Positions 1 through 64,000 of a stretch of DNA of 64,000 bases are shown piece after piece. Each line of letters starts with the position of its first letter. Position 1 is the stretch's first letter. Both the position numbers and the translations under genes were made by a program. Origin of the DNA: Chlamydiales bacterium (GTDB taxonomy: Bacteria; Chlamydiota; Chlamydiia; Chlamydiales; JAAKFR01); assembly GCA_022601445.1 (NCBI GenBank), contig JAJACP010000006.1, positions 50,069 to 114,068 of the forward strand, written 5' to 3'. Under the pieces are notes generated by a model. That model did not search any database. It was not told the DNA's origin and was given only the letters and a program-made list of their open reading frames with translations.

Positions 1-256
1 AGGTGAGCGACTCGTAGTCGGTTTGATCAGAGTTCGAAGCTTTTTTAATGTTGCGCTCGATATTATCGTTGGGCATGTTAGCCGCTTTTGCCTTTTGAAT
101 CGCCAACCGCAGACGGGGATTATTCTTTTGATCGGCACCTCCCACTTTCACGGCGCTAATGATCTCTTTAGCGATACGGGAGAAGATCTTTCCCTTTTGC
201 TTATCAGCCTTATCTTTTTTATGCTTAATGTTCGCCCACTTACTGTGACCCGCCAT
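1..256 (-). CDS. yebC: YebC/TACO1 family protein, 5' part only
   Basis: Reverse-strand reading from the ATG at 254-256 gives [15 protein letters not shown], the hallmark N-terminus of the YebC/PmpR/TACO1 family, followed by IFSRIAKEI and the [12 protein letters not shown] stretch; about 85 residues are visible before the window edge. Family members are ribosome- or DNA-associated proteins of about 240 residues that help translate difficult stretches such as polyproline or regulate transcription. It is the last visible gene of a reverse-strand cluster with the SprT-like gene 5 bases upstream, the GNAT gene and prfB, the order seen in Chlamydia. Truncated only by the window edge. Confidence 0.95.
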
Positions 257-261
257 ACCGT

Positions 262-948
262 CTAACTCCTAAAAAAGTGCTTTTTATTCTTTTTTTCCCA
301 CGCAATCGCTTGCTCATAGTGCTCAAAAAGACGCTCTCGCTCTTTAAAAGCAGGTCCATGAACACGGAAGTAGCCCCACTCATCTTTGTAACCAGGCACA
401 ACAGCATGGAGCATCTCATGGTAGAGCACAAACGCCACAAAATACTCAGGAAAGAAGAGGTCATCGAGAATGCGGTGCATCTTGACCAGCTTCAGGTTCT
501 CTTGGTAGAGCCCAAAGGTCACACGTCTTCGACTGTTTCGTCCCCAATTTCCATACCAGGTGAGCGCCAGCTCCAATTCACCTTCAAAATAGTGCTGATT
601 GATCTGCCGATAGAGAGGATTTAAGTCATAAACTCGACCCGCCTGCACAAGTCGAGTCGAATCTAATCGATTGGAAACATCAAAGCGGGGCAGATTTTCC
701 TGAATAAAACCACGTAACACCGAGTTATGCCCGCCGCCATTGCGCCGTGTTCCTCTTACATAATGCGCAACTGCTCCAATGACTTCATCGGGTGCATCGA
801 TAAACATTTTGTGGATTGACAAACGGGCCCGATTACGTCTTTTTTCTAAAATGCTGAGCATCGTCGAGCGGTTCTCGTTGATCACGAGCTCCACATCTAT
901 CTTTAGATGTTCTTGCAGCTTAGCTGTTAAACTGCAAACGTCTGTCAC
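262..948 (-). CDS. SprT-like zinc metallopeptidase domain protein
   Basis: 228 residues. The zinc-binding motif HEMLH is at residues 177-181 and a third likely ligand is His198 in VHGPAF, the arrangement of the SprT/Spartan-like family. It differs from E. coli SprT in having about 100 extra N-terminal residues and no obvious C-terminal Cys zinc ribbon. The start codon is a GTG whose last bases overlap the stop of the upstream GNAT gene (GTGA), so the two are probably translationally coupled. Family members are putative metalloproteases; the substrate here is unknown. Confident about the fold, not about the role. Confidence 0.8.
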
Positions 949-1457
949 AAAACCCGTTCCATAATGATTTTGCCAATGTATTCACCATTTTCTTTCATAA
1001 AGTGCTTCTGCAGACCAATCTCCCGGAAACCAAATCGCTCATAGAGAGAGATAGCGCGATTCCCCTCATACACTTCGAGATAGAGTACTTCGATGCCAAA
1101 ATAGTCTTTTGCCAGGTGCAGTAAGTTATTCATCAAAAGCGTGCCGACCCCTTTGCCACGCGCCTCTTTTGAGACAATAATGGAGACCAAACATTGATGC
1201 GCCAACTTTCGGTAGGGCATGAGACAGAGCGTGGCGATTCCGCATGGCTTACCTTCATAGAGCGCGGTTAAGCTGCTCTTATACTTGGAAAAACCAATCC
1301 AGTGCTTGACAGAATCATCGACCTCAGGGGGATCGGCCATGGGAAAACCACGTAAAATCCCCGGCTCTTCTAACCACTCTTTCAAAGCGGAAGCATCATC
1401 TGAACTGGTGTAGCGAATCTCAATTGCGGAGGCAATTTCATTACTCTCATTTTCCAT
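945..1457 (-). CDS. GNAT family N-acetyltransferase
   Basis: About 170 residues with the GNAT acetyl-CoA site: VSIIVSKEARGKGVGTLLMN contains the R-x-x-G-x-G/A loop, followed by a YLEVYEGNRAISLYERFGF segment typical of RimI/Pat-like acetyltransferases. I chose the ATG at 1457 rather than the TTG at 1469, because the TTG lies inside the end of prfB, whose stop is at 1462-1464. The gene sits directly after prfB, the same neighbour as in Chlamydia. The acceptor substrate cannot be predicted. Confidence 0.85.
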   Translation of the reverse strand: MENESNEIASAIEIRYTSSDDASALKEWLEEPGILRGFPMADPPEVDDSVKHWIGFSKYKSSLTALYEGKPCGIATLCLMPYRKLAHQCLVSIIVSKEARGKGVGTLLMNNLLHLAKDYFGIEVLYLEVYEGNRAISLYERFGFREIGLQKHFMKENGEYIGKIIMERVL

Positions 1458-1461
1458 TTTG

Positions 1462-2560
1462 TTACCCAAACTCTTTTAAATAAGCGATGACAAATTCGTC
1501 CAATAACTCACCATCCATCATCGCTTGAATATTTCCTGATTCATAACTTGTGCGCGTGTCTTTGACCAACGTATAGGGCTGAAATACATAATTTCGAATT
1601 TGTGAGCCCCATGCAATCTCTTTTTTCTCTCCACCCATTGCCTTTAGGCTCTCCTCGCGCTCCATCACCTCTTTTTCGTACAACTTAGAACACAAAAGCT
1701 TCATACATGTCTCGCGATTTTGCACCTGACTCCGCTCACTTTGGCAGGTCACCACAATTCCTGTGGGTAGATGCGTGATACGGACGGCAGAATCGGTCAC
1801 ATTCACGTGCTGCCCCCCAGCACCCGAAGCGCGAAACGTATCGACCCGAATATCACCCGGGGGAACCGTAATCTGAATATCATCGGTTATTTCCGGCGTC
1901 ACATCGACCGACGCAAAACTTGTGTGCCGTCGATTTCCACTATCAAAGGGAGAGATCCGCACCAAACGATGCACCCCTTTTTCTGCTTTTGCATACCCAT
2001 AGGCAAAGGAGCCCGTCAATTTGAATGTGATGCTCTTCACTCCCGCCACATCGCCCTCAACAGAGTCGACCAGCTCTACCTTCCACTTTCTCTTTTCGGC
2101 CCACCGCTGGTACATCCTAGAGAGCATCAAAGCCCAATCGCACGCCTCAGTGCCCCCTGCCCCTGAATTGATGCTTAAAAAGCAGCTTTTACTATCCATT
2201 TCACCCGAAAGCATCCGGCGCACCTCTAGCGCCTCCAGCTCTTTTTCGATCGCTGTTAGCTCCTCAAGAAGTTCATCTACCAGACTTTCCTCTTCCATCT
2301 CGGAGGCTTCAGGAAGGAGACTTTCGACGCTCTCAAAGCGCTCTTTTAAGTCGTGATAGGGAACAGTCCATCCCTTTAGCTCATTAGCCTCTGCAATCAC
2401 TTCTTGCGCTTTGGTGTTGTCACTCCAAAACTCAGGGTCTTCCATCTCTTTTTCTAGAATATCGACGCGCGCTTGCTTGGTAGCCAGGTCAAAGATACCT
2501 CCACATATGAAGAATGCGCTCTTTGGCTTTCTGTAATCTCTCTTGAATCTCTTCGCGCAT
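1462..2560 (-). CDS. prfB: Peptide chain release factor 2, made by programmed +1 frameshift
   Basis: RF2 recognises UAA/UGA stop codons. The product is 365 residues once the frameshift is used: 23 codons from the ATG at 2558-2560, then an in-frame TGA at 2489-2491, then the +1 frame to 1462. The codon before the TGA is CTT and the next base is C, giving the classic CTT-TGA-C slip site, preceded by the AGG Shine-Dalgarno-like triplet at 2500-2502. The stop-recognition tripeptide SPF is near residue 203 and the catalytic GGQ is at about 248-250 in GAGGQHVN. A longer conventional ORF from 2592 gives an unrelated N-terminus and is not the real start. RF2 level would autoregulate its own frameshift, as in other bacteria. 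Confidence 0.95.
2489..2502 (-). promoter_or_regulatory. prfB programmed +1 frameshift site
   Basis: Reading the reverse strand: AGG, TAT, CTT, TGA, C. The internal Shine-Dalgarno-like AGG, the slippery CTT codon and the UGA stop with a 3' C are all at the spacing found in E. coli prfB. Downstream the +1 frame continues DLATKQARVD, the expected RF2 sequence. Confidence 0.93.
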
Positions 2561-2748
2561 GATGGTCTTTTGCCTCTGTAAAATAGAGGCATAGTCTAGG
2601 TTTTTTCTCGCAAAAAGTCAACGGCCCCAGATTCTTTATATTTTCTTTAAAAAGTGATTGACTTGCATTTCTCGGAGGAGCAACATGGTTCTGGGTTCGG
2701 AAGAAAAATATGAGCCCAAACCAAAAACACCACAACAAGGAGGTGGTT

Positions 2749-3546
2749 ATGTTTATCCAACCTATTGCATTATCCGAAAGTGAAATGCACCAAATCACTA
2801 ACTATGAACAGAATCTGATCGGTAAAGATCGGACTAGTTTGTCTGAGTCGCTTCTAGAGGCTGCCACTAAGTGCCAAGAGCTGATCAAAAACAACGGTCG
2901 CTTAGCAGCGGAGATCCAGCAGCAAGCCGAGCAGCTCGAGGCTGCTGATCTAAGAATCCAAACCCTTAAAGAACAAAACGAAGAGAGAAATGCTACTTTA
3001 GAAGCGGGAAATGATCTCTTGAAATTTGTTCGTTATGTAGGGTCTCCTGTAGTAGGGGGCATCTTGTTTGCGACAGGTTTTGGAGCACCTGCGGCAGTAG
3101 CCGCAGCGACAGCTGTGGCTGGTGCGGGAAGAGCAGGTAACGAAACAATCGTGGAGGCTACAGAAGAGAGAGAAACAACTGTTGAAGAAACAAAATCTTC
3201 CGCGCTAAGAGCGCTTAGGTTTAACCACGAGTCTTATTTTCTGGATGTACAGGATCTGACTCAAGAGAAGACAGAAATGGCAGGACTGCTCTCCCGTTTG
3301 CTTTTGAGCATCAATCAAAATGATCTTCAAGAGCAAGCTTTAACGGAAAAGCAGAAGCAAAACGCAGAAGACCTAACAGCAAAAGCTAAGGAGGAAAAAG
3401 ATCTTCTTAAAAAGCTCAATGCCAAAGGCATATTTCCGATTTTAACCACAGCTGCGGGTAAGCTACCGAGCTACGTAGGTGCTGATCGCATCTACGATAA
3501 AGTGGGATCGGCAACAAGTGGTCTATTTAAAAATGATCAATCATAG
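2749..3546 (+). CDS. Coiled-coil protein with central Gly/Ala-rich hydrophobic segment, unknown function
   Basis: 265 residues from the ATG at 2749, chosen over 2710 because AAGGAGG lies 6 bases upstream. Residues about 25-90 and 165-230 are rich in Glu/Gln/Lys/Ala and look coiled-coil; between them (about 93-130) is a hydrophobic stretch with GGILFATGFGAPAAVAAATAVAGAG that could form a membrane hairpin. Two long helices around a bilobed hydrophobic segment recall chlamydial inclusion-membrane or type III-secreted proteins, but no motif proves this. It is divergent from prfB and followed by a convergent UDPGP gene. I do not recognise the family. Confidence 0.7.
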   Translation: MFIQPIALSESEMHQITNYEQNLIGKDRTSLSESLLEAATKCQELIKNNGRLAAEIQQQAEQLEAADLRIQTLKEQNEERNATLEAGNDLLKFVRYVGSPVVGGILFATGFGAPAAVAAATAVAGAGRAGNETIVEATEERETTVEETKSSALRALRFNHESYFLDVQDLTQEKTEMAGLLSRLLLSINQNDLQEQALTEKQKQNAEDLTAKAKEEKDLLKKLNAKGIFPILTTAAGKLPSYVGADRIYDKVGSATSGLFKNDQS

Positions 3547-3614
3547 CCGATAAAAGCGGTTTGTGTTTCAGATTAGGGACATAAATCGCTTAATTTTGTT
3601 ATCGTCATCTACAT

Positions 3615-3866
3615 ATGGCTATGATTGTCCCACTTCTTTCAGGTACCTCGCACTTCACCACGATGACTGCGGGGATGACGACCCTCGTTTCCGGAACTGT
3701 TCAGGAATTTTTCCAGAATTTTTTTCTCCACCCAGGAGCGCACTCAACCGCTGTTATGATCGTTTGTGGGGCGACCGTTGCCGCTTGTGTAGGCCTTGCT
3801 TTTCTGGTGCAAAAAGCCTACGAAAAGCTATGTCCAGAACGGAGAGAATCCCCCTCTAACGTGTAA
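3615..3866 (+). CDS. Possible small membrane protein
   Basis: 83 residues with one clear hydrophobic helix (about 47-66, STAVMIVCGATVAACVGLAF) followed by a charged tail. It has no good ribosome-binding site, and its end overlaps the convergent UDPGP-type gene by 49 bases. The overlapping 98-residue frame at 3563 is less protein-like. It could be a real chlamydial small membrane protein or a chance ORF; only conservation would decide. Confidence 0.35.
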   Translation: MAMIVPLLSGTSHFTTMTAGMTTLVSGTVQEFFQNFFLHPGAHSTAVMIVCGATVAACVGLAFLVQKAYEKLCPERRESPSNV

Positions 3867-5872
3867 TTCCACTCCCAACCCGCACGTTCTTTGGCAAAAG
3901 AGATTGCCCCCGATGGGTTTTGGCTGGCAATCCAACGCTCTCCATCCGGAACTGTGATCATTTGATTTCCGCTGAAAGTCACATTCTCTGCATAAAATTC
4001 AGAGTGCCCTTCTAATATGAGCGTCAAGCTCTGGGTACGCTTAATCTGATTTTTCCAGTAACAGTTAGAGGGACTACGCTGAATCCCCCCATTTTCAACC
4101 GTGACATTTTTTAAAACACATTTACCCGTCCGCTGGCTATAGCGCAGAATACCCTGGGAATCGTGTCCCATTATGTTGTGTGCACGGACCAGCAAACTTC
4201 CAGCTAAATCCAGATTCTCAAAATAAACATCGGCAATTTCGAGCTGAAGCTCAGAACCCCTCTTCATTTTTCCCCTGCAGATTTTCTGCTGGATCAAGCT
4301 GAACAACGGACCCAAAGCGGGGTGGTAGAGAAAGAGATGAGAAGGGCCCTCCTTCACATAAGCCTCGGGAGTACAAAAAGGAGAAAGCGTGAAGCTGCAT
4401 AGATCTTTGAGTAGAGAGTAGTTACTATAGAGGAGGTCATAAAAGGCACCTTCGGGTGTCTCCGTCAGCGCGCTTCCCCCTTCAAAGCATTTTTTCGTCG
4501 TGGAAATGGTCCGTTGGCGCGCGTTGTAGGTAACAAAAGCGGAGAGGGGCGCACCCCTGGGCACTTTCAGAGCGTCGCTAATATTTTGCATCATGCTCTC
4601 AAGCCTTCCGGCAAACACTTCTTTGCCCCCCCAGTTGGGGACACGTTGCTTCATGTTTACCATCAAACCAGGAAGGGGCGTCTTCTTGATCACAGGCTGC
4701 AGTTGATGGATATCGGCGTACAAAATGTTGGTATTAGCCGGGTAATCGGACTTGATTTCGAGATGCTTAAAGTCTGTATATTCCACGTTGGTGAGAAACG
4801 CCTCTCCGGCTCTTTCCCGCATCACCAAAACACCCTCAGCAGCGTGTGGAAGTCTTTCGCATGAAGCAAACCCAAACGCCTTCCCCTCTTGCCGACCAAC
4901 ACCGACCAAGGCTAAAAGACCGGAGTCAATCCCCCCAATGGGATTATTGATTTGCCGAATCAAAAGGCGCTGCTTCTCCTGCTCCCTGAACCAAACAAAG
5001 ACCCCCTTCTCTTCTGCTGTTCTCCAGAGCGCTCCGTGCCCTCCAGGCTGTAACAAGGGCTCCAGGGGAGCACGCATGATCCACTCTCCCTCCTCACTGA
5101 CCACAGGAACCGAAAGCTGAGAAAAGAGAAAGAAGCTCTCTTTAGGACGGCCAAACCAGTGGTTCTTTTCACAAAGCGCATGCACACGCTTGGCATTTCT
5201 CTTTTCAAGAGAGGTCATCATGGCGATGGGAACCGTCACTTGCTTCTGAAAAAGACGGTAGTAGAGAAATTCACGCGCCTGCACGTCACGTACCAGCCCC
5301 TCAAGAAGCGTTCTCCCCGTGAAGGGAAGACAAGCTACCGGTAGTGGGTCTCCCCGCTTCGAAAGCAGATTCAAGCGGGAGCCGAGCCCCCCAATCGGAT
5401 AGATCTCTCCCACCTCCGGCAAGGCGCGAATCCCCGCAATCACCTCAGGCGAGCGATGTGTCACCTGCAGTCCAGGCGCGCGCCTGTCTTGCACCTCACC
5501 GCGCGTCTCCTCCTTTTTGACGATCAGCTCTAAAACCTTGAGGTGGTAGCCGGCAATTCCCCCGATACTTTCATAAAAATGGTCGATGGCAACCAACTGA
5601 TTCAATAAAGTGCGCAGCTTTTCTTTCGGCACAACCTCATGTGGAAAAGAAAAAAGCCGCTCTTCTTGACCAATAGCATAAACGGAATAAAGCGCTGTCT
5701 TAGTAGAAAGGTCGTGATTGTCAACCGAAAAAGCCTTGAGAACAGGATTCGAGAGCTTTTTTTGCAAGCGAAGATAGGAGAGCAAAAGCTCCTGTTTTTC
5801 ACCTAAATCCTTTGTCAGTTTCAAAGAGGCTACCAAAGGAGAGAGAATTTTGATCTCTTGATGTAGATTCAT
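3818..5872 (-). CDS. UDPGP-type nucleotidyltransferase (UTP-sugar-1-phosphate uridylyltransferase family)
   Basis: 684 residues. The nucleotide-binding loop is GGLGSRLNLLSKRG at 161-174, and a second active-site-like segment LLQPGGHGALW lies near 275. NPIGGIDSGLLAL follows near 312. This pattern resembles eukaryotic UDPGP enzymes, particularly the chloroplast UGP3 type, rather than bacterial GalU. Residues after about 520 alternate short strands and turns (IADVYFENLDLAG, CVLKNVTVENGG) and suggest a left-handed beta-helix tail. The expected reaction is UTP plus sugar-1-phosphate to UDP-sugar, but glucose versus N-acetylglucosamine cannot be assigned. It stands alone between the SWIB promoter and the coiled-coil gene. 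Confidence 0.75.
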   Translation of the reverse strand: MNLHQEIKILSPLVASLKLTKDLGEKQELLLSYLRLQKKLSNPVLKAFSVDNHDLSTKTALYSVYAIGQEERLFSFPHEVVPKEKLRTLLNQLVAIDHFYESIGGIAGYHLKVLELIVKKEETRGEVQDRRAPGLQVTHRSPEVIAGIRALPEVGEIYPIGGLGSRLNLLSKRGDPLPVACLPFTGRTLLEGLVRDVQAREFLYYRLFQKQVTVPIAMMTSLEKRNAKRVHALCEKNHWFGRPKESFFLFSQLSVPVVSEEGEWIMRAPLEPLLQPGGHGALWRTAEEKGVFVWFREQEKQRLLIRQINNPIGGIDSGLLALVGVGRQEGKAFGFASCERLPHAAEGVLVMRERAGEAFLTNVEYTDFKHLEIKSDYPANTNILYADIHQLQPVIKKTPLPGLMVNMKQRVPNWGGKEVFAGRLESMMQNISDALKVPRGAPLSAFVTYNARQRTISTTKKCFEGGSALTETPEGAFYDLLYSNYSLLKDLCSFTLSPFCTPEAYVKEGPSHLFLYHPALGPLFSLIQQKICRGKMKRGSELQLEIADVYFENLDLAGSLLVRAHNIMGHDSQGILRYSQRTGKCVLKNVTVENGGIQRSPSNCYWKNQIKRTQSLTLILEGHSEFYAENVTFSGNQMITVPDGERWIASQNPSGAISFAKERAGWEWNYTLEGDSLRSGHSFS

Positions 5873-5950
5873 GTCACGAAAAGATAGTGCGCAAGCATTT
5901 AACGATCAAATGTTTAAAAAATCTCTACTGAGATGACTCTCGAAATTGTT

Positions 5951-5978
5951 TTGACGAGAAACCCTAGGAGAGGATAAA
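5951..5978 (+). promoter_or_regulatory. Predicted sigma-70-type promoter of the SWIB gene
   Basis: TTGACG at 5951-5956 (5 of 6 to the -35 consensus), 16-base spacer, GATAAA at 5973-5978 as -10. It lies 50-76 bases upstream of the SWIB start in a 154-base intergenic gap. Unverified by experiment. Confidence 0.4.
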
Positions 5979-6026
5979 AGAATTGGAGCGAAGAGTAAAC
6001 TTTTTTTCCACTTTAAGGAGTTAATC

Positions 6027-6287
6027 ATGGCAACGAAGAAGAAGAATAGTGCGTTTATGCAGCCTGTTGAGATCACCGATGATTTGAAAGCTGTTGTTGG
6101 CCCGGGTCCACTGCCACGTACTGAAATCATTAAAAAACTTTGGGCTTACATCAAAAAGCACAACTGTCAAGATGCGCAAAACAAGCGCAACATCATCCCT
6201 GATGATAAACTAGCTAAAGTCTTTGGATCAAAGAGTCCAATCGATATGTTTCAGATGACAAAAAAAGTTTCTAAACATATTAAGTAG
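6027..6287 (+). CDS. SWIB/MDM2 domain protein
   Basis: 86 residues that are almost entirely one SWIB domain: LKAVVGPGPLPRTEI, LWAYIKKHNCQD, NIIPDDKLAKVFG and FQMTKKVSKHI. A strong AAGGAG lies 7 bases upstream. SWIB domains are eukaryotic chromatin-remodelling modules; chlamydiae are among the few bacteria that carry them, both as small free proteins like this one and fused to topoisomerase I. A role in nucleoid condensation during development has been proposed for the family; here that is inference. Position next to lpxG matches Chlamydia (CT460). Confidence 0.93.
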   Translation: MATKKKNSAFMQPVEITDDLKAVVGPGPLPRTEIIKKLWAYIKKHNCQDAQNKRNIIPDDKLAKVFGSKSPIDMFQMTKKVSKHIK

Positions 6288-6313
6288 ACCATTTGTCTCT
6301 AACTTTGTATTAT

Positions 6314-6349
6314 ATAAAGCAGCTAACCTCTCACGGTCAGCTGCTTTAT
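6314..6349 (+). terminator. Perfect 11-bp inverted repeat after the SWIB gene
   Basis: ATAAAGCAGCT at 6314-6324 and AGCTGCTTTAT at 6339-6349 are exact reverse complements with a 14-base loop. The trailing sequence is only weakly T-rich, and the lpxG start codon follows by one base. It may terminate SWIB transcription or fold in the lpxG leader, sequestering its ribosome-binding site. Confidence 0.5.
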
Positions 6350-6350
6350 T

Positions 6351-7304
6351 ATGTCATTAGTTGTTGATTTTCTCAGTCTCGCTTCGGTTGTTGGAATCTG
6401 GCCCCGGTTTATTGAACCCAAAATGGTTTCCACAACCTCAATTGCATGGAAGCTTGCTCCCGAGCACGCGCATCTCGATCAACTGACGCTCGTCCATCTA
6501 AGCGACCTGCATTTCCACAAAAAAGTCTCCCAAAAATTTCTTGATAAAATCGTCCGTAGAGTGGCGCGTGCGCGCCCCGATCTGATCCTTTTCACAGGAG
6601 ATTTTATCTGCTACTCTAACCTAGAAGAAGCAGGGCGCCTCCAACACTTTCTACAACGATTAGAGGCGCCGCTTGGTTGTTTTTGCACCTTTGGCAATCA
6701 TGACTATAGCCGCTATGTGAGCCGTAACCGGGAGGGCATTTATGATTTGATTCCTCCTCCCAATCCCCTCCGTGGTGTTTTGCGTGGCCTCAACACCATT
6801 TTGTCCTCACCACCAAAGGGATATGGTGTTTCAGATGCCGTTTTAACCATCGAGATGCACCAAGATCTCTGCACTCTTTTAAAAGAAACGCCTTTTCAGC
6901 TGCTTGAAAATGCCACACATACACTCCCAATCGGGCTTAACATCACAGGATTGGGAGACATGGCTTTGGGGCGGTGTCGTCCTGAAACGGCTTTTGCCGG
7001 CTATAGTCGCGCTCTTCCTGGAGTCATTCTTTCACACAACCCCGACACCTTTCCCGAGCTCCTCACCTATCCGGGTGAGTGGATTTTATCTGGACATACG
7101 CACGGAGAACAGATCCATTTTCCTTGGCCCAAATGGCTCAATCGCATTTCACAGAAGCTAGCACGCTTAGAAAATCAAGGATTTACACGCGGTTTATTTG
7201 AGGTTGGAGACAAAAAAATGTATGTCAACCGCGGGCTTGGATGCCACAAACCGTTCCGATTTTGCTCCCCTCCTGAAATTGCCATCATGAGGACAGAGCG
7301 ATGA
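6351..7304 (+). CDS. lpxG: Metallophosphoesterase, chlamydial UDP-2,3-diacylglucosamine hydrolase type
   Basis: 317 residues with the calcineurin-like metal motifs in order: SDLHFH (51-56), GDF (83-85), GNHD (115-118), LSHNPD (about 226) and SGHTHGEQ (about 250). The N-terminus is hydrophobic and could anchor the protein peripherally at the membrane. Its orthologue in C. trachomatis (CT461) is the lipid A pathway hydrolase LpxG, which replaces LpxH/LpxI; the gene order SWIB-lpxG-ispD-truA is the same here. Its stop overlaps the ispD start by 4 bases. Reaction assignment rests on orthology by context, since generic YaeI-like phosphoesterases share the motifs. Confidence 0.85.
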   Translation: MSLVVDFLSLASVVGIWPRFIEPKMVSTTSIAWKLAPEHAHLDQLTLVHLSDLHFHKKVSQKFLDKIVRRVARARPDLILFTGDFICYSNLEEAGRLQHFLQRLEAPLGCFCTFGNHDYSRYVSRNREGIYDLIPPPNPLRGVLRGLNTILSSPPKGYGVSDAVLTIEMHQDLCTLLKETPFQLLENATHTLPIGLNITGLGDMALGRCRPETAFAGYSRALPGVILSHNPDTFPELLTYPGEWILSGHTHGEQIHFPWPKWLNRISQKLARLENQGFTRGLFEVGDKKMYVNRGLGCHKPFRFCSPPEIAIMRTER

Positions 7305-7975
7305 AAACCAGCCTTGTTTTGCTTGCTGGAGGCACCGGCACGCGGATGGGCGCCTCCCAGCCAAAACAGTATCTCTTATTAGAGGGCAAACCGATTGCAT
7401 GCCACAGTCTTGAGGTCTTTCTCAGTCACCCAACGATCGCACAAGTGATTGTGGTGTGCGCCCCTCAGTACCGCGTCTATTTTGCTCCTTACAACGTGCA
7501 ATTTGCTGAGCCAGGGGAAAGACGACAGGACTCTCTTTTCAATGGGCTTCAGCTTGTTGAGAACCCTTGGGTTTGTGTACACGATGCCGCGCGTCCTTTC
7601 CTCACAAAAGAGATGATCGATCGCTTACTCGATGCAGCAGAACAAGCAGGCGCAGCAACCGTTGCACTTCCCATGAAGTGTACCATTAAAGAGAGTGATC
7701 CCGACGGATTTGTAACCCAGACACTCGATCGAAGCCGCTTGTGGGAGATCCAAACACCACAGTTGCTCAAAAAAGAGCTCTTAGAGCAAGGATTTGCCTA
7801 CGCCCAGACCCACTCTACGACCGTCACAGATGACGTCTCTTTGGCTGAGCTGATAGGTAAACCGGTCAAACTTGTTGAGGGGTCTGCACGCAATATCAAA
7901 ATTACTACCCCAGAAGATCTTGTCTTATGCCAAAATATCAGCTCACGCTCTCCTACGACGGCACCGATTACGTAG
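7301..7975 (+). CDS. ispD: 2-C-methyl-D-erythritol 4-phosphate cytidylyltransferase
   Basis: 224 residues. The CTP-binding loop LLAGGTGTRMGASQPKQYL is at 7-25, followed by PGERRQDSLFNGL and VCVHDAARPF; the QTPQ segment is near 150 and TDDVSLAE near 180. It transfers CMP to methylerythritol phosphate in the non-mevalonate isoprenoid pathway. ATGA overlap with lpxG and a 49-base overlap with truA point to one operon. Confidence 0.95.
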   Translation: MKTSLVLLAGGTGTRMGASQPKQYLLLEGKPIACHSLEVFLSHPTIAQVIVVCAPQYRVYFAPYNVQFAEPGERRQDSLFNGLQLVENPWVCVHDAARPFLTKEMIDRLLDAAEQAGAATVALPMKCTIKESDPDGFVTQTLDRSRLWEIQTPQLLKKELLEQGFAYAQTHSTTVTDDVSLAELIGKPVKLVEGSARNIKITTPEDLVLCQNISSRSPTTAPIT

Positions 7976-8664
7976 GATGGCAAGTCCAAAGCGCCGGCAA
8001 GTCGATTCAGGGACTTTTAGAAGAGGCGCTCTCCATCCTTCTAAAAAACCAATTGCGCGTGATCGGTGCTGGCCGCACCGACGCCGGGACACACGCGCAC
8101 GCTCAGTCCGCTCATTTTGAGGTGGATCAAGCCATCGATTGCGCGTTGGTTCAACGCGCTCTTAACGGCATGCTCCCCCATGACATCCGTGTTCTGCAGC
8201 TCCACCCTGTAGCAGACTCTTTCCATGCACAGTATTCCGCAACAGGCAAGGAGTATCACTATCATCTTTGGCTGGAGCCTATTGTCGCTCCTTTTGTCCG
8301 TCGTTATCGACATCACATTCCCTATCCTCTTGACCTCAACTGTTTGCAAGCTGCTGCTCAAACCTTTATGGGCACACACGATTTTGCCACCTTTGCCAAC
8401 CTGGGGAGCAGCGTGAAGACAACTGTGCGCACTCTCAACCGGATTGACCTTGTGGAGCAGGAAGGAGGCGTCCGTTTGGAATTTGAAGGGAACGGTTTTT
8501 TGTACAAAATGGTGCGTAATCTGGTGGGGACATTAGTTGAGGTAGGAGCAGGTAAAAGAGAGGTTGCTGAAATGCAACAGCTATTAGATGCCCAAGATCG
8601 GCGGGTTGCGGGCATTGCCGCGCCTGCCCGTGGTCTTTTCCTAGTTAAGGTCAACTATGGCTGA
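7927..8664 (+). CDS. truA: tRNA pseudouridine(38-40) synthase TruA
   Basis: 245 residues, the family's usual length. The catalytic aspartate is Asp52 in GAGRTDAGTHA; LTLSYDGTDYVGWQ opens the protein and GNGFLYKMVRNLVGTL is near the C-terminus, both typical of TruA. It isomerises uridines in the tRNA anticodon arm. The start lies inside ispD, in another frame. Confidence 0.96.
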   Translation: MPKYQLTLSYDGTDYVGWQVQSAGKSIQGLLEEALSILLKNQLRVIGAGRTDAGTHAHAQSAHFEVDQAIDCALVQRALNGMLPHDIRVLQLHPVADSFHAQYSATGKEYHYHLWLEPIVAPFVRRYRHHIPYPLDLNCLQAAAQTFMGTHDFATFANLGSSVKTTVRTLNRIDLVEQEGGVRLEFEGNGFLYKMVRNLVGTLVEVGAGKREVAEMQQLLDAQDRRVAGIAAPARGLFLVKVNYG

Positions 8665-8667
8665 AAT

Positions 8668-8708
8668 TGCCTAATTATTGCCTAATTCTGCCAGATTCTG
8701 CCAGATTT
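8668..8708. repeat. Four imperfect 10-11 bp tandem units at the convergent truA/HAD junction
   Basis: Units read TGCCTAATTAT, TGCCTAATTC, TGCCAGATTC, TGCCAGATTT. The repeat supplies the last codons of the HAD gene (ending ...ESGRIRQ), so slippage here would change only that C-terminus. Confidence 0.6.
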
Positions 8709-9376
8709 AAAAAATCGGAAACGTGCCGAAACGGTCTCTCCATTTTACGGGAGAGCGTTTCAATTTCATGAGAAGTGAACATCTCGGTAACCAAAACAGC
8801 CTCAGCTTCCGTTCCTAAAAGAGCCTGCAAGCCCCTTGGCGAGTCCTCAAAACCCATGATCCGGTCCCCTTTCTCTCCTAATTGTGCAATCGCTTTTTCG
8901 TAACACTCCGAGGCCGGCTTGGGCTGCTGATAATCCTCGCGCGTGATCCAAACCGGGATCGTATTCAAGATCGCATGCTGAGAACGGATTACCTCTATTT
9001 GCTCGGCTGCTGAGTGGGTCACCACACACCGTTTGATGTGCGCCTGATCTAGTCCTTTAAGCAAATCTTCTACTCCCGGCATCAATTCTGTGCCTCGACT
9101 AAGGAGAAGACCTGAATAAGCCCGCTTTTTCTCTTGATAGAGAATATCCCAACACGGCTCATACCGGTAAAGATCAGGAAGTTCTTGGTAAAGCCCCTCT
9201 TTGAGCCCATCAGCAGAATACATCGCATGACGGATATAGGTAGACATGTCCCACTGAAGAGAAAATCCCCGGTCAGCACACATTTTTTTGTAGGCCAAAT
9301 AGTGAAGCTTCTCTGTATTCACAAGAATTCCGTCGAAATCAAAGAGAAAAAGTTGATAATCATGGATCCAATGCAT
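8675..9376 (-). CDS. HAD-superfamily phosphatase (Gph/beta-phosphoglucomutase type)
   Basis: 233 residues. Motif I is LFDFDGILVNTE near residues 11-22, motif II CVVTHS near 117, and motif IV FEDSPRGLQA near 177. Note that the usual DxDxT is DFDGI here, a common variant in this subfamily. The cap domain lies between motifs I and II. The position after truA matches the phosphoglycolate phosphatase gene of Chlamydia; substrate not determinable. Its ATG overlaps the ATG of the divergent lipoprotein gene within one ATGCAT palindrome at 9371-9376. Confidence 0.85.
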   Translation of the reverse strand: MHWIHDYQLFLFDFDGILVNTEKLHYLAYKKMCADRGFSLQWDMSTYIRHAMYSADGLKEGLYQELPDLYRYEPCWDILYQEKKRAYSGLLLSRGTELMPGVEDLLKGLDQAHIKRCVVTHSAAEQIEVIRSQHAILNTIPVWITREDYQQPKPASECYEKAIAQLGEKGDRIMGFEDSPRGLQALLGTEAEAVLVTEMFTSHEIETLSRKMERPFRHVSDFLNLAESGRIRQ

Positions 9377-10186
9377 GCTCGGTATTATAAACTTCTATTG
9401 CTATTTGTTCTACTTCTGGTTTCCGGCTGTTCTTCTGAGACAGTCAAAAAGAAGCACACCACCGTGAAAGGTGAATACCTCATTCGGCAGCATCATGAAT
9501 ATTTTTTTACTCCTCCACCTCCTCTCCCCCGCACACGGGAGACCTACCCTTGGGAAGATACCTATGTGGGCGGCTTTCCTCGGATTACAAAAGAATTTTT
9601 TCGCTGTAAAGGCAACCCCCTCAACCCTGTTGCGACTCAAGAACGGGAGGGAAAAGAGACGCTCTACTACAGAGACTGCCACGGAGGAAGGCGGCATGGC
9701 CTACCACTCAAAAATAATGAAGAATTTATCTATCCCTGCTTAATCGACTTGCTCAACTACATTCAAGAGCAAACCAGAATGCGCGTTGTAGTTACCACAG
9801 GACATCGCTGTCCGATTCACAACAGTTACTGTGATTATAGTTCCTACAACTGGGGTTCTAAGCACATGCTAGGTGCGGAGGTCGATTTTTACGTCGTGGG
9901 AATGGAAGAAAAACCAGAAGCAATTATCCAACTGGTGATGGACTACTACAAAGGAGATGCCGATTACGAAGTATTTACACGCTTTGAGCGTGGAAAGCTG
10001 AATGTATCCACTCCTCCCTGGTACAATAAAGAGATCTTTATCAAACTCTACCAAGCTCATGAAGGGCGTGATCACGACAATCAGCACCCCTATCCTTACA
10101 TCAGCATCCAGGTTCGGCATGACAAAGAAACGGGTAGCCGCGTCACCTTTACTCAAGAGCAAGCACAAAACTATTTGCGTCATTAG
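9362..10186 (+). CDS. Lipoprotein with M15-type D-Ala-D-Ala carboxypeptidase-like domain
   Basis: About 275 residues. The N-terminus (YYKLLLLFVLLLVSGC) is a lipoprotein signal with a lipobox ending in Cys. The later segment VTTGHRCPIHNSYC ... GSKHMLGAEVDF holds the S-x-H-x-x-G-x-x-x-D pattern that binds zinc in VanY/peptidase M15 proteins, so it may trim peptidoglycan crosslinks or stem peptides in the periplasm. The start could be the ATG at 9362 or 9371; a much longer frame from 9134 runs antisense through the HAD gene and is rejected. No clear Shine-Dalgarno is visible. Confidence 0.75.
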   Translation: MDPMHARYYKLLLLFVLLLVSGCSSETVKKKHTTVKGEYLIRQHHEYFFTPPPPLPRTRETYPWEDTYVGGFPRITKEFFRCKGNPLNPVATQEREGKETLYYRDCHGGRRHGLPLKNNEEFIYPCLIDLLNYIQEQTRMRVVVTTGHRCPIHNSYCDYSSYNWGSKHMLGAEVDFYVVGMEEKPEAIIQLVMDYYKGDADYEVFTRFERGKLNVSTPPWYNKEIFIKLYQAHEGRDHDNQHPYPYISIQVRHDKETGSRVTFTQEQAQNYLRH

Positions 10187-10241
10187 AGCAGACCTGTTAA
10201 ATCTAAATTAAAGTTTTTTTAATTAAATATATCAGGAAACC

Positions 10242-10811
10242 ATGAAGCTACTACTATTCGCTATTTTGATTTTATTCCCTTTATTTTTATCTGCTTATGA
10301 ACAAAACACTTATCAATACGAAGGAACAACTAGCGATGGTGCAACGGTTTACTTCGAGGGAAGAATGCCCAATGAGCACTCACAAGAAGCCATAAAAGAG
10401 CTACAAGAACGCTACCTTAGAGCGCCCAGAGATCACAGAGATCAGTACAAAATGGAACTTGAGAAAGGTTTTGGCATTTCCGTTACAGAAAAGAGATCTC
10501 CCAAGCATCCCCTTCAGGAACAATCCTCCCCTTCTCGGCCCAGTCAACAAAACCAAACCTATGCGTACAGTGAAGAGGGAACAGCGCAAGATGGAACTAC
10601 CGTACGGTTTTACGGAAGGTTACCGATCAATCAGGATCTAACAGAAATCCACGCGTTACAAAGACACTATTTAGAGGGCTCCGGATATAACAAGAAAGCC
10701 CTCCAAGATGCCTTCCAACGATTCGGTATTTCTGTCGAAGAAAGCCGACAGCAAATGAAAGTTTCTCCTCCTAAACACAAAGCCGTCCCTCACACATATT
10801 ACACGTATTAA
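10242..10811 (+). CDS. Exported RFYG-module family protein, two modules (member A)
   Basis: 189 residues with a Sec signal peptide (KLLLFAILILFPLFLSAYE). Two copies of a ~60-residue module follow: residues about 24-86 (TSDGATVYFEGR ... GFGISVTE) and 107-165 (AQDGTTVRFYGR ... RFGISVEE). Each has a DG-x-x-V-x-F-x-G start, a central Tyr/Leu-rich helix and a G-I-x-V-E end. It lacks the Arg/Gln tail of other members and ends in a Tyr-rich HTYYTY. It is the first of three co-oriented family genes. I do not recognise the family; function unknown. Confidence 0.8.
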   Translation: MKLLLFAILILFPLFLSAYEQNTYQYEGTTSDGATVYFEGRMPNEHSQEAIKELQERYLRAPRDHRDQYKMELEKGFGISVTEKRSPKHPLQEQSSPSRPSQQNQTYAYSEEGTAQDGTTVRFYGRLPINQDLTEIHALQRHYLEGSGYNKKALQDAFQRFGISVEESRQQMKVSPPKHKAVPHTYYTY

Positions 10812-10917
10812 GAGCAAAAGCTTGAAAAATGTGAGCCGCAATAGCAGCGGCAACTTGGGAGCGTTGGAAGAATTGAAAAGCTAAACCTGTTTTAGATTAT
10901 ACAACATCTGAGATTTT

Positions 10918-11355
10918 ATGAAGATACTGTTAACTACTTTATTTTTGTTTCCCTTGTTTTCATCTATTCAGGGAAACCAGCCCGAAACACGCCTAACAAC
11001 GGAGTGGCTTGAAGCCACGGTGAACCGCCCATATTCTTTTGGTGACAAGGGCGATACCGTGACTTTTACAGTGACGCCTAGGAATGTAAGAGCTGGAGAA
11101 GCTTTAGAGCTAGAGACATTGATGCTAGATTATTTAAACGCACTACACCTAGGTGCGAGCTCTTCTCAAAGGGCTCTTTACGAAAATGAGCTAAGAAAAC
11201 ATGGGGTCACTGCACAGATACAACGCGCACCAAGACAGCCTGCTCAACAGCCTCAAACACGCGAACAGCAAAGGCGCGCACAACGTGAAGCAAGGCGTGA
11301 GCGCATTCGCCAGCAACGCCAGCAGCAGCGCAACAATGATCCGACAACTTATTAA
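10918..11355 (+). CDS. Exported RFYG-module family protein, one divergent module plus Arg/Gln tail (member B)
   Basis: 145 residues: signal peptide with the family's LFPLFSSIQG pattern, one divergent module (about 30-103; DTVTFTV replaces the RFYG core, and it ends KHGVTAQIQR), then a basic tail from about 105 with EQQRRAQREARRERIRQQR. The tail DNA (11251-11321) is almost identical to that of the next gene. Function unknown; the tail could bind nucleic acid or polyanions, which is conjecture. Confidence 0.78.
   Translation: MKILLTTLFLFPLFSSIQGNQPETRLTTEWLEATVNRPYSFGDKGDTVTFTVTPRNVRAGEALELETLMLDYLNALHLGASSSQRALYENELRKHGVTAQIQRAPRQPAQQPQTREQQRRAQREARRERIRQQRQQQRNNDPTTY
11251..11321 (+). repeat. 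71-bp tail repeat, copy 1 (partner 11989-12059)
   Basis: Direct repeat encoding the start of the Arg/Gln-rich tail; by eye 67 of 71 bases match the partner in the next gene. The modules upstream of it are far more diverged. Confidence 0.85.
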
Positions 11356-11403
11356 CAATTAAAAGACATTAACAAAACAGAAACATTAAAATACTGAGGA
11401 TCT

Positions 11404-12078
11404 ATGAGAATATTATCCACCATTTTACTATTATTTCCCTTATTTTCATTCATTCAGGGAGATGAACCTGAGACGCGCTCGATAACGGAATGGTTAGGAA
11501 ACGATCTGGATCGCCCACTATCTTTTTATGATCATAGTGGTGACACCGCGATTTTTAGTGTTAGCAGGCCTAAGGATATAAGCCATGAGGAAGCTCAAGC
11601 GATACATGATCTAATTCAACTACTTCTAAGTGATGGTAGGCCCGATAAAAGGGCTCAATACGAAAATCAGCTAGCACAACACGGTGTCTCTGTATGGATA
11701 CAGCGCGGACCAAGACAGCCTGTTCAAGCACCTCAAAGCGAACCTGTCCAGCGTTATGGCAGCCGCTCTCAAACTCCACCACAAATAACGGGTGACTTCA
11801 CAAAAGTTACAGAAGATGGCATTAGGGTTCGATTCTACGGAACGTTTAATGCTGACCAGGAGCCACAAGTTCAGTGGCTAACAGAAAATTACCTTAAGGC
11901 CTTTAACAAACAAAATAGACCCTCTTACAGAAAAGAATTTGACAGGTTGGGCATTCGGGTAGAGGAAATGCCTCCTCCTGCCCAACAACCTCAAACATAT
12001 GAACAGCAAAGGCGCGCGCAACGTGAAGCAAGGCGTGAGCGCATTCGCCAGCAACGCCAACGTGAATTTGGAAAATAA
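11404..12078 (+). CDS. Exported RFYG-module family protein, two modules plus Arg/Gln tail (member C)
   Basis: 224 residues: signal peptide (RILSTILLLFPLFSFIQG), a first module like that of member B (DTAIFSVS ... QHGVSVWIQR), a second canonical module (about 133-193: TEDGIRVRFYGT ... RLGIRVEEM), then the tail EQQRRAQREARRERIRQQR. The gene looks like member B extended by a second module. A strong terminator follows 16 bases after the stop. Confidence 0.8.
   Translation: MRILSTILLLFPLFSFIQGDEPETRSITEWLGNDLDRPLSFYDHSGDTAIFSVSRPKDISHEEAQAIHDLIQLLLSDGRPDKRAQYENQLAQHGVSVWIQRGPRQPVQAPQSEPVQRYGSRSQTPPQITGDFTKVTEDGIRVRFYGTFNADQEPQVQWLTENYLKAFNKQNRPSYRKEFDRLGIRVEEMPPPAQQPQTYEQQRRAQREARRERIRQQRQREFGK
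11989..12059 (+). repeat. 71-bp tail repeat, copy 2
   Basis: Partner of 11251-11321; see that entry. Confidence 0.85.
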
Positions 12079-12093
12079 TCAACCGCTGGAAAA

Positions 12094-12125
12094 CCCGGCT
12101 GCTGAGGCAGCCGGGGTCTTTATTT
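12094..12125 (+). terminator. Rho-independent terminator after member C
   Basis: CCCGGCTGC (12094-12102), TGAG loop, GCAGCCGGG (12107-12115), then GTCTTTATTTT. The same CCCGGCTGC/GCAGCCGGG-type stem recurs behind members E and F on the other strand. Confidence 0.88.
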
Positions 12126-12202
12126 TAGCCCCCTAAAACTCCAAACTGATTGCGGTATTAGCCATTGATCAGTATAGTATGTTATCCTTTCCTTGCTTTT
12201 TT

Positions 12203-12286
12203 GCCGACGTGGTGGAATTGGTAGACGCGGTAGACTCAAAATCTACTCTTAGCAATAAGGTGTCGGTTCGAGTCCGACCGTCGGCA
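12203..12286 (+). tRNA. tRNA-Leu (anticodon CAA)
   Basis: Acceptor GCCGACG (12203-12209) pairs with CGTCGGC (12279-12285), discriminator A at 12286. Anticodon stem GTAGA/TCTAC encloses the loop CTCAAAA, so the anticodon is CAA. A long variable arm and GGTTCGAGTCC T-arm are present. CCA is not encoded. Confidence 0.95.
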
Positions 12287-12300
12287 TTCTTTTTTCTATA

Positions 12301-12688
12301 GAGGAAGCGAATGCTTATCTTCCCTTATTGATGACAGGCTTCAATAAAAGATTCAGCAGAGAGCCTGAGAAAAAAGAAGATACTCATCGCTGCCTTCCAC
12401 TTTGCAAGAAAGACCACTCGGAAGCTATCGAGAGAGCTCTCTTTTAGCTACGAAGGGATCGTCTATCATCTGGAGACCCAGAGTCCTAATCGAATTAGAA
12501 AGACCTATGTAGCGATTTTTTCAAGACCAAACCAACCCCTGATAGTAGAGATAGACGGAAAGCAGATGGAATACATAAGATGGAAAGAGGCGGCCTACAT
12601 GCGGGCCCCGGTCTTAGACAACAAACGGATAGATACCCTCTGGCGGTTTGCTCCCCCGAAAACAAACAAGAGGCATCCATGGAGGTAG
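12301..12688 (+). pseudogene. ISNCY-type transposase C-terminal remnant, frameshifted
   Basis: Translated from 12301, the frame reads EEANAYLPLLMTGFNKRFSR ... EKKEDTHRCLPL, then stops at TAG after AIERALF; one base shift restores FSYEGIVYHLETQ and continues through IDGKQMEYI to APPKTNKRHPWR and a stop at 12686-12688. A 'FNKRF ... HR.L' block, an 'LxYxxxxYxLE' block and an HPWR end are typical of the ISNCY-family C-terminus. The N-terminal two thirds with the catalytic core are absent; the remnant starts 15 bases after tRNA-Leu(CAA). The gene is dead. Confidence 0.75.
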
Positions 12689-12733
12689 AGTTACAAAAAG
12701 GTGACATTTTAATTTTGCGTTGACATGACAGAA

Positions 12734-12815
12734 TGCCGTCGCTCCAGCCCTCGGCTAACGACTCGACCGAAGGCGCGGCGCAAGCTCGCCGAAGTTACGC
12801 AACGGCTCGCACCTT
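12734..12815. repeat. GC-rich intergenic repeat, inverted relative to 13530-13582
   Basis: The reverse complement of about 12734-12782 (..GGTCGAGTCGTTAGCCGAGGG..) resembles 13541-13582 (..GGTCGAGGCGCTAGCCGAAGA.. then GGGGCGACGG). The adjoining GCTCGCCGAAG..ACGCAACGGCTCGC at 12786-12812 recurs with few changes at about 51014-51043. The 12689-12865 gap holds no gene; I see only this repeat, probably left by transposition. Confidence 0.55.
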
Positions 12816-12865
12816 CTAAGGGTTTTTCAACACAGCCTTACCTTTTCAGAGATCGTTGAAACAGG

Positions 12866-13408
12866 TCAGTTTAATTCTTCAACCTGCACACCTAGTCTAT
12901 TAAGTTCTTGTCTATAGTTGCTTCTCTGCTTCTTGTGCGTGGCTTTTAGATAACTTTGAGCCAGCCCCATAACTTGTGTTTCATAAGCAGAATTAATTGT
13001 TCCATGGAAACGGACAATAATGCCATCTTCGGTACGATGTAAGAAGTCGAGCGTTACTGGTGGGTGGGCTTTTTCAAGCGTTGCCGGCTGCTTTTGGACT
13101 TGTTCAGAAGAGGGGGGCTGTTTTCTCGAAGGGGTTCTTTCTACAGTAATACCATATGGTCTCAGCTGACGTTCGATTCGAGCTCGTTGATTTTCACGAA
13201 CATATATATATTTTGTTATCAAGTCGTGTACAGTAAGGTAGTACTGTTCATCACCTGATAACTCTCCATAAAAACGTACAGTACCGCTACCATCAGCTAA
13301 TTCAAAGGGACGATTTATCAATCCGCTATCTTGGGCGCCTGTCTGGTATCCATAGATATTCAAAAACAAGGGTAACAGGAGTAAAACAAGAAACAGCTTT
13401 TTCATCAT
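12866..13408 (-). CDS. Exported RFYG-module family protein, two modules, no tail (member D)
   Basis: 180 residues: signal peptide (KKLFLVLLLLPLFLNIYG), module 1 (about 30-92: GSGTVRFYGE ... PYGITVERT), a Pro/Gln linker, and module 2 (about 118-180: TEDGIIVRFHGT ... RLGVQVEEL), where the protein ends without the Arg/Gln tail. Module 2 is closest to module 2 of member C. It is on the opposite strand to members A-C and lies between remnants of two different transposases and a pair of inverted repeats. Start is the ATG at 13406-13408 or the adjacent ATG 3 bases in. Confidence 0.8.
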   Translation of the reverse strand: MMKKLFLVLLLLPLFLNIYGYQTGAQDSGLINRPFELADGSGTVRFYGELSGDEQYYLTVHDLITKYIYVRENQRARIERQLRPYGITVERTPSRKQPPSSEQVQKQPATLEKAHPPVTLDFLHRTEDGIIVRFHGTINSAYETQVMGLAQSYLKATHKKQRSNYRQELNRLGVQVEELN

Positions 13409-13529
13409 TCCTCAGCATTTTTAATTTTAAAGACTTTTATTTGCACATAGCAGTCTCAGTCTTTATAGGCTATAAAACATATTTTTCCGCCAAGGCTCGG
13501 GATGTGTTGCGCACCCTCTTCATAGAAGC

Positions 13530-13582
13530 AAGCTCCCGCCGCGTCTCGGTCGAGGCGCTAGCCGAAGACCGGGGCGACGGCC
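13530..13582. repeat. GC-rich intergenic repeat, inverted partner of 12734-12782
   Basis: See the entry at 12734. The two copies flank member D in opposite orientation, with about 750 bases between them. Confidence 0.5.
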
Positions 13583-13589
13583 TTATAAT

Positions 13590-13780
13590 CTTTGCGTCAC
13601 TGCAGTTTTCGAAAATAGCCTCTATCCAAAGAGACGCTTCACTCTCGAAAAAGCCGTCTCTACAAGTACCCTAACGCTATAGCCTGTAACCTTTCCCATA
13701 ACGATTTTGCCAGTTTGTCTCCCTCAAACCCTCGGATGATTCGTATCGTGTCATCTCTTTTTGAATCAATACCATGGGAC
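13590..13780 (-). pseudogene. IS5-type transposase C-terminal remnant
   Basis: Reverse-strand reading gives RDDTIRIIRGFEGDKLAKS then LWERL, and after a shift of one or two bases GYSVRVLVETAFSRVKRLFG, a stop, and RLFSKTAVTQ. 'W....GYS.R.LVETAFSR.K.LFG' is the C-terminal DDE region (the final Glu of the triad is in VETAF) of IS5-family transposases. At least one frameshift and one stop make it non-functional. This explains part of the 500-base gap between members D and ctcA-like gene at 13911; the rest of the gap shows nothing else. Confidence 0.7.
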
Positions 13781-13818
13781 TATTGAACAATTGTCCTTTT
13801 CGTTAGCTTTTGGAATTT
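13776..13818. repeat. Dispersed repeat GACTATTGAACAA.TGT, copy 1
   Basis: GGACTATTGAACAATTGTCC followed by TTTTCGTTAGCTTTTGG matches 39127-39166 with few differences. Both copies are near RFYG-family genes and copy 1 adjoins the IS5 remnant, so it is probably IS-derived. Confidence 0.6.
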
Positions 13819-13910
13819 GTACATAAAACTAAAGATACAGTAGTGCCGATGTCTATGTGGTCTTTTTTGTATTGCGTATAATTTTTTTCTCTCTATCGTA
13901 GAGGATACCT

Positions 13911-14234
13911 ATGGAAAACGAAAAACTGCTGCATCTCCTTAGAAAGAAAAAAGGCTTTTTTGAGACCATTCTTGACTTAACCGAGGAGGAACAAGAGCTT
14001 CCTGTCAGCGAGTGGATCTCTGTTTTAGAACAGAAAAAAATCCTCCTCTCCTGCATAGACGAGATCGACTCCGAGCTAAAGCCGTTTCAAAGCGCACTTC
14101 AACACCTCTCTCAAGAGATCTCTGAAGAGCTTGAGTCCATCCGAAAGGTCATCCGCACCATTCTCCACCTTGACACCAAAAACCAGAATAAACGGAAACA
14201 GGAGCTGAAGCTCGATGCAGGGAAACGAGACTGA
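13911..14234 (+). CDS. Helical protein upstream of ctcB, unknown function
   Basis: 107 residues, predicted almost wholly helical and charged (LLRKKKGFFETILDLTEEEQ, WISVLEQKKILLSCIDEIDS). The pattern of a helical bundle with a repeated 'EQKK.LL..I..ID' resembles FlgN-type export chaperones in shape only. It overlaps ctcB by 20 bases and so is probably translated with it; the corresponding Chlamydia gene (CT466) is also uncharacterised. Confidence 0.75.
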   Translation: MENEKLLHLLRKKKGFFETILDLTEEEQELPVSEWISVLEQKKILLSCIDEIDSELKPFQSALQHLSQEISEELESIRKVIRTILHLDTKNQNKRKQELKLDAGKRD

Positions 14235-15309
14235 TTTTCATCTTCAAGTTGCTCTTTATGCTCGAGAAACAGAACGGCTCGAACAGGCGCATCAAAAACT
14301 AGAGCAGCAATTTGAACTCCTTCGCTCGAAGCTCGAAACTTCGCACCAGACCTTAGAGCAGATTATCTCCCACATGTCCGATGGATTGCTTTTTATCTCT
14401 CAAGAAGGAATCATCACTCTCTATAATCAGGCTGCAGCGCGTATCACAGAAATTCCACAAGAAGGGATTGTAGGAACTTCTTTTTGGGACCACTTTTCTG
14501 ATGCTCTGTTTGGATTTCCCCTAGCTAATGCTCTTAAAAATGACCATACTCCTGGGCGCATCCTACTCAGTCTCTCCAACGGACGGGAAATCGAAGTAGC
14601 TCCGACTAGAATCCCTGAAAAGGGACTTCTTCTTCTTCTCAATGACCGGACAGAGCTGCAGCAACTAGAAAAAAGCCTCCAACAGAGTGATCGCTTGAAG
14701 GAGCTGGGCGAGATGGCAGCTACCCTGGCTCATGAAATCCGTAATCCCCTGGGAGGCATCGAAGGATTTTCCTCTCTTCTGAAACGTGATCTAAAAGAGG
14801 CCTCTCACCAAAAGATGATCGAGGCAATCTTAACCGGATGTCACACTCTCAATACACTAGTGACCAATGTACTGGATTACGCCCGTCCCCTGACTCTCCA
14901 TTTTGTCCCTACAGATTTAGCGCCGCTTATCCAGGAAACAGTCGAGCTTGCACAAGCAAGCGGGATTAGCTGCAAAGCGCGTATCGAAGGGAAAAGAAAA
15001 GCCTCTATTGATCCCAAGCGGATGCAGCTGGTTTGGCTCAATCTGATCCACAATGGGAGCGAATCTGGGGCTGAAACAGTCGAGATCATCTTAACAAAAG
15101 AGGGCTCCATTCAGGTCCGTGACACGGGAGAAGGGATGACGCCTGAACAACTAGAGAAAATTTTCACTCCCTTTTTTACCACCAAAACCACCGGAACAGG
15201 CTTAGGACTATCTGAGGTAGATAAAGTGATGCGCGCCCATGGAGGTAGCATTACCATTGACTCAAATGTGGGTAAAGGGACATGTATTACGTTAAGTTAT
15301 GGTCATTAA
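14215..15309 (+). CDS. ctcB: Sensor histidine kinase CtcB (AtoS/NtrB-like)
   Basis: 364 residues: N-terminal coiled coil (15-50), PAS domain (about 50-150), HisKA with the phosphorylated His173 in LAHEIRNPLGG, and an HATPase domain with NLIHNGSES (N box), DTGEGM (G1) and TTGTGLGL (G2). No membrane segment is visible, so it is likely a cytosolic sensor. In Chlamydia, CtcB phosphorylates CtcC to activate sigma-54 genes late in development. The ctcC start overlaps its end by 11 bases. Confidence 0.92.
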   Translation: MQGNETDFHLQVALYARETERLEQAHQKLEQQFELLRSKLETSHQTLEQIISHMSDGLLFISQEGIITLYNQAAARITEIPQEGIVGTSFWDHFSDALFGFPLANALKNDHTPGRILLSLSNGREIEVAPTRIPEKGLLLLLNDRTELQQLEKSLQQSDRLKELGEMAATLAHEIRNPLGGIEGFSSLLKRDLKEASHQKMIEAILTGCHTLNTLVTNVLDYARPLTLHFVPTDLAPLIQETVELAQASGISCKARIEGKRKASIDPKRMQLVWLNLIHNGSESGAETVEIILTKEGSIQVRDTGEGMTPEQLEKIFTPFFTTKTTGTGLGLSEVDKVMRAHGGSITIDSNVGKGTCITLSYGH

Positions 15310-16456
15310 AAATATCTTAGTCGCCGACGATGAAGCGTTGATGCGCCAGTTTTTAGAAGAGACGCTCAAACGGAAGGGGTGTGCCGTTGATATCGCCTCA
15401 AACGGAAAAGAGGCGCTTTGCTTTCTTAAAACAAATGCCTACGATCTGGTCATTACAGATATGAAGATGCCCGATTTAACCGGTCTCGATGTACTCAAAA
15501 AGACCAAAGAACTCTCCCCTCAGACAGCTGTTTTAGTGATGACGGCGTTTGGTACAATCGAAAATGCTGTGGAAGCCATGCGTCTGGGCGCCTTTAACTA
15601 TCTACTCAAACCCTTTACTCCAGATGCCATCGAAACGCTAATCGATAAGGCAGAAGAGCATCTGGCTCTTATCCATGAAAATTCATATCTGCGTGAACAA
15701 TTGAGCTCTAAAACTCAGATCATTGCTGAAAGCCCGGCGATGAAAAAGGTGTTAGATGAGGCAGCGCGCATTGCAAAAAGCCAGGCCAGCGTCCTGATTC
15801 ATGGAGAGTCTGGAACCGGAAAAGAGGTGATTGCCGGTGCGATTCATGCCTACTCGAACCGCGCGCAAAAACCGTATATCCGCGTCAATTGTGCAGCTGT
15901 GCCCGATACTTTGATCGAGTCGGAATTTTTCGGGCACGAAAAGGGCTCTTTTACGGGAGCCAACACCAAGCGGATGGGACGATTTGAGCTTGCTGATGGA
16001 GGTACGCTTCTCCTCGATGAGGTTACTGAGATTCCCCTCAACCTTCAACCCAAACTCCTAAGGGTGATCCAAGAAAAAGAGTTTGAGCGCGTAGGCGGCT
16101 CGCGTCCTCTCTCTGTGGATGTGCGGCTGGTCTCGACTTCTAATCGGGATCTAAAAGAGGCGATCGCGGATAAAATTTTTCGTGAAGATCTCTACTACCG
16201 TCTCAACGTCATCCCTCTCCATCTTCCCCCGTTAAGAGAGAGAAGAGAAGATATCCTTCCTCTTTCACGCTATTTTTTAGACAAATATTGTTTTGACAAC
16301 TCTAAAAAGCCCAAATCTCTCACCAAAGCAGCCGAAAAAAAACTGCTCGCCTACCCCTGGCCAGGCAATATCCGAGAGCTGGGAAATGTGATGGAGCGCG
16401 TGGTCGTACTGGACTTTGGTCAAAGGGTCGATGCTGCTCATTTTTCTTTGGATTAG
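15299..16456 (+). CDS. ctcC: Sigma-54 response regulator CtcC, without DNA-binding domain
   Basis: 385 residues: receiver domain with DD at 10-11, phosphoacceptor Asp54 (VITDMKMPD) and Lys104 (LLKPF); AAA+ domain with Walker A GESGTGKE (169-176), the sigma-54-contacting loop GSFTGA (216-221, Ser instead of the usual Ala) and Walker B LLLDEV (237-242). The protein stops soon after the AAA+ lid (NVMERVVVLDFG), so the Fis-type helix-turn-helix of ordinary NtrC proteins is missing, as known for C. trachomatis CtcC. It would have to activate sigma-54 polymerase from solution. Confidence 0.92.
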   Translation: MVIKNILVADDEALMRQFLEETLKRKGCAVDIASNGKEALCFLKTNAYDLVITDMKMPDLTGLDVLKKTKELSPQTAVLVMTAFGTIENAVEAMRLGAFNYLLKPFTPDAIETLIDKAEEHLALIHENSYLREQLSSKTQIIAESPAMKKVLDEAARIAKSQASVLIHGESGTGKEVIAGAIHAYSNRAQKPYIRVNCAAVPDTLIESEFFGHEKGSFTGANTKRMGRFELADGGTLLLDEVTEIPLNLQPKLLRVIQEKEFERVGGSRPLSVDVRLVSTSNRDLKEAIADKIFREDLYYRLNVIPLHLPPLRERREDILPLSRYFLDKYCFDNSKKPKSLTKAAEKKLLAYPWPGNIRELGNVMERVVVLDFGQRVDAAHFSLD

Positions 16457-16488
16457 AAACCGAGCTTTTCTCTAAAATGGGAGGCGTT

Positions 16489-16851
16489 ATGGCCGTTTCT
16501 CCCTCCACATCTGCATCTGCCCTAGGCAACTGTCACCATCTTGTTCATGGAACAAAATGGGGCCTTCTTTATGCCATTACGCGTCTTGTCATCGGTGTTC
16601 TTTTAATTGGTTTGGGTGTGATTGCCTATGGTATGGTCTCTTACAATATCACTTTTTTGTATGAGTGGGGCATGACCTATCCTCTTCACTTACTTTGGGC
16701 TGTCCCTGTTACGACTCTTTTTATACTTATTGACTTGGTTGTTTCTGCATTTCTGGTAACAGGAGTGGGCGCGGCAAGCAAGCCTCTGATGCAAAAAGGA
16801 CAAGAGTACTTTGATCAAGCCCGCCAGCACTACAGCAGAATCAGGACTTGA
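16489..16851 (+). CDS. Small membrane protein with two long hydrophobic helices
   Basis: 120 residues from the ATG at 16489, which has GGGAGG 6 bases upstream. Residues about 25-50 and 62-90 are hydrophobic and closely spaced (LVIGVLLIGLGVIAYGMV and LLWAVPVTTLFILIDLVV), a bilobed hairpin of the kind seen in chlamydial inclusion-membrane proteins, with a short charged C-terminal tail. No family recognised. Its last 22 bases overlap the convergent HSDR_N-like gene. Confidence 0.7.
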   Translation: MAVSPSTSASALGNCHHLVHGTKWGLLYAITRLVIGVLLIGLGVIAYGMVSYNITFLYEWGMTYPLHLLWAVPVTTLFILIDLVVSAFLVTGVGAASKPLMQKGQEYFDQARQHYSRIRT

Positions 16852-17321
16852 GAAAGAAGCTCCGTGTAGGCGGGGAGGCCCGGCTGGAACCGAGTATGCC
16901 CCGCGTCTCTGTCAAAGGCCCCTATCATCACCTGATCTCCATTGGCCAAAGCTAAGAAAGGAGCCTGTACACAGGCGTTATACCCCACAACCTGTTGAGC
17001 AAATCGAGGGGTTAAGGCAACCGCTTTGCACTCAATCATCAAAAGCGGAAACAGATCGTGATCGGGATGGATATTTTTTGCAAAGACAATCAGATCAGCT
17101 CTTCTTTTCGGAATCTCCTCTCTCTGAGTTAACTGCAAGTGAGGAAGCTGAGCTAACTCCCGCTCTACGGCAATCAGTGCAGAGGGAAAGCCGAGGTCTT
17201 GGATCATCTTTTTAACCAACTCTTGACGGATGGTCTCCTCTGGAGTCGCCTCAACCCATTTCTTTCGAATCGGATCAAAAAGAGCTTTACTCGGCCTCGA
17301 TAACACCATAATTTCCATCAT
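16830..17321 (-). CDS. Stand-alone type I restriction R-subunit N-terminal-like nuclease domain (HSDR_N)
   Basis: 163 residues. TPEETIRQELVKKMI opens the domain and RRADLIVF ... LLMIECKA supplies the PD-(D/E)xK pattern (Asp near 95, Glu-x-Lys near 117-119), followed by a conserved GYNACVQAPFLALANGDQV. This is the N-terminal nuclease-like domain of HsdR proteins found alone in many Bacteroidetes and Chlamydiae, without helicase or methylase nearby, so it is unlikely to be a restriction enzyme. The start (17321 or the ATG at 17309) lies inside the end of hpf. Confidence 0.8.
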   Translation of the reverse strand: MMEIMVLSRPSKALFDPIRKKWVEATPEETIRQELVKKMIQDLGFPSALIAVERELAQLPHLQLTQREEIPKRRADLIVFAKNIHPDHDLFPLLMIECKAVALTPRFAQQVVGYNACVQAPFLALANGDQVMIGAFDRDAGHTRFQPGLPAYTELLSQVLILL

Positions 17322-17937
17322 CGCGGCGGTGGATCACCTTGAGCTTACGGTCTTCTTCTCCCCGGTAGACGAGGAAGGGAACTTCTGTAAGCTCCATTTT
17401 CATGATCGCCTCTTCTTGATTGAGAGTCTTCAGCCGCTGCTTCTCTTTGCTTACAATTTGGTGTGGGCGCAGCTCATCTTCCACCTGATGAAGGTTTTCT
17501 TCTTCAATTTGGTCATTGACCTCATCAAGGAGAGTGATCCGTTCAATCACATTAACATTCAGATCCACCTCAGCTAACCCCTTTGCGTGGTGCTCATTGA
17601 GACGTTTCATATAGCGGCGCAGTTTTGATTCCAGACGCGCGATTGCCTGATCCACAGAAGTGTACATATTTTCACTACGACCTGTCACTTTGACCATCGT
17701 GTTGTTCATATTCACGAGAAAGTCAACAGAGTGGACTAACTTTTGAATATCCATAATTACGGTTGTTTCGATGACACGGCCGCCAAAACGTTCAATTTTT
17801 ACCAGCTTATCAATCGCGTACGACTTCATCGGTTCCGTGATATCGACGTGTCTACCAATGACATGAATGGGGTACTCTTTATCGGCAAATTTCTCTTTTA
17901 CTTCAGCTTTAGTCTTCTCGGGCATGGGTTTCCTCAT
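17287..17937 (-). CDS. hpf: Ribosome hibernation promoting factor, long form
   Basis: 216 residues. The S30AE domain spans about 22-125 (IHVIGRHVDITEPMKSYAIDK ... SVDQAIARLESKLRRYMKR in two parts) and the C-terminal dimerisation domain about 160-215 (EEAIMKMELTEVPFLVY, NYGVIEAE). Long HPF joins two 70S ribosomes into inactive 100S dimers, which fits a pathogen with a metabolically quiet elementary body. Start at 17937 or the in-frame ATG four codons in. Confidence 0.93.
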   Translation of the reverse strand: MRKPMPEKTKAEVKEKFADKEYPIHVIGRHVDITEPMKSYAIDKLVKIERFGGRVIETTVIMDIQKLVHSVDFLVNMNNTMVKVTGRSENMYTSVDQAIARLESKLRRYMKRLNEHHAKGLAEVDLNVNVIERITLLDEVNDQIEEENLHQVEDELRPHQIVSKEKQRLKTLNQEEAIMKMELTEVPFLVYRGEEDRKLKVIHRRDDGNYGVIEAE

Positions 17938-17991
17938 CGTTTAGCTTAAGGGAAAGTATACAACAAAACAGTTGATCAGAAAAGAGGAGAT

Positions 17992-19038
17992 TCAAACAGC
18001 AAGTAGTTTTTTGCGTAGCGCTCGATTTCCCAGCTGGCCACAGGCCGCCATAATCTGTTGTCCTTTAGCCCCCCGCACAAAAGTTAAATAGCCGTGGGAG
18101 CGCATCCTAGCTGCGAATGCATCTACAGTGCGGGCATCGGGGGGAGAGAATCGATCACGGCTTTGCGGATTGTAAGGGATTAAATTGACTGTGACCTTCA
18201 GTCCTTTCAAATACGCTGCCAGCGCATCTGCGTCCTCAATTCCATCGGTCTTTCCTTGAATCAGCACGTATTCTGCCAAAATTTTTCTTCTTGGATGCGC
18301 GCAGTACGCCTCCATTGCCTCTTTCAAAGCGGCCATATCGTGCTTGTGATTGACTGGCATCAGCCTGTTTCTAACGGCATCAGTTGGAGAGTTGATTGAA
18401 ACCGCTAAATTTAGAGCTGGGTCAGCCTCCTCAATGAATCGATAAATAGCAGGGACAACTCCACTTGTCGACACCGAGATACGGCTTGGGCCCAGCGCTA
18501 GTCCATTCACATCTGTTAGAATGTCAATAGCCTGCATCACCTCATCGTAATTATCGAAGGGCTCGCCCATGCCCATAAAGACGATGTTACGCACGTTGAG
18601 TCCAAGGGTATGTTTCGCTTGATAAACTTGGCTTACAATTTCATCGGCACGCAAAGAGCGTAGGAGTCCCATTTTCCCTGTTTCACAAAAGGCGCATCCC
18701 ATGCGGCAGCCGACTTGAGAGGAGATACAAAGCGTGTACCCGGCCGGCATAGGCAAAGCGACCATTTCCACTTCCAGTCCATCTTCGGTTTTGAGAAGAT
18801 ACTTTTCTGTCTGCTTTTCATTACCTTGTTTGATTAGAGGCAAAGTGGAGAAATCGGTGAGAGTCATCAACGCGCTTAAGAGGGCTGCACCTGTTTTGAA
18901 GTGGGGGTCTTTCCCTTCATGTGTGCCCTCTCGCATCCACTCTCGATAGAGTAGGCGCGCATGCTCAGCACCTTTGCCTAGCTTCGCGCTCATGGCTTGC
19001 GCATAGGAAGAAGAAGTATGTCCAAGTATTTTTAGCAT
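17992..19038 (-). CDS. rlmN: 23S rRNA A2503 / tRNA A37 C2-methyltransferase (radical SAM)
   Basis: 348 residues. The radical-SAM cluster motif C-x3-C-x2-C is at Cys111, Cys115 and Cys118 (GCRMGCAFC); NIVFMGMGEPFDNY and SVSTSGVVP are the SAM-binding segments; the second catalytic Cys is in MAACGQL near residue 335. It methylates A2503 in the peptidyl-transferase centre. Standing alone downstream of hpf on the same strand. Confidence 0.95.
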   Translation of the reverse strand: MLKILGHTSSSYAQAMSAKLGKGAEHARLLYREWMREGTHEGKDPHFKTGAALLSALMTLTDFSTLPLIKQGNEKQTEKYLLKTEDGLEVEMVALPMPAGYTLCISSQVGCRMGCAFCETGKMGLLRSLRADEIVSQVYQAKHTLGLNVRNIVFMGMGEPFDNYDEVMQAIDILTDVNGLALGPSRISVSTSGVVPAIYRFIEEADPALNLAVSINSPTDAVRNRLMPVNHKHDMAALKEAMEAYCAHPRRKILAEYVLIQGKTDGIEDADALAAYLKGLKVTVNLIPYNPQSRDRFSPPDARTVDAFAARMRSHGYLTFVRGAKGQQIMAACGQLGNRALRKKLLAV

Positions 19039-19196
19039 AATAGAAAAGAATGCCTAACACCGTAACAATATCGAACCAATTTGTCGAAGGAATACATCAA
19101 ATTTATGAATTGCCATTCTTTTGAATGTCCGTATTTTACACTGAAAGTTGTGCGCTTATGACACCAGATGATTTTTTTGTAGAAAATCCCGAAAAA

Positions 19197-19247
19197 AACC
19201 CAGAAAATATTGACTTCTGGGTCTTTCTGGGTTATTTTCTGGGTTAA
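19197..19247 (+). repeat. Palindromic TTCTGGGT repeat upstream of the AlbA_2 gene
   Basis: AACCCAGAAAATA (19197-19209) and TATTTTCTGGGTT (19233-19245) are perfect inverted repeats. The region 19214-19247 contains three TTCTGGGT units, and matches the reverse complement of 20612-20645 in 31 of 34 positions by my count. It lies 14 bases before the start codon and could be an operator or the end of a mobile unit. Confidence 0.85.
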
Positions 19248-19261
19248 TCAAGGAGAGATCG

Positions 19262-20650
19262 ATGATAGAATCGTTGTTAGCCCAAGAAGAGGGCAAGACT
19301 CTCGAATTTAAAGAAAACACGAGCAGTCTGGCCAAAATTGTTCAAACAGCTATCGCTTTTGCAAATAGTGCAGGAGGAACAATTGTCGTTGGAATCCGTG
19401 ATAAAACCAAAGAAATCGTTGGGCTAGATGATATTCTAACAGATGAAGCACGAGTTGCAAATGCAATTGCAGATTCCGTGGAGCCTTTATTAACACCCAA
19501 TCTTCAGCTTGTGACTTGGCGAGGTCGGGACCTTCTTTTAGTCACTGTGATGCACAGTATTGGCCCCTACTATCAGAAAGCTAAAGGAGAAGAGCAAGGT
19601 ACATATGTGCGTCTTGGATCAACTAATCGACTGGCAGATACTCTCGCTCTCAAATCAATCCACCGACTAAAAGACCACGTCACCTACGACGAAATGCCTT
19701 GTCAAGCAGCCAAAGAAAATGATTTGGATATGAATTCGGCAAGGGAAATGTTCGCCAAATACTCTAAACCGCTTAATAAGTCGAAGGCAGTCGCACTGGG
19801 TCTTTACAAGCGAAATCAATCAACAGTAATCCCTAGCAATGGTGGAATCCTGTTATTTGGGAAATATGAAGCGCGGGAAGAGGCATTTCCTAATATGGTA
19901 GTACGTTGTGCGCGCTTCAAAAGCACAACAAAGTCTGCTGTTATAGACAAACAAGATTTGGCAAAGCCTCTTCCCTTACTTATTGATGCAATTCTTGATT
20001 TTATTCAGAGAAATACAACCACAAAAGTTGAAATTGGCCGTGCCCGAAGGCAAGAGACCCCTCAGTATCCTCCCGTCGCAATTCGAGAAGCTGTGATTAA
20101 TGCCATTGTTCATACAGACTACTCGATCAAAGGGTCTAATATTCAGGTAGCAATATTTGATGATCGTCTTGAAATCACTAATCCAGGAGCACTGCCTCCG
20201 GGGCTGAGCTGGCAAACTGCATTGTCTGGTGTATCTCAGCTCAGAAATCATGTTATTGGGAGAATTTTTCACGAGCTACTCCTCATTGAGCAGTGGGGGT
20301 CTGGCCTAGGGAAAATCATCGAAACGACTTGCCAATACGGGCTGGCTAAGCCTTGTTTTGAAGAACTGGATAACTTCTTTAGAGTAACTTTCTATGCTAG
20401 TTCGGCGCAAAGTAGATCCTCAAAAGCCTGGCACGCTCCAATACTGGAATATCTAACACAGCATGAAGAAATATTGCCTCGAGAGGCGCAAAAGATATGG
20501 GATGTGACATCAAGGACCACCAGCACCCGCTTGAAGCAAATGTGCCAGGAGGGTCTTATTGTTGAAATAAGTACGGGTCCCTATGATCCTCAAAAAACTT
20601 TTCGATTTACTTTAACCCAGAAAAAAACCCAGAAGAACCCAGAAGCGTAA
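19262..20650 (+). CDS. AlbA_2 / RecG-like putative transcriptional regulator
   Basis: 462 residues: N-terminal AlbA_2 (Schlafen-type) domain with TLEFKENTS (about 14-22) and GGTIVVGIRD, a middle part ending with the GHKL-like HATPase_c_4 motif REAVINAIVHTDYS (about 275-288) and GSGLGKI, and a C-terminal winged-helix-like segment (TSRTTSTRLKQMCQEGLI). AAGGAG lies just before the ATG. Proteins of this architecture are accessory, often called RecG-like regulators or defence-associated; function not established. The last codons (TQKKTQKNPEA) are encoded by the inverted copy of the upstream repeat. Confidence 0.8.
   Translation: MIESLLAQEEGKTLEFKENTSSLAKIVQTAIAFANSAGGTIVVGIRDKTKEIVGLDDILTDEARVANAIADSVEPLLTPNLQLVTWRGRDLLLVTVMHSIGPYYQKAKGEEQGTYVRLGSTNRLADTLALKSIHRLKDHVTYDEMPCQAAKENDLDMNSAREMFAKYSKPLNKSKAVALGLYKRNQSTVIPSNGGILLFGKYEAREEAFPNMVVRCARFKSTTKSAVIDKQDLAKPLPLLIDAILDFIQRNTTTKVEIGRARRQETPQYPPVAIREAVINAIVHTDYSIKGSNIQVAIFDDRLEITNPGALPPGLSWQTALSGVSQLRNHVIGRIFHELLLIEQWGSGLGKIIETTCQYGLAKPCFEELDNFFRVTFYASSAQSRSSKAWHAPILEYLTQHEEILPREAQKIWDVTSRTTSTRLKQMCQEGLIVEISTGPYDPQKTFRFTLTQKKTQKNPEA
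20612..20645 (-). repeat. Inverted copy of the TTCTGGGT repeat at the end of the AlbA_2 gene
   Basis: Three AACCCAGA units; partner of 19214-19247 in opposite orientation. Encodes the C-terminal TQKKTQKNPE. Confidence 0.85.
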
Positions 20651-20718
20651 TTTTTCGGGGTCTCCTATATCGGTGGGAGCGTTTGTACTGGCCACAGCAG
20701 AAGAGCTTCCATGCTTGT

Positions 20719-21201
20719 TTAGAAAAAACCGGAAACGCTTTCATTTTTGAAAGTGTTTCCGGGGATGTGCCCATCACCGAACTCACCTCGAATCAATTTA
20801 GCTAGACGTTCATCAATATTTGACAGCATGGCAATAGAGATATTATTTTGGTGGCTCAGCTGATTGACGAGAGCATACATTTCTTGATTTACACCTATAG
20901 CCTCCTTCATGACGTTACAGAACTGTTCCTCCCAATCAATTGGAAGAATGATGCCGTTTTCTTGAGCAAATCCCATCCAAAATTCAACATCAGTCGCACC
21001 CTCTTTGATTGCTAAACGCTTCCTTTGATTCACCTGCTCAAACTCTTCGGAAGAGAGATGAAAAGTATCACAAAGAAAAGAAATCACAGCTTGACGATTC
21101 GGCTGACCTGTCATTACACCTCCAAAATCAAATACTATCGCTTGGGGTGCGCCAAACAATGAAAAAGCAAGGAATAAAGATAGCAGGATTGATTTACACA
21201 T
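20719..21201 (-). pseudogene. Exported HAD-like phosphatase, 3' truncated
   Basis: 160 residues with an N-terminal signal peptide (CKSILLSLFLAFSLFGAPQ) directly followed by HAD motif I variant IVFDFGGVMTG and motif II-like IAMLSNIDE. GGAGG is well placed before the ATG. The frame ends inside the terminator-like repeat at 20729-20770, so the last residues (KNESVSGFF) are repeat-derived and HAD motifs III/IV are missing. I read it as a gene cut short by recombination at that repeat. Confidence 0.65.
20729..20770 (-). repeat. Direct repeat of the tRNA-Arg terminator, island left end
   Basis: 42 bases that match 23731-23772 at 35 positions by eye, with 23 of the last 24 identical (..TTGAAA.TGTTTCCGGGGATGTGC). 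On the minus strand it reads GCACATCCCCGGAAACA, hairpin, then TTTTTTC: a working-looking terminator, with the same few bases of tRNA 3' end attached. Confidence 0.85.
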
Positions 21202-21253
21202 AGTATACCTCCAAAAAGTTAGAAGAATTAGTTTAGCGAAAATAGAATATCAG

Positions 21254-22084
21254 CTAAAGTAGTGAATTAATTTTTGCAATTACATCCCTTATCTCCTTTG
21301 GCATAGACAGACTATGCGCAACATCACCAAGTCCATTAAGGTGGGCATTCCACAGTTGTTGTAGTTTTCTAAGGCCGTTTTCATCAAAGAAAACGGGCTG
21401 TAGGACTGTACCTCGATGCTGAAAAGTTTGAGACAAGCTCTCCTGCAAGTTCTTGGGGTTTATTAAGCTTGGCATTTGAGAAAGAAGGTACAGGTCATGA
21501 TAGTCTTTCATTCGGCTATTGGCCGCGCCTTTGGAAGCAACTGTCTCCAATTTTTCTGCAATAATGGTTTCAATTGGATAGACCTGTAATGAAAGGTGGT
21601 TTTCAAATAGGGGTTTTCCACGATACTGAAAAAGCTGAACATCAAGAGGTTGAGGTGTTACAATATCTCCGACGCCGACATCAATGTGAATTTTGTCCCG
21701 CATCTTGCCAAAATGTGTTTGCAGAGTTGCTCTATAGCCAGGGTAATGCATATGAGGTTGCATTAAGGGTGATAGACTTTGATAGGAAAAAGAGAAACCA
21801 TCATCGGTTGATACTTGTGTAATTTCATTAAAAGCAGCTTGTATTTCTTCGCCCCCCACTTGCATATGGGTCAGAAGAAAATCCAAGTCGGTGGTTTCTC
21901 TTCCGAGTTTAATGAGGTAGGAGAGGAGAAATCCCCCTTTAAAGATAAATTTATTGCATAGTGAGGAGCGGGCTAATCGGGATAGAAAGCGTTCGAGTTG
22001 TAATTGTTTCCAACAATGGTTGAATTGGATGCGTTTTTCCTTGGCAATTGTTTGAAGGCGGTCTTTAAGTGCTTGTTCATTCAT
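21254..22084 (-). CDS. abiEii: AbiEii/AbiGii-type nucleotidyltransferase toxin
   Basis: 276 residues. FIFKGGFLLSYLIKLGRETTDLDFLL (in two parts about 47-72) contains the GG...L and D-x-D nucleotidyltransferase signature (Thr-Asp-Leu-Asp); IETIIAEKLETVAS and SRMKDYHDLYLL further on are the conserved Lys and KD.xD.xL blocks of the AbiEii family. The toxin of this type IV system is thought to modify tRNA or other RNA with nucleotides and gives abortive phage infection. Its start overlaps the antitoxin's stop by 4 bases. All motifs are intact. Confidence 0.92.
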   Translation of the reverse strand: MNEQALKDRLQTIAKEKRIQFNHCWKQLQLERFLSRLARSSLCNKFIFKGGFLLSYLIKLGRETTDLDFLLTHMQVGGEEIQAAFNEITQVSTDDGFSFSYQSLSPLMQPHMHYPGYRATLQTHFGKMRDKIHIDVGVGDIVTPQPLDVQLFQYRGKPLFENHLSLQVYPIETIIAEKLETVASKGAANSRMKDYHDLYLLSQMPSLINPKNLQESLSQTFQHRGTVLQPVFFDENGLRKLQQLWNAHLNGLGDVAHSLSMPKEIRDVIAKINSLL

Positions 22085-22662
22085 GTTGTCACCGAGATTA
22101 AGTAAGGGTCAATATTCACTCTTAATTTTTTTGCATAATCTTGCAGTTTAATAAGGTTAAGTTTACGGGTGCCTTGTAAAGTAAGAGCGGTTTTTAAAGC
22201 TTTGATAGCTACCTCGCGGCTCAGAAGGCGGAATGCGTCGACAATTGTGCGCTCCTGGTCAAAAATGGGGACTGCCACACCCTCTAGTTCAATCGATGTT
22301 TTGCCTAATTCAAAGTTACGAAAGCGCACAACTTTAATATCATCTCTCCTTCTAACATCCGTACCATGTCGAACGCCTATCCAATGTTGACGAGGAATGT
22401 CGTCGGTTAACTCATAAATCGCAAGAGCTGAAAGCAGACAAACTACGCCCCCATTCACCCCATAGACCGCTTCTATCAAGTCAGCCCACTGGAAGTGCAA
22501 AGAAGAGCCTTGAGGGCTTTGGTATACCCCACGCTTCAATCGCTTGAGAACCCCCTTTTTGACGTAGTAGGAGAGCAATGCAGGATGGATTCCAAGGTCC
22601 TTGGCCTCCTTGGAGGTGAAAATGGGTTTATTGGTTAATTGCTTCGGAAGCTGCTTGGTCAT
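22081..22662 (-). CDS. abiEi: AbiEi-type antitoxin and autoregulator
   Basis: About 193 residues. The N-terminus (IFTSKEAKDLGIHPALLSYYVKKG, split at Leu) is a winged helix-turn-helix and the following RGVYQSP plus HWIGVRHGTD.. and DQERTIVDAFR are family hallmarks of AbiEi (type IV TA antitoxin). I chose the ATG at 22660-22662; a longer GTG start at 22686 would lie inside the promoter. It represses the operon by binding inverted repeats and counteracts AbiEii. Confidence 0.9.
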   Translation of the reverse strand: MTKQLPKQLTNKPIFTSKEAKDLGIHPALLSYYVKKGVLKRLKRGVYQSPQGSSLHFQWADLIEAVYGVNGGVVCLLSALAIYELTDDIPRQHWIGVRHGTDVRRRDDIKVVRFRNFELGKTSIELEGVAVPIFDQERTIVDAFRLLSREVAIKALKTALTLQGTRKLNLIKLQDYAKKLRVNIDPYLISVTT

Positions 22663-22670
22663 AGAAGAAA

Positions 22671-22718
22671 ATTTTAACAAAATCACCCAGAAAGGTCAAG
22701 TGGGTGTTTTTGTTAAAA
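22671..22718 (-). promoter_or_regulatory. AbiE promoter with overlapping operator
   Basis: Reverse strand: TTGACC (-35, 22694-22699), 17-base spacer, TAAAAT (-10, 22671-22676). TTTTAACAAAATCACCC (22672-22688) and GGGTGTTTTTGTTAAAA (22702-22718) are inverted repeats matching at 16 of 17 positions and straddle the promoter, as expected for AbiEi binding sites. The antitoxin ATG is only 8 bases from the -10, so the transcript would be leaderless or nearly so. Confidence 0.75.
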
Positions 22719-22738
22719 ACCTCTGCCAAATGACAAGT

Positions 22739-23070
22739 TTAAGAAAAATGATGTCGTTGAAGTTCAGCTTTTACAGATTCCAGCATCTCTACAGTGATTT
22801 GGGAAATAATGAAATTTATAGGGGATGCAAATGACTCATTGCTCAGTTTTCCTCCCCTTGCAATTTCAAAACCCATGCGTCCCTGGTTTTTGAACGTAAA
22901 GTAGTCTTCTTTCAACTGGTGGTCAACGTGAGCGCCACCATCTGTATCAGCGACCTCCTTGATAAACCAACGTCGGTCAAACCTATGAGTTTTTCCTAGA
23001 CAAAGTACCGTCCCTCCCCACCATTCTTTCAAAGAAACCCATTCGGACGTGTCAAAGGCGAGCCTTAAAC
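22739..23070 (-). pseudogene. Truncated hypothetical protein with DGGAHVD motif
   Basis: The C-terminal ~105 residues (EWVSLKEWW ... FIKEVADTDGGAHVDHQL ... INFIISQITVEMLESV) resemble a family of uncharacterised bacterial proteins that share the DGGAHVD motif. The reading frame continues upstream to 23131 but there it runs antisense to the recombinase zinc ribbon, so the 5' part of the gene is missing. The junction is near 23070-23090. Confidence 0.55.
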
Positions 23071-23090
23071 ACTCGGATGGGAATTCGGCG

Positions 23091-23708
23091 CGCCTTGAAA
23101 GAGGGCATCTCCAGTGCGCTAAATGCGGCACTATGTGGACTGGAAGCGGGTCAAAGGGTAATGGTGGTGTGTACTACTATTATCATTGTCAAAATGGGTG
23201 TAAAGAACGGGCACGCGCTTCTGAGGCTAACCTAGCTCTTCAAAGCTATTTGCAAACATTTAGGGTATGCCCTGAGGTCCAAGATTTGTATCTGGTTATT
23301 ATGGAAGATATTTTTAAGACCAAAGAGGGCGACAAAGAAAGCCAACTAGCTCAGCTCAAAAAAGAGTTAGAGAAGCTTCAAGAGAAGTTGCGCAAGATTG
23401 CAGATAAGTTTGTTATGGACGATATCGATAAGGTGACTTTTGACTTGCTTCGAAAGCCAGTGCTGGAAGAAGAGAACAGATTGAAGCAGAAGTATACCCA
23501 ATTAGAGCGCGCTGACACCAATTTCATGCGTTACTGCAATTATGGAATTTCATTGCTCTCCCACCTGGATAAGTGCTATGCAGGGGCGTCGCCAGCTGTC
23601 CAAAAAAAACTACTTGGTTCGATATTCACGGGAAAATTGATTTTTAAGGATGGAAATTATCGAACCACAGGGTTGAATGCGGCGGTAGAGCTTATAGGGT
23701 TGTTTTAG
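23091..23708 (+). pseudogene. Large serine recombinase, C-terminal fragment
   Basis: Begins abruptly at LERGHLQCAKCG, inside the recombinase zinc beta-ribbon (C-x2-C ... YYYYHC-x3-C), and continues through a coiled coil (LAQLKKELEKLQEKLRKI) to the C-terminal KKLLGSIFTGKLIFKDG, all typical of large serine integrases. The N-terminal catalytic Ser domain and recombinase domain are absent. This is the probable ancestral integrase of the tRNA-Arg island, now inactive. Confidence 0.8.
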
Positions 23709-23730
23709 AGGGGTTTAGAAGATAAAAAAG

Positions 23731-23772
23731 CCGGAAACACCATCAAGCTTGAAAATGTTTCCGGGGATGTGC
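23731..23772 (-). repeat. Direct repeat / terminator of tRNA-Arg, island right end
   Basis: Partner of 20729-20770. On the minus strand it reads from the last bases of tRNA-Arg into CCGGAAACA ... TGTTTCCGG followed by CTTTTTTATC, a textbook Rho-independent terminator. Confidence 0.85.
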
Positions 23773-23843
23773 ACCGAAGAGGACTCGAACCTCTAACCAC
23801 CTGGTTCGAAGCCAGGTACTCTATCCGATTGAGCTATCGGTGC
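23770..23843 (-). tRNA. tRNA-Arg (anticodon TCG)
   Basis: Acceptor GCACCGA (from 23843) pairs with TCGGTGC (23771-23777), discriminator A. Anticodon stem CCTGG/CCAGG holds CTTCGAA, giving anticodon TCG. D-loop AGCTCAATCGGAT and T-arm GGTTCGAGTCC are standard. CCA not encoded. Confidence 0.95.
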
Positions 23844-23889
23844 AAAGAGGGCAAGAGTACCAACTTTTAAGGTTGACCTCAAGAGGAAA

Positions 23890-24546
23890 TTGGTTCACCC
23901 TCTCACTGTGGAAAGTTGTAGTGGCATTGTACTATCCGTCTTAGACTTCAAAGAGAGCGACCAAATCGCCACTCTCTTCTCCCCAAGCGGACTTGTAAAA
24001 ATTTTTGTAAAAAGAAGACGCCTCCCCCTCATCACCCCACTCACCGAGGGCGAGTTCCACTATGTGACAGGACGGGGCGATCTGCATCGCTTCCGAGACG
24101 GCACCATTCACCAACAAAATCTCCGCTTACGTGAACGGTACGAAAATATCGAAGCCGCCGGCACCTGTGTACAAGCTATTCTAAAATCCCAATGGCCGGG
24201 AAAACCAGCTCCCCACCTCTACAATCTATTCCACTACTTCTTAAAAAAGATTCCAGAAGTAGAGCGTCCCCTTGATCTGGCTACCATTTTTTTAACCAAA
24301 ACCCTGAAACACGAAGGGCTCTTGCAACAAACTGAATCTTGCGCCTTCTGCGACAAAAAACCCACTCACCGTTTCGGGGGCGAAAGAGTCTGCTCGATCC
24401 ACGCAGGGACAAGCGCGCTTCAACTAATAGAGCAAGAGGAGAGGCTCTTTATGCGAATCGCAGAAGGACGCTCGCTTACAGAACTTCTGGAGCACCCTAT
24501 CAAAATCAACTCTCAAATCGCTCAACTCTTTGAGCAGGCCTTTTGA
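23890..24546 (+). CDS. recO: DNA repair protein RecO
   Basis: 218 residues. The N-terminal OB-fold starts GIVLSVLDFKESDQIATLFS and the C-terminal part has CAFCDKK ... CSIHAG, the zinc-binding cysteines. RecO anneals ssDNA and loads RecA with RecR. The start is a TTG at 23890 preceded by AGAGGA, with a GTG at 23908 as alternative; there is no ATG near. The 3' end overlaps the convergent glycosidase gene by 25 bases. Confidence 0.9.
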   Translation: MVHPLTVESCSGIVLSVLDFKESDQIATLFSPSGLVKIFVKRRRLPLITPLTEGEFHYVTGRGDLHRFRDGTIHQQNLRLRERYENIEAAGTCVQAILKSQWPGKPAPHLYNLFHYFLKKIPEVERPLDLATIFLTKTLKHEGLLQQTESCAFCDKKPTHRFGGERVCSIHAGTSALQLIEQEERLFMRIAEGRSLTELLEHPIKINSQIAQLFEQAF

Positions 24547-27158
24547 GGGGAAAGACTCTCTTCTAAGATTTTGGAAATCAATGCTGTCCATCCTGTCTGG
24601 TGACTGGCACCCAACCCACGTCCTGTCTCAGCATGAAAATACTCATTAAACAAAAGCAGATCTTTCCAATGGGGATCTTCCGCATACCTCTTTTCCCCAC
24701 CATGGCAAGGACGTCCTCCGGAGGCGCCCGGATGAAAAATCCCACAAAGACGACGATTCAACTCAACCCGCACTTCCTGTAGATTCAAAAAAATCCCTGA
24801 ACCAGTTGGACACTCCACCTTGAAATCGTCTCCATAAAATTGATAATAGCGCTCAAGCGCATCAATAATCAGATAGTTAAGTGGAAACCAGATGGGCCCT
24901 CTCCAATTGGAGTTGCCCCCAAACATATAACTATTGCTCTCTCCAGGAACATAATCAACGGTGTGCTGCTCGTGATTCAACTCAATCTTATAAGGATGCG
25001 CTCCATATACCTTGGATAAAGAGCGGATTCCGTAAGGAGACAAAAACTCTGCCTCATCTAATACATACCGCAAAATCCGGGTCAGCCGTTCTTTTGAAGG
25101 GATCGCCAAAATGCGGTGCCCCCTAACCGGACAGAGTGAGCAAAAGGTGACCACATCCTCTAGATCGCCTCGATTACGGATAAACCAGTCCATCCGCTTA
25201 GCAAACCCCTTGAGCCTTTTTAGATGGGCATCTTCCAAAATTTCGACGGCAATTAAAGGAATCAGCCCGACAAGTGAGCGTGTTTTAAGGGGCATGTCGT
25301 CTCCATCTACCTTCAGGCGATCGTAGTAAAAGCCATCCTCTTCATCCCATAAACCCGTTCCTTTAAATTCATTCATCGAATCGGCGATATGCACAAAGTG
25401 TTCGAAAAATTTTGAGGCCATATCTTCATAAACCGGATTATGTACGGCTAGTTCTAAAGCCATTCTGAGCATGGTTAAACAATAAAAAGCCATCCAGGCT
25501 GTCCCATCAGCCTGTTCTAGCTCACCTCCTGCCGGAAGCGGCTTAGAGCGATCAAAAACACCGATGTTATCTAAACCAAGAAATCCTCCTGCAAAAATGT
25601 GCTGCCCCTTCACATCTTTGCGATTCACCCACCAAGTAAAATTAAGCAGCAGTTTTTGAAATGCACTCTCCAAGAAAGGGATATCTTGAGCGCCTGTCAT
25701 CTTGTAAATACGCCAACAGGCCCAGGCATGTACAGGAGGGTTCACATCTGAAAAACCGTATTCATAAGCAGGTTGCTGTCCATTGGGATGCATGTACCAC
25801 TCGCGGAGAAAAAGGATCATCTGCTTTTTGGCAAACACAGGATCGATTTGAGCAAAAGGGATCATATGAAACGCTAAATCCCAGGCAGCAAACCAAGGGT
25901 ACTCCCACTTATCAGGCATAGAGATCACATCACGGGCAAAAAAATGAACCCATTCATGATTTCTTCCCTCTTTTCTTTCTTTAGGGGGGATGGGCTGGCC
26001 CGAATCACCTGAAAGCCACTCTTTAACCACGTAGTGATAAAACTGCTTACTCCATAAAAGACCTGCATACGCTTGTCTCGACACTTCTTTAGCCTCAGGA
26101 GTAAGCTCTGAGAGGATTTTGGCAGCATAAAACTGATCCGCTTCCTCTTTTCGTTTAGAAAAAACAGCCTCAAAATTCTCTTTTGATGGCTCTTCAGCAG
26201 AAAACAAACGACATTCTATCTGCTTACTTTCACCCGGTTTGAGCTTTAAACGGTATAGAGGGGCCACTTTAGAGCCATTCATCGCCGGATTAACCGCTTT
26301 TTTGTCTCCATTGATTACATAACGATGAAAAGCATCTTTCACATAAGCAGAAGTATTCTCTTTTCCGTACAGCTTTTTTAGATTAGATTCATTTTCAGTA
26401 AAAAGCACCTCAGAAGTATTCTCAAAGGCAAAAAAGAATTTTCCAAGTGTCGGATGTGCTGCCTCCACAATTCCCTCTTCGTTCAAGTGCATCGAGAGTT
26501 TTGGCGTGCATCCTTCATGCCCACCTCCCCACGACCACGTGTTTCGGAACCAAAGAGTTGGTAAAACACAAAGCGAGGCCTCCTCCGAGCCACGATTGTA
26601 CACCTCAATTCGAATCAAGATGTTGTTGGGCCCTTCTTTTGCATAAGTGGCAAAGACATCAAAATACCGATTTTCGTCAAAAATGCCCGTATCAACTAGC
26701 TCAAATTCCCTCTCTAAAAGACCTCTACGTTGATTTTCATCGATTAAATTTTGATAAGGATACTCTTTTTGCGGGTACTTATAGAGTGCTTTCATATAAG
26801 AGTGCGTAGGAGAGGAGTCCAAGTAATAGTAGCACTCTTTTACATCCTCTCCATGATTTCCCTGAGTTGAGGTGAGTCCAAAAAGACGCTCTTTTAAAAT
26901 AGGGTCGTTTCTATTCCACAAAGCTAACGCAAAACAGAGCCGCGCTTCTCGATCTGTGATGCCAAGCAGTCCATCTTCTCCCCAGCGATAGGCGCGACTT
27001 CTTGCCTGATCATGCGGAAAAAAATCCCAGCTGTTGCCGTCAGAAGAGTAGTCTTCTCTTACAGTGGCCCATTGACGTTCTGAAAGATAAGGCCCCCACC
27101 GTTTCCAATTACGTTCTCTTTTTTCATCCTCTTCTAGCCTCAGCTCTTCTTCTAACAT
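24522..27158 (-). CDS. Large GH63-like / MGH1-like glucosidase
   Basis: 878 residues. The opening WKRWGPYLSERQWATVREDY and RWGEDGLLGITDREARLCFA, ECYYYLDSSPTHSYMK and the later FFARDVISMPDKWEYPWFAAWD, SFSDVNPP-like and GPIWFPLNYLIIDAL blocks are typical of a family of large bacterial 'glucosidases' with an (alpha/alpha)6 barrel related to GH63. It has no signal peptide, so it should act in the cytosol, possibly on glycogen-derived or trehalose-like glycosides; exact substrate unknown. No neighbours of carbohydrate metabolism help here. Confidence 0.8.
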   Translation of the reverse strand: MLEEELRLEEDEKRERNWKRWGPYLSERQWATVREDYSSDGNSWDFFPHDQARSRAYRWGEDGLLGITDREARLCFALALWNRNDPILKERLFGLTSTQGNHGEDVKECYYYLDSSPTHSYMKALYKYPQKEYPYQNLIDENQRRGLLEREFELVDTGIFDENRYFDVFATYAKEGPNNILIRIEVYNRGSEEASLCVLPTLWFRNTWSWGGGHEGCTPKLSMHLNEEGIVEAAHPTLGKFFFAFENTSEVLFTENESNLKKLYGKENTSAYVKDAFHRYVINGDKKAVNPAMNGSKVAPLYRLKLKPGESKQIECRLFSAEEPSKENFEAVFSKRKEEADQFYAAKILSELTPEAKEVSRQAYAGLLWSKQFYHYVVKEWLSGDSGQPIPPKERKEGRNHEWVHFFARDVISMPDKWEYPWFAAWDLAFHMIPFAQIDPVFAKKQMILFLREWYMHPNGQQPAYEYGFSDVNPPVHAWACWRIYKMTGAQDIPFLESAFQKLLLNFTWWVNRKDVKGQHIFAGGFLGLDNIGVFDRSKPLPAGGELEQADGTAWMAFYCLTMLRMALELAVHNPVYEDMASKFFEHFVHIADSMNEFKGTGLWDEEDGFYYDRLKVDGDDMPLKTRSLVGLIPLIAVEILEDAHLKRLKGFAKRMDWFIRNRGDLEDVVTFCSLCPVRGHRILAIPSKERLTRILRYVLDEAEFLSPYGIRSLSKVYGAHPYKIELNHEQHTVDYVPGESNSYMFGGNSNWRGPIWFPLNYLIIDALERYYQFYGDDFKVECPTGSGIFLNLQEVRVELNRRLCGIFHPGASGGRPCHGGEKRYAEDPHWKDLLLFNEYFHAETGRGLGASHQTGWTALISKILEESLSPQKACSKS

Positions 27159-27261
27159 CTTTTTTCACTCCGCTCTTTGTTCTCCCTGTAAACCATAATT
27201 GTTGAATAAAAAGGAATAGAAATGCGATTATAGCCCCCAAAACAAAAAATGGAGCTATCAC

Positions 27262-27729
27262 ATGACAAAAAATATACAACAAAATCTCAAACAAGCTATT
27301 GAAAAAGCGCTTCAAAAAATTGAGGCCAATCAAGAAAAAGAAATTTGTAGATATTTACCTGGTCCACGCGGCGGTTATATTCATCATTTCACATTTAAAA
27401 AATTAAAAGAGCACGAACCCGAAAAATGTCTTTCGTTGATTGAAGAATTCATTCTAGACGTATCAAAGCCACGCGAGCTAGACCCCACTCCTAGAGCTCC
27501 AAGAGGTTTAAACCGAAACAACAACCAAGTCAAGCTGCCTAATGATATGGTGGGACGTATTATTCAGATTGCACGTGAAGCGGGTGACAACTCTCTTCTT
27601 TCTAAACTTTTAGCAGCGCGTCCTCTCAATCAGGTTAAGCGTGATTTAATCCGCTCGATTCGAGACAACAAAGCCAATGGTGAGCTTTGGGAAGCTTACA
27701 AAGAGGCTGTAATGGTCCTCGAGCAATAG
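27262..27729 (+). CDS. Conserved chlamydial hypothetical protein
   Basis: 155 residues, basic, mostly helical, no signal peptide or membrane segment. It contains a charged helical N-terminus (LKQAIEKALQKIEANQEKEIC), a GPRGGYIHHFTF turn and a helical C-terminal half (LPNDMVGRIIQIAREAGDN). It follows recO in the same order as CT471 in Chlamydia, which supports a real conserved gene; function unknown. A strong terminator follows directly. Confidence 0.75.
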   Translation: MTKNIQQNLKQAIEKALQKIEANQEKEICRYLPGPRGGYIHHFTFKKLKEHEPEKCLSLIEEFILDVSKPRELDPTPRAPRGLNRNNNQVKLPNDMVGRIIQIAREAGDNSLLSKLLAARPLNQVKRDLIRSIRDNKANGELWEAYKEAVMVLEQ

Positions 27730-27733
27730 ACTC

Positions 27734-27765
27734 AAAAAGAGTGGCCTAGGTCACTCTTTTTTTTG
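27734..27765 (+). terminator. Rho-independent terminator
   Basis: AAAAAGAGTG (27734-27743), 8-base loop, CACTCTTTTT (27752-27761) continuing into a run of Ts: perfect 10-bp stem just after the stop codon of the preceding gene. Confidence 0.93.
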
Positions 27766-27817
27766 GCATTACAATTGCTCTGACTGAAGTTGTCAAAGTA
27801 TTCACGTGAGGTCAAAA

Positions 27818-28396
27818 ATGAACCCATTCTGTACACTAGCTTGCCTGTCTTTTCTTTCTATATGCGCTCTTAGCGCAGAACAAACAGAGACTGAGATTCA
27901 GACGGTTAATTCCACTCCCTATTATCAATATTACTACGAAGTTAAGCCTGAATCGTCAGAGAAGCAAAGCTCAACCTACTACTATTACTATCCAGACTCT
28001 CAAGCGGAGACAGAGTGGCGCTGGGAGATTCGTCAGCCTGAACCGAAAAAACAGCAGAGGGCGGCTCCACGTGAACAAAAGCGTCAATCCTGGCGTGATT
28101 TAGAGTGGCAAGAACGTAAAACGGATGCTCCGGCTTATGATAAGTTGATGCAAGATCTGCAGCAGCAACTTAAAGAGTTGAAGCGCGAAAAGGAGCGTGC
28201 ACGCGCACCTAAACGTTCAGAACCTGAATCTGATGTTCCTACCTATGAGGAATTAATGCGTGATATCCAAAAGTATCTTGATCATGAGAAGAAGAGTCGA
28301 TCGGATCAGGCTACAAACGAGGCGATACAGAGATATATTAATGAGGAAGAGCGCATCAATCCACCAAGCAGAGACAACTACTACTATCGTGACTAG
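27818..28396 (+). CDS. Exported Tyr/Gln/Arg-rich protein, unknown
   Basis: 192 residues from the ATG at 27818 (GAGG 7 bases upstream). A signal peptide (CTLACLSFLSICALSAEQ) precedes a Tyr-rich part (YYQYYYEV, STYYYYYPDS) and a charged coiled-coil half with two related segments, DAPAYDKLMQDLQQQL (about 109-124) and DVPTYEELMRDIQKYL (about 143-158). It ends NYYYRD. Architecture (short signal, repeat, low-complexity) recalls the RFYG-family but the RFYG module is absent, so I keep it separate. Confidence 0.7.
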   Translation: MNPFCTLACLSFLSICALSAEQTETEIQTVNSTPYYQYYYEVKPESSEKQSSTYYYYYPDSQAETEWRWEIRQPEPKKQQRAAPREQKRQSWRDLEWQERKTDAPAYDKLMQDLQQQLKELKREKERARAPKRSEPESDVPTYEELMRDIQKYLDHEKKSRSDQATNEAIQRYINEEERINPPSRDNYYYRD

Positions 28397-28514
28397 CGAG
28401 CTAGCCGCGGGGTGCACCCTAACAGAACAAGTCCTCCAGTGGAGATACATCCATAAGATATTTCTCTTTTTGTCCCTATTTTCGGCTTTTTCTATCTATT
28501 TCAGTAAGATTTTT

Positions 28515-28556
28515 CCTTTTTTGGATCGATATTCGGCTTAATCTATCCAAAAAAGG
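28515..28556. terminator. Bidirectional terminator-like hairpin
   Basis: CCTTTTTTGGAT (28515-28526) and ATCCAAAAAAGG (28545-28556) are perfect inverted repeats with an 18-base loop, between two convergent genes. The T-runs inside the stem suit termination in both directions. The remaining gap 28397-28514 shows nothing else. Confidence 0.7.
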
Positions 28557-28559
28557 GCT

Positions 28560-29186
28560 TTAGGTGCCGGACTGCAGGAGACAGAAACCGTTTAGGAGAG
28601 CTTCCATGTCAGCCTCGTTGCGCTTCAAGTCAGCAGTCGGTGTGAACGTGGTCACAGCCACCGATCCATCACTGTCTGAATAAAAATAGAGATAAGTAGT
28701 GATGGAGCCGACCCCCTCGTACTCTACCATAAACTTCCAAAAAAGCACTTTGATGTTATTAACAAGCCGCTCTTCAGACCCCAAATCTTTAAAAGCTAAC
28801 AAACTCTCTTTATCTTGCCCAAGTATTTTGGTCTGCACAAAATCTTTGTAAGTCCCCTTGGAAACGCTTTTCTCCTCGTAGGTGTAGGTCTTAGCAAAAG
28901 CGCGCTTCTCCACGTCCTTTCCAATCGAGGTTTGCTGATCTAGATCCACTAAAACTAACGTCCATTCAGAGACATCGTCACACGCATCAAATGGAGTATC
29001 GAAAATGATCCACTTAGAGGGATTGTACCACAAACAATAGGGAAATTGCTGCCCCTCCAAACGAACAGAAGCGTCGCCAGACTTCTCATAAGCCTGCACT
29101 TCAGGAGTCATCCCTTCCTGATGCTTTTTATGGCTGCACCCAAACATGCAAAGCAGCATAGCCCCCATCACAACAAGAATTTGCAT
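28560..29186 (-). CDS. Lipoprotein, unknown function
   Basis: 208 residues. The N-terminus ILVVMGAMLLCMFGCS is a lipoprotein signal with Cys17 as the likely lipidated residue. The rest is a soluble, acidic beta-rich domain (EWTLVLVDLDQQTS, YLYFYSDSDGSVAVTTF) that resembles small periplasmic domains of the PsbP/Mog1 kind only in general layout. No catalytic motif. Divergent from the RHS gene, sharing a 130-base AT-rich promoter region. Confidence 0.75.
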   Translation of the reverse strand: MQILVVMGAMLLCMFGCSHKKHQEGMTPEVQAYEKSGDASVRLEGQQFPYCLWYNPSKWIIFDTPFDACDDVSEWTLVLVDLDQQTSIGKDVEKRAFAKTYTYEEKSVSKGTYKDFVQTKILGQDKESLLAFKDLGSEERLVNNIKVLFWKFMVEYEGVGSITTYLYFYSDSDGSVAVTTFTPTADLKRNEADMEALLNGFCLLQSGT

Positions 29187-29316
29187 ACTACCCCACTATA
29201 AATTCATTACATCTAATCTCTAACACTGACACTGAAAAATTTCCAGTAAAACTATTCTTGAATCTTATTTACTCAATCTTTACAAATATTTCTTTGACAC
29301 AGATCGCGGATGTAAA

Positions 29317-32300
29317 ATGAAGCGTTTCATTGTGATTCTTCTCCTTCTTAGCTTCTGCTCTATTCAAGCCGAAACAGAGTTTTCTCCCCCTCCTGCCATC
29401 AAATACCGCAATGAGAGCCTCGCTTTTAATCCCACTGTTCCAAAAGTGAATGTCATCACCGGCGAGTATTGTGAAAAGGAGTGCGACTTAGTCGTCGCAG
29501 GTGCCCAGCCGCTTTCGATACGCCGTTTTTACAATCACCAGGGGTTTAAAGATCAACTGATGGGACATTGGAGAATCAATCCCGAGTCGTTGATGCTCTT
29601 TAACTTTTACAGAAAAAACCCGCATCCAGAGTTTGCCGGGATTGGAGACGAGGAGGGGCAATTCACCTCATGCGAAGCATTTGAAAACTACGTTTTCCGG
29701 TTTTCTCCCGAAAAAAATAAAAACTTTACCAGCCTTCCTAGCCCACAAAGTGGCAGAAAACACCCTCTCAACATGAGCTTCACCTATACGAAGGTTAAAC
29801 CTGGCAAGCACCAGTACTATTGGAGTGGACACATTCAAGACGGCTCGGGTAGAAGGCGCACCTATCGAACAGAAATTGGCATCTGGAAATACCCTATCAA
29901 CTTTGCTCCCGTCTACCAAGGACGCGTGCAAGAAGATCGACTACCCAATGGTAACGTGATCAAATACCACTACCAGGATATTGCCGACCGAAAGTGGAAA
30001 GGACCCCGTTATAAAAATTTAATCTCTTACTATCTGCTGATAAAAATCGAAGCCTTTAGCGCCTCAGGAACACCTCTGGGACATATTACGCTCGATTATG
30101 ATCGTCCTAATCATGACCTTTTCATGCACGCAGGAGGGTTTTACCTGGGAAATGCGCATTTCACAGGCACAGACGGAAGAGAGGTAATCTATCACCAAAA
30201 GATGCGGACGATTCAACATTGGAATCCAAGAACAGGTGACGACGAGTATGTTGATGTTGTCTTAAACCAAGCAAAAGCCCCGTGGAAGCCTGCTCAAAGT
30301 TACCGGTATCGACAAGAGGAAGACGTGGAGCTTCACTATGAAACGCCTTACCTAACTGATGTCTGTCGATACGACGGGCACGCATTGCTCCAAACCCTCT
30401 ATGATCTACAGTCCAAGAAAGTGATTGCGCAAAACGCGCCAGTGGGTCCTGGTGGCGCTATGCACCCCATTGCTCGCTACAGCTACCACTCCACTCACAC
30501 CTCTGTTTTTGATGGAGAAAACAACCAAACAATCTTCCGCTTTGATCCTCATAAGCGGATCATTGCGATCGAAAAATATGACCGAAACGACCTAGCCCTG
30601 GCCGAACGAAATCAGTGGGAAGCGTGGACGGGCAATCTTCTTCAGCACACAGTAGAAGACGGAACAGGAAAAATCGTGCTCAAACACACTTACCGTTATG
30701 ATGCGCATCAAAATGTGATTGAAGAGAGAGTGGGAAGAGGCTCTGATGAGGATGTGATCTATCGAACGTATACAGACGATGGATTTAACCTAGTCAAGCA
30801 CGTTTCCGATCGTGAGGGCAAGACCACAGCCTATACCTATCTCCCTGATACGGATTTACCTGAATCGGAGCTTGTGTACGATCAGGGCGTCCTTGTTAAA
30901 CGCACTTTCCACTTTTACGACTCCTCTCTCAATTCGGTCTGTATCAAAACCATAGTCGACGATGGCAATAGCCTCGATTCTCGAGATCTCTCAGGTGTCA
31001 CAACCCGTAAAATCACGGAAATCACCCCTAAAAGAGACTTTCCCTGCATCGGTTTACCAGAAGAAGTGTGTGAAAAGAGTCTGGATTGCTTGGGTCAAGA
31101 AATGCTGCTTAAAAAAACACGCTATGCCTACCACCCTTCGGGAAAAGTGTTGCGTGAAGAGCACTTTGACGCCACAGGCGCTCATTGCTACACTCTCCAT
31201 AAGGAGTATGATCAACATGAGAGGTGCTGCGCTGAGGTAGACGCTTTGGGCAAGCGTACCACCTTTGTTTATGACGCGAACTTTAACCTATGCACCCAAA
31301 AAGGACCTCTTTCCCAAACGACGTGGGTCTACGATAAAGCCAATCGCCCCATTCAAAAAAACGCATCGGGATTGATCTCTCGAAATGCATACGACCTGGC
31401 AAGCCGTCTTCAGATGACAATCGATCCGTGTGGCAACGAAACGCGCTACCAATACGATGGACTCGGGCGCATCATCACGGTGACATATGGGGATGGCAGC
31501 GTGATCCGCAAAGCGTATGACGCACTGGGCAATGTGACCAAAGAGGTGGATCAAAATGGGCATGAAACGCGTAAAACCTATGACTTTCGCGGCAAACCCA
31601 CCTCCATCCTACATCCTGATGGATCTGAGGAGCACTACACCTACTATCCGAATTCAGGAGCCGTGGAGAGTTATACGGATCGATCTGGAACGAAAACGGT
31701 CCACACCTACGACATCTTTGATCATCTGATCCTTCAAGAGATTTATTCTCCGGAAGGAGAGCTGCTCAAAACGACCTCAGCGACCTACTCCCCCTTCCAT
31801 AAGCTCTCTGAAACCAGTGCGACAGGGGTGACCACCTATTTTGATTATGACTATGCAGGCAGAAAAGTCGCTGAAAGAACGCTCGATCGTCAGATTCTAT
31901 ACACCTATGATGCGCTTGGACGTTTAAAAAGTACTCAAAACGGGGAAACTCTTTCCATTCAAGAGTATGATGTACTGGGTCGTGTGATTGAAAAACGAAC
32001 AGAAGACCTACAAGGAAACATCTATTTCCAAGAAAACTATGCCTACGATGCCAATGGAAACAAAACGCATGTGATCACCTGTGCCGGCGTCTCTGAAACC
32101 CTCTATAATGCACGCAATCAGCCTGTTCAGATCACCTCACCCGATGGACACATCACCACCATTGCTTATGACTACGCAAAACAGTTTACCAAAACCACCA
32201 CCAATCCCAATGGAGTCACAACAATTGAGGTCCATCATCCGATCCACAACCACCTCACGCACCTCACTGTAAAAAATGCATCAGGACAGATCATTCAGCG

Positions 32301-34503
32301 GCGTGAGCACGTCTACGATCCAGTAGGCAATCGTATTGAGACAAAAGAGCATCTATTTGAAGGGACCGTCCCCACATGCGCCCTTACAAATACGTGGGAG
32401 TATGGCCCTTGCAAGCAACTTCTCCGCCTTGTAGAGGCCGGCACAAAAGAGACGCGCTATTTTTACGGATTAGACGGAAGATTAGAAACCACAATCAAGC
32501 CCGACAAAGCCGAATTGAGACGCACCTATGATGCGCTTGGACGCCTCCACACACTCTCTTCTTCCACTGGAGACATCGCCTTTACTTACTTTTATGATCT
32601 CAATGATCACATTGTAGAGGTCAAGAGCCTTGAAGGATCCACCAGGCGGGAGTATGACCTTTACGGCAACTGTATTGCCGAGCATCTGGCAAACGGCCTG
32701 ACCCACTTGAATGTATATAACCCTGAGGGTGAGCGCATCCAGAGTCATGACGCACACTACAGCTATCGAGGAGGGCGTCTTGCGCAGATCGACTATCAAG
32801 GGAAGAGCTACATCTATCAAGAGCGCAATCTTGCAGGAAAAGCACTACGTATTTCCACTCCAAAAGGAGAATTACGCTTCCGCTACGACCCCTGCTTGAG
32901 GATCGATGCGCTCTTGTCTCCCTCCTACAGCTCCAGAGCCTATCAGTATGATCCGTGCGGCAACCTCCTCTCCTACAACTTCACAGACAGCTTAGGAACC
33001 TCCGTTGAAACGTATGTCTATGATCCACTCAACCAACTGATCGAAGAAAAGACTCACTGTTACGCCTACGACTCCCTCTACAATCGAATTGTCAAAGACT
33101 CTTTTGAGCACACCTTAAACGCCCTTTCTCAAACTCTGTCTGACGGCGAGACCGCCTATGACTATGATCACAATGGCAACTTAATCCGCGCTGGCGAGGT
33201 CCATTTTGCTTACGACACGCTGGATCGGCTCGTCCAAGTCAAGGTGGACGGAACAACCTATACCTACACTTATGACCCTTTTAATCGACGGATCTCCAAA
33301 GAGAGCCGTGGGAAGAAAGTTCATTATCATTGGGATGATCAGCATGAAGTGGGTTCGACCGAAGGAGAGAGGCGAGTACTGGGCGAAGGGATGGGCATTG
33401 CTGCCTTCATGATCCTGGACAAACAACTGTATGTGCCCGTTCATGACCATCGAGGCAATGTAGTGACCCTTTTAGGAGGCAAGGGGGCCACGTATCGGTA
33501 CACAGCTTTTGGCGAAGAGAGCACAGAAGGGCGCCTCTCCCCCTGGCGTTTTTCCTCTAAGCGGATCGATCCCGAAACAGGCTACGTCTACTTTGGTAGA
33601 CGGTACTACTCCCCTCCCTTAGGCAAATGGGTGAGCCCTGACCCTCAGGGATTTGAAGATGGACCCAATCTCTATGCTTATGTACACAATGCGCCTCTTA
33701 CCCACTTTGATCCGTACGGATTATGGATGGAAAATGTAGGGCGTTGCTTTTGCCTTGGCCTTGAGTGGGTGGGGGCAAACTTACTGCCCGTTCCTGGGCT
33801 GATGGACCTGGTCGAGTCTGTGGGACGATGGGGATCGGGAGGTGACTTTTGGGGGCCTAGCCGCTACCGCACCCCTGAAAATCAGATTTTAACCATCCCA
33901 GGCCACGTGATTCCAGGAGAAAGCTTGACCTTTGGCAATGGCATGCTCACCACTTGTGGAGAGGCTCTTCAACAGACCCAGCAAATCTCCGATACCTATG
34001 GAGGCGCCCAGGTTGACTTGCTTTATAACGGGACAAATGGATTGATGATGGATTTATTATGCTGTTTTGGGGCAAAATTGGGGATGACAACGGCGTACAA
34101 TCAGATGTGTGCGAACTACTATATCAACAAGTTAAATGAAGATCCTGAGCATCGGTTTACGAGTACGGTGCATAGTCGTGGGGGGATTCGGTTGATGGCA
34201 ACAGGGAGGCTGATGACACCTGAACAGAGAAGTCATATTGATGTGATCTCTTACGGGTCGGGAACATTAATCCCTAATGATTATTTTGGCTCAGCTGTGA
34301 ACAACTTAAGTTGTATGGATCCGATTCCGATGACTAATCCGTTGGCTTATGGCATCTCTTTAATGAGCGATCGCTTTAATGTAAACTTTTTGACCCCTAC
34401 TTCCTACTGCCCCCTCAAAGAACATGGTTTGCTTGGGAGTACATACTTAAAGCAGATCAAACAAGACGGAGAAGAATGGATACAGGATCACTTTTATGAA
34501 TAA
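29317..34503 (+). CDS. Secreted RHS/YD-repeat protein with lipase-like C-terminal domain
   Basis: 1728 residues. A signal peptide (KRFIVILLLLSFCSIQAE) is followed by a DUF6531-like start (VNVITGEYCEKECDLVVAG), dozens of YD repeats such as YDALGRL and YDYDHNGNL, and the RHS core near the end: SKRIDPETGYVYFGRRYYSP ... WVSPDPQGFEDGPNLYAYVHN and DPYGLW at about residue 1466. RHS shells encapsulate and autoproteolytically release C-terminal toxins. The last ~260 residues contain STVHSRGG near 1618, an alpha/beta-hydrolase-like nucleophile elbow, and VISYGSGTLIP, reminiscent of chlamydial DUF687 proteins. Export by Sec rather than T6SS is unusual for polymorphic toxins. The next gene overlaps by 8 bases. 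Confidence 0.85.
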   Translation: MKRFIVILLLLSFCSIQAETEFSPPPAIKYRNESLAFNPTVPKVNVITGEYCEKECDLVVAGAQPLSIRRFYNHQGFKDQLMGHWRINPESLMLFNFYRKNPHPEFAGIGDEEGQFTSCEAFENYVFRFSPEKNKNFTSLPSPQSGRKHPLNMSFTYTKVKPGKHQYYWSGHIQDGSGRRRTYRTEIGIWKYPINFAPVYQGRVQEDRLPNGNVIKYHYQDIADRKWKGPRYKNLISYYLLIKIEAFSASGTPLGHITLDYDRPNHDLFMHAGGFYLGNAHFTGTDGREVIYHQKMRTIQHWNPRTGDDEYVDVVLNQAKAPWKPAQSYRYRQEEDVELHYETPYLTDVCRYDGHALLQTLYDLQSKKVIAQNAPVGPGGAMHPIARYSYHSTHTSVFDGENNQTIFRFDPHKRIIAIEKYDRNDLALAERNQWEAWTGNLLQHTVEDGTGKIVLKHTYRYDAHQNVIEERVGRGSDEDVIYRTYTDDGFNLVKHVSDREGKTTAYTYLPDTDLPESELVYDQGVLVKRTFHFYDSSLNSVCIKTIVDDGNSLDSRDLSGVTTRKITEITPKRDFPCIGLPEEVCEKSLDCLGQEMLLKKTRYAYHPSGKVLREEHFDATGAHCYTLHKEYDQHERCCAEVDALGKRTTFVYDANFNLCTQKGPLSQTTWVYDKANRPIQKNASGLISRNAYDLASRLQMTIDPCGNETRYQYDGLGRIITVTYGDGSVIRKAYDALGNVTKEVDQNGHETRKTYDFRGKPTSILHPDGSEEHYTYYPNSGAVESYTDRSGTKTVHTYDIFDHLILQEIYSPEGELLKTTSATYSPFHKLSETSATGVTTYFDYDYAGRKVAERTLDRQILYTYDALGRLKSTQNGETLSIQEYDVLGRVIEKRTEDLQGNIYFQENYAYDANGNKTHVITCAGVSETLYNARNQPVQITSPDGHITTIAYDYAKQFTKTTTNPNGVTTIEVHHPIHNHLTHLTVKNASGQIIQRREHVYDPVGNRIETKEHLFEGTVPTCALTNTWEYGPCKQLLRLVEAGTKETRYFYGLDGRLETTIKPDKAELRRTYDALGRLHTLSSSTGDIAFTYFYDLNDHIVEVKSLEGSTRREYDLYGNCIAEHLANGLTHLNVYNPEGERIQSHDAHYSYRGGRLAQIDYQGKSYIYQERNLAGKALRISTPKGELRFRYDPCLRIDALLSPSYSSRAYQYDPCGNLLSYNFTDSLGTSVETYVYDPLNQLIEEKTHCYAYDSLYNRIVKDSFEHTLNALSQTLSDGETAYDYDHNGNLIRAGEVHFAYDTLDRLVQVKVDGTTYTYTYDPFNRRISKESRGKKVHYHWDDQHEVGSTEGERRVLGEGMGIAAFMILDKQLYVPVHDHRGNVVTLLGGKGATYRYTAFGEESTEGRLSPWRFSSKRIDPETGYVYFGRRYYSPPLGKWVSPDPQGFEDGPNLYAYVHNAPLTHFDPYGLWMENVGRCFCLGLEWVGANLLPVPGLMDLVESVGRWGSGGDFWGPSRYRTPENQILTIPGHVIPGESLTFGNGMLTTCGEALQQTQQISDTYGGAQVDLLYNGTNGLMMDLLCCFGAKLGMTTAYNQMCANYYINKLNEDPEHRFTSTVHSRGGIRLMATGRLMTPEQRSHIDVISYGSGTLIPNDYFGSAVNNLSCMDPIPMTNPLAYGISLMSDRFNVNFLTPTSYCPLKEHGLLGSTYLKQIKQDGEEWIQDHFYE

Positions 34504-34999
34504 GTTATTCACGTTTCTTTTGCTGGCACCTTTTTCGGTATTTGCCGCTAACTACGTCAAAATGTCGGACAGAATTGTTAAACGTTATAACAAAGAAGTT
34601 GCCAAACCAAAGAGGCTCTGTCTTTCAGGCAGTGGCGGTGCCATGATGGATGACATCAAAAAAGTGATCCTGAATTACCAGTCGTTTGATTCCCTCAACA
34701 TAGATGAAGGCCGTGTTCTGTTTGTAGATATGATGGAAGAGTTTTTAGTTCGAATGAACCAAAACGAGAAAATCCGCCCTTATCTACATAACTATCCTTT
34801 TGGTGTAGAAAATTTTAAGCTAAGAATTGGTTTTGATGATTCAAAAAGAAATATTATCGGAGATGGGCATGTTGCTTTAATGTTTGTGAACAAAAACCAA
34901 GACCTACTGTTTGAGGCGTATGATCAGGAGACAGGAAAATTCTATACCCTACACCGTGAGCCCTACGCAGAATCTCTACGAATCGTCCAGGGAGAGTAG
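34496..34999 (+). CDS. Exported protein overlapping the RHS gene, candidate partner/immunity
   Basis: 167 residues with a signal peptide (NKLFTFLLLAPFSVFAAN). The mature part contains KRLCLSGSGGAMMDDIKKV and DEGRVLFVDMMEEFLVRMN, then a beta-rich end (HVALMFVNKNQDLLFEAYD). The ATG lies inside the last codons of the RHS gene, so both are translated together. Such an overlap, plus shared export, fits an immunity or chaperone protein for the RHS C-terminal domain, but I recognise no immunity family, and it may simply be co-secreted. Confidence 0.75.
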   Translation: MNKLFTFLLLAPFSVFAANYVKMSDRIVKRYNKEVAKPKRLCLSGSGGAMMDDIKKVILNYQSFDSLNIDEGRVLFVDMMEEFLVRMNQNEKIRPYLHNYPFGVENFKLRIGFDDSKRNIIGDGHVALMFVNKNQDLLFEAYDQETGKFYTLHREPYAESLRIVQGE

Positions 35000-36103
35000 A
35001 GGATAGAGCTTCAGCAAAGAAGCTCCTGTTTCCATCGAGACATCTTCCTGCGGATACAAGCAAAATTCCTCGCATTCCAACACACCCAAATAAGACGAAG
35101 AGTTTAATGAACCTGTCACGCGCCACCGCATGTTCACAACCCCCAATTTCTGATCGTCCCTGACAAAGTCGTAAAGCCTGTAGCGCGTCACCGAAAAAGA
35201 GCCATCTTGTCGAGCAAAAATCTCGTAAACAGGACTCCATTCAAGATTTTTTTCCAACCGCGGAATTCCTGGACCTGCACTAAAAAGCTGTGGAAAAAAT
35301 CGCTCTTCTAAAAGAACACGCCCATGATCATTGACCTGTTCTGAAAGAGCTTGCAAGAGAGGCAAGCTGGGAATCTCGGCTGCACTCGCTCCTCCTTCTC
35401 TTAAGAGAAGCTGAGGTTCAATCGACGCAAACGGCGCGCCAACATGCAGCGCCTCATTCAAAACCTGTATCAGTTGAGTGAAAAATCCAATTTGTCGCTG
35501 AGCTCGATCTTTACTTTTTTGAGACACAAAGTGAACTGGCTTCCCGTTCAAAGTAAACGCATAAATCTTTTTTTTCCGTGTATACAAATAGTGGAAAGAA
35601 TCGACAATCTGCTCACAAGTGACAGGCCCTATTGTTCTCTCATTCACTACCTTTTTACCGATTACGGACTCGTTTAGACTCTTTTCTTTTAAAAATCTCT
35701 CAATGTGTGCAACAAGAGTGTTGTTTTCCAATTTGAAAAAGTCCCGCAGAAAGGAAATCACCTCGATTCCACCTATCTTGCCTAATACGTAGTCGTACAC
35801 CTTTTTCTCTAATCTAGAAAGATAAGCGAGTAGCTGACGAGTCGATTTGAAAGCTAACATCTCTCCATTACCTTTCAATAGATCGGGTAAGGGTGTCGAG
35901 GCAAAACTCCGATGAAAGATAAACCTGCTGCACAAGGCTTTAGAATCTGAAGTCTCGCCTACAGAGTGACAAAAAGCGCGCAGTGCATTCAAGATTGTAT
36001 CCATCCACTCAGCTCGATTAAAAACAGTCTGAGCCTGACACAAATCTGGAGACATAGAATCCCAATCGTATGCTTCTGCTTCTGTTAGACCTAAAACACT
36101 CAT
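34976..36103 (-). CDS. Conserved protein of unknown function
   Basis: 375 residues, no signal peptide or membrane segment. Helical first half (residues 60-220) and a C-terminal beta-rich segment with NLEWSPVYEIFARQDGSFSV and YRLYDFVRDDQKLGVVNM. No catalytic motif or known domain recognised. The 3' end overlaps the convergent exported gene by 24 bases. Codon use looks native. Confidence 0.65.
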   Translation of the reverse strand: MSVLGLTEAEAYDWDSMSPDLCQAQTVFNRAEWMDTILNALRAFCHSVGETSDSKALCSRFIFHRSFASTPLPDLLKGNGEMLAFKSTRQLLAYLSRLEKKVYDYVLGKIGGIEVISFLRDFFKLENNTLVAHIERFLKEKSLNESVIGKKVVNERTIGPVTCEQIVDSFHYLYTRKKKIYAFTLNGKPVHFVSQKSKDRAQRQIGFFTQLIQVLNEALHVGAPFASIEPQLLLREGGASAAEIPSLPLLQALSEQVNDHGRVLLEERFFPQLFSAGPGIPRLEKNLEWSPVYEIFARQDGSFSVTRYRLYDFVRDDQKLGVVNMRWRVTGSLNSSSYLGVLECEEFCLYPQEDVSMETGASLLKLYPLLSLDDS

Positions 36104-36157
36104 TCAACAACTTATTTTTATTTAAGTTGTTAATTATAAGTGATTTAAAACAAAAAA

Positions 36158-36781
36158 TCAACCAGTCAAGAGAGCGTCAAAGCGTTCCAACTGCTCCCTT
36201 ACCTGAGAGGGAGGAGTTAAACATTTTTTAAATAGATCAGGTTTTAGAGTGACAGAGCGGTACCCACGTACAACGCACTCCTGCACTTGGTCCGGAGTCT
36301 TCAGCGCAGCCACACAAAGTTTAGCCGGCAACTGATGCAGTTTAAGCAAATCGTGGATCGCTTGGGTCACTTCGAAGGCACTCTCTCCAATATGCGAGAA
36401 ATAAGGGGCGATGTAGCGCGCCCCGGCTTGAGCAGCTAAAAAGGCCTGTAAAGGGGTAAAAACAACTGTGCCCATTGTGGGGATTTCACTATGGGTGAGT
36501 TTCGCAATTGCCTCAATCCCCTCTTCGGTAGCGGGAACCTTGACAATCACTCGAGAGGTGTATTCGGCTAAATCTTTCCCCTCCTCGACCATCTCAGCTG
36601 CCGTTCGGGCTGTCACCTGAATGGCAATAGGACCAGAAAAACGTTTAAGAAGCTCTGTAAGCACTTTTTTGGGGGAACGCTGAGCTAAAATTGAGGGATT
36701 TGTGGTGACTCCATGCAGCAACCCTAGTTCCTTTGCGTGGTCAACTGCTTCTAGGTCCACTCCATCTAGCCAAAGCTCCAT
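36158..36781 (-). CDS. Transaldolase / fructose-6-phosphate aldolase (TalC/FSA type)
   Basis: 207 residues, the size of the compact class I aldolases. WLDGVDLEAVDHAKELG and VTTNPSIL (about 25-32) open the barrel; the Schiff-base lysine is Lys81 in VIVKVPATEEG; AGARYIAPYFSHIGE follows. These proteins act either as transaldolase in the pentose phosphate pathway or as fructose-6-phosphate aldolase; sequence reading cannot separate them, but a transaldolase role is more usual. Confidence 0.88.
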   Translation of the reverse strand: MELWLDGVDLEAVDHAKELGLLHGVTTNPSILAQRSPKKVLTELLKRFSGPIAIQVTARTAAEMVEEGKDLAEYTSRVIVKVPATEEGIEAIAKLTHSEIPTMGTVVFTPLQAFLAAQAGARYIAPYFSHIGESAFEVTQAIHDLLKLHQLPAKLCVAALKTPDQVQECVVRGYRSVTLKPDLFKKCLTPPSQVREQLERFDALLTG

Positions 36782-36790
36782 AAAAACCTC

Positions 36791-37384
36791 TTAATTGAGA
36801 ATGATGTTACCGTCCGTTGTCTCAATTTCAAGAGTTAACACGATGGGAGCGGTCTCGGCAAGCTCATTTTGGTAGGTTTTTTTCAAAATGTGGAACCACC
36901 CCTGCTTTTTCAGCCCCTCTTTGGCAATGACCTTCCCTGTAGCAAAGGTTTTGGTATGAATAATCAACCCAACGTTCTCGGGTAGCTTCAAAGCAATATC
37001 TTCTTTTTCGCCACGAATGTTGAGCTGACAGCTCTTCTGCCAATTACCTGTAAGATCGAGCTGCATGGCGCAACTAGTGCACAAAAGGTTCACCAGAGTG
37101 AGTTCTGGATAATCTCCCGTGAGATCCCCGGTAAGGCTCCCAAAGCGCCCTTCATAATTGATAGATGTAAGGAGTGGATACACGCCGCTTAAATTAAACT
37201 CGACGCATTTTTTGCGACACGCATCAATATCGATATTTTCAAGATGGGGAAACTCCCCTGAAAAATCAAAGGTATCGACGCGACGAGTTTGCTTCCGGTT
37301 CTGGAAGGACTTTGCTGTGCGATCAGCAGAGAGTGCCCATAAAGGAGAGGCAAGTAAAAGAAGTAGGATCCAGACAAGTTTCAT
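36791..37384 (-). CDS. Exported beta-rich protein, start abutting tRNA-Leu
   Basis: 197 residues from the ATG at 37382-37384: signal peptide (KLVWILLLLLASPLWALSA) and a repetitive beta structure with FDFSGEFPHLENIDIDAC, FNLSGVYPLLTSINYEG, LTGDYPELTLVNL and LDLTGNWQ, i.e. about four 'SGxYPxLxxI' turns like a small beta-helix or DUF4097/toastrack domain. The frame extends upstream to 37492 but that stretch is the tRNA. The ATG begins one base after the tRNA discriminator base, leaving no room for a leader of its own. Function unknown. Confidence 0.8.
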   Translation of the reverse strand: MKLVWILLLLLASPLWALSADRTAKSFQNRKQTRRVDTFDFSGEFPHLENIDIDACRKKCVEFNLSGVYPLLTSINYEGRFGSLTGDLTGDYPELTLVNLLCTSCAMQLDLTGNWQKSCQLNIRGEKEDIALKLPENVGLIIHTKTFATGKVIAKEGLKKQGWFHILKKTYQNELAETAPIVLTLEIETTDGNIILN

Positions 37385-37385
37385 A

Positions 37386-37469
37386 TGCGAAAGGGGGGAC
37401 TTGAACCCCCAAGGAGTTTCCTCCACTACCACCTCAAGGTAGCGCGTATACCAATTCCGCCACTTCCGC
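37386..37469 (-). tRNA. tRNA-Leu (anticodon GAG)
   Basis: Acceptor GCGGAAG (from 37469) pairs with CTTTCGC (37387-37393, one G-U), discriminator A at 37386. Anticodon stem CTACC/GGTAG holds TTGAGGT, anticodon GAG. Long variable arm and GGTTCAAGTCC T-arm are present. CCA not encoded: the base after the discriminator is T, then ATG of the next gene. Confidence 0.95.
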
Positions 37470-37607
37470 GAAAAGCAAGAGCATCGTAGCAAGCTTCTCC
37501 CCTTTCCAGCAAGTGTTTTGACCCTGTGCTCTGCTCAACACTAAGTTTGTCGCATTTTTTGCTTTGTGATCACCAACCGTACGGTCGATCGAATATGTGT
37601 AGATAGC

Positions 37608-37630
37608 CCCGGCTGCCTAAAGCAACCGGG
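37608..37630 (-). terminator. Hairpin behind member E
   Basis: Minus strand CCCGGTTGC, TTTAG loop, GCAGCCGGG: 9-bp stem with one U-G pair, no following T-run. Same stem type as behind members C and F. Gap 37493-37607 shows nothing else. Confidence 0.6.
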
Positions 37631-37795
37631 ACTTAAAGAAAACTAACGTCTAAAATTCACACCAAGTATTACCACGTTGCTAACGTTGTTGCTGACGTTG
37701 TTGCTGACGTTGTTGCTGACGTTGTTGACGGATACGATTACGTCTTGCTTCACGCTCTGCACGTTTTTGTTCTTCGTAAGAAGGTTGAGCTTGAG
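37608..37795 (-). repeat. ~188-bp repeat: 3' end of member E plus downstream hairpin (partner 38458-38633)
   Basis: Covers the hairpin, 3' UTR and Arg/Gln tail of member E and is nearly identical to the same part of member F; the main difference is one extra 12-base QQRQ-coding unit here. Confidence 0.88.
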
Positions 37796-38294
37796 ATGGT
37801 TGCCCTCCAGAGTCTGGAAACTCAGTAACCTCAATCCCTAGTTCATTAAGATCTTTTTTGTAAATAGGTCTATTTACCTTATAATCAGTCTGCTGGTAAT
37901 TTGTTATTTTATTCCTAATCAATGTTAAGTCTTTAGGATCTTGATATTGTCCATAAAAATGAACAGGAATACCGTCTTTAGTCGTGTGCCACTCGTTAAT
38001 AATTAAATGATCAATTCTTATGCCGTAGTTTTTCAAGTTTTGTTCGATCTCGGGTCTACGTCCAGCGTTTTGGGATGCCGTATACTGATCTACAAGTGCT
38101 TCGATATGAGATTTATCATTAGGGTCATAATTTCCATAGAAGCGAAGCACGAGGCCATCTTCAGTGACCCCAACACCATCAACAAACTTTTTTTGACTTT
38201 GCCTCGACCTTGGCTCTTCTAGATAAGAGGTGTTGTTTCCATAAACTGGCAAAAATAAGGGAGATAAGATTAGTACTAAAATCAGTTTTTTCAT
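37680..38294 (-). CDS. Exported RFYG-module family protein, two modules plus QQR tail (member E)
   Basis: 204 residues from the ATG at 38294 (GAGAGG upstream). Signal peptide KKLILVLILSPLFLPVYG, module 1 (about 42-103: TEDGLVLRFYGN ... NYGIRIDHL), module 2 (about 104-160: TKDGIPVHFYGQ ... ELGIEVTEF), then SYEEQKRAEREARRNRIRQ and a run of QQRQ units. The tail DNA contains tandem 12-base repeats (37683-37730). Very similar 5' leader and 3' end to member F. Function unknown. Confidence 0.8.
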   Translation of the reverse strand: MKKLILVLILSPLFLPVYGNNTSYLEEPRSRQSQKKFVDGVGVTEDGLVLRFYGNYDPNDKSHIEALVDQYTASQNAGRRPEIEQNLKNYGIRIDHLIINEWHTTKDGIPVHFYGQYQDPKDLTLIRNKITNYQQTDYKVNRPIYKKDLNELGIEVTEFPDSGGQPSQAQPSYEEQKRAEREARRNRIRQQRQQQRQQQRQQQR

Positions 38295-38457
38295 AGATCC
38301 TCTCAAAAATAAAGTTAGAAAGTTTCACTAGAAATAGCGAGCTCTGTTTTAACGTACAAGAATAAAATGGCGTCTTTCCAGAAAACATTAACACACCCAT
38401 CATCAACCACTTACAATCCGGAATCGTTGGAAAGTCGGTCTTTGAATCTCGCTACGG

Positions 38458-38633
38458 CCCGGCTGCCTAAAGCAACCGGGACTTAAAGAAAACTAACCTG
38501 TAACATTCACACCAAGTATTACCATATTGCTAACGTTGTTGCTGACGTTGCTGCTGACGTTGTTGACGGATACGATTACGTCTTGCTTCACGCTCTGCAC
38601 GTTTTTGTTCTTCGTAAGAAGGTTGAGCTTGAG
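38458..38633 (-). repeat. Partner copy of the 188-bp repeat, 3' end of member F
   Basis: See 37608-37795. Contains the hairpin at 38458-38480 (CCCGGTTGC/GCAGCCGGG on the minus strand). Confidence 0.88.
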
Positions 38634-38964
38634 GTTGAGATTGAGGTTGAGGTTGAGACGGTCGACCGTCAAGATATTCAACCTTTATACCATAGCTTTT
38701 CAAGCTTTGTTCGATCTCGGGTCTAAGTTGAATGTTTTTGTGTTCCACATACTGGTTTACAAGTTCGTATATGCGACTCTTATCATGAACGTTTGCATTT
38801 CCATAAAAGCGAACTCTGTGCCCCTCTTCAGTCTCTTCCTGAAAATCATGAGACACCATTTCTTGGCTTGGCCACGACCCCAGATCCACTAGACCAGAAT
38901 CTCCATTTCCATAAACATTTAAACATAAGTGAGATAATACTATCGCTAAAATCAGTTTTTTCAT
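38530..38964 (-). CDS. Exported RFYG-module family protein, one module plus QQR tail (member F)
   Basis: 144 residues from the ATG at 38964, which sits in the same TAGATCCTCT context as member E's start; the frame upstream to 39015 is leader. Signal peptide KKLILAIVLSHLCLNVYG, one module (about 40-98: TEEGHRVRFYGN ... SYGIKVEYL), then a PQPQSQPQAQ linker and the tail EEQKRAEREARRNRIRQQR. It corresponds to member E with the second module removed. Confidence 0.8.
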   Translation of the reverse strand: MKKLILAIVLSHLCLNVYGNGDSGLVDLGSWPSQEMVSHDFQEETEEGHRVRFYGNANVHDKSRIYELVNQYVEHKNIQLRPEIEQSLKSYGIKVEYLDGRPSQPQPQSQPQAQPSYEEQKRAEREARRNRIRQQRQQQRQQQR

Positions 38965-39126
38965 AGATCCTCTAAGAAATAAAGTTAAAAAGTCTTCACC
39001 AGAAATAACAAGCATTGTTTTAACTTACAATAATAAAAACCGTCACACAGCCACAAAAAATATACTTTCTAAAAAGCAGGAAAAACGCATTAAAATTTAA
39101 GCAATAACGCTTCGGAGATATTTCTA

Positions 39127-39300
39127 GGACTATTGAACAACTGTTCTTTGCGTCAGCTTTTGGGGATTTTGCTTTTAGTTTTTCGATCTTGAGCGTGGGC
39201 TTCTGCAAGAGGTACGCCGAGCAAAAGATCGAAAAAATAGAACGAAATCAGCCAAAAGACAGATCAAAGACCGACTTTTTCAATGATCCCATATTTACAA
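39127..39300. repeat. Dispersed IS-like repeat, copy 2, in the gap before yidD
   Basis: GGACTATTGAACAACTGT..CAGCTTTTGG (39127-39166) matches 13776-13818. AAAGACCGACTTTTTCAA at 39265-39282 is an inverted copy of TTGGAAAGTCGGTCTTTGA at 38433-38451, so members F and its leader lie between inverted copies. The 364-base gap 38965-39328 holds no gene that I can support. Confidence 0.5.
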
Positions 39301-39328
39301 AAAGTTTTTACAGAGATATTATAGCCGG

Positions 39329-39577
39329 ATGCTAAAAAAAGGCTCTATTCTACTGATCCGTCTCTATCAGCTATGTCTCAGTCCCTTTTTGGGACCTTGT
39401 TGTCGTTTTGCTCCAAGCTGTTCAGAATACGCGCAAGAAGCAATCGAGAAGCACGGAATCCTAAGAGGCATCTGGTTAACTGCCAAACGGATGATCAAAT
39501 GCGGTCCTTGGTGCCGCGGGGGGCACGACCCTGTCCCTGACTGTAACAAAAAATCAATCAGACAGCGGAATCTGTAG
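39329..39577 (+). CDS. yidD: Membrane protein insertion efficiency factor
   Basis: 82 residues. LIRLYQLCLSPFLGPCCRF, PSCSEYAQEAIEKHG and the RMIKCGPWCRGGHDPVP block are the invariant YidD motifs, including the conserved cysteines. It assists YidC/Sec insertion at the inner membrane. The 3' end overlaps the convergent LysM gene by 24 bases, as in Chlamydia (CT473/CT474). Confidence 0.95.
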   Translation: MLKKGSILLIRLYQLCLSPFLGPCCRFAPSCSEYAQEAIEKHGILRGIWLTAKRMIKCGPWCRGGHDPVPDCNKKSIRQRNL

Positions 39578-40702
39578 ACTCTTTCCTGGCTGGATAACGG
39601 TAGAGTGCAGCCCGTTAACCTCCATGAGAAGCTCCACCGGAACGCGGTATTTCTGCGCAATGAGCCATAAAGACTCTCCTGGCTGGACCAGGTGCATAGA
39701 AGGAGCGGGCGCCGCAGGTGGCGATTCTCGAAAAACAGGCCGCAGCTGGCCTACTGAAGGACGGGGAACATAACGTCCTGCCACTTCTTCTTCCCCAAAT
39801 TCGGCAAGCCTTTGAACTGCCTGCTGACAAACCGCTTCGGACCTTAACGAAGTCGAGAGTGCCTGCATAAAATGCATAGCCTCTTGTGTTTTGACATCAA
39901 GCAGTTGCAAAACAGAGACCATCTGGTGATCGTCTAACTGGTTCAGAGCGAAATCAAAGTCGGTAATCAGGAGTAGATAGGCAGCGGTTTTAGAGGCACC
40001 TGCAACATAATCCAGGAGAAACTCTCTACGGACTAAATCAGAAAAATCGCTCTGCTGCTGCTGCGCCTCCACAAAACGCGCAAGCCGCTCCCATCCTCCC
40101 TCACACACCAGATTCAAAAGAGTCCCTTTGGAAATCGGAAGCTGGGTGCGGACAAACAGGGTCTCCACCAAAATAAATTCTGGTGTGTGACAAAAATAGG
40201 CAAGCAGCTCAGGATCTCTTTGCTCTAAATCAATTTTTTCAAGCAGCTTTTTCACTTTAAAAGGGAAGCGCTCTGTACGCGCAAAAAGAGCCAAATCAGC
40301 ACAATCTTCCTCCGTTAATCCTGGATAGAGAGTCAGCGTTTGATCTCCCAAGTCCCACCTCCGCTCTGATAGGAGGCGGTTGCCTAAAGCGCGTCGCAGA
40401 TCAAAAGCGTGCACTTTAACAAGTGCTGCTGCTGCAAAGTCACGCACACGGTACCCTTGTCCCACCATCTGCTGATCCGAGAGAAGTTCAACCAACTCCT
40501 CGAAAGAGAGGGTTTGCAACCGAGCAACAAAGGTCGAGTTGAGAGAGCGGTTCTCTGCTTTCACCTCTACTTTAGGTTGATAGTGAAAGTGCAGGGGATT
40601 ATCTCGAATGAGAAAATAAAAAAAGACACCAACAAGTGCCACATTCAATAGGGCACTCAAAATCAATGTCTGCACGAGCCAACGATTCTTTTTAGACATC
40701 AC
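39554..40702 (-). CDS. Membrane-anchored LysM protein
   Basis: 382 residues. One transmembrane helix at about 10-32 (LVQTLILSALLNVALVGVFF), then a long helical region (LSFEELVELLSDQQMVG ... repeated helices) and a C-terminal LysM domain (about 332-378: HLVQPGESLWLIAQKYRVP, VNGLHSTVIQPGKSLQIP). The LysM should bind peptidoglycan in the periplasm. Chlamydiae build little peptidoglycan, at division only, so a divisional role is plausible but inferred. Confidence 0.85.
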   Translation of the reverse strand: MMSKKNRWLVQTLILSALLNVALVGVFFYFLIRDNPLHFHYQPKVEVKAENRSLNSTFVARLQTLSFEELVELLSDQQMVGQGYRVRDFAAAALVKVHAFDLRRALGNRLLSERRWDLGDQTLTLYPGLTEEDCADLALFARTERFPFKVKKLLEKIDLEQRDPELLAYFCHTPEFILVETLFVRTQLPISKGTLLNLVCEGGWERLARFVEAQQQQSDFSDLVRREFLLDYVAGASKTAAYLLLITDFDFALNQLDDHQMVSVLQLLDVKTQEAMHFMQALSTSLRSEAVCQQAVQRLAEFGEEEVAGRYVPRPSVGQLRPVFRESPPAAPAPSMHLVQPGESLWLIAQKYRVPVELLMEVNGLHSTVIQPGKSLQIPLSD

Positions 40703-40761
40703 ACTTGTAACTATAGGACTTCTCTCGTAAAATCTCCCACAAAAAAAACGCCTACACAGTT

Positions 40762-42819
40762 ATGAAACTTCCCCTTTCTTGGTTAAAAGAATATCTTTCC
40801 ACTCGCTTAACCCCTGAGCAAATCGCAGAAACCCTCACCGTAATCGGGCTAGAGGTGGAGGGGATCGAAGCACACGGAGACGATTTTGTATTTGAAATTT
40901 CTCTGACTCCTAATTTAGCGCACTGTGCAAGCGTTAGGGGGGTCGCCCGAGAACTGGCTGCCGTCACTCAAGAGTCTCTCTGCTCCCTTTCCAAGTCAGG
41001 TATCGTGGAAAAAAGCGATCGTCCCATCGAAAAACAGGTGACCATCACCGTCGAACACCCCAAAGCGTGTCCGCGCTACGCCTGCCGCCTCATCGAAGGA
41101 GTTCAGGTCACCGCGTCTCCTGACTGGCTCAAAAAGCGCGTTGAGTTATGTGGGATACGGAGCGTGAACAATGTAGTCGATCTTACCAATCTTGTTTTGA
41201 TGGAGTGGGGACATCCTCTACACGCTTTTGACTTCGACACGCTTGCAGATAGCCGCTTAATCATCCGTTCAGCAAAAAAAGGCGAAAAACTCACCACTTT
41301 AGATGGCAAAGAGCACTTCCCCACCGAGGAGATGCTCATGATCTGCGACAGCAAAGGACCTGTGGCTGTGGCGGGAGTAATGGGCACAGCACATACAGAG
41401 GTGAGCGAAAAGACAACCACAATCCTATTAGAATCAGCCTATTTTGAGCCGACACAGGTGCGGCGCACAAGCAAACAGCTTGAGGTCCAGACAGAAGCCT
41501 CCTACCGCTTTGAAAGAGGGACTGATCCCAACGGAGTGATCGAAGCACTTGAACGGGCCACAACTTGGATCTGTGAGGTAGCGGGTGGCACGGCTCTAAA
41601 GGGGTGTATTGACATCCAAAACACTCTCTTTGCTCCCTCCACTGTGAGCTGTCGCCCTAAGCGGGTGAACCAAATTTTGGGCACTCAACTATCTCGTGGT
41701 GAAATGGAAACCATCTTTCAAAGACTGGGACTCAACATGATCTCCACCCACGAAGATAAAATAACAGTGGAAGTGCCTACCTATCGGCACGATCTGCATG
41801 AAGAGATCGATCTAGTTGAAGAGGTCGCGCGCTTGTATGGCTACAAAAACATTCACAAAAGAGCACGCGCTCTATACCGGACGGGGAACCTGACCCACTC
41901 GCCAGCCTACTTGTTAGAGAAAAAAGTGCGCAAAGAACTCATTGGACAAGGGCTTCAAGAGCTACTCACCTGCGATTTAATCAGCCCTGAGCAAGCAGCT
42001 CTTGTAGCTCCCGATTGTATGCCCTCTCGTTCGCTCATCCCCATTCTCAATCCCAGCTCACATGCGCAGTCTGTACTCCGTCCTTCACTTCTTCCAGGCC
42101 TTCTTGCAACGGTTAAAACGAATCTCGACCACTCGATCCATTCTCTTTCAGGCTTCGAGATCGGGCGGCTCCATTTTAAAATGAAAGAGCGTTACTACGA
42201 GCCTGCTGTCGCCTCTATCGTCTTAACTGGAGAGCAAGGTGAACCGCACTGGGAAAATAAGACAAATGGTGTCGATTTCTTTGATCTCAAAGGGATCGTT
42301 GAAAATCTCCTTGCCAGCTTCCACTGCGAGACGGTGACATTCCAGCCCAGCTCTTATGCGAATTTTCATCCAGGTAGACAAGCTTCGATTAGAGCAGGCG
42401 AGATCGAAATTGGCATTATGGGTGAAGTCCATCCAGAAACCCTAAAACGAGCCGATTTGACACAGCCCGTCTACTTTGCCGAGCTCAATCTAGAAGATCT
42501 AAAGCGAGCCGAGCGAAAAAACACCGAAATGATACCCCTACCTCACTACCCAGCCTCCTCGCGTGACTGGACTGTTACACTAGACGAGAGAAGACCAATC
42601 GGACATTTACTCGATCAGATCAAAATAATTCCCTCAAAATTACTCGAATCGGTCTTGTTGCTTGACGTATACCGTGGCGAGGCTTTAGGATCGGACAGAA
42701 AAAATGCGACACTGCGATTCACCTATCGAGATCGAAACAAAACGCTCTCTTTGGACGCGGTGGAAAAAGAGCACAATCGGATTATCCAACAATTGAAGGA
42801 AAGCGAGGATTTATCATGA
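40762..42819 (+). CDS. pheT: Phenylalanyl-tRNA synthetase beta subunit lacking the OB tRNA-binding domain
   Basis: 685 residues against about 790 usual. The N-terminus (PLSWLKEYLSTRLTPEQIAE ... VIGLEVEGIEAHG, to residue 39) joins straight to DDFVFEISLTPNLAHCASVRG (residues 40-60), which normally follows the ~110-residue EMAPII/OB domain. The B3/B4 editing region, B5, catalytic-like core and the C-terminal anticodon-binding FDX-ACB domain (HYPASSRDWTVTLD ... LRFTYRDRNKTLSLD) are all present. No frameshift is visible. The gene overlaps the lipoprotein gene by 4 bases. Confidence 0.93.
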   Translation: MKLPLSWLKEYLSTRLTPEQIAETLTVIGLEVEGIEAHGDDFVFEISLTPNLAHCASVRGVARELAAVTQESLCSLSKSGIVEKSDRPIEKQVTITVEHPKACPRYACRLIEGVQVTASPDWLKKRVELCGIRSVNNVVDLTNLVLMEWGHPLHAFDFDTLADSRLIIRSAKKGEKLTTLDGKEHFPTEEMLMICDSKGPVAVAGVMGTAHTEVSEKTTTILLESAYFEPTQVRRTSKQLEVQTEASYRFERGTDPNGVIEALERATTWICEVAGGTALKGCIDIQNTLFAPSTVSCRPKRVNQILGTQLSRGEMETIFQRLGLNMISTHEDKITVEVPTYRHDLHEEIDLVEEVARLYGYKNIHKRARALYRTGNLTHSPAYLLEKKVRKELIGQGLQELLTCDLISPEQAALVAPDCMPSRSLIPILNPSSHAQSVLRPSLLPGLLATVKTNLDHSIHSLSGFEIGRLHFKMKERYYEPAVASIVLTGEQGEPHWENKTNGVDFFDLKGIVENLLASFHCETVTFQPSSYANFHPGRQASIRAGEIEIGIMGEVHPETLKRADLTQPVYFAELNLEDLKRAERKNTEMIPLPHYPASSRDWTVTLDERRPIGHLLDQIKIIPSKLLESVLLLDVYRGEALGSDRKNATLRFTYRDRNKTLSLDAVEKEHNRIIQQLKESEDLS

Positions 42820-43775
42820 AAAAGAGCATCACTTTTGGGGTCGCCTCTCTTCTAGCACTTATTGCCACCGGCTGCTCCCCGAGCAACCGCCACAATGATG
42901 TCGTCAAAGAGACCTACATCCATAAATACGGGGTTCCCGTTGCTAAAACCGATTGGGATGAGCAAGGGAAGGACGGACAAATCGTTCGATTGAAAAAAGA
43001 TGGGATCACACTCGCTCAGTCGTTTGCACAAGGCATTCTCAATGGAGAGTCAACCTACACCTTTCCTAACTCGTCTACCGTGCATCGTGTGGAGGTTTTT
43101 GAAAAAGGCGAACTGGTTGCTAAACGGGAAAATTACCCCAGCGGCGTGCCCCTGCGAGAAGAGGTTTACGAGCACGGAACGCTCGCGAAGCTCACGCGTT
43201 GGTATGAAGATGGGACACCTTCTGCAACAGAACTGTATCAAGGCAACTACCTGGTAAAAGGAGAGTACCGCACACCTCTTAACACAGTTGAAGCCTCTGT
43301 TCAGCGGGGTGAGGGGACTCGCATTAGCCGTACAAATGATGGAGAGCTCCTTTCTAAAGATACCATCCAGAATGGTGAGATGGTCGAACGGGTCACGTAT
43401 TTTGCCAATGGCGACCCGAATGTCATCACCCCTTTTGAGCATGGAGCCATCCATGGCATGCGCCTCACCTATTTGCACGGCGGCCTACCGCGCACAGCTG
43501 AGCAGTGGAATCATGGCAAACAAGAGGGAACTACCATCGTCTACCAAAACGGCGAAAAATACGCTGAGGTTCCTTATGTCAAGGGTAAGAAAAACGGCGT
43601 AGAGGCGCGCTACCGCGATGGGCATCTCCTTGTGGAAGAGCTCACTTGGAAAGATAACGTCCAACACGGTCAGCGGAAACTCTACGTGGATGGAGCAACC
43701 AAAACCGAATGGTACCATCAGGGTGAGATGGTCAGTCGAACCACTTTTGAACGGATGAACCTACCCCGTGCTTAA
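42816..43775 (+). CDS. Lipoprotein with MORN-type repeats
   Basis: 319 residues. Lipoprotein signal ending LLALIATGCS (Cys20), then repeated MORN_2-like units: GVPLREEVYEHGTLAKLTRW, HGMRLTYLHGG, QEGTTIVYQNGEKYAEVPY, NGVEARYRDGH, HGQRKLYVDG. Located between pheT and ogt as in Chlamydia (CT476). MORN repeats bind lipids or proteins; role unknown. Confidence 0.88.
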   Translation: MKKSITFGVASLLALIATGCSPSNRHNDVVKETYIHKYGVPVAKTDWDEQGKDGQIVRLKKDGITLAQSFAQGILNGESTYTFPNSSTVHRVEVFEKGELVAKRENYPSGVPLREEVYEHGTLAKLTRWYEDGTPSATELYQGNYLVKGEYRTPLNTVEASVQRGEGTRISRTNDGELLSKDTIQNGEMVERVTYFANGDPNVITPFEHGAIHGMRLTYLHGGLPRTAEQWNHGKQEGTTIVYQNGEKYAEVPYVKGKKNGVEARYRDGHLLVEELTWKDNVQHGQRKLYVDGATKTEWYHQGEMVSRTTFERMNLPRA

Positions 43776-44205
43776 GCTCAAAATAGTCGCCTGGACAGAC
43801 AAGGGAGTTGTACAACGTGTGCAACTCTCTTCTTCCCCCTCTTTTGCTCTCCATATTGAAGGACCCGCGCTTCCACAGCTCAACCGTTTTATAGAAGCCT
43901 ATCTCGAAAAAGAAGAGGCCCCTCTTCCTCCTCTATGCACAGAGCAGCTCACTCCCTTTACCCAACGTGTTTTGGGTGCTGCGGCAACTCTTTCTTTTGG
44001 AAAGAGCTGCACTTATAGTGAGCTGGCGGCGCAGATCGGCCTTCCCAAGGGGCCGCGTGCTGTTGGAAATGCTCTTGGCCGAAATCCCGTTCCCCTTCTC
44101 CTCCCCTGCCACCGTATTTTAGCTAAAAATGGGCTGGGCGGCTTTACGGGTGGGCTCGAGATCAAATCTCAGCTTTTGAATCACGAATGTGATCATTCGC
44201 AATAA
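43768..44205 (+). CDS. ogt: Methylated-DNA--protein-cysteine methyltransferase
   Basis: 145 residues from a GTG start that overlaps the previous gene by 8 bases. The acceptor cysteine is in LPCHRILAKNGLGGFTGGLE near residue 114; LPKGPRAVGNALGRNPVP is the DNA-binding helix region with the Arg finger. It repairs O6-methylguanine by suicidal transfer. Confidence 0.94.
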   Translation: MLKLKIVAWTDKGVVQRVQLSSSPSFALHIEGPALPQLNRFIEAYLEKEEAPLPPLCTEQLTPFTQRVLGAAATLSFGKSCTYSELAAQIGLPKGPRAVGNALGRNPVPLLLPCHRILAKNGLGGFTGGLEIKSQLLNHECDHSQ

Positions 44206-44240
44206 AAACTATTTTAATTCATTTATTAATATAAAAACTG

Positions 44241-44246
44241 TATAAT
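44241..44246 (+). promoter_or_regulatory. Perfect -10 box upstream of the Inc-like gene
   Basis: TATAAT at 44241-44246, 24 bases before the start codon, within a very AT-rich 64-base gap; the -35 at the expected distance (TTCATT) is poor. AAGGAGAG is the ribosome-binding site. Confidence 0.4.
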
Positions 44247-44269
44247 ATCTCTTTAATCCAAGGAGAGTT

Positions 44270-45661
44270 ATGAGCGATTCCACAGTTCAAGCAAGCCCTG
44301 CTGTCTCTACGCTTCCCAAACCCTACATCGTCGCCGCCGCGCTGAGCGCTTTGGCCTTTGTTGTGACCACTGTTGCCTTAAGTGCAATTCCTCACGTCTA
44401 TCCGCAAGTGGGACTCATTGGCTTTTCTGTTTTGGGTGGTAGCGCAGCACTCTCTTTTATCGCCGTGATTTTGAGTCTCTGCCTATTGAACAGAAAACGA
44501 GACAAGCTTCTTGGGGTTAAAGAACAGCCCGCATCTGAGCCCCCTCCAGTCCCTGTTGCCGCTCCTCCACCACCTGTTGCAGCACCAGTTGCGGTCGTAG
44601 AGGCGCCACCACCAGCAAGCCCAGCTGCCGCTCCAGTAGACAAGATGACCTTATTTCGAGAAGCTCTTCCGCACCTCTTTAGCGAGCTAGACCATTTATG
44701 CAGCGCTCTTGTCCAAGCCAACGACAAAGCCGAAGGGCGTTCTGCTCGACAAGCGATCACCTACGCCACGGAAGGATTATCCACAGCCCTAAATGCTATT
44801 TTAGACGATCCCGAGCAGATGTCTCGCCTCACTTTCGCCCTTATTGTCACCACCTCGTTCAAGCTGGATGCTTTTACTGCAAGTGTTAATGACCCTCAAG
44901 CTTTTCTCCAAAATCTGTCAACCTACTGTAACCATGACGTGATCCAAGCGCTTCAAGGACAGATTGCGCTTTCACAGCGTGAGCAAAGCACCTTCAATCG
45001 AAAATACCAAGTCCTGCGCGCCAAAGCGGCCAAAATACAGCAAGCAAAAGAAACATTTGAAGCAAATGGCTCTCTACAAAATCAGCGGGCGCTTAACCAA
45101 GCGTACGAAGCTTTTGAAAATGCACAAGTTCTCCTCTTCGAGTGGCTTTTAGCTCGAGAGTCTGTGGACACAAACACGATGGACGCTCAAATCAACCAAA
45201 ATACGTCTCTTGCTCTGCAAGGGATTTGCGCCCAACTTCACCAGATGCTGTTAGGCGGTCTTGTGCGCTTAAAAGGGCAATACCAGAGCGGATTTTTTGA
45301 CCAGAGAGACGTACAGGCATTTTTTTATACGGCCACATCGTTGAAGGGAATGGCCATCCGTGTGCGCGTCAAACAAATGATCCGACTCATGCCCCTAAAA
45401 CGAAAATATCAAGACCGCATCCTCGCTGGATTTGCTGAACCTATAGTAGAGCTTCTGGCAACCCCTATTTACAACGCCTCGGTCAATAGTACTCACCTTC
45501 TGCGCAGCGCCATTCAAGGGCAGCTTATCGGGCAAGCTGATTTTGCTGCTGTCCCACAACTTCCTGATGAGACTCCAGTCGACCAACAAATCATCTTTTT
45601 TGCTAACACCCTACAACAATTCGCCACTCAAATCGATGACCTCAACTTTACCGCCGATTAG
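44270..45661 (+). CDS. Inclusion-membrane-like protein, tandem paralogue 1
   Basis: 463 residues. Two long hydrophobic helices near the N-terminus (about 20-44 AAALSALAFVVTTVALSA and 50-76 VGLIGFSVLGGSAALSFIAVIL) separated by a short turn form the bilobed segment typical of chlamydial Inc proteins; there is no cleavable signal. A Pro/Ala/Val-rich linker (80-125, PPPVPVAAPPPPVAAPV) leads to a soluble helical domain (130-460). Paralogous to the next gene over its whole length. Type III secretion and inclusion membrane location are inferred from layout only. Confidence 0.72.
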   Translation: MSDSTVQASPAVSTLPKPYIVAAALSALAFVVTTVALSAIPHVYPQVGLIGFSVLGGSAALSFIAVILSLCLLNRKRDKLLGVKEQPASEPPPVPVAAPPPPVAAPVAVVEAPPPASPAAAPVDKMTLFREALPHLFSELDHLCSALVQANDKAEGRSARQAITYATEGLSTALNAILDDPEQMSRLTFALIVTTSFKLDAFTASVNDPQAFLQNLSTYCNHDVIQALQGQIALSQREQSTFNRKYQVLRAKAAKIQQAKETFEANGSLQNQRALNQAYEAFENAQVLLFEWLLARESVDTNTMDAQINQNTSLALQGICAQLHQMLLGGLVRLKGQYQSGFFDQRDVQAFFYTATSLKGMAIRVRVKQMIRLMPLKRKYQDRILAGFAEPIVELLATPIYNASVNSTHLLRSAIQGQLIGQADFAAVPQLPDETPVDQQIIFFANTLQQFATQIDDLNFTAD

Positions 45662-46940
45662 CGCAACCGTTCCTCCTCTTCCTGTAAAGCTCATTACTGC
45701 GGCTGGGGTGAGCGCAACAGCGCTGGCCATTACCACCACCGCACTCACTGTCTTACTTCACCTCTATCCCCAGATGGGTGTGGTGAGCTTTGCCACCTTA
45801 ACGACAGCTACAAGCCTTTCTTTTGTCGCCTTTGTGGTGAGTGTCTGCCGCCTCCATCAAAAGCGAGATGTGCAACTTGCACTTAGACAGCCGGCGCCGT
45901 CTATCCCTCCCTTTTGCCCAGTCGTCACACATCCCCATCCACACGCGCAAGAGTCAACTGAAATTGAGACTGTGCGAGCCGCCCTACCAGGTTTGTTAGC
46001 CAAATTAGATGCGTGTTGCCTCGCTTTTATACGCGCTCATAACCGAAGCAGAGGATGCCCCACATCTCTTGAAACCATTCAAACGGTTAATACTGCCGTT
46101 CAAAACCTATTGGATGGCCTCAATGACCTGTTGGATGATGAGCAGCAAATGTATCGTTTGACATTGGCAGCCGCAATCGCTTGCTCCTTTCAACCCAATG
46201 CTTTTGTACCCGAGTGGAACGATCCTACTGCCTTTGTTGAGAACCTCGCCACCTATTGTCGCGATCCCCTTCTACAGCAGATCCAGCCTAATGTACAGCC
46301 CCCCTCTGCCTCTAACATAGATTATCAAAAACTCTGCACACAAGCGGCACGGTACAGACAAGCCCCCACAGATGAAGCCGCGGGTTTGCTGCTCAGCGCC
46401 TTTATTGCTCTTTTGGAGAGCATAATGGCACAGTCTAATGCAATAAAAGCATGTGTTGCCCAGCAGATGCCTGCTGTTTTGCTCCGCTTCTGCGGCACAC
46501 TCCCTCAGTGGATCGAAATAGGCCTTGGAGAGTTGCAAGGTTTGTACGATGAAGGAGTATTTGAGCGCAAAGTCGTGAAGGCTGCTCTGTATGGTGCAAC
46601 CGCATTTCAAGGCCGAGCGATCTGGATGGGAGCCCCGAAGGCGCTCCGTCTTCTTCCGATCACCCCTACCTATCAACGCCGTATCCTTGATCAGTTGATT
46701 AAGCCACTCACTCCCCTGCTTGTCAATCCAATCTACGACGCCACAGTGAATAAAGTCGGAGTCGTCTCACGCTCCCCTCACCCCTTCCGTGTGGCACTGT
46801 TCGAACAAATCGTCGACAGGGATAACTTTGTTCACCAACCCGTTCTCCCTGGGAATACGTTATCCGACTACATCACTCTTTGTGACACTCTTCTAGATAG
46901 CTATACCGCACAATTTAATGCCCTCACTTTTGGCACGTGA
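45636..46940 (+). CDS. Inclusion-membrane-like protein, tandem paralogue 2
   Basis: 434 residues from the ATG at 45636, inside the end of the previous gene (26-base overlap); the frame to 45543 is overlap. Same plan as paralogue 1: bilobed hydrophobic segment (about 22-70 with AGVSATALAITTTALTVLLH and FATLTTATSLSFVAFVVSVC), then RLHQKRDVQL (compare LLNRKRDKLL), linker, and a matching helical domain: LTLAAAIACSFQPNAF versus LTFALIVTTSFKLDAF, and LPITPTYQRRIL versus MPLKRKYQDRIL. Clearly a duplication, now quite diverged. Confidence 0.72.
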   Translation: MTSTLPPISATVPPLPVKLITAAGVSATALAITTTALTVLLHLYPQMGVVSFATLTTATSLSFVAFVVSVCRLHQKRDVQLALRQPAPSIPPFCPVVTHPHPHAQESTEIETVRAALPGLLAKLDACCLAFIRAHNRSRGCPTSLETIQTVNTAVQNLLDGLNDLLDDEQQMYRLTLAAAIACSFQPNAFVPEWNDPTAFVENLATYCRDPLLQQIQPNVQPPSASNIDYQKLCTQAARYRQAPTDEAAGLLLSAFIALLESIMAQSNAIKACVAQQMPAVLLRFCGTLPQWIEIGLGELQGLYDEGVFERKVVKAALYGATAFQGRAIWMGAPKALRLLPITPTYQRRILDQLIKPLTPLLVNPIYDATVNKVGVVSRSPHPFRVALFEQIVDRDNFVHQPVLPGNTLSDYITLCDTLLDSYTAQFNALTFGT

Positions 46941-46979
46941 ATTGCTTTGCATTTGATGTCCTAAAAACAGGAGATCAGG

Positions 46980-47150
46980 ATGCAACACACACAAGAACAA
47001 AAAATCGCTTACCTTGAATTTGTCAACGATCAACTCATCAGTGAAATTCATTACGTCGACCGTCTACTGAAAATCATCGGATTTCCCGATGGTTTAGAGA
47101 CCATCAAAAGCGCAGCCCAAGAAGTGCTCGAAGAAGAGGGCGAAGAGTAA
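46980..47150 (+). CDS. Small acidic protein, 56 residues
   Basis: ATG at 46980 with AGGAGA 6-7 bases upstream. Starts MQHTQEQKIAYLEFVNDQL and ends AQEVLEEEGEE; a helical protein with the GFPDGLETIK turn. Good ribosome-binding site and placement suggest a real gene; no family recognised. Confidence 0.6.
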   Translation: MQHTQEQKIAYLEFVNDQLISEIHYVDRLLKIIGFPDGLETIKSAAQEVLEEEGEE

Positions 47151-47175
47151 TCGCGCTTCTGCTATACTCTTTTCC

Positions 47176-47979
47176 ATGTACTGGGATCAACACGAATCAT
47201 GGGAAGAGGCCGAGACCGCTTGGAATCAAGGAGCCAAGGAGGCTGCTGAGAAACGCCCCCTCAAAACCTTGAAAACGCTCCCCTCCATTCCCGGCGTCAC
47301 GCCTGAAACAGCCAAAAGGCTCAAATGGAAAAGCCTCAAATACATGGTCGCCCACGATTCAAAACGGGCCATTTTACGCCATTTTCTTCGCCACCCCTTT
47401 CGGTATGGCACCCGTTTTATCCGCTCTCTGATGAAAAAAGAGTCGTATGCTCGGGATGGCGACTTCTTTCTCTACAGCCTCCCCTCTGTAGACGCCTTCG
47501 AAAAAAGGCTGAAAAAATCCCCGCTTCTTGTTGTCGGCTTCTCCTATTGTCAAAAACCTCTTGAATGCCCCTCCGGCAGGTTCACCGATCAATGCATCCG
47601 GGACCCCAAAAATCCCGTCTGCAGGCAGTGTCCGATTGGGAAAATCTTCCACGCTCTGCCTGAAAAAAACATCAAACCTTTGGTCATTCCCACTGTCCAC
47701 TACATTGGCGAGCGGATCTTTGAGCTCGTCCATAAATACCCAAAGCGCGAGATTGTTTTTCTCATCACCGCGTGCGAAATGACCCTGAAAATGTTTGGGG
47801 ATTACGGAAATATGGTCGGTGTCAAAGGGATCGGCGTCCGTCTCGATGGACGGATTTGCAACACCATGCGCGCCTTTGAGCTCTCTGAGCGAGGGATCAA
47901 ACCGGGCCTCACCCTCTTTACTCCTGAGACTGAGAAGCGAGTGTTGGCTCTAGTGCAGGCTCTTCGTGCTTCCTCCTGA
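47176..47979 (+). CDS. DUF116-like cysteine-cluster protein
   Basis: 267 residues. N-terminal helical part with a PGVTPETAKRLKW segment, then a cysteine cluster FSYCQKPLECPSGRFTDQC ... CRQCPIGKIF near 130-158, and LITACEMTLKMFGDYGN plus GIGVRLDGRICNT. This resembles DUF116, a putative metal-binding family: Cys-Pro...Cys-x2-Cys and a later AC. Function unknown, perhaps iron-sulphur or zinc binding. The end overlaps trhO by 62 bases on the opposite strand. Confidence 0.7.
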   Translation: MYWDQHESWEEAETAWNQGAKEAAEKRPLKTLKTLPSIPGVTPETAKRLKWKSLKYMVAHDSKRAILRHFLRHPFRYGTRFIRSLMKKESYARDGDFFLYSLPSVDAFEKRLKKSPLLVVGFSYCQKPLECPSGRFTDQCIRDPKNPVCRQCPIGKIFHALPEKNIKPLVIPTVHYIGERIFELVHKYPKREIVFLITACEMTLKMFGDYGNMVGVKGIGVRLDGRICNTMRAFELSERGIKPGLTLFTPETEKRVLALVQALRASS

Positions 47980-48877
47980 AAGGGCGATTCCCGCCAGTGC
48001 GCTGATAGGCACGTAAACGGGGCGCTCCCATGCAGGGCGCATCACAACACCCTTGAAAGTGCTCTGTACACTCTGGGCAGCTAATAAAGAGATTGTTACA
48101 GTCCATATTCGCACAATTATAGTAGGTGTCACACGGCGCCTTGCAATGGCAACAGTGGGCAATCGGCTCACTTGGCTCTCCGTCAATGTCCACGGCGAGA
48201 CGGTCATCGAAGACAAAGAGCTTCCCTTTCCAGTGCTCCTTTCCCTCTTTCAGTCCGTATTGAATCACCCCTCCATCGAGTTGATACACCTCATCAAACC
48301 CTCTTTTCTTCAGCATCGCTGAGTAAAGCTCACACCTAATGCCTCCTGTGCAGTACATCATTACCTTTGTCTGCTTGGGGTCAACTTCTTCCGAGAGTTT
48401 TTGGGCATACTCAGGAAATTCTCTAAATTTTTTGAGCGGAGGAAGCGTCGCTCCTTCAAAGTGGCCGATTTCCCACTCATAATCATTCCGTACATCGAGC
48501 AAAAGATAGTCGCCGCTCTCCAACATCTGCTTCCACTCCTCAGGAGAGACGTGCTTGCCCCCTTCCGCCGGATCAGCCTTCTCATCAAGAGCGACGAGTT
48601 GCTCTCTATACTTAACCGAAATGCGCGGAAAGATATTCTCTGGCACCTCATGAATCTTAAACTGGATATTTGCAAAGCGAGAATCGCTTTTCAGCCATGC
48701 CATATAGGCTTCAGCATCGGCCATTTGGCCGCTCATCTGCCCATTGATCCCCTCTTCTGAGAGATAAATGCGAGTCGTGACATCACGCCCTTTAAAAAAT
48801 TTCTTATGTTTACGCACCTCGAGTTGAGGATCCTCGATCGGGGTAAAAATGTAGTAGGCTAGGGCAAAATATTTCAT
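47918..48877 (-). CDS. trhO: tRNA uridine(34) hydroxylase, rhodanese family
   Basis: 319 residues from MKYFALAYYIFTP. The N-terminal acylphosphatase-like half (GINGQMSGQ) is followed by a rhodanese domain with DYLLLDVRNDYEWEIGHF and the active Cys in MYCTGGIRCE, then a C-terminal Cys-rich HCCHCKAPCDTYYNC segment. TrhO (YceA) makes 5-hydroxyuridine at tRNA position 34. The frame upstream to 49018 overlaps rpsD and is not coding. Next to rpsD as in Chlamydia. Confidence 0.93.
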   Translation of the reverse strand: MKYFALAYYIFTPIEDPQLEVRKHKKFFKGRDVTTRIYLSEEGINGQMSGQMADAEAYMAWLKSDSRFANIQFKIHEVPENIFPRISVKYREQLVALDEKADPAEGGKHVSPEEWKQMLESGDYLLLDVRNDYEWEIGHFEGATLPPLKKFREFPEYAQKLSEEVDPKQTKVMMYCTGGIRCELYSAMLKKRGFDEVYQLDGGVIQYGLKEGKEHWKGKLFVFDDRLAVDIDGEPSEPIAHCCHCKAPCDTYYNCANMDCNNLFISCPECTEHFQGCCDAPCMGAPRLRAYQRTGGNRPFRRKHEEPALEPTLASQSQE

Positions 48878-48981
48878 GCTTAAAGAGCATAGCTTAAGAG
48901 AGAAAATAATTCCATTGTAGAAAATAGGAGAGAAGGCTATGATCTTCGGTCTGAAAAGAAAGCTATTTGTTAGGAGATAGA

Positions 48982-49608
48982 ATGGCACGTTACCGTGGAC
49001 CCAAAAACCGAATTGCACGCCGCTTTGGAGCCAACATTTTTGGAAGGGCTCGTAACCCTTTGATGCGCAAAGCTAATCCCCCTGGGCAGCACGGAGCACG
49101 TCGCCGCAAGAAATCTGACTACGGCCTCCAGCTTGAGGAGAAGCAGAAGCTCAAAGCGTGTTACGGCATGCTCATGGAGAAACAGATGGTCAAGATGTTT
49201 AAAGAGGCCATTGCGCAAAAGGGCAACACAGCTCAGCTATTTGCCGAGCGTCTTGAGTGCCGTTTGGATAACGTGGTCTATCGTCTCCGTTTTTCTCGCA
49301 CCATCTTTGGTGCGCAGCAGTTGGTTTCACATGGCCACATCTTGGTGAACGGGAAGAAAGTGGACCGTCGTTCGTTCCGCGTCCGCCCTGGAATGGAGAT
49401 TTCGATTCGCGAGAAGTCCCGCAAGATTAAAGGTGTTGTGGACGCAATGGAGACATCAGCGCATACAACTCCTGACTTCTTAGAGCTCGACAAGGACAAT
49501 TTTAAGGGCAAGCTGCTAGCAGCTCCTGAGCTCGACCAAGTGGAAACATTGCTTCCGATTCCGGTCAATATCCCTGTTGTCTGCGAATTCCTAGCCCACA
49601 GAACCTAA
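48982..49608 (+). CDS. rpsD: 30S ribosomal protein S4
   Basis: 208 residues from [16 protein letters not shown], with TAGGAGA 7 bases upstream. RNA-binding S4 domain: [40 protein letters not shown]. Assembly protein of the 30S body. Upstream in-frame codons to 48967 are leader. Confidence 0.97.
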
Positions 49609-50901
49609 CAGAAAGTCTAAAAGAGGGATCACATGGATGATCCCCTCTTCCACTTCAATTGTAGATCCCTCGTCCAGCGTCATCACAAACGACTCTTTTA
49701 ACCCTGTCTCCAACATCGCCTGCCGAAGCGCTCGGATTTCGCGTTCATAGGTCTCCGGTTTTTTAAGACTCACAGACACCTGGACAAGCTGCTTGGAATT
49801 GTTGGAGTAAGCAGCCAAAAAATCGACTTCTAACCCATTCTGCGTTATATAATAATGAATATCCCTGGTCACACGCTTAAGAGTGGAAAAGACTAAGCTT
49901 TCTAACGCAGAACCTTGTTGGTAGTCTTGCTCTAACGCATAGGCTGTAATCAACCCGGGATCGACAGGATAGATTTTTCGTGGCTTGAGACTCGCCTTAC
50001 GCTGTGACAAATGAAAAGCTGGCACAGAAAAAAGACAGTAAGCATCCTCGAAGTAAAGCATAAAATCGTAGAGAGTATTCTTGCTCACTTCATAGCCTTG
50101 CGATTTCAGCGCCTGATACATTTTATTTACACTGAAAAGAGAAGCCGGATTTTGCAAACAGTGGCTTAAATGCTTACGTAGGACCACTACATTCGAAACC
50201 CGGTAGCGCTCAACGATATCTCGATAAATCACCGTCTCAATGTAACTCTGTAGAATCTCACGATGAAAAAATGGATCACATCCGACAACCTCCGGAAATC
50301 CTCCCCATTTCAGGTAATCCAGAGCGTGGTGATTGAGACTGGCTCTCTGCTTACTGCTCAACTGATCAAGAGAACACTGAATACCGAGATGTTGAAGATA
50401 CTCGTGAAAATGGTAAGGAAAAACCTCGCGCACTAACGTTCTTCCCCGCAAAGAGGTCGCAATCTCTTTACTGAGCATTTTAGCAGATGAGCCTGTGAGA
50501 TAGAGCTGAATCGACTCTGTATCCAAAAGGCGCCGAATAAAGTGCTCCCACCCTGTCACTTCATGGATCTCATCAAAGAAAAAATAGAGCTTTTGCGTGT
50601 GATCAGGAAAAAGCTCAAAATAGGCGTCCAGAAGCGATTGCATATCTTGAACAGTAGTGCCCAAAAGGCGATCATCTTCAAAGTTCAAATACAAAATGCA
50701 AGAGCGCTCAACACCAGAGTCAAGCAACCGATGTATCTGCTCGTAAAGAGACCAAGTCTTACCACTCCGTCGCATCCCTACTAAAACAAATGCTTTACGC
50801 ACTCCTTTTGGTAAAGAGAAGGGAGCTAAATCGCGCGGAGTAGGCTCAGGAATCTCCTGATTCTGAAAATCCACAATCAATTGCTTAAAGATGCTTTTCA
50901 T
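49591..50901 (-). CDS. AAA ATPase with DUF4143 (AAA_14 family)
   Basis: 436 residues. Walker [10 protein letters not shown] (about 42-50), Walker [10 protein letters not shown] (about 106-114), [11 protein letters not shown], then DUF4143 with [13 protein letters not shown] and a C-terminal [11 protein letters not shown] ... LVQVSVSL segment that looks like a remnant PD-(D/E)xK nuclease fold. Members are accessory and often lie in mobile regions; function unsettled. It sits between the conserved rpsD and murJ genes, with its 3' end overlapping rpsD by 18 bases. A second, broken member lies at 55797. Confidence 0.88.
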
Positions 50902-50936
50902 ATCCTTTCCTTATTAGAGGGAAAGATAACGTATAT

Positions 50937-51008
50937 CCTTTCCCTCTGTCAAGGAAAGACCAGGCTCTTTCTTTCCTTCTGAAAGGGAAAGGCAGCAAAT
51001 CCAGTAGT
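50937..51008. repeat. Direct repeat of the murJ 3' end, copy A
   Basis: About 72 bases matching 51779-51848 with one 1-base indel. Copy B is the real end of murJ (codes LDLLPFPVRRKES); copy A is non-coding. On the minus strand it carries a perfect TTGACA that may act as -35 for the AAA gene. The gap 51009-51069 contains GCTCGCCGAAACGTATGCAACGACTCGC, also found near 12786. Confidence 0.85.
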
Positions 51009-51069
51009 TGTGAAGGCTCGCCGAAACGTATGCAACGACTCGCGAACCGCAGGTTGACTATAACTCATT

Positions 51070-51438
51070 TCAACGAATAAGCTTCCAACTCATTAGCTTC
51101 TCGCGAAGCTTTTCTAAGAGGTCCTAGATGGAGAAAGAAGCTTAATTCTTTGCCTTCTAGGGGGCTGAAACCATATCTTAAATAGAATCCTTTTGATCGA
51201 GGCTTTGCATCGACGATCAAATAAATCTAAAATCGAGATCTGAGCCGCGCTCAAAGTGTAGTAACCAATCACACGTTCACTTTCTAGCAACAAAAAAAGT
51301 ACGACCGATCCCCCTTTTGTCATGATTGACACCAAATCGCTTCAAGTATTGATCGAGAGGGGGCTCAGCACACGAAAAAGTTTTGTATTGAACAGGAGAG
51401 ACTTCTGACAGTGAAACCGTTGCACTAAATCGAGTCAT
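51070..51438 (-). pseudogene. TacT-type GNAT toxin, frameshifted and internally deleted
   Basis: Frame 1 from the ATG at 51438 gives TRFSATVSLSEVSPVQ ... PPLDQYLKRFGVNHDKRG and RTFFVAR, then stops; frame 2 picks up ESERVIGYYTLSAAQI; a third frame gives VDAKPRSKGFYLRYGFSPLE and KELSFFLHLG, the typical TacT end. About 45 residues between SAAQI and VDAK, which hold the acetyl-CoA loop, are missing. Two frame changes plus the deletion make it inactive. Its start overlaps the antitoxin gene. Confidence 0.85.
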
Positions 51439-51709
51439 TAGAAAAATTCTTTTTATATCGATGCATGGCATCCATCAGCTTCTCATTAAGTTCAGGAGGG
51501 TGTTCGAGAGCCTGCAAAAACTTTAAACCAGCTTCTTTAGACAAAACTATATTCTCATGATCCTCTTTTATCTTTTTAACATAGTCATGCGCAGCAAAAC
51601 GCATGAACTCACTTAACCCCATATGCACCAAGGAGGCTGCTAGCTCAAACTCGCTCTTCTCTTCTTCTGACGAGCGCATCTCAATTCTTTTTTCTCTTGC
51701 TATATCCAT
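51425..51709 (-). CDS. tacA: TacA-type (DUF1778) antitoxin
   Basis: 94 residues from the ATG at 51709 (GGATGGAG just upstream). EKRIEMRSSEEEKSEFELAAS is the ribbon-helix-helix DNA-binding start of DUF1778 proteins, and the C-terminal part (LSKEAGLKFLQALEHPPELN) wraps the GNAT toxin. Unlike the toxin it is fully intact. Confidence 0.9.
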   Translation of the reverse strand: MDIAREKRIEMRSSEEEKSEFELAASLVHMGLSEFMRFAAHDYVKKIKEDHENIVLSKEAGLKFLQALEHPPELNEKLMDAMHRYKKNFSNDSI

Positions 51710-51733
51710 GACAACTCCATCCATTCTCAATCT

Positions 51734-51760
51734 GTACGTATGTTAGTCGTACAAATGTTA
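51734..51760 (-). promoter_or_regulatory. Operator-like direct repeats upstream of tacA
   Basis: GTACGTATGTTA (51734-51745) and GTACAAATGTTA (51749-51760): 12-base repeats with a 15-base period, matching at 10 of 12. Ribbon-helix-helix antitoxins bind such repeats to repress their operon. Confidence 0.5.
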
Positions 51761-51778
51761 ATTGGAAACATCCAGCTT

Positions 51779-51848
51779 CTTTCCCTCTGTCAAAAAAAAT
51801 CAAGCGCTCTCTTTCCTTCTGACAGGGAAAGGCAGCAAATCGAGTAGC
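51779..51848. repeat. Direct repeat of the murJ 3' end, copy B (native)
   Basis: Covers the last codons and stop of murJ and a following hairpin (CTTTCCCTGTCA ... TGACAGAGGGAAAG on the minus strand) that may terminate murJ. Partner of 50937-51008. Confidence 0.85.
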
Positions 51849-53407
51849 TCACGCACGCGTAGAGCAAACGCAAAGAAAAACAGGGAGCCACTGAAACAGA
51901 GCGCCTCACTTCCAAAGATAAGCAGCTGACGAGAAAAGCTCCTGGTAAACGGCACAGCGGGCTGCCCCATTAACACAGACCAGGTCTGCTCCTGAAATAA
52001 AACATGACCGAGCTGAATGGTGACAAAACCTGCCAAACAGGAGCAGAGAAGAACCTTGATGAAGGGGCCAACGAGACCGCTTAAATCAAGTGTCCCCTCT
52101 CTGTATAAAAAGGCAGCCAAAAGAGCGCCATTCATACACGCTGTGAGAGTCGTGGCCACTGCCACACTAATCGCGCCCATCCCTAGCTCAAAAACAAAGA
52201 GGGCATTGAGCCCCACATTAAGCCCAACAGTGAGCACGGAAATAAAGGTGGGAGTGCGGTAGTTTTTCCGCGCATAAAACGCAGCCGCAAAGACAAGCAC
52301 GGCCGTCATCGGAAAAAGCCCTCCGCCATACGCCCACAAACAGAGGGTGGTCTGTAGAGTCGAGGCGGAAGTAAACTCTCCCCGTCCATAAACAAGATTG
52401 ATTCCACTGAATCCCAAAACAAAAATAGCGGCCGAGATGGGAATCATAAAGGCTAAGATCTTCTTAAAGGCAAAGTGCAAAAAGTGGCGATACTGCGCTT
52501 TTTCTTTGTTCTCAATCGCGCGGCTAATCGGTGGCAAAAGCGCCCCTGTTAGCCCAAGCCCAAAAAGGGCAAGGGGAAGCTGCTGAATCCGAATGGCATA
52601 CCAAAGAAGAGCCGGCCCCTCAGGATCGGCAAACCTAGCAAAAAGAGCGTCAAGAGCGCTATTGACTTGTGTAGCGGCCACACCAATCATCCCCAAAATA
52701 AAGGGGCGGATAATGATTAAAATATCCCTTCCGGAAAAACGGATCTCATCGGTCAAATGTTCTTTCAGGTAGCGGTAGACGCGAGGTAAGGTAACTGCCC
52801 ACTGGAGCGCAAAAGCAAAAACCAGGAGCATGGAGAGATATTCTAACGCCTCGCGGGGCGCTTTTTTCCACAATAGAGCCAAGGCGCAGATCCAGACCAG
52901 ATTGAGGGCAACGGGCGCTACGCTGGGCAAAAAATAGGAGCGCTCACAATTGAGCAGCGAACTATTGAGAGCATACAGAGAGATAAAGAGAAGAGCGGGG
53001 AGTAAGATCATGGTGAGACGGATGATCTCACGCGCCCCCTCTCCCATATCCATAAAAAGAAGGCAGCCTCCCAAAATACCCTCTATAAAGAGGGTGAGAA
53101 AGAGCAAAAAGAGGGCGATACCTGTCGATAGATCGTAAAAAAAACGTGCCCCTTTTTGGGCATCTTCCTTGCGAAGTGACTCAAAGTGGGGGATGAAGGC
53201 AGCATTGAGCGCTCCCTCTCCAAAGAGACGGCGGAGCAGGTGGGCAAAACGATAGGCCATCCAAAAAGCGGCCACTGCAGGCGAGGTTCCAAATACGGCC
53301 GCCATGGCAATCTCGCGTCCCAAACCTGTTGCGCGGCTGATCATGGTGCCTGAAAAAAAATGTTTAGCGGAGGTGGTAATGGTCTTGGAAGAGTCTTGAA
53401 TCGTCAT
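51800..53407 (-). CDS. murJ: Lipid II flippase MurJ (MviN)
   Basis: 535 residues with about 13-14 hydrophobic helices. Starts FSGTMISRATGLGREIAMAA, then the RRLFGEGALNAAFIPHF signature and the later RIQQLPLALFGLGLTGALLPP. It flips lipid II across the inner membrane for the division-associated peptidoglycan of chlamydiae. It shares a 43-base divergent intergenic region with nfo. CT624-CT625 order is conserved. Confidence 0.95.
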   Translation of the reverse strand: MTIQDSSKTITTSAKHFFSGTMISRATGLGREIAMAAVFGTSPAVAAFWMAYRFAHLLRRLFGEGALNAAFIPHFESLRKEDAQKGARFFYDLSTGIALFLLFLTLFIEGILGGCLLFMDMGEGAREIIRLTMILLPALLFISLYALNSSLLNCERSYFLPSVAPVALNLVWICALALLWKKAPREALEYLSMLLVFAFALQWAVTLPRVYRYLKEHLTDEIRFSGRDILIIIRPFILGMIGVAATQVNSALDALFARFADPEGPALLWYAIRIQQLPLALFGLGLTGALLPPISRAIENKEKAQYRHFLHFAFKKILAFMIPISAAIFVLGFSGINLVYGRGEFTSASTLQTTLCLWAYGGGLFPMTAVLVFAAAFYARKNYRTPTFISVLTVGLNVGLNALFVFELGMGAISVAVATTLTACMNGALLAAFLYREGTLDLSGLVGPFIKVLLCSCLAGFVTIQLGHVLFQEQTWSVLMGQPAVPFTRSFSRQLLIFGSEALCFSGSLFFFAFALRVRELLDLLPFPVRRKESA

Positions 53408-53450
53408 GCTCGATAATGTAAACTGATCTCCTTTTTGGGAGAACGGAAAT

Positions 53451-54326
53451 ATGCCACGAAAAACACCTGCTGATCAACTATTGATTGGCGCACACACCTC
53501 TGCTGCGGGAGGGGCCCACAAGGCGCTTCTTGAAGGAAAGTCCATTGGCGCCACGACCATCCAACTTTTTACTGCCAATCAAAAACAGTGGAAGGGAAAA
53601 CCGCTCACTGAAGAGGGTATCGAACTCTACAAAAGAACCCTGGCTGAAACAGGCCTAGAGCAGATCATGAGCCACGCCGGCTACCTGATCAATATGGGCT
53701 CACCTAAAGAGGAGGTGCGCAAAAAAAGCTTGAAAGGCTTTTACGATGAGGTTGAACGCTGCTGTGATTTGGGGATCACCTACCTGAATTTCCACCCGGG
53801 GGCGGCATTAGATAGTTCGCGAGAAGAGTGCTTAGACCTGATTATCAAAGGAATGTTATCGGTCGAAGATCTTCTGGTAGATGATGAAACGCGTCTTTTG
53901 TTAGAGACCACAGCCGGACAGGGCTCCACCATGGGCAGCACCTTTGAAGAGCTTGCCTACATCATCGAAGGAACAAAAGATAAACTCCCCGTGGGCGTCT
54001 GTATCGACACCTGCCACATCTTTGCTGCCGGCTACGATATCCGCACCGAAAAAGGATGGAGAGAGACGTTGAAAGCCTTTGATGAGAGCATCGGGCTCGA
54101 GTATCTCTACGCTTTTCACCTCAATGATTCGATGAAAGAATTTGGTTCCAAACGGGATCGACATGCGCCGCTTGGTGAAGGTGAGATTGGCATGGAATGT
54201 TTTAAATTCTTAATGCACTCCCCTCAAACACGAGAGATTCCCAAATATTTGGAAACACCCGGCGGGTGCCCTCTTTGGGATAAGGAAATTTGGATGTTAC
54301 GTGAATTTGCAAGGAGTAACGGATGA
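53451..54326 (+). CDS. nfo: Endonuclease IV
   Basis: 291 residues. [61 protein letters not shown] and [20 protein letters not shown] carry the metal-binding His/Glu/Asp set. It cleaves at abasic sites in base-excision repair. The stop overlaps the asnS start by 4 bases. Confidence 0.97.
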
Positions 54327-55693
54327 GAACAAAAATCGGCGTCATTAAATCAGATCCCCAGCTGATTGGACAAACGGTCACCGTCAAGGGGTGGGTGCGT
54401 ACCGTGCGCGGGCAGAAAAGTTTTACCTTTATTGAGGTGAACGATGGCTCTACTCTCTCGAACTTGCAAATCATCGCCGATACGCTTCCTCCTCATGTGA
54501 ACACGGGCGCCTCGCTTGCCGTCAAAGGCAAAGTGGTAGAGAGTCCAGGCGGCAAACAGAGCGTGGAGGTCCATGCAACGGAAATTGAGGTGATCGGCCA
54601 CTGTGACGCCGAGAGTTATCCTCTGCAAAAGAAGCGGCACTCGTTTGAGTTTTTACGCGATATTGCCCACCTCCGCCCACGCACCAATACCATTGGCGCA
54701 GTCTCGCGGATCCGCAACCAGCTTGCCTACGCTAGCCATCGCTTTTTCCAAGAGCAAGGCTTTCTCTACCTTCACACTCCTATCATTACCCTCTCTGATT
54801 GTGAGGGAGCAGGTAAACTCTTTAATGTTTCGACCCTCGATAAAGCCAATCCCCCCCGTAATGAAATGGGCGAGGTGGATCACTCTCATGATTTCTTTTC
54901 TAAAGAAGCCTATCTCACCGTATCGGGACAGCTCAACGCCGAGATTTACGCGTGCGCCCTCTCTGATGTTTATACGTTTGGACCCACCTTTCGTGCGGAA
55001 AACTCCCACACCTCCCGTCATCTGGCTGAGTTTTGGATGATTGAGCCCGAGATGGCTTTTGCTGATATTCATGATGACATGGACCTCGCCGAGCGCTATC
55101 TCAAAGCGATCTTTAAAGAAGTTCTGGACACATGCCCCGAAGATATGGAGCTCTTTGATCGCTTCGTCTGTAAAGGAGTGATGGAGCGGCTGCAAAACAT
55201 TGTAGAAGCGCCTTTTCAGAGAATTACCTACACGGAAGCTGTCAATATCTTGCTAAAAAGTGGGAAGCAGTTTGAGTTTCCAATCGCGTGGGGGTGCGAT
55301 TTACAATCAGAGCACGAACGATTTTTATGTGAAGAGCACTTTAAGCAGCCGATTATCGTTCACGACTATCCAGCTGCAATCAAATCGTTTTACATGCGCA
55401 ACAACGACGATGGAAAAACAGTGGCGGCAATGGACGTGCTGGTTCCCGGTGTCGGCGAGATTATTGGCGGCAGCCAACGTGAAGAGCGGCTTGACATCCT
55501 CGAAGCCAAAATGGGCGAGAGCGAGCTAGATAAGAAGGATTATTGGTGGTATTTAGAGCTGAGAAAGTACGGTTCTGTGCCTCATGCTGGTTTCGGCGCA
55601 GGTTTTGAAAGACTAGTGCAGTTTGTGACTGGGATGGAGAATATCCGCGATGTGATCGCCTTTCCTCGCTACCCTGGTCACGCCGATTTTTAA
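54323..55693 (+). CDS. asnS: Asparaginyl-tRNA synthetase
   Basis: 456 residues. N-terminal OB anticodon domain ([20 protein letters not shown]), AsnRS-specific insert region, class II motif 2 [19 protein letters not shown] and motif 3 [20 protein letters not shown]. It charges tRNA-Asn directly. C. trachomatis lacks this enzyme and makes Asn-tRNA by amidation, so its presence separates this organism from Chlamydiaceae. Coupled to nfo. Confidence 0.94.
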
Positions 55694-55796
55694 CAGAGGG
55701 TGTTTACAAATTCCCAATCAAACGATTTTTGAGGAGTTTTTGCGCTCGCTTCGTAGAGCATACCTAGAAAAGTAGGTCAAGAAGCAAGCGGAAAAA

Positions 55797-56762
55797 GAGC
55801 GTAATAAGACTTCTGGCCAATACATTTTGACAGGCTCCCAGCAGTGGGGAGTGACGCGAGAGATGGCAGAAAGCATGACAGGACGGACTATAGTCGTTCA
55901 ACTTGAAGCTTTTGCGCTCAATGAACTCGCAACAGACCAGCCTTCCTCCCTCTGGGCTGAGCAATGGCTAATGCATCAGGAAAAAGCCCTTACAAATACA
56001 AGCCTTTTAAGTCTTCCTAGACAGTCTTATGAACAGCTGTGGAGAGGTTTTTTACCAGAGGCACAAGAACTTCCCCTTGATTTGGTTTCTGCATTTCACG
56101 ACTCCTATCAAAAGACTTACATCGAAAGAGATGTGCGTCTCTTGGCAGACATTAGTAATTTGCATCAATTCACCTGATTTGTTCGATTAGCTGCGGCTCT
56201 AACCGCACAAGAAATTAACTACCAACAAATTGGACGCGACTTAGGGATTGCCAATGAAACGGCTAAAAGGTGGCTTACCCTTCTTAAAGAGATTTTTGAG
56301 TGGCATGAGATCCCGGCTTTTTCCATGAATACCATTAAAAGAATTAGCACCAAACCTAAAGGATACTTTTCTGATACGGGTCAGGCCTGTTTTTGCCAGG
56401 CCATTTCAACCCCTGAAGCGCTTGGAAGCCATCCTTTGTGGGGCCCTCTATTTGAAACAGCTGTTGTGAACGAGATCCGTAAACAAATGCTTGCAGCAGG
56501 GATTGCGTGCAACTTCTATCACTGGAGAAGTCATGGGGGTGCTAAGTGCGATCTAATCATTGAACAAAATGGGATCTACTATCCTATTGAAGTGAAGTCT
56601 AAAACGCGGCCAACCCGCAACGATACAAGAGGACTGCAGGCGTTCCGAAAGTCTTATCCTAAACTCACTATTGCTAAAGGCTTAGTTATCTGCCTCTCAG
56701 AAAGTAGCTATCCTCTTACCGACGATGATTACGCTCTTCCTTGGAACACTCTTTTCTATTAA
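55797..56762 (+). pseudogene. AAA/DUF4143 ATPase remnant with in-frame stop
   Basis: Starts within SGQYILTGSQQWGVTREMAES, the sensor-like segment after Walker B, so the ATP-binding N-terminus is lost. One frame continues to 56762 except for a TGA at 56175-56177 in HQFT-stop-FVRLAAALTAQ; the position is normally Arg, and CGA to TGA is a single C-to-T change. The C-terminal nuclease-like part CDLIIEQNGIYYPIEVKSKT retains D..E.K. Inactive. Confidence 0.8.
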
Positions 56763-56827
56763 GAAAAAATAAACTTATTTCTTAACGCCACGTCAGTGGG
56801 TATAATTAAGGGAAAAGAGGTGACAGT

Positions 56828-57043
56828 ATGAGAATCAGTTCGGACAACAAAGGCAACACACCCCAAACAAAGGCATCTGAAAATGGGGCAGAAATCGCAG
56901 GAGCCACAAAAGCAAACTCTGTTGTGACTGCACAGCTTTCTCGGACACCTCTCTCTAGCGAAACGAGTCTGAAAGGACGAGTAAAAGACCTAACCGGTAC
57001 AGAGCAAGCGCTCACCACTATTGTACAAAAGAGAACTTATTAA
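56828..57043 (+). CDS. Small Ser/Thr-rich protein, unknown
   Basis: 71 residues, rich in Ser, Thr, Ala and Lys (SSDNKGNTPQTKASENGAE), with no hydrophobic segment. AGAGGTG lies 7 bases upstream. Overlaps the end of hemA by 4 bases. Looks disordered, as small type III-related or secreted chlamydial proteins can be; identity unknown. Confidence 0.5.
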   Translation: MRISSDNKGNTPQTKASENGAEIAGATKANSVVTAQLSRTPLSSETSLKGRVKDLTGTEQALTTIVQKRTY

Positions 57044-58056
57044 CAGACTCCAGAAAGAGCGTGTGTGCGTTGTAGCTCTTTGAGTTTGAATATGCTCACT
57101 TGCCGCTCAACGGCCGCTCCAATCAGATGGGTCTCTAAACGTCCCCTCTCGGCAGCTTTAATGCGCCGCTTTCGGTCAATCACTCGGTTCAGTTGATCAA
57201 TATTTAAAAGAGTCATCGCACGATGCCTGCCGACTTTGGGATCAACATTACGCGGCACACTCAAGTCAATCACCAACTTTCGTTGATCGATTTTAGGCTC
57301 TTCTGAAACAAGAAAGTCGGGACTTTTAGTTCCAAAAATAATCAAATCAAACTGAGACCAACGATTCATGTGCTCCCACTCTAAAAGCTGCACGCTCTCT
57401 TTTACCGCCATTTTCTCAGCCTTCTCATAAGAGCGGTTGCAAAGGGTAATATTTCGAAACCCTTTCTGCTTAAAGCGCATAAAAATCTTGTGATTAATCT
57501 CTGAAAGACCCACGAATAAGATTTTGTTCTCAGTGAGATCTCCCAAGATGTTCTCTCCTGCTCGCAAAACTGCCTCTTCAAGTGTAGGGAGCCCACGAGT
57601 CAGTCCCTCCTGTGAGCGCATGTCTTTACCAATCTTTAGGCTCTTTTGAAACAGAAAGTGCAACTCTCGGGAGAGAGGACGATACGCCGCTGCCCCTTCG
57701 TACGCGCGCTTCACTTGTCCTTGAATCTCGGTCTCTCCAATCAGCGCGCTATCTACGCCTGCTGTGACGCAAGCTAAATGAAAAAAACAGTCGCCCCCAA
57801 AATAGGAATAGACACGGTGCTCAAATTCCTCCTGCACCTCATCGCGTAAAATAGCGAGCAAATGGGTGTGGGTTTGGGCTAAATCGGGAGCGCTAAAATA
57901 GATTTCAGTGCGATTACAAGTGGAAAGCAGCACGTAGGCATATTGAGTATGAAGCGAATTGTCCAAACCGAAACGGCGTCCACACGCTTTAGCCAGCTTT
58001 TCGCGGAGCCGCAGGTCAGCCGATTTGTGGTTAATTCCAAGAATTCCTATGTGCAT
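57040..58056 (-). CDS. hemA: Glutamyl-tRNA reductase
   Basis: 338 residues from MHIGILGINHKSADLRLREK (start 58056; the frame to 58080 is probably leader). LLSTCNRTEIY contains the catalytic Cys; GETEIQGQVKRAYE, RSYEKAEKMAV and SVPRNVDPKVG follow. First step of heme biosynthesis, using Glu-tRNA. The C-terminal dimerisation helix is shorter than in E. coli (418 residues), as in other chlamydiae. Next to the gyrase-like pair as in CT660-CT662. Confidence 0.93.
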   Translation of the reverse strand: MHIGILGINHKSADLRLREKLAKACGRRFGLDNSLHTQYAYVLLSTCNRTEIYFSAPDLAQTHTHLLAILRDEVQEEFEHRVYSYFGGDCFFHLACVTAGVDSALIGETEIQGQVKRAYEGAAAYRPLSRELHFLFQKSLKIGKDMRSQEGLTRGLPTLEEAVLRAGENILGDLTENKILFVGLSEINHKIFMRFKQKGFRNITLCNRSYEKAEKMAVKESVQLLEWEHMNRWSQFDLIIFGTKSPDFLVSEEPKIDQRKLVIDLSVPRNVDPKVGRHRAMTLLNIDQLNRVIDRKRRIKAAERGRLETHLIGAAVERQVSIFKLKELQRTHALSGVC

Positions 58057-58126
58057 AGACAATCTTGTATAGCGAATCATTTGCTTTCTAGACTAGATTT
58101 TTCTCGTTGCGTATGATGCTAGGCAT

Positions 58127-59944
58127 ATGGCCAAAAATAAGAAATATGACGAAGCTGCGATTCAAACCGTTGATGCCCTAACACATATCCGCATGCGCTC
58201 AGGGATGTACATCGGACGGCTCGGAGATGGATCGCATATCGATGATGGAATCTACATCCTACTCAAGGAAGTGATCGACAACAGCATCGATGAATTTATC
58301 ATGCATCACGGTGATCGGATCCATATTGCATTTGATCGTGATGCCGGATCGCTTAGCATCCGCGATTATGGAAGAGGCATTCCCCTAGGTAAGGTGATTG
58401 ACTGTGTGAGTCAAATCAACACGGGCGCTAAATACAACGACGATGTTTTCCAGTTTTCAGTGGGACTCAATGGAGTGGGTTTAAAGGCCGTGAATGCTCT
58501 TTCAAGCCATTTTTGTGTGCGCAGTTTTCGCGATGGCAAGGTGTTTGAGGCTACATTTAGTCAGGGCACGCTTCTTAAAAAGAAAACAACAAAGACCACA
58601 GAAGACAACGGAACATCAATCGAGTTTATTCCTGATGTCGAAATCTTCAAAAAATACACCTTTATCGAAGATTTTATTCGTAAACGATTGTGGCATTATG
58701 CGTATCTCAATACGGGCTTAACGCTTTTTTACAACGGCGAGGCGATCCAGTCGGAGCATGGGCTACTCGATCTGCTCAACAGCGAGGTCACCCACGACCG
58801 TTACTATGAACCCCTCCACTATCGGAGTGAGAAGCTCGAGTTTGCTTTTCTCCATACGCAAAACTATGGAGAGATGTATTACTCCTTTGTAAACGGCCAA
58901 TATACAGCTGATGGAGGGACGCATTTATCGGCCTTCCGGGAAGGCATCTTAAAAGGGGTGAATGAGTTTGCCAAAAAAAATTTTCAAGGGGTAGACGTTC
59001 GAGAAGGGATTGTGGGCTGCGTACTTGTGAAAGTGCAAGAGCCTATTTTCGAGTCGCAAACGAAAAACAAATTAAGCAATACCGAGATCCGCACCCCTCT
59101 GATGCAAGAGGTCAAAGAAGCTGTTCTCCAACTTCTTCACACAAATACTGAAGAGGCGAATCAAATCATTGAGCGGATTGCATTCAATGAAAAGCTGCGT
59201 AAAGAGCTTTCTGCGGTTAAAAAGGAAGCCAAGGAGAAACAGAAAAAAATCTCGTTCAAAATCCCTAAATTGCGTGACTGCAAGTTCCACTACAATGAAG
59301 AGTCTCTGTATAGCGATGAAACGATGATTTTTCTCACCGAGGGAGAGTCAGCCAGCGCCTCGATTGTCTCGGCGCGCGATCCCTTGAGACAAGCTATTTT
59401 TTCTCTAAGAGGAAAGCCGCTCAATGTCTTTGGCCTTAAAATGGATCAGCTTTATAAAAACGAAGAGATGTTCAACTTGATGAACGCGTTGAACATTGAA
59501 GAAGATCTTTCTGGGCTGCGCTACAATAAAGTGATTCTGGCCACAGATGCAGATGTGGACGGAATGCATATCCGCAATCTACTGATCACTTTTTTTCTCA
59601 CCTACTTTGAAGGACTTGTCATCAACGGTCATCTTTTTATTTTAGAAACGCCCCTTTTCAAAGTGCGTAACAAAGAAAAGACCTTCTACTGCTACTCTGA
59701 GGAGGAAAAAGAGGCCGCAGTTAAAGCTGTGGGCAAAAATCACGAAATCACCCGTTTTAAGGGGCTGGGAGAGATTTCACCCAAAGAGTTCAAGCAGTTT
59801 ATCGCAGAGGATATCCGTCTTAAACCTGTTGAAATCCACGCTTTTTCCGACATCAAACCCACCTTGGAGTTTTACATGGGAAAAAACACCCCGCTCAGAC
59901 GCAATTTTATTATGGAAAACCTGATTCACGAGGACGAGTTGTAA
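58127..59944 (+). CDS. parE: Type II topoisomerase ATPase subunit (ParE/GyrB-like, second copy)
   Basis: 605 residues. GHKL ATPase with KEVIDNSIDEFIMH, DYGRGIPLG and GLNGVGLKAVNALS; TOPRIM with FLTEGESASASI and ATDADVDGMHIRN; short C-terminus with RFKGLGEI. Acts with the next gene to decatenate chromosomes. The 605-residue length is that of ParE without the GyrB insert. Confidence 0.9.
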   Translation: MAKNKKYDEAAIQTVDALTHIRMRSGMYIGRLGDGSHIDDGIYILLKEVIDNSIDEFIMHHGDRIHIAFDRDAGSLSIRDYGRGIPLGKVIDCVSQINTGAKYNDDVFQFSVGLNGVGLKAVNALSSHFCVRSFRDGKVFEATFSQGTLLKKKTTKTTEDNGTSIEFIPDVEIFKKYTFIEDFIRKRLWHYAYLNTGLTLFYNGEAIQSEHGLLDLLNSEVTHDRYYEPLHYRSEKLEFAFLHTQNYGEMYYSFVNGQYTADGGTHLSAFREGILKGVNEFAKKNFQGVDVREGIVGCVLVKVQEPIFESQTKNKLSNTEIRTPLMQEVKEAVLQLLHTNTEEANQIIERIAFNEKLRKELSAVKKEAKEKQKKISFKIPKLRDCKFHYNEESLYSDETMIFLTEGESASASIVSARDPLRQAIFSLRGKPLNVFGLKMDQLYKNEEMFNLMNALNIEEDLSGLRYNKVILATDADVDGMHIRNLLITFFLTYFEGLVINGHLFILETPLFKVRNKEKTFYCYSEEEKEAAVKAVGKNHEITRFKGLGEISPKEFKQFIAEDIRLKPVEIHAFSDIKPTLEFYMGKNTPLRRNFIMENLIHEDEL

Positions 59945-59947
59945 GCT

Positions 59948-61861
59948 TTGGAAGACTTTAAGCACGTATTTAAAGAAAATTACCTCCGTTACGCCTCCTA
60001 TGTCATTCTTGACCGCGCGATTCCGCATGTGATTGACGGGCTCAAACCAGTGCAGCGGCGCATTTTGTGGACCCTGTTTCAGATGGATGACGGGAAGCTA
60101 CATAAAGTCGCAAATGTCGCCGGACAGACGATGGCCCTTCACCCACATGGTGATGCGCCTATCATCGATGCACTTGTCAACCTAGCCAACAAAGGGTATT
60201 TACTCGATACGCAAGGAAATTTCGGAAATCCCCACACAGGAGATCCTGCAGCTGCCGCCCGGTATATCGAAACACGTTTAGGCGGCTTGGCCAAAGAGAC
60301 CCTTTTCAATCCTGCTCTGACCGAGTTTTTATCCTCTTATGATGGAAGAAATCAAGAACCCGCTGTTCTGCCGGCAAAAATCCCCCTTCTTCTCATGCAA
60401 GGAGCCGAAGGCATTGCTGTGGGTATGTCAACCAAGGTTCTTCCACACAATTTCCAGGAACTACTGAAAGCAGAGATCGCCATTTTAGAGGGAAAAACGT
60501 TCGAAATTCTCCCTGATTTTCCCTCAGGTGGCATTATGGATCCCTCTGAGTACAATCAGGGACGGGGAAAGGTTAAATTGCGCGCCAAAATCACCTCTCC
60601 TGACGATAAAACATTGATCATCACAGAAATTTGCCACGGCACAACAACAGAGTCGGTGATCCGCTCGATTGATGAAGCGGCCAAAAAGGGCAAAATCAAA
60701 ATCGATTCGATCAACGACTATACAGCCGAAAAGATCGAAATTGAGATTAAACTCCCCCGTGGTCAATACGCAGATACCCTCATCGACCAGCTCTACGCCT
60801 TCACTGACTGTGAAGTCTCCATCAGCACACAGCTCTTATGTATCAAAGAACAATTGCCTTGGGAAGGGACGGTCAATGGCATTTTAGAACTCCATGTAGA
60901 GTTGTTAAAAGGCTACTTGAAAAAAGAGCTTGAAATGGAGCGTGATCGTCTTCTAGAGCGGATTTTCGAAAAGACTCTCGAACAAATCTTTATCGAAAAT
61001 CGCCTCTACAAAAAGATCGAAGATGTAGGCACCTACGAAAAAATTCACTCCACCATCGAAAAAAGTTTGCAGCCCTTCCATAAGCAACTCGCTCGCATCC
61101 CCACTCGTGAAGATCAAGAGCGCCTGCTTGCCATTCCCATTCGGCGCATTTCTCGGTTTGATATCGAAAAAAATCAAGAGGATATTGCCGCTCTGGACAA
61201 AAAATTGATGGAGGTGGAAAAACACCTCAAAAACATCAAAAAATTCACCATCAATTACTTGCAGGGACTACTCAAAAAATATGGCTCCCTCTTCCCGCGC
61301 CGCACGCGTCTAAAAGAGATCGAGGTGCTCGATAAGCGCGAAATTGCCAAACGCATGGTCAAAGTAGGCTACGACTCTGAGAGCGGATATATGGGGACAA
61401 AAGTGTCCAGCCCTCACTCTGTCGAATGCAGCACGCTCGATAAGCTGCTTGTTTTGTTTAAAGACGGCACCTACCAAGTGATGAATATCCCCGAGAAGCA
61501 GTATATCCATACCAAAAAAGTGCCTGCTATCTGGATTGGGCCAGCAGATAAGCAGACAATCTTCCGCGTTCTTTACCGAGATAAGGCCACCCAGTACGCC
61601 TACGCCAAGCGTTTCATCGTCAAACAGTTTATCCTTGATAAAGAATATCAGTTTTTAGATGGTGGCCATAAACTTGAATTCATTAGCACAGAGCCAGGGA
61701 TTGTCTTGCAGCTTACCTTCAAACCCAAAGCGCGGCAAAAAGTCACCAAGCTTGAGTGCGCGCTCGATGAGGTCGCCATTAAAAGCGTCTCCGCAAAAGG
61801 CGTGCGCATAGCCAACAAAGAGCTAAAAACAGTCAAAATCTATAAAAGTAAGGGGGCGTAA
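59948..61861 (+). CDS. parC: Type II topoisomerase DNA-cleaving subunit (ParC/GyrA-like, second copy)
   Basis: 637 residues from a TTG start 3 bases after the upstream stop. Opening YLRYASYVILDRAIPHVIDG, catalytic Tyr106 in AAARYIETRLGG, and HGDAPIID are typical. The C-terminal part is shorter than in full ParC/GyrA and keeps only a reduced DNA-wrapping beta-propeller, with repeats such as YQVMNIPEKQYIH. Operon with parE and the CT659-like gene. Confidence 0.9.
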   Translation: MEDFKHVFKENYLRYASYVILDRAIPHVIDGLKPVQRRILWTLFQMDDGKLHKVANVAGQTMALHPHGDAPIIDALVNLANKGYLLDTQGNFGNPHTGDPAAAARYIETRLGGLAKETLFNPALTEFLSSYDGRNQEPAVLPAKIPLLLMQGAEGIAVGMSTKVLPHNFQELLKAEIAILEGKTFEILPDFPSGGIMDPSEYNQGRGKVKLRAKITSPDDKTLIITEICHGTTTESVIRSIDEAAKKGKIKIDSINDYTAEKIEIEIKLPRGQYADTLIDQLYAFTDCEVSISTQLLCIKEQLPWEGTVNGILELHVELLKGYLKKELEMERDRLLERIFEKTLEQIFIENRLYKKIEDVGTYEKIHSTIEKSLQPFHKQLARIPTREDQERLLAIPIRRISRFDIEKNQEDIAALDKKLMEVEKHLKNIKKFTINYLQGLLKKYGSLFPRRTRLKEIEVLDKREIAKRMVKVGYDSESGYMGTKVSSPHSVECSTLDKLLVLFKDGTYQVMNIPEKQYIHTKKVPAIWIGPADKQTIFRVLYRDKATQYAYAKRFIVKQFILDKEYQFLDGGHKLEFISTEPGIVLQLTFKPKARQKVTKLECALDEVAIKSVSAKGVRIANKELKTVKIYKSKGA

Positions 61862-62161
61862 ATGGGAGACACAAGTGGAATTGGTCCAGAGAGCACTCCA
61901 ATTCAGCCAGGCGAAACAACAGGACCCAAAGAGACGTCTCAGGGTCCAAGCAGCGGGTCGATTGAAAATGCCATGCAGACGCCTGTTAAAAACTTAGGCC
62001 AACTCAAACAAGTCCTCATCGACAATTTAGGCGAAGAGCAGGGAAAAAAGATGTTCAACAACTTTGTCAAATCCTTTGCCATGCAAATCATCACGCAAGT
62101 GCAGCACTCGGCTCAGCAGGCTAAAAAAGCCGCACAACAGATGCGACAAGGTCCTCAATAG
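61862..62161 (+). CDS. Conserved chlamydial small protein (CT659-like position)
   Basis: 99 residues. A disordered Gly/Ser/Thr/Pro N-terminal half (QPGETTGPKETSQGPSSGS) and a helical C-terminal half (LKQVLIDNLGEEQGKKMFNN ... QHSAQQAKKAAQQM). Starts directly at the parC stop. The corresponding Chlamydia gene is also uncharacterised; T3S-related in general appearance only. Confidence 0.75.
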   Translation: MGDTSGIGPESTPIQPGETTGPKETSQGPSSGSIENAMQTPVKNLGQLKQVLIDNLGEEQGKKMFNNFVKSFAMQIITQVQHSAQQAKKAAQQMRQGPQ

Positions 62162-62165
62162 AAAC

Positions 62166-62462
62166 ATGTTTGATTTAGCGCTCTTTTTAGCCATCCCCTC
62201 CGATTCCACTCTAGAGCGGGCTTTAGCGCAGGCTAACCCCCGTTTAGTGGACCTACTGACAGGGGGAGGAGATTATCTCTCCACCTTCTCTATTGAAGAG
62301 ACACACTATTTAGGTAAACCACTCCCCTTAAGCTTATCCATAGCTCAGCTTGAAACAGCAGAAGACCACCTGATCAGCCTTTTACACAAGCTGGCACCAG
62401 ACTACGCGCCAACTCCCGTTTTGATCACACAAATGCATGCCCATGACCGTGCACATCACTGA
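62166..62462 (+). CDS. Small protein upstream of rluD, unknown
   Basis: 98 residues from the ATG at 62166; the longer frame from 62064 overlaps the previous gene. LALFLAIPSDSTLERALAQ, GGDYLSTFSIEETHYLG and ISLLHKLAPDYAPTPVLI. No motif recognised. Overlaps rluD by about 20 bases and follows the CT659-like gene by 4, so it belongs to the operon. Confidence 0.6.
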   Translation: MFDLALFLAIPSDSTLERALAQANPRLVDLLTGGGDYLSTFSIEETHYLGKPLPLSLSIAQLETAEDHLISLLHKLAPDYAPTPVLITQMHAHDRAHH

Positions 62463-63354
62463 CAAAGAGGCACACTTACGCCTCGATAAACTCCTCGCTC
62501 TACGCTACCCAGCCTGCTCCAGACAGTACTTCCAGTATCTTATTAAGGAAAAGCTTGTCCTTGTGAATGGAGCTGTTGCAAAAAAAGCCACCAAACTCGA
62601 GGAGGGAGATGAAGTGGAGATCGAGTTTGCCATCACACCTGAAATCACACTCGAGCCAGAAGCCATTGCTCTTGACATTCTCTTTGAAGATGACCACCTC
62701 ATCGCCATTAACAAGCCCGCCGGCATGGTGGTGCACCCCGCCATTGGGAATTGGACAGGCACCTTTGTTAACGCGCTACTCTACCACTGCAAACAACTTC
62801 CCCAAGGCAAAACCTTGCGTCCCGGTATTGTCCACAGGCTTGACAAAGAGACCTCAGGTGTGCTTGTAGCAGCTAAAAATGAACGTGCTCAACAGCTGAT
62901 GGTGGAAAAATTTGCAAACAGAAAAATCGAGAAAGAGTATCTTGCTATCTGCATCGGAAATCCCGGTGACCGCCTCATTGAGGGCAACATCGGACGTCAT
63001 CCCGTACGCCGTAAAGAGATGGCGCTGCTCAAAGAGGGAGGACGCTTGGCACGCACTCAGTGCCAAAGCATCGCACACACTTCCCAGCTCTCTCTTCTCC
63101 GTCTCTTCCCTGAAACAGGGCGCACCCACCAGTTGCGCGTGCATCTCAAATCAGTGGGCTCCCCCATCTTGGGAGACACCGTTTACGGCAATCTCCCTTT
63201 AAACAAGAAGTTAGGAGCCAAAAGACAGCTCCTGCACGCCTATCGTCTCCATTTTACTCATCCCATCTGCGAAGAAGCTATTGAGCTAAAAGCCCCCATC
63301 CCCCAAGATATGAGGACATTTATTTCACAAATAGCTCCCTCATGCGCCTTTTAA
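62443..63354 (+). CDS. rluD: 23S rRNA pseudouridine synthase, RluD family
   Basis: About 303 residues. N-terminal S4 domain (LRLDKLLALRYPACSRQYFQ), AINKPAGMVVHP, catalytic Asp near 132 in GIVHRLDKETSGVL, and TGRTHQLRVHL. RluD makes pseudouridines in helix 69 of 23S rRNA. ATG at 62437 is an alternative start. Its end overlaps dtd by 13 bases. Confidence 0.93.
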   Translation: MTVHITDKEAHLRLDKLLALRYPACSRQYFQYLIKEKLVLVNGAVAKKATKLEEGDEVEIEFAITPEITLEPEAIALDILFEDDHLIAINKPAGMVVHPAIGNWTGTFVNALLYHCKQLPQGKTLRPGIVHRLDKETSGVLVAAKNERAQQLMVEKFANRKIEKEYLAICIGNPGDRLIEGNIGRHPVRRKEMALLKEGGRLARTQCQSIAHTSQLSLLRLFPETGRTHQLRVHLKSVGSPILGDTVYGNLPLNKKLGAKRQLLHAYRLHFTHPICEEAIELKAPIPQDMRTFISQIAPSCAF

Positions 63355-63782
63355 TCCAAAGAGTCAAAGAAGCTCGTGTCACAGTTAATAAAAAAGTGTG
63401 TGGAAACATTCATCATGGACTTCTTGTCTATCTAGGCATCCACAAAAATGACACTCCTGAGAAAACAAGCTGGCTGGTCAATAAATTGATCCATCTTCGC
63501 ATCTTTCAAGACAAAGAAGAGAAAATGAACCGTAACATTCAGCAAACAGATGGAGCTGTATTAGTTGTGAGTCAATTCACCTTGTATGGAAGTGTAGAAA
63601 ACGGGAACCGACCTGCCTTTACCGAAGCTGCGCTTCCTGAGCCTGCCTTTCTTCTTTATGAAGAGTTTGTGAGTGAGCTCTCCCAGGCTTTAGGCAAGCC
63701 TGTTCAGACAGGTGTTTTTGGAGCAATCATGGAAGTGACCTCCACCAACGACGGTCCCGTCACCTTTCTTTTAGAGCGTTAA
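63342..63782 (+). CDS. dtd: D-aminoacyl-tRNA deacylase
   Basis: 146 residues, the usual length. MRLLIQRVKEARVTV, HHGLLVYLGIHK, VVSQFTLYGSVENGNRPAF with the SQxT motif, and the C-terminal TNDGPVTFLLE with the Gly-cisPro type NxGPVT. It removes D-amino acids from mischarged tRNA. Confidence 0.95.
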   Translation: MRLLIQRVKEARVTVNKKVCGNIHHGLLVYLGIHKNDTPEKTSWLVNKLIHLRIFQDKEEKMNRNIQQTDGAVLVVSQFTLYGSVENGNRPAFTEAALPEPAFLLYEEFVSELSQALGKPVQTGVFGAIMEVTSTNDGPVTFLLER

Positions 63783-63901
63783 GCGGTAGCACCTTTTCGA
63801 TTAATAAAAATAAATATAACGTTTCTATAGCCTTATAAAAGACCGTTATAGTAATATCAATATTACGAACGGGAATATCGATTTGTATTAGGTTCAGAAA
63901 T

Positions 63902-64000
63902 ATGAAAGACTTTGTAGCTTTTATCGTTAAGAACTTGGTAGACAATCCGGTTCAAGTGAAGATTAATGAAGTGGGTGGAACGCATACGGTTATATTAGAA
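63902..64000 (+). CDS. khpA: KhpA-type KH-domain RNA-binding protein, 5' part only
   Basis: 33 residues before the window edge: MKDFVAFIVKNLVDNPVQVK then INEVGGTHTVILE, matching the start of KhpA (YlqC). KhpA, often with KhpB, is a small RNA chaperone. The 119-base gap before it is AT-rich and could hold a promoter, without a clear consensus. Confidence 0.75.
   Translation, partial: MKDFVAFIVKNLVDNPVQVKINEVGGTHTVILE

What the first reader, a model, noticed from the sequence alone, without database searches (positions are those of the whole stretch)
10242..13408. Unrecognised family of exported proteins built from a ~60-residue RFYG module (six genes in two clusters)
Six genes (10242, 10918, 11404, 12866, 37680, 38530) encode proteins with near-identical signal-peptide style (..L.PLF...YG/QG) and one or two copies of a module of the pattern T-E-D-G-x-x-V-R-F-Y-G, then Tyr/Leu helix, Arg/Lys, and G-I-x-V-E. 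Members differ in module count (1 or 2) and in the presence of an Arg/Gln-rich tail (E-A-R-R-E/N-R-I-R-Q-Q-R). Two members have no tail and end in the module or a Tyr-rich end. I know no family with this pattern. Export plus rapid copy change suggests surface or host-facing proteins; the basic tail might bind nucleic acid or polyanions. Function is conjecture, the family itself is seen in the sequence.
Basis: partly seen in the sequence, partly recalled or inferred. Interest (0 to 1): 0.75.

Follow-up and report, generated by a model that had tools for sequence, protein, structure and literature searches.

The report
Orphan chlamydial exported RFYG-module protein family
One uncultured relative of Chlamydia carries nine genes (one a broken remnant) built from a roughly 60-residue protein module that matched no family in the libraries searched; most are predicted to be exported, six sit in two gene slots that are empty or otherwise filled in the relatives examined, and they are likely fast-changing proteins that face the bacterium's host.

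Summary
The window has six genes with ten copies of a ~60-residue module; 14 of 14 copies tested (10 window, 4 elsewhere in the genome) are recognised by a profile of the others, far above shuffles. Searches of the window's own genome (an uncultured Chlamydiales bacterium) added two intact module genes, one truncated remnant and one gene with only the basic tail: 16 module matches in nine genes, five tails. No credible copy appeared in 231 other genomes of the phylum; among 5.8 billion proteins only one further relative, with one module. Pfam, NCBIfam, PHROGs and PDB sequences gave no significant match. AlphaFold2 gives a confident ββααβ domain (pLDDT 92.4) without significant structural match. 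At the two window sites, beside tRNA-Leu genes, same-genus genomes lack the genes (site 1: G002; site 2: G001, G002). In the two youngest gene pairs the modules differ most and the tails least; tails of different clusters keep their protein sequence despite saturated synonymous change. Best reading: exported, likely host-facing modular proteins with a variable binding domain and a constrained cationic helix. The family is shown; export, ligand and tail role are inferred.

The parts
10242..10811 (+). Member 1: signal-peptide-like start, two modules, Tyr-rich end, no basic tail (189 aa)
10314..10499 (+). module 10242a
10566..10751 (+). module 10242b
10918..11355 (+). Member 2: signal-peptide-like start, one diverged module, Arg/Gln tail (145 aa)
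11035..11232 (+). module of 10918 (weakest copy in the leave-one-out test)
11404..12078 (+). Member 3: signal-peptide-like start, diverged first module, canonical second module, Arg/Gln tail (224 aa)
11518..11709 (+). module 11404a
11788..11976 (+). module 11404b (best profile match; the row folded)
12094..12115 (+). GC-rich hairpin with T-rich 3' side after 11404, terminator-like; a similar GC-rich hairpin sequence follows 37680 and 38530 but was not scored as a terminator
12202..12287 (+). tRNA-Leu(CAA); in G002 it lies 31 nt from the gene that ends at 10186 here
12866..13408 (-). Member 4: signal-peptide-like start, two modules, no tail (180 aa)
13124..13309 (-). module 12866a
12869..13054 (-). 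module 12866b
13777..13813 (+). fragment of the palindromic repeat, 369 nt from member 4
37386..37469 (-). tRNA-Leu(GAG); in G001 and G002 it lies 52 and 53 nt from yidD (gene name recalled)
37680..38294 (-). Member 5: signal-peptide-like start, two abutting modules, Arg/Gln tail predicted as one long helix (204 aa)
37998..38183 (-). module 37680a
37815..38000 (-). module 37680b
38530..38964 (-). Member 6: signal-peptide-like start, one module, Arg/Gln tail (144 aa)
38659..38844 (-). module of 38530
39127..39290 (+). imperfect palindromic repeat with matches at 13 places in the genome (15 rows merged), about 160 nt from member 6

Best explanation
Nine genes of one uncultured chlamydial genome, one of them a truncated remnant, form an orphan family built from one or two copies of a ~60-residue module predicted to fold as ββααβ; eight of them begin with a likely Sec export signal, four end in a conserved Arg/Gln-rich stretch predicted to be a long cationic helix, and the module is likely a fast-changing binding unit that faces the host. 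Proposed working: the proteins are likely exported through Sec; the module likely acts as a small binding domain for a host-side or cell-surface partner, and likely changes fast because that partner changes; the tail would hold the protein on a polyanionic surface (lipopolysaccharide, nucleic acid or host polyanion). New copies would arise by duplication of signal-module-tail cassettes and by gain or loss of modules between conserved ends, in intergenic slots that differ between species. Shown by calls: the module family, its restriction in the collections searched, the variable slots at the two window sites, and the contrast between conserved tails and diverged modules in two gene pairs. Predicted: fold, helix, export. 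Inferred: partner binding, host contact, the tail's role, the route by which copies arise.
For: Homology of modules: 14 of 14 leave-one-out; the C1 gene 27.1 bits without being in the profile. Own genome: 16 module matches in nine genes (that profile contains all of them, so this is a count, not a test), five tails. N termini: in the eight module genes with an intact 5' end, a net charge of +1 to +3 precedes a hydrophobic 12-mer of mean Kyte-Doolittle 2.41-3.22. Fold: module pLDDT 92.4, pTM 0.76, strands 2-7 and 13-18, helices 22-37 and 41-53, strand 56-61; full-length 37680 (pLDDT 84.2, pTM 0.56) shows two such units and a helix 173-203. Tail: five tails with net charge +6 or +7; the mature part before the tail has pI 5.1-6.1 in four of four module proteins with a tail. 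Constraint on the tail: 11404 vs 37680 tails pN 0.12, pS 0.99 (22 codons). Modules differ more than tails: 37680/38530 tail 60/60 nt identical, 3' flank 63/68, 5' flank 51/59, signal 48/60, module 115/165; 10918/11404 tail 69/75, signal 44/60, module 121/189; module dN/dS 0.73 and 0.88, against 0.12 for the 10918/11404 tail. Slots: 2,015 nt between the gene ending at 10186 and tRNA-Leu(CAA) in the window, 31 nt in G002; 1,859 nt between tRNA-Leu(GAG) and yidD in the window, 52 and 53 nt in G001 and G002.
Against: No direct evidence of secretion, expression or any partner. The 95% bootstrap of pN-pS spans zero for both young module pairs, so positive selection is not shown; relaxed constraint or module swapping explains the pattern equally. 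Other module pairs look constrained: 12866b/11404b dN 0.37, dS 1.71; 12866a/C13a 0.89, 2.19; 12866b/C13b 0.40, 0.66. The signal segment of 10918/11404 is constrained in protein but well diverged in nucleotides (44/60), and the 5' flanks of that pair did not align (7 nt). Tail-less members exist, so the tail is not needed for whatever the module does; the C1 and tail-only C36 proteins are acidic overall. No signal-peptide predictor was available; the outside relative P0005 has a lipobox-like LFSC where the window proteins have none, so membrane anchoring in some members is open (by eye). All comparisons are between species except possibly P0005, whose contigs I could not read.
Confidence: 0.4

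Rival explanations
1. Periplasmic or cell-envelope housekeeping proteins private to this species: the module binds another envelope component and there is no host contact; divergence reflects weak constraint after duplication.
For: Signal-like N termini without any further targeting feature seen in the window proteins; dN/dS below 1 in every pair where both rates could be estimated, and the bootstrap for the young module pairs includes neutrality.
Against: A housekeeping part would be expected in sister species; none was found in the two same-genus genomes or credibly in 231 other genomes of the phylum.
Confidence: 0.27
2. Cargo of a mobile element or genomic island (for example interbacterial-competition immunity or anti-phage genes) moved with the palindromic repeat and inserted beside tRNA-Leu genes.
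For: The palindromic ~160-nt repeat lies within 1.2 kb of 4 of 6 family loci although only 13 places in 1.93 Mb match it (binomial P 4e-6; 5e-5 at 500 nt with 3 of 6, 2e-5 at 2 kb with 4 of 6; cut-offs chosen after seeing the data); in the family it is found in 2 of 10 genomes, this one and a diverged form in G005, not in G001 or G002; a truncated IS110-type transposase lies about 1.1 kb from the C22 gene.
Against: No phage or plasmid match for P0005, no viral contigs relative of 11404, no significant PHROG. The C1 and C36 loci have no repeat near. Intergenic slots would collect both repeats and new genes without a causal link. Signal-like starts do not suit cytoplasmic immunity or defence. 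Integrases were not searched for and PADLOC was not run.
Confidence: 0.15
3. An exported enzyme or nuclease (the best sub-threshold Pfam hit of 37680 is EndoU_bacteria) or a small inhibitor domain.
For: EndoU_bacteria E 0.013 in one of ten members.
Against: 16.3 bits against a gathering score of 25.3, and 1 of 10 members matches; the columns conserved at 90% or more are G, F, L, Y and G, with no His, Cys, Ser, Asp or Glu among them.
Confidence: 0.06
4. Spurious or decaying ORFs kept open by chance.
For: C13 is a 5'-truncated remnant, so decay does occur.
Against: Eight other module genes are open; older comparisons show pS well above pN; the family alignment gives a confident fold.
Confidence: 0.03

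Closest known systems
Species-specific predicted outer-membrane/envelope proteins of Chlamydiae (PMC2811131; passages seen)
   Same: Predicted export, not assigned to any orthologous cluster, rapid evolution proposed, possible link to host spectrum
   Different: There they are listed as proteins outside any cluster; here nine genes of one genome share one small module in variable number plus a separable tail
Expanded ubiquitination-related gene families of Parachlamydiaceae (PMC4209131; search listing and start of abstract only)
   Same: Lineage-specific paralogue expansion in environmental chlamydiae
   Different: Those families carry domains of known kind; this module has no known homologue
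SPFH domains (stomatin, prohibitin) and ribosomal small-subunit chains (eS1, name recalled)
EndoU_bacteria (PF14436)
   Same: Weak local profile match in one member
   Different: Below gathering score, 1 of 10 members

Membership tests
Sec-exported protein | positively charged n-region followed by hydrophobic core | tested here: met
   eight of eight module genes with intact 5' end; charge +1 to +3, 12-mer mean hydropathy 2.41-3.22; C13 lacks its 5' end
Sec-exported protein | signal peptidase cleavage and actual export | not testable with these tools
   no predictor or experiment; -3/-1 residues such as V-Y-G or I-Q-G judged by eye only
Lipoprotein | lipobox with Cys at +1 | tested here: inconclusive
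   read by eye: no L-x-[GAS]-C box in the eight proteins of this genome (nearest: TVC in C1); but the outside relative P0005 reads LFSC
Chlamydial Cys-rich envelope proteins (recalled) | Cys-rich mature domain | tested here: not met
   0 Cys after residue 20 in eight of eight module proteins, 1 in the tail-only protein
Pmp autotransporters | PMP middle domain | tested here: not met
   ChlamPMP_M best E 0.15 in 1 of 10 members, not significant
EndoU_bacteria PF14436 | profile match above gathering score | tested here: not met
   16.3 vs 25.3 bits, 1 of 10 members
SPFH domain | SPFH fold | tested here: inconclusive
Inc proteins | bilobal hydrophobic domain and type III secretion | not tested
   not scanned
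Phage or plasmid cargo | relatives in phage, plasmid or viral records | tested here: not met
   P0005 tblastn in plasmids and phages: none; 11404 in viral contigs: none; PHROGs on six proteins: best E 0.033. Other members were not searched there

The most novel reading that the evidence does not exclude
A new protein family, and possibly a new small fold, has arisen and spread within a single chlamydial species as exported cassettes: fixed export signal, interchangeable ββααβ binding modules, fixed cationic helix; it is reshuffled in tRNA-flanking slots together with a palindromic repeat and serves as a variable host-facing repertoire.
Probability: 0.25. Interest if true: 0.65.

Novelty: new variant of a known kind. 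Interest (0 to 1): 0.5.

Why it matters
Chlamydiae have many species-private predicted envelope proteins whose origin is unclear (PMC2811131, passages). Here a private family can be taken apart: the module folds confidently in prediction, the tail is a separable constrained part, and the sites without the genes are visible in sister species. That makes it a tractable case for how obligate intracellular bacteria gain new exported protein families, and gives a compact domain whose structure and partner can be found by ordinary experiments.

Tried and rejected

Distant relatives: the phylum-wide profile search gave four other genomes at E 0.005-0.007 (G036, G047, G079, G127); 232 genomes at E 0.01 would give about 2.3 by chance, and two of the four matches contain a stop. 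P0006 (C1 gene) gave one weak match in the phylum besides itself (E 0.005 with a stop). The family-level search with the widened profile gave only E 0.2-0.3 in G001 and G005. The tail-only protein found no relative outside this genome in 232. The genome-contig scan with P0005 confirmed none. Literature: four searches, whose listings show no paper on this family; one paper seen in passages.

Site 1 could not be tested in G001 (neither flanking gene found). Positive selection was tested and not shown. A first cut of the segment comparison placed some boundaries differently, giving the 10918/11404 tail 0.81 identity; with motif-set boundaries replaces it. Promoter and terminator scans: no clear excess over shuffles. 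Rfam on 10000-14000: only the tRNA.
Full report
What is there. Cut into modules, they give ten copies in the window. Profiles built with one copy left out recover 14 of 14 copies tested (ten in the window, two in each of two other loci), at 23.7-70.8 bits against 5.1-12.5 for the best of 300 shuffles of each. The alignment (14 rows) has five columns at 90% or more: G, F, L, Y and G.

More members. Searches of the window's own genome (G000, 1.93 Mb, 37 contigs, the window being C34:50069-114068) found a two-module gene on C22, a divergent gene on C1 with one full and one partial module, a 5'-truncated remnant on C13, and a C36 gene with a signal-like start and the basic tail but no module. The C1 gene first appeared at E 0.0099; scored alone with a profile that lacks it, it reaches 27.1 bits, the best of 1000 shuffles 8.1. 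In all: 16 module matches in nine genes (a profile that contains them) and five tails. The C13 remnant matches 12866 over its second module (72% over 180 nt) and over the end of its first module (90% over 41 nt), with further module sequence between.

How far it reaches. In 232 genomes of the phylum the module profile gives five at E 0.01 or better: this one (best 9.5e-26) and four at E 0.005-0.007, where chance would give about 2.3. The two same-genus genomes have none at the thresholds used, and only E 0.24-0.30 in G001 with the widened profile. Among 5.8 billion proteins, one search with a single member and two with family alignments returned P0005 and otherwise proteins that I take, by sequence or by length and contig length, for this genome's own. 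P0005 is a 149-residue protein (two members, nine contigs, sources ncbi and lgn). It scores 83.8 bits against the 14-module profile. It has one module, closest to 11404b (45 of 63 identical), an N terminus closest to 10918 (19 of 25) and a tail closest to 11404 (26 of 30): the same parts in a different arrangement. No match in phages or plasmids for P0005 or in viral contigs for 11404.

Where it sits. The first three genes lie between a conserved gene ending at 10186 and tRNA-Leu(CAA), with 12866 beyond the tRNA; cluster 2 lies between tRNA-Leu(GAG) and yidD (name recalled). In G002 the first interval is 31 nt (window 2,015), and beyond the tRNA stand unrelated genes: a methyltransferase-like gene and a YchJ/deformylase fusion. 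The second interval is 52 nt in G001 and 53 nt in G002 (window 1,859); in G005 a 268-codon ORF without visible resemblance to the family fills it. So five of the six window genes occupy the 5' side of a tRNA-Leu gene, in slots that vary between species. ARAGORN found no tRNA in the stretches read around the C13 and C22 members; C1 was not scanned.

The repeat. A palindromic repeat of about 160 nt (fold z -3.9 against shuffles) matches at 13 places (15 rows merged) and lies within 1.2 kb of 4 of 6 family loci: 369, about 160, 22 and 1,113 nt; C1 has none on its contig and C36 none within 59 kb. Binomial P is 4e-6 at that cut-off, 5e-5 at 500 nt, 2e-5 at 2 kb, all chosen after seeing the data. 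In the family 2 of 10 genomes have a match, this one and a diverged form in G005. Whether it moves the genes or merely shares the slots is open.

How the parts evolve. For 37680/38530: tail 60/60 nt identical, 3' flank 63/68, 5' flank 51/59, signal 48/60, module 115/165. For 10918/11404: tail 69/75, signal 44/60, linker 30/51, module 121/189; their 5' flanks did not align. Module dN/dS is 0.73 and 0.88; the 10918/11404 tail is 0.12; tails of the two clusters (11404 vs 37680) keep their protein sequence (pN 0.12) while synonymous sites are saturated (pS 0.99). The bootstrap of pN-pS includes zero for both module pairs, so adaptive change is not shown. Other module pairs show more constraint (12866b/11404b dN 0.37, dS 1.71; 12866b/C13b 0.40, 0.66). 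Cassette duplication, module exchange between conserved ends, or relaxed selection on modules would each give this pattern.

Interpretation. Signal-like N termini, restriction to one species in the collections searched (P0005 apart), variable slots, variable module number and conserved tails fit an exported, host-facing modular family. The tail is under purifying selection and strongly basic (+6 or +7) behind an acidic body (pI 5.1-6.1, four of four), so a polyanion-binding anchor is the simplest role, but no ligand is shown. P0005 has a lipobox-like LFSC, so some relatives may be lipid-anchored. PMC2811131 (passages) describes species-specific predicted outer-membrane proteins of chlamydiae that may reflect host range; this family would be a modular case of that kind.

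Limits. One genome per species is held; the first-pass filter of the genome search may miss very diverged copies; no signal-peptide predictor was at hand; P0005's contigs could not be read; integrases were not searched for and PADLOC was not run.

Noticed in passing
window 39127-39290; fragment at 13777-13813; 11 other places in the genome: Imperfect palindromic, MITE-like repeat within 1.2 kb of 4 of 6 RFYG loci; no match in two same-genus genomes, diverged form in G005.
   Followed up: partly
L024:2468-4315 (G000:C22), next to the C22 family member: A 616-aa animal-haem-peroxidase-domain protein (PF03098, E 3.5e-115); unusual for this phylum as far as I recall.
   Followed up: no
L024:352-696: Truncated IS110-type transposase (PF01548, E 5.1e-12) about 1.1 kb from the C22 family member.
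   Followed up: no
L025:908-1966 (G000:C36): Protein matching Legionella_OMP (PF05150, E 1.3e-22) beside the tail-only gene.
   Followed up: no
window 12335-12688: 117-codon open stretch that looks by eye like a mobile-element remnant between tRNA-Leu(CAA) and member 4.
   Followed up: no
window 36791-37390 and 9356-10183: Conserved neighbours of the two slots (the first seen by eye in G001, G002 and G005; the second in G002, G003 and G005) without any Pfam match at E 0.01.
   Followed up: partly
P0005, residues 13-16: Lipobox-like LFSC in the only relative outside this genome, absent from the window proteins.
   Followed up: no
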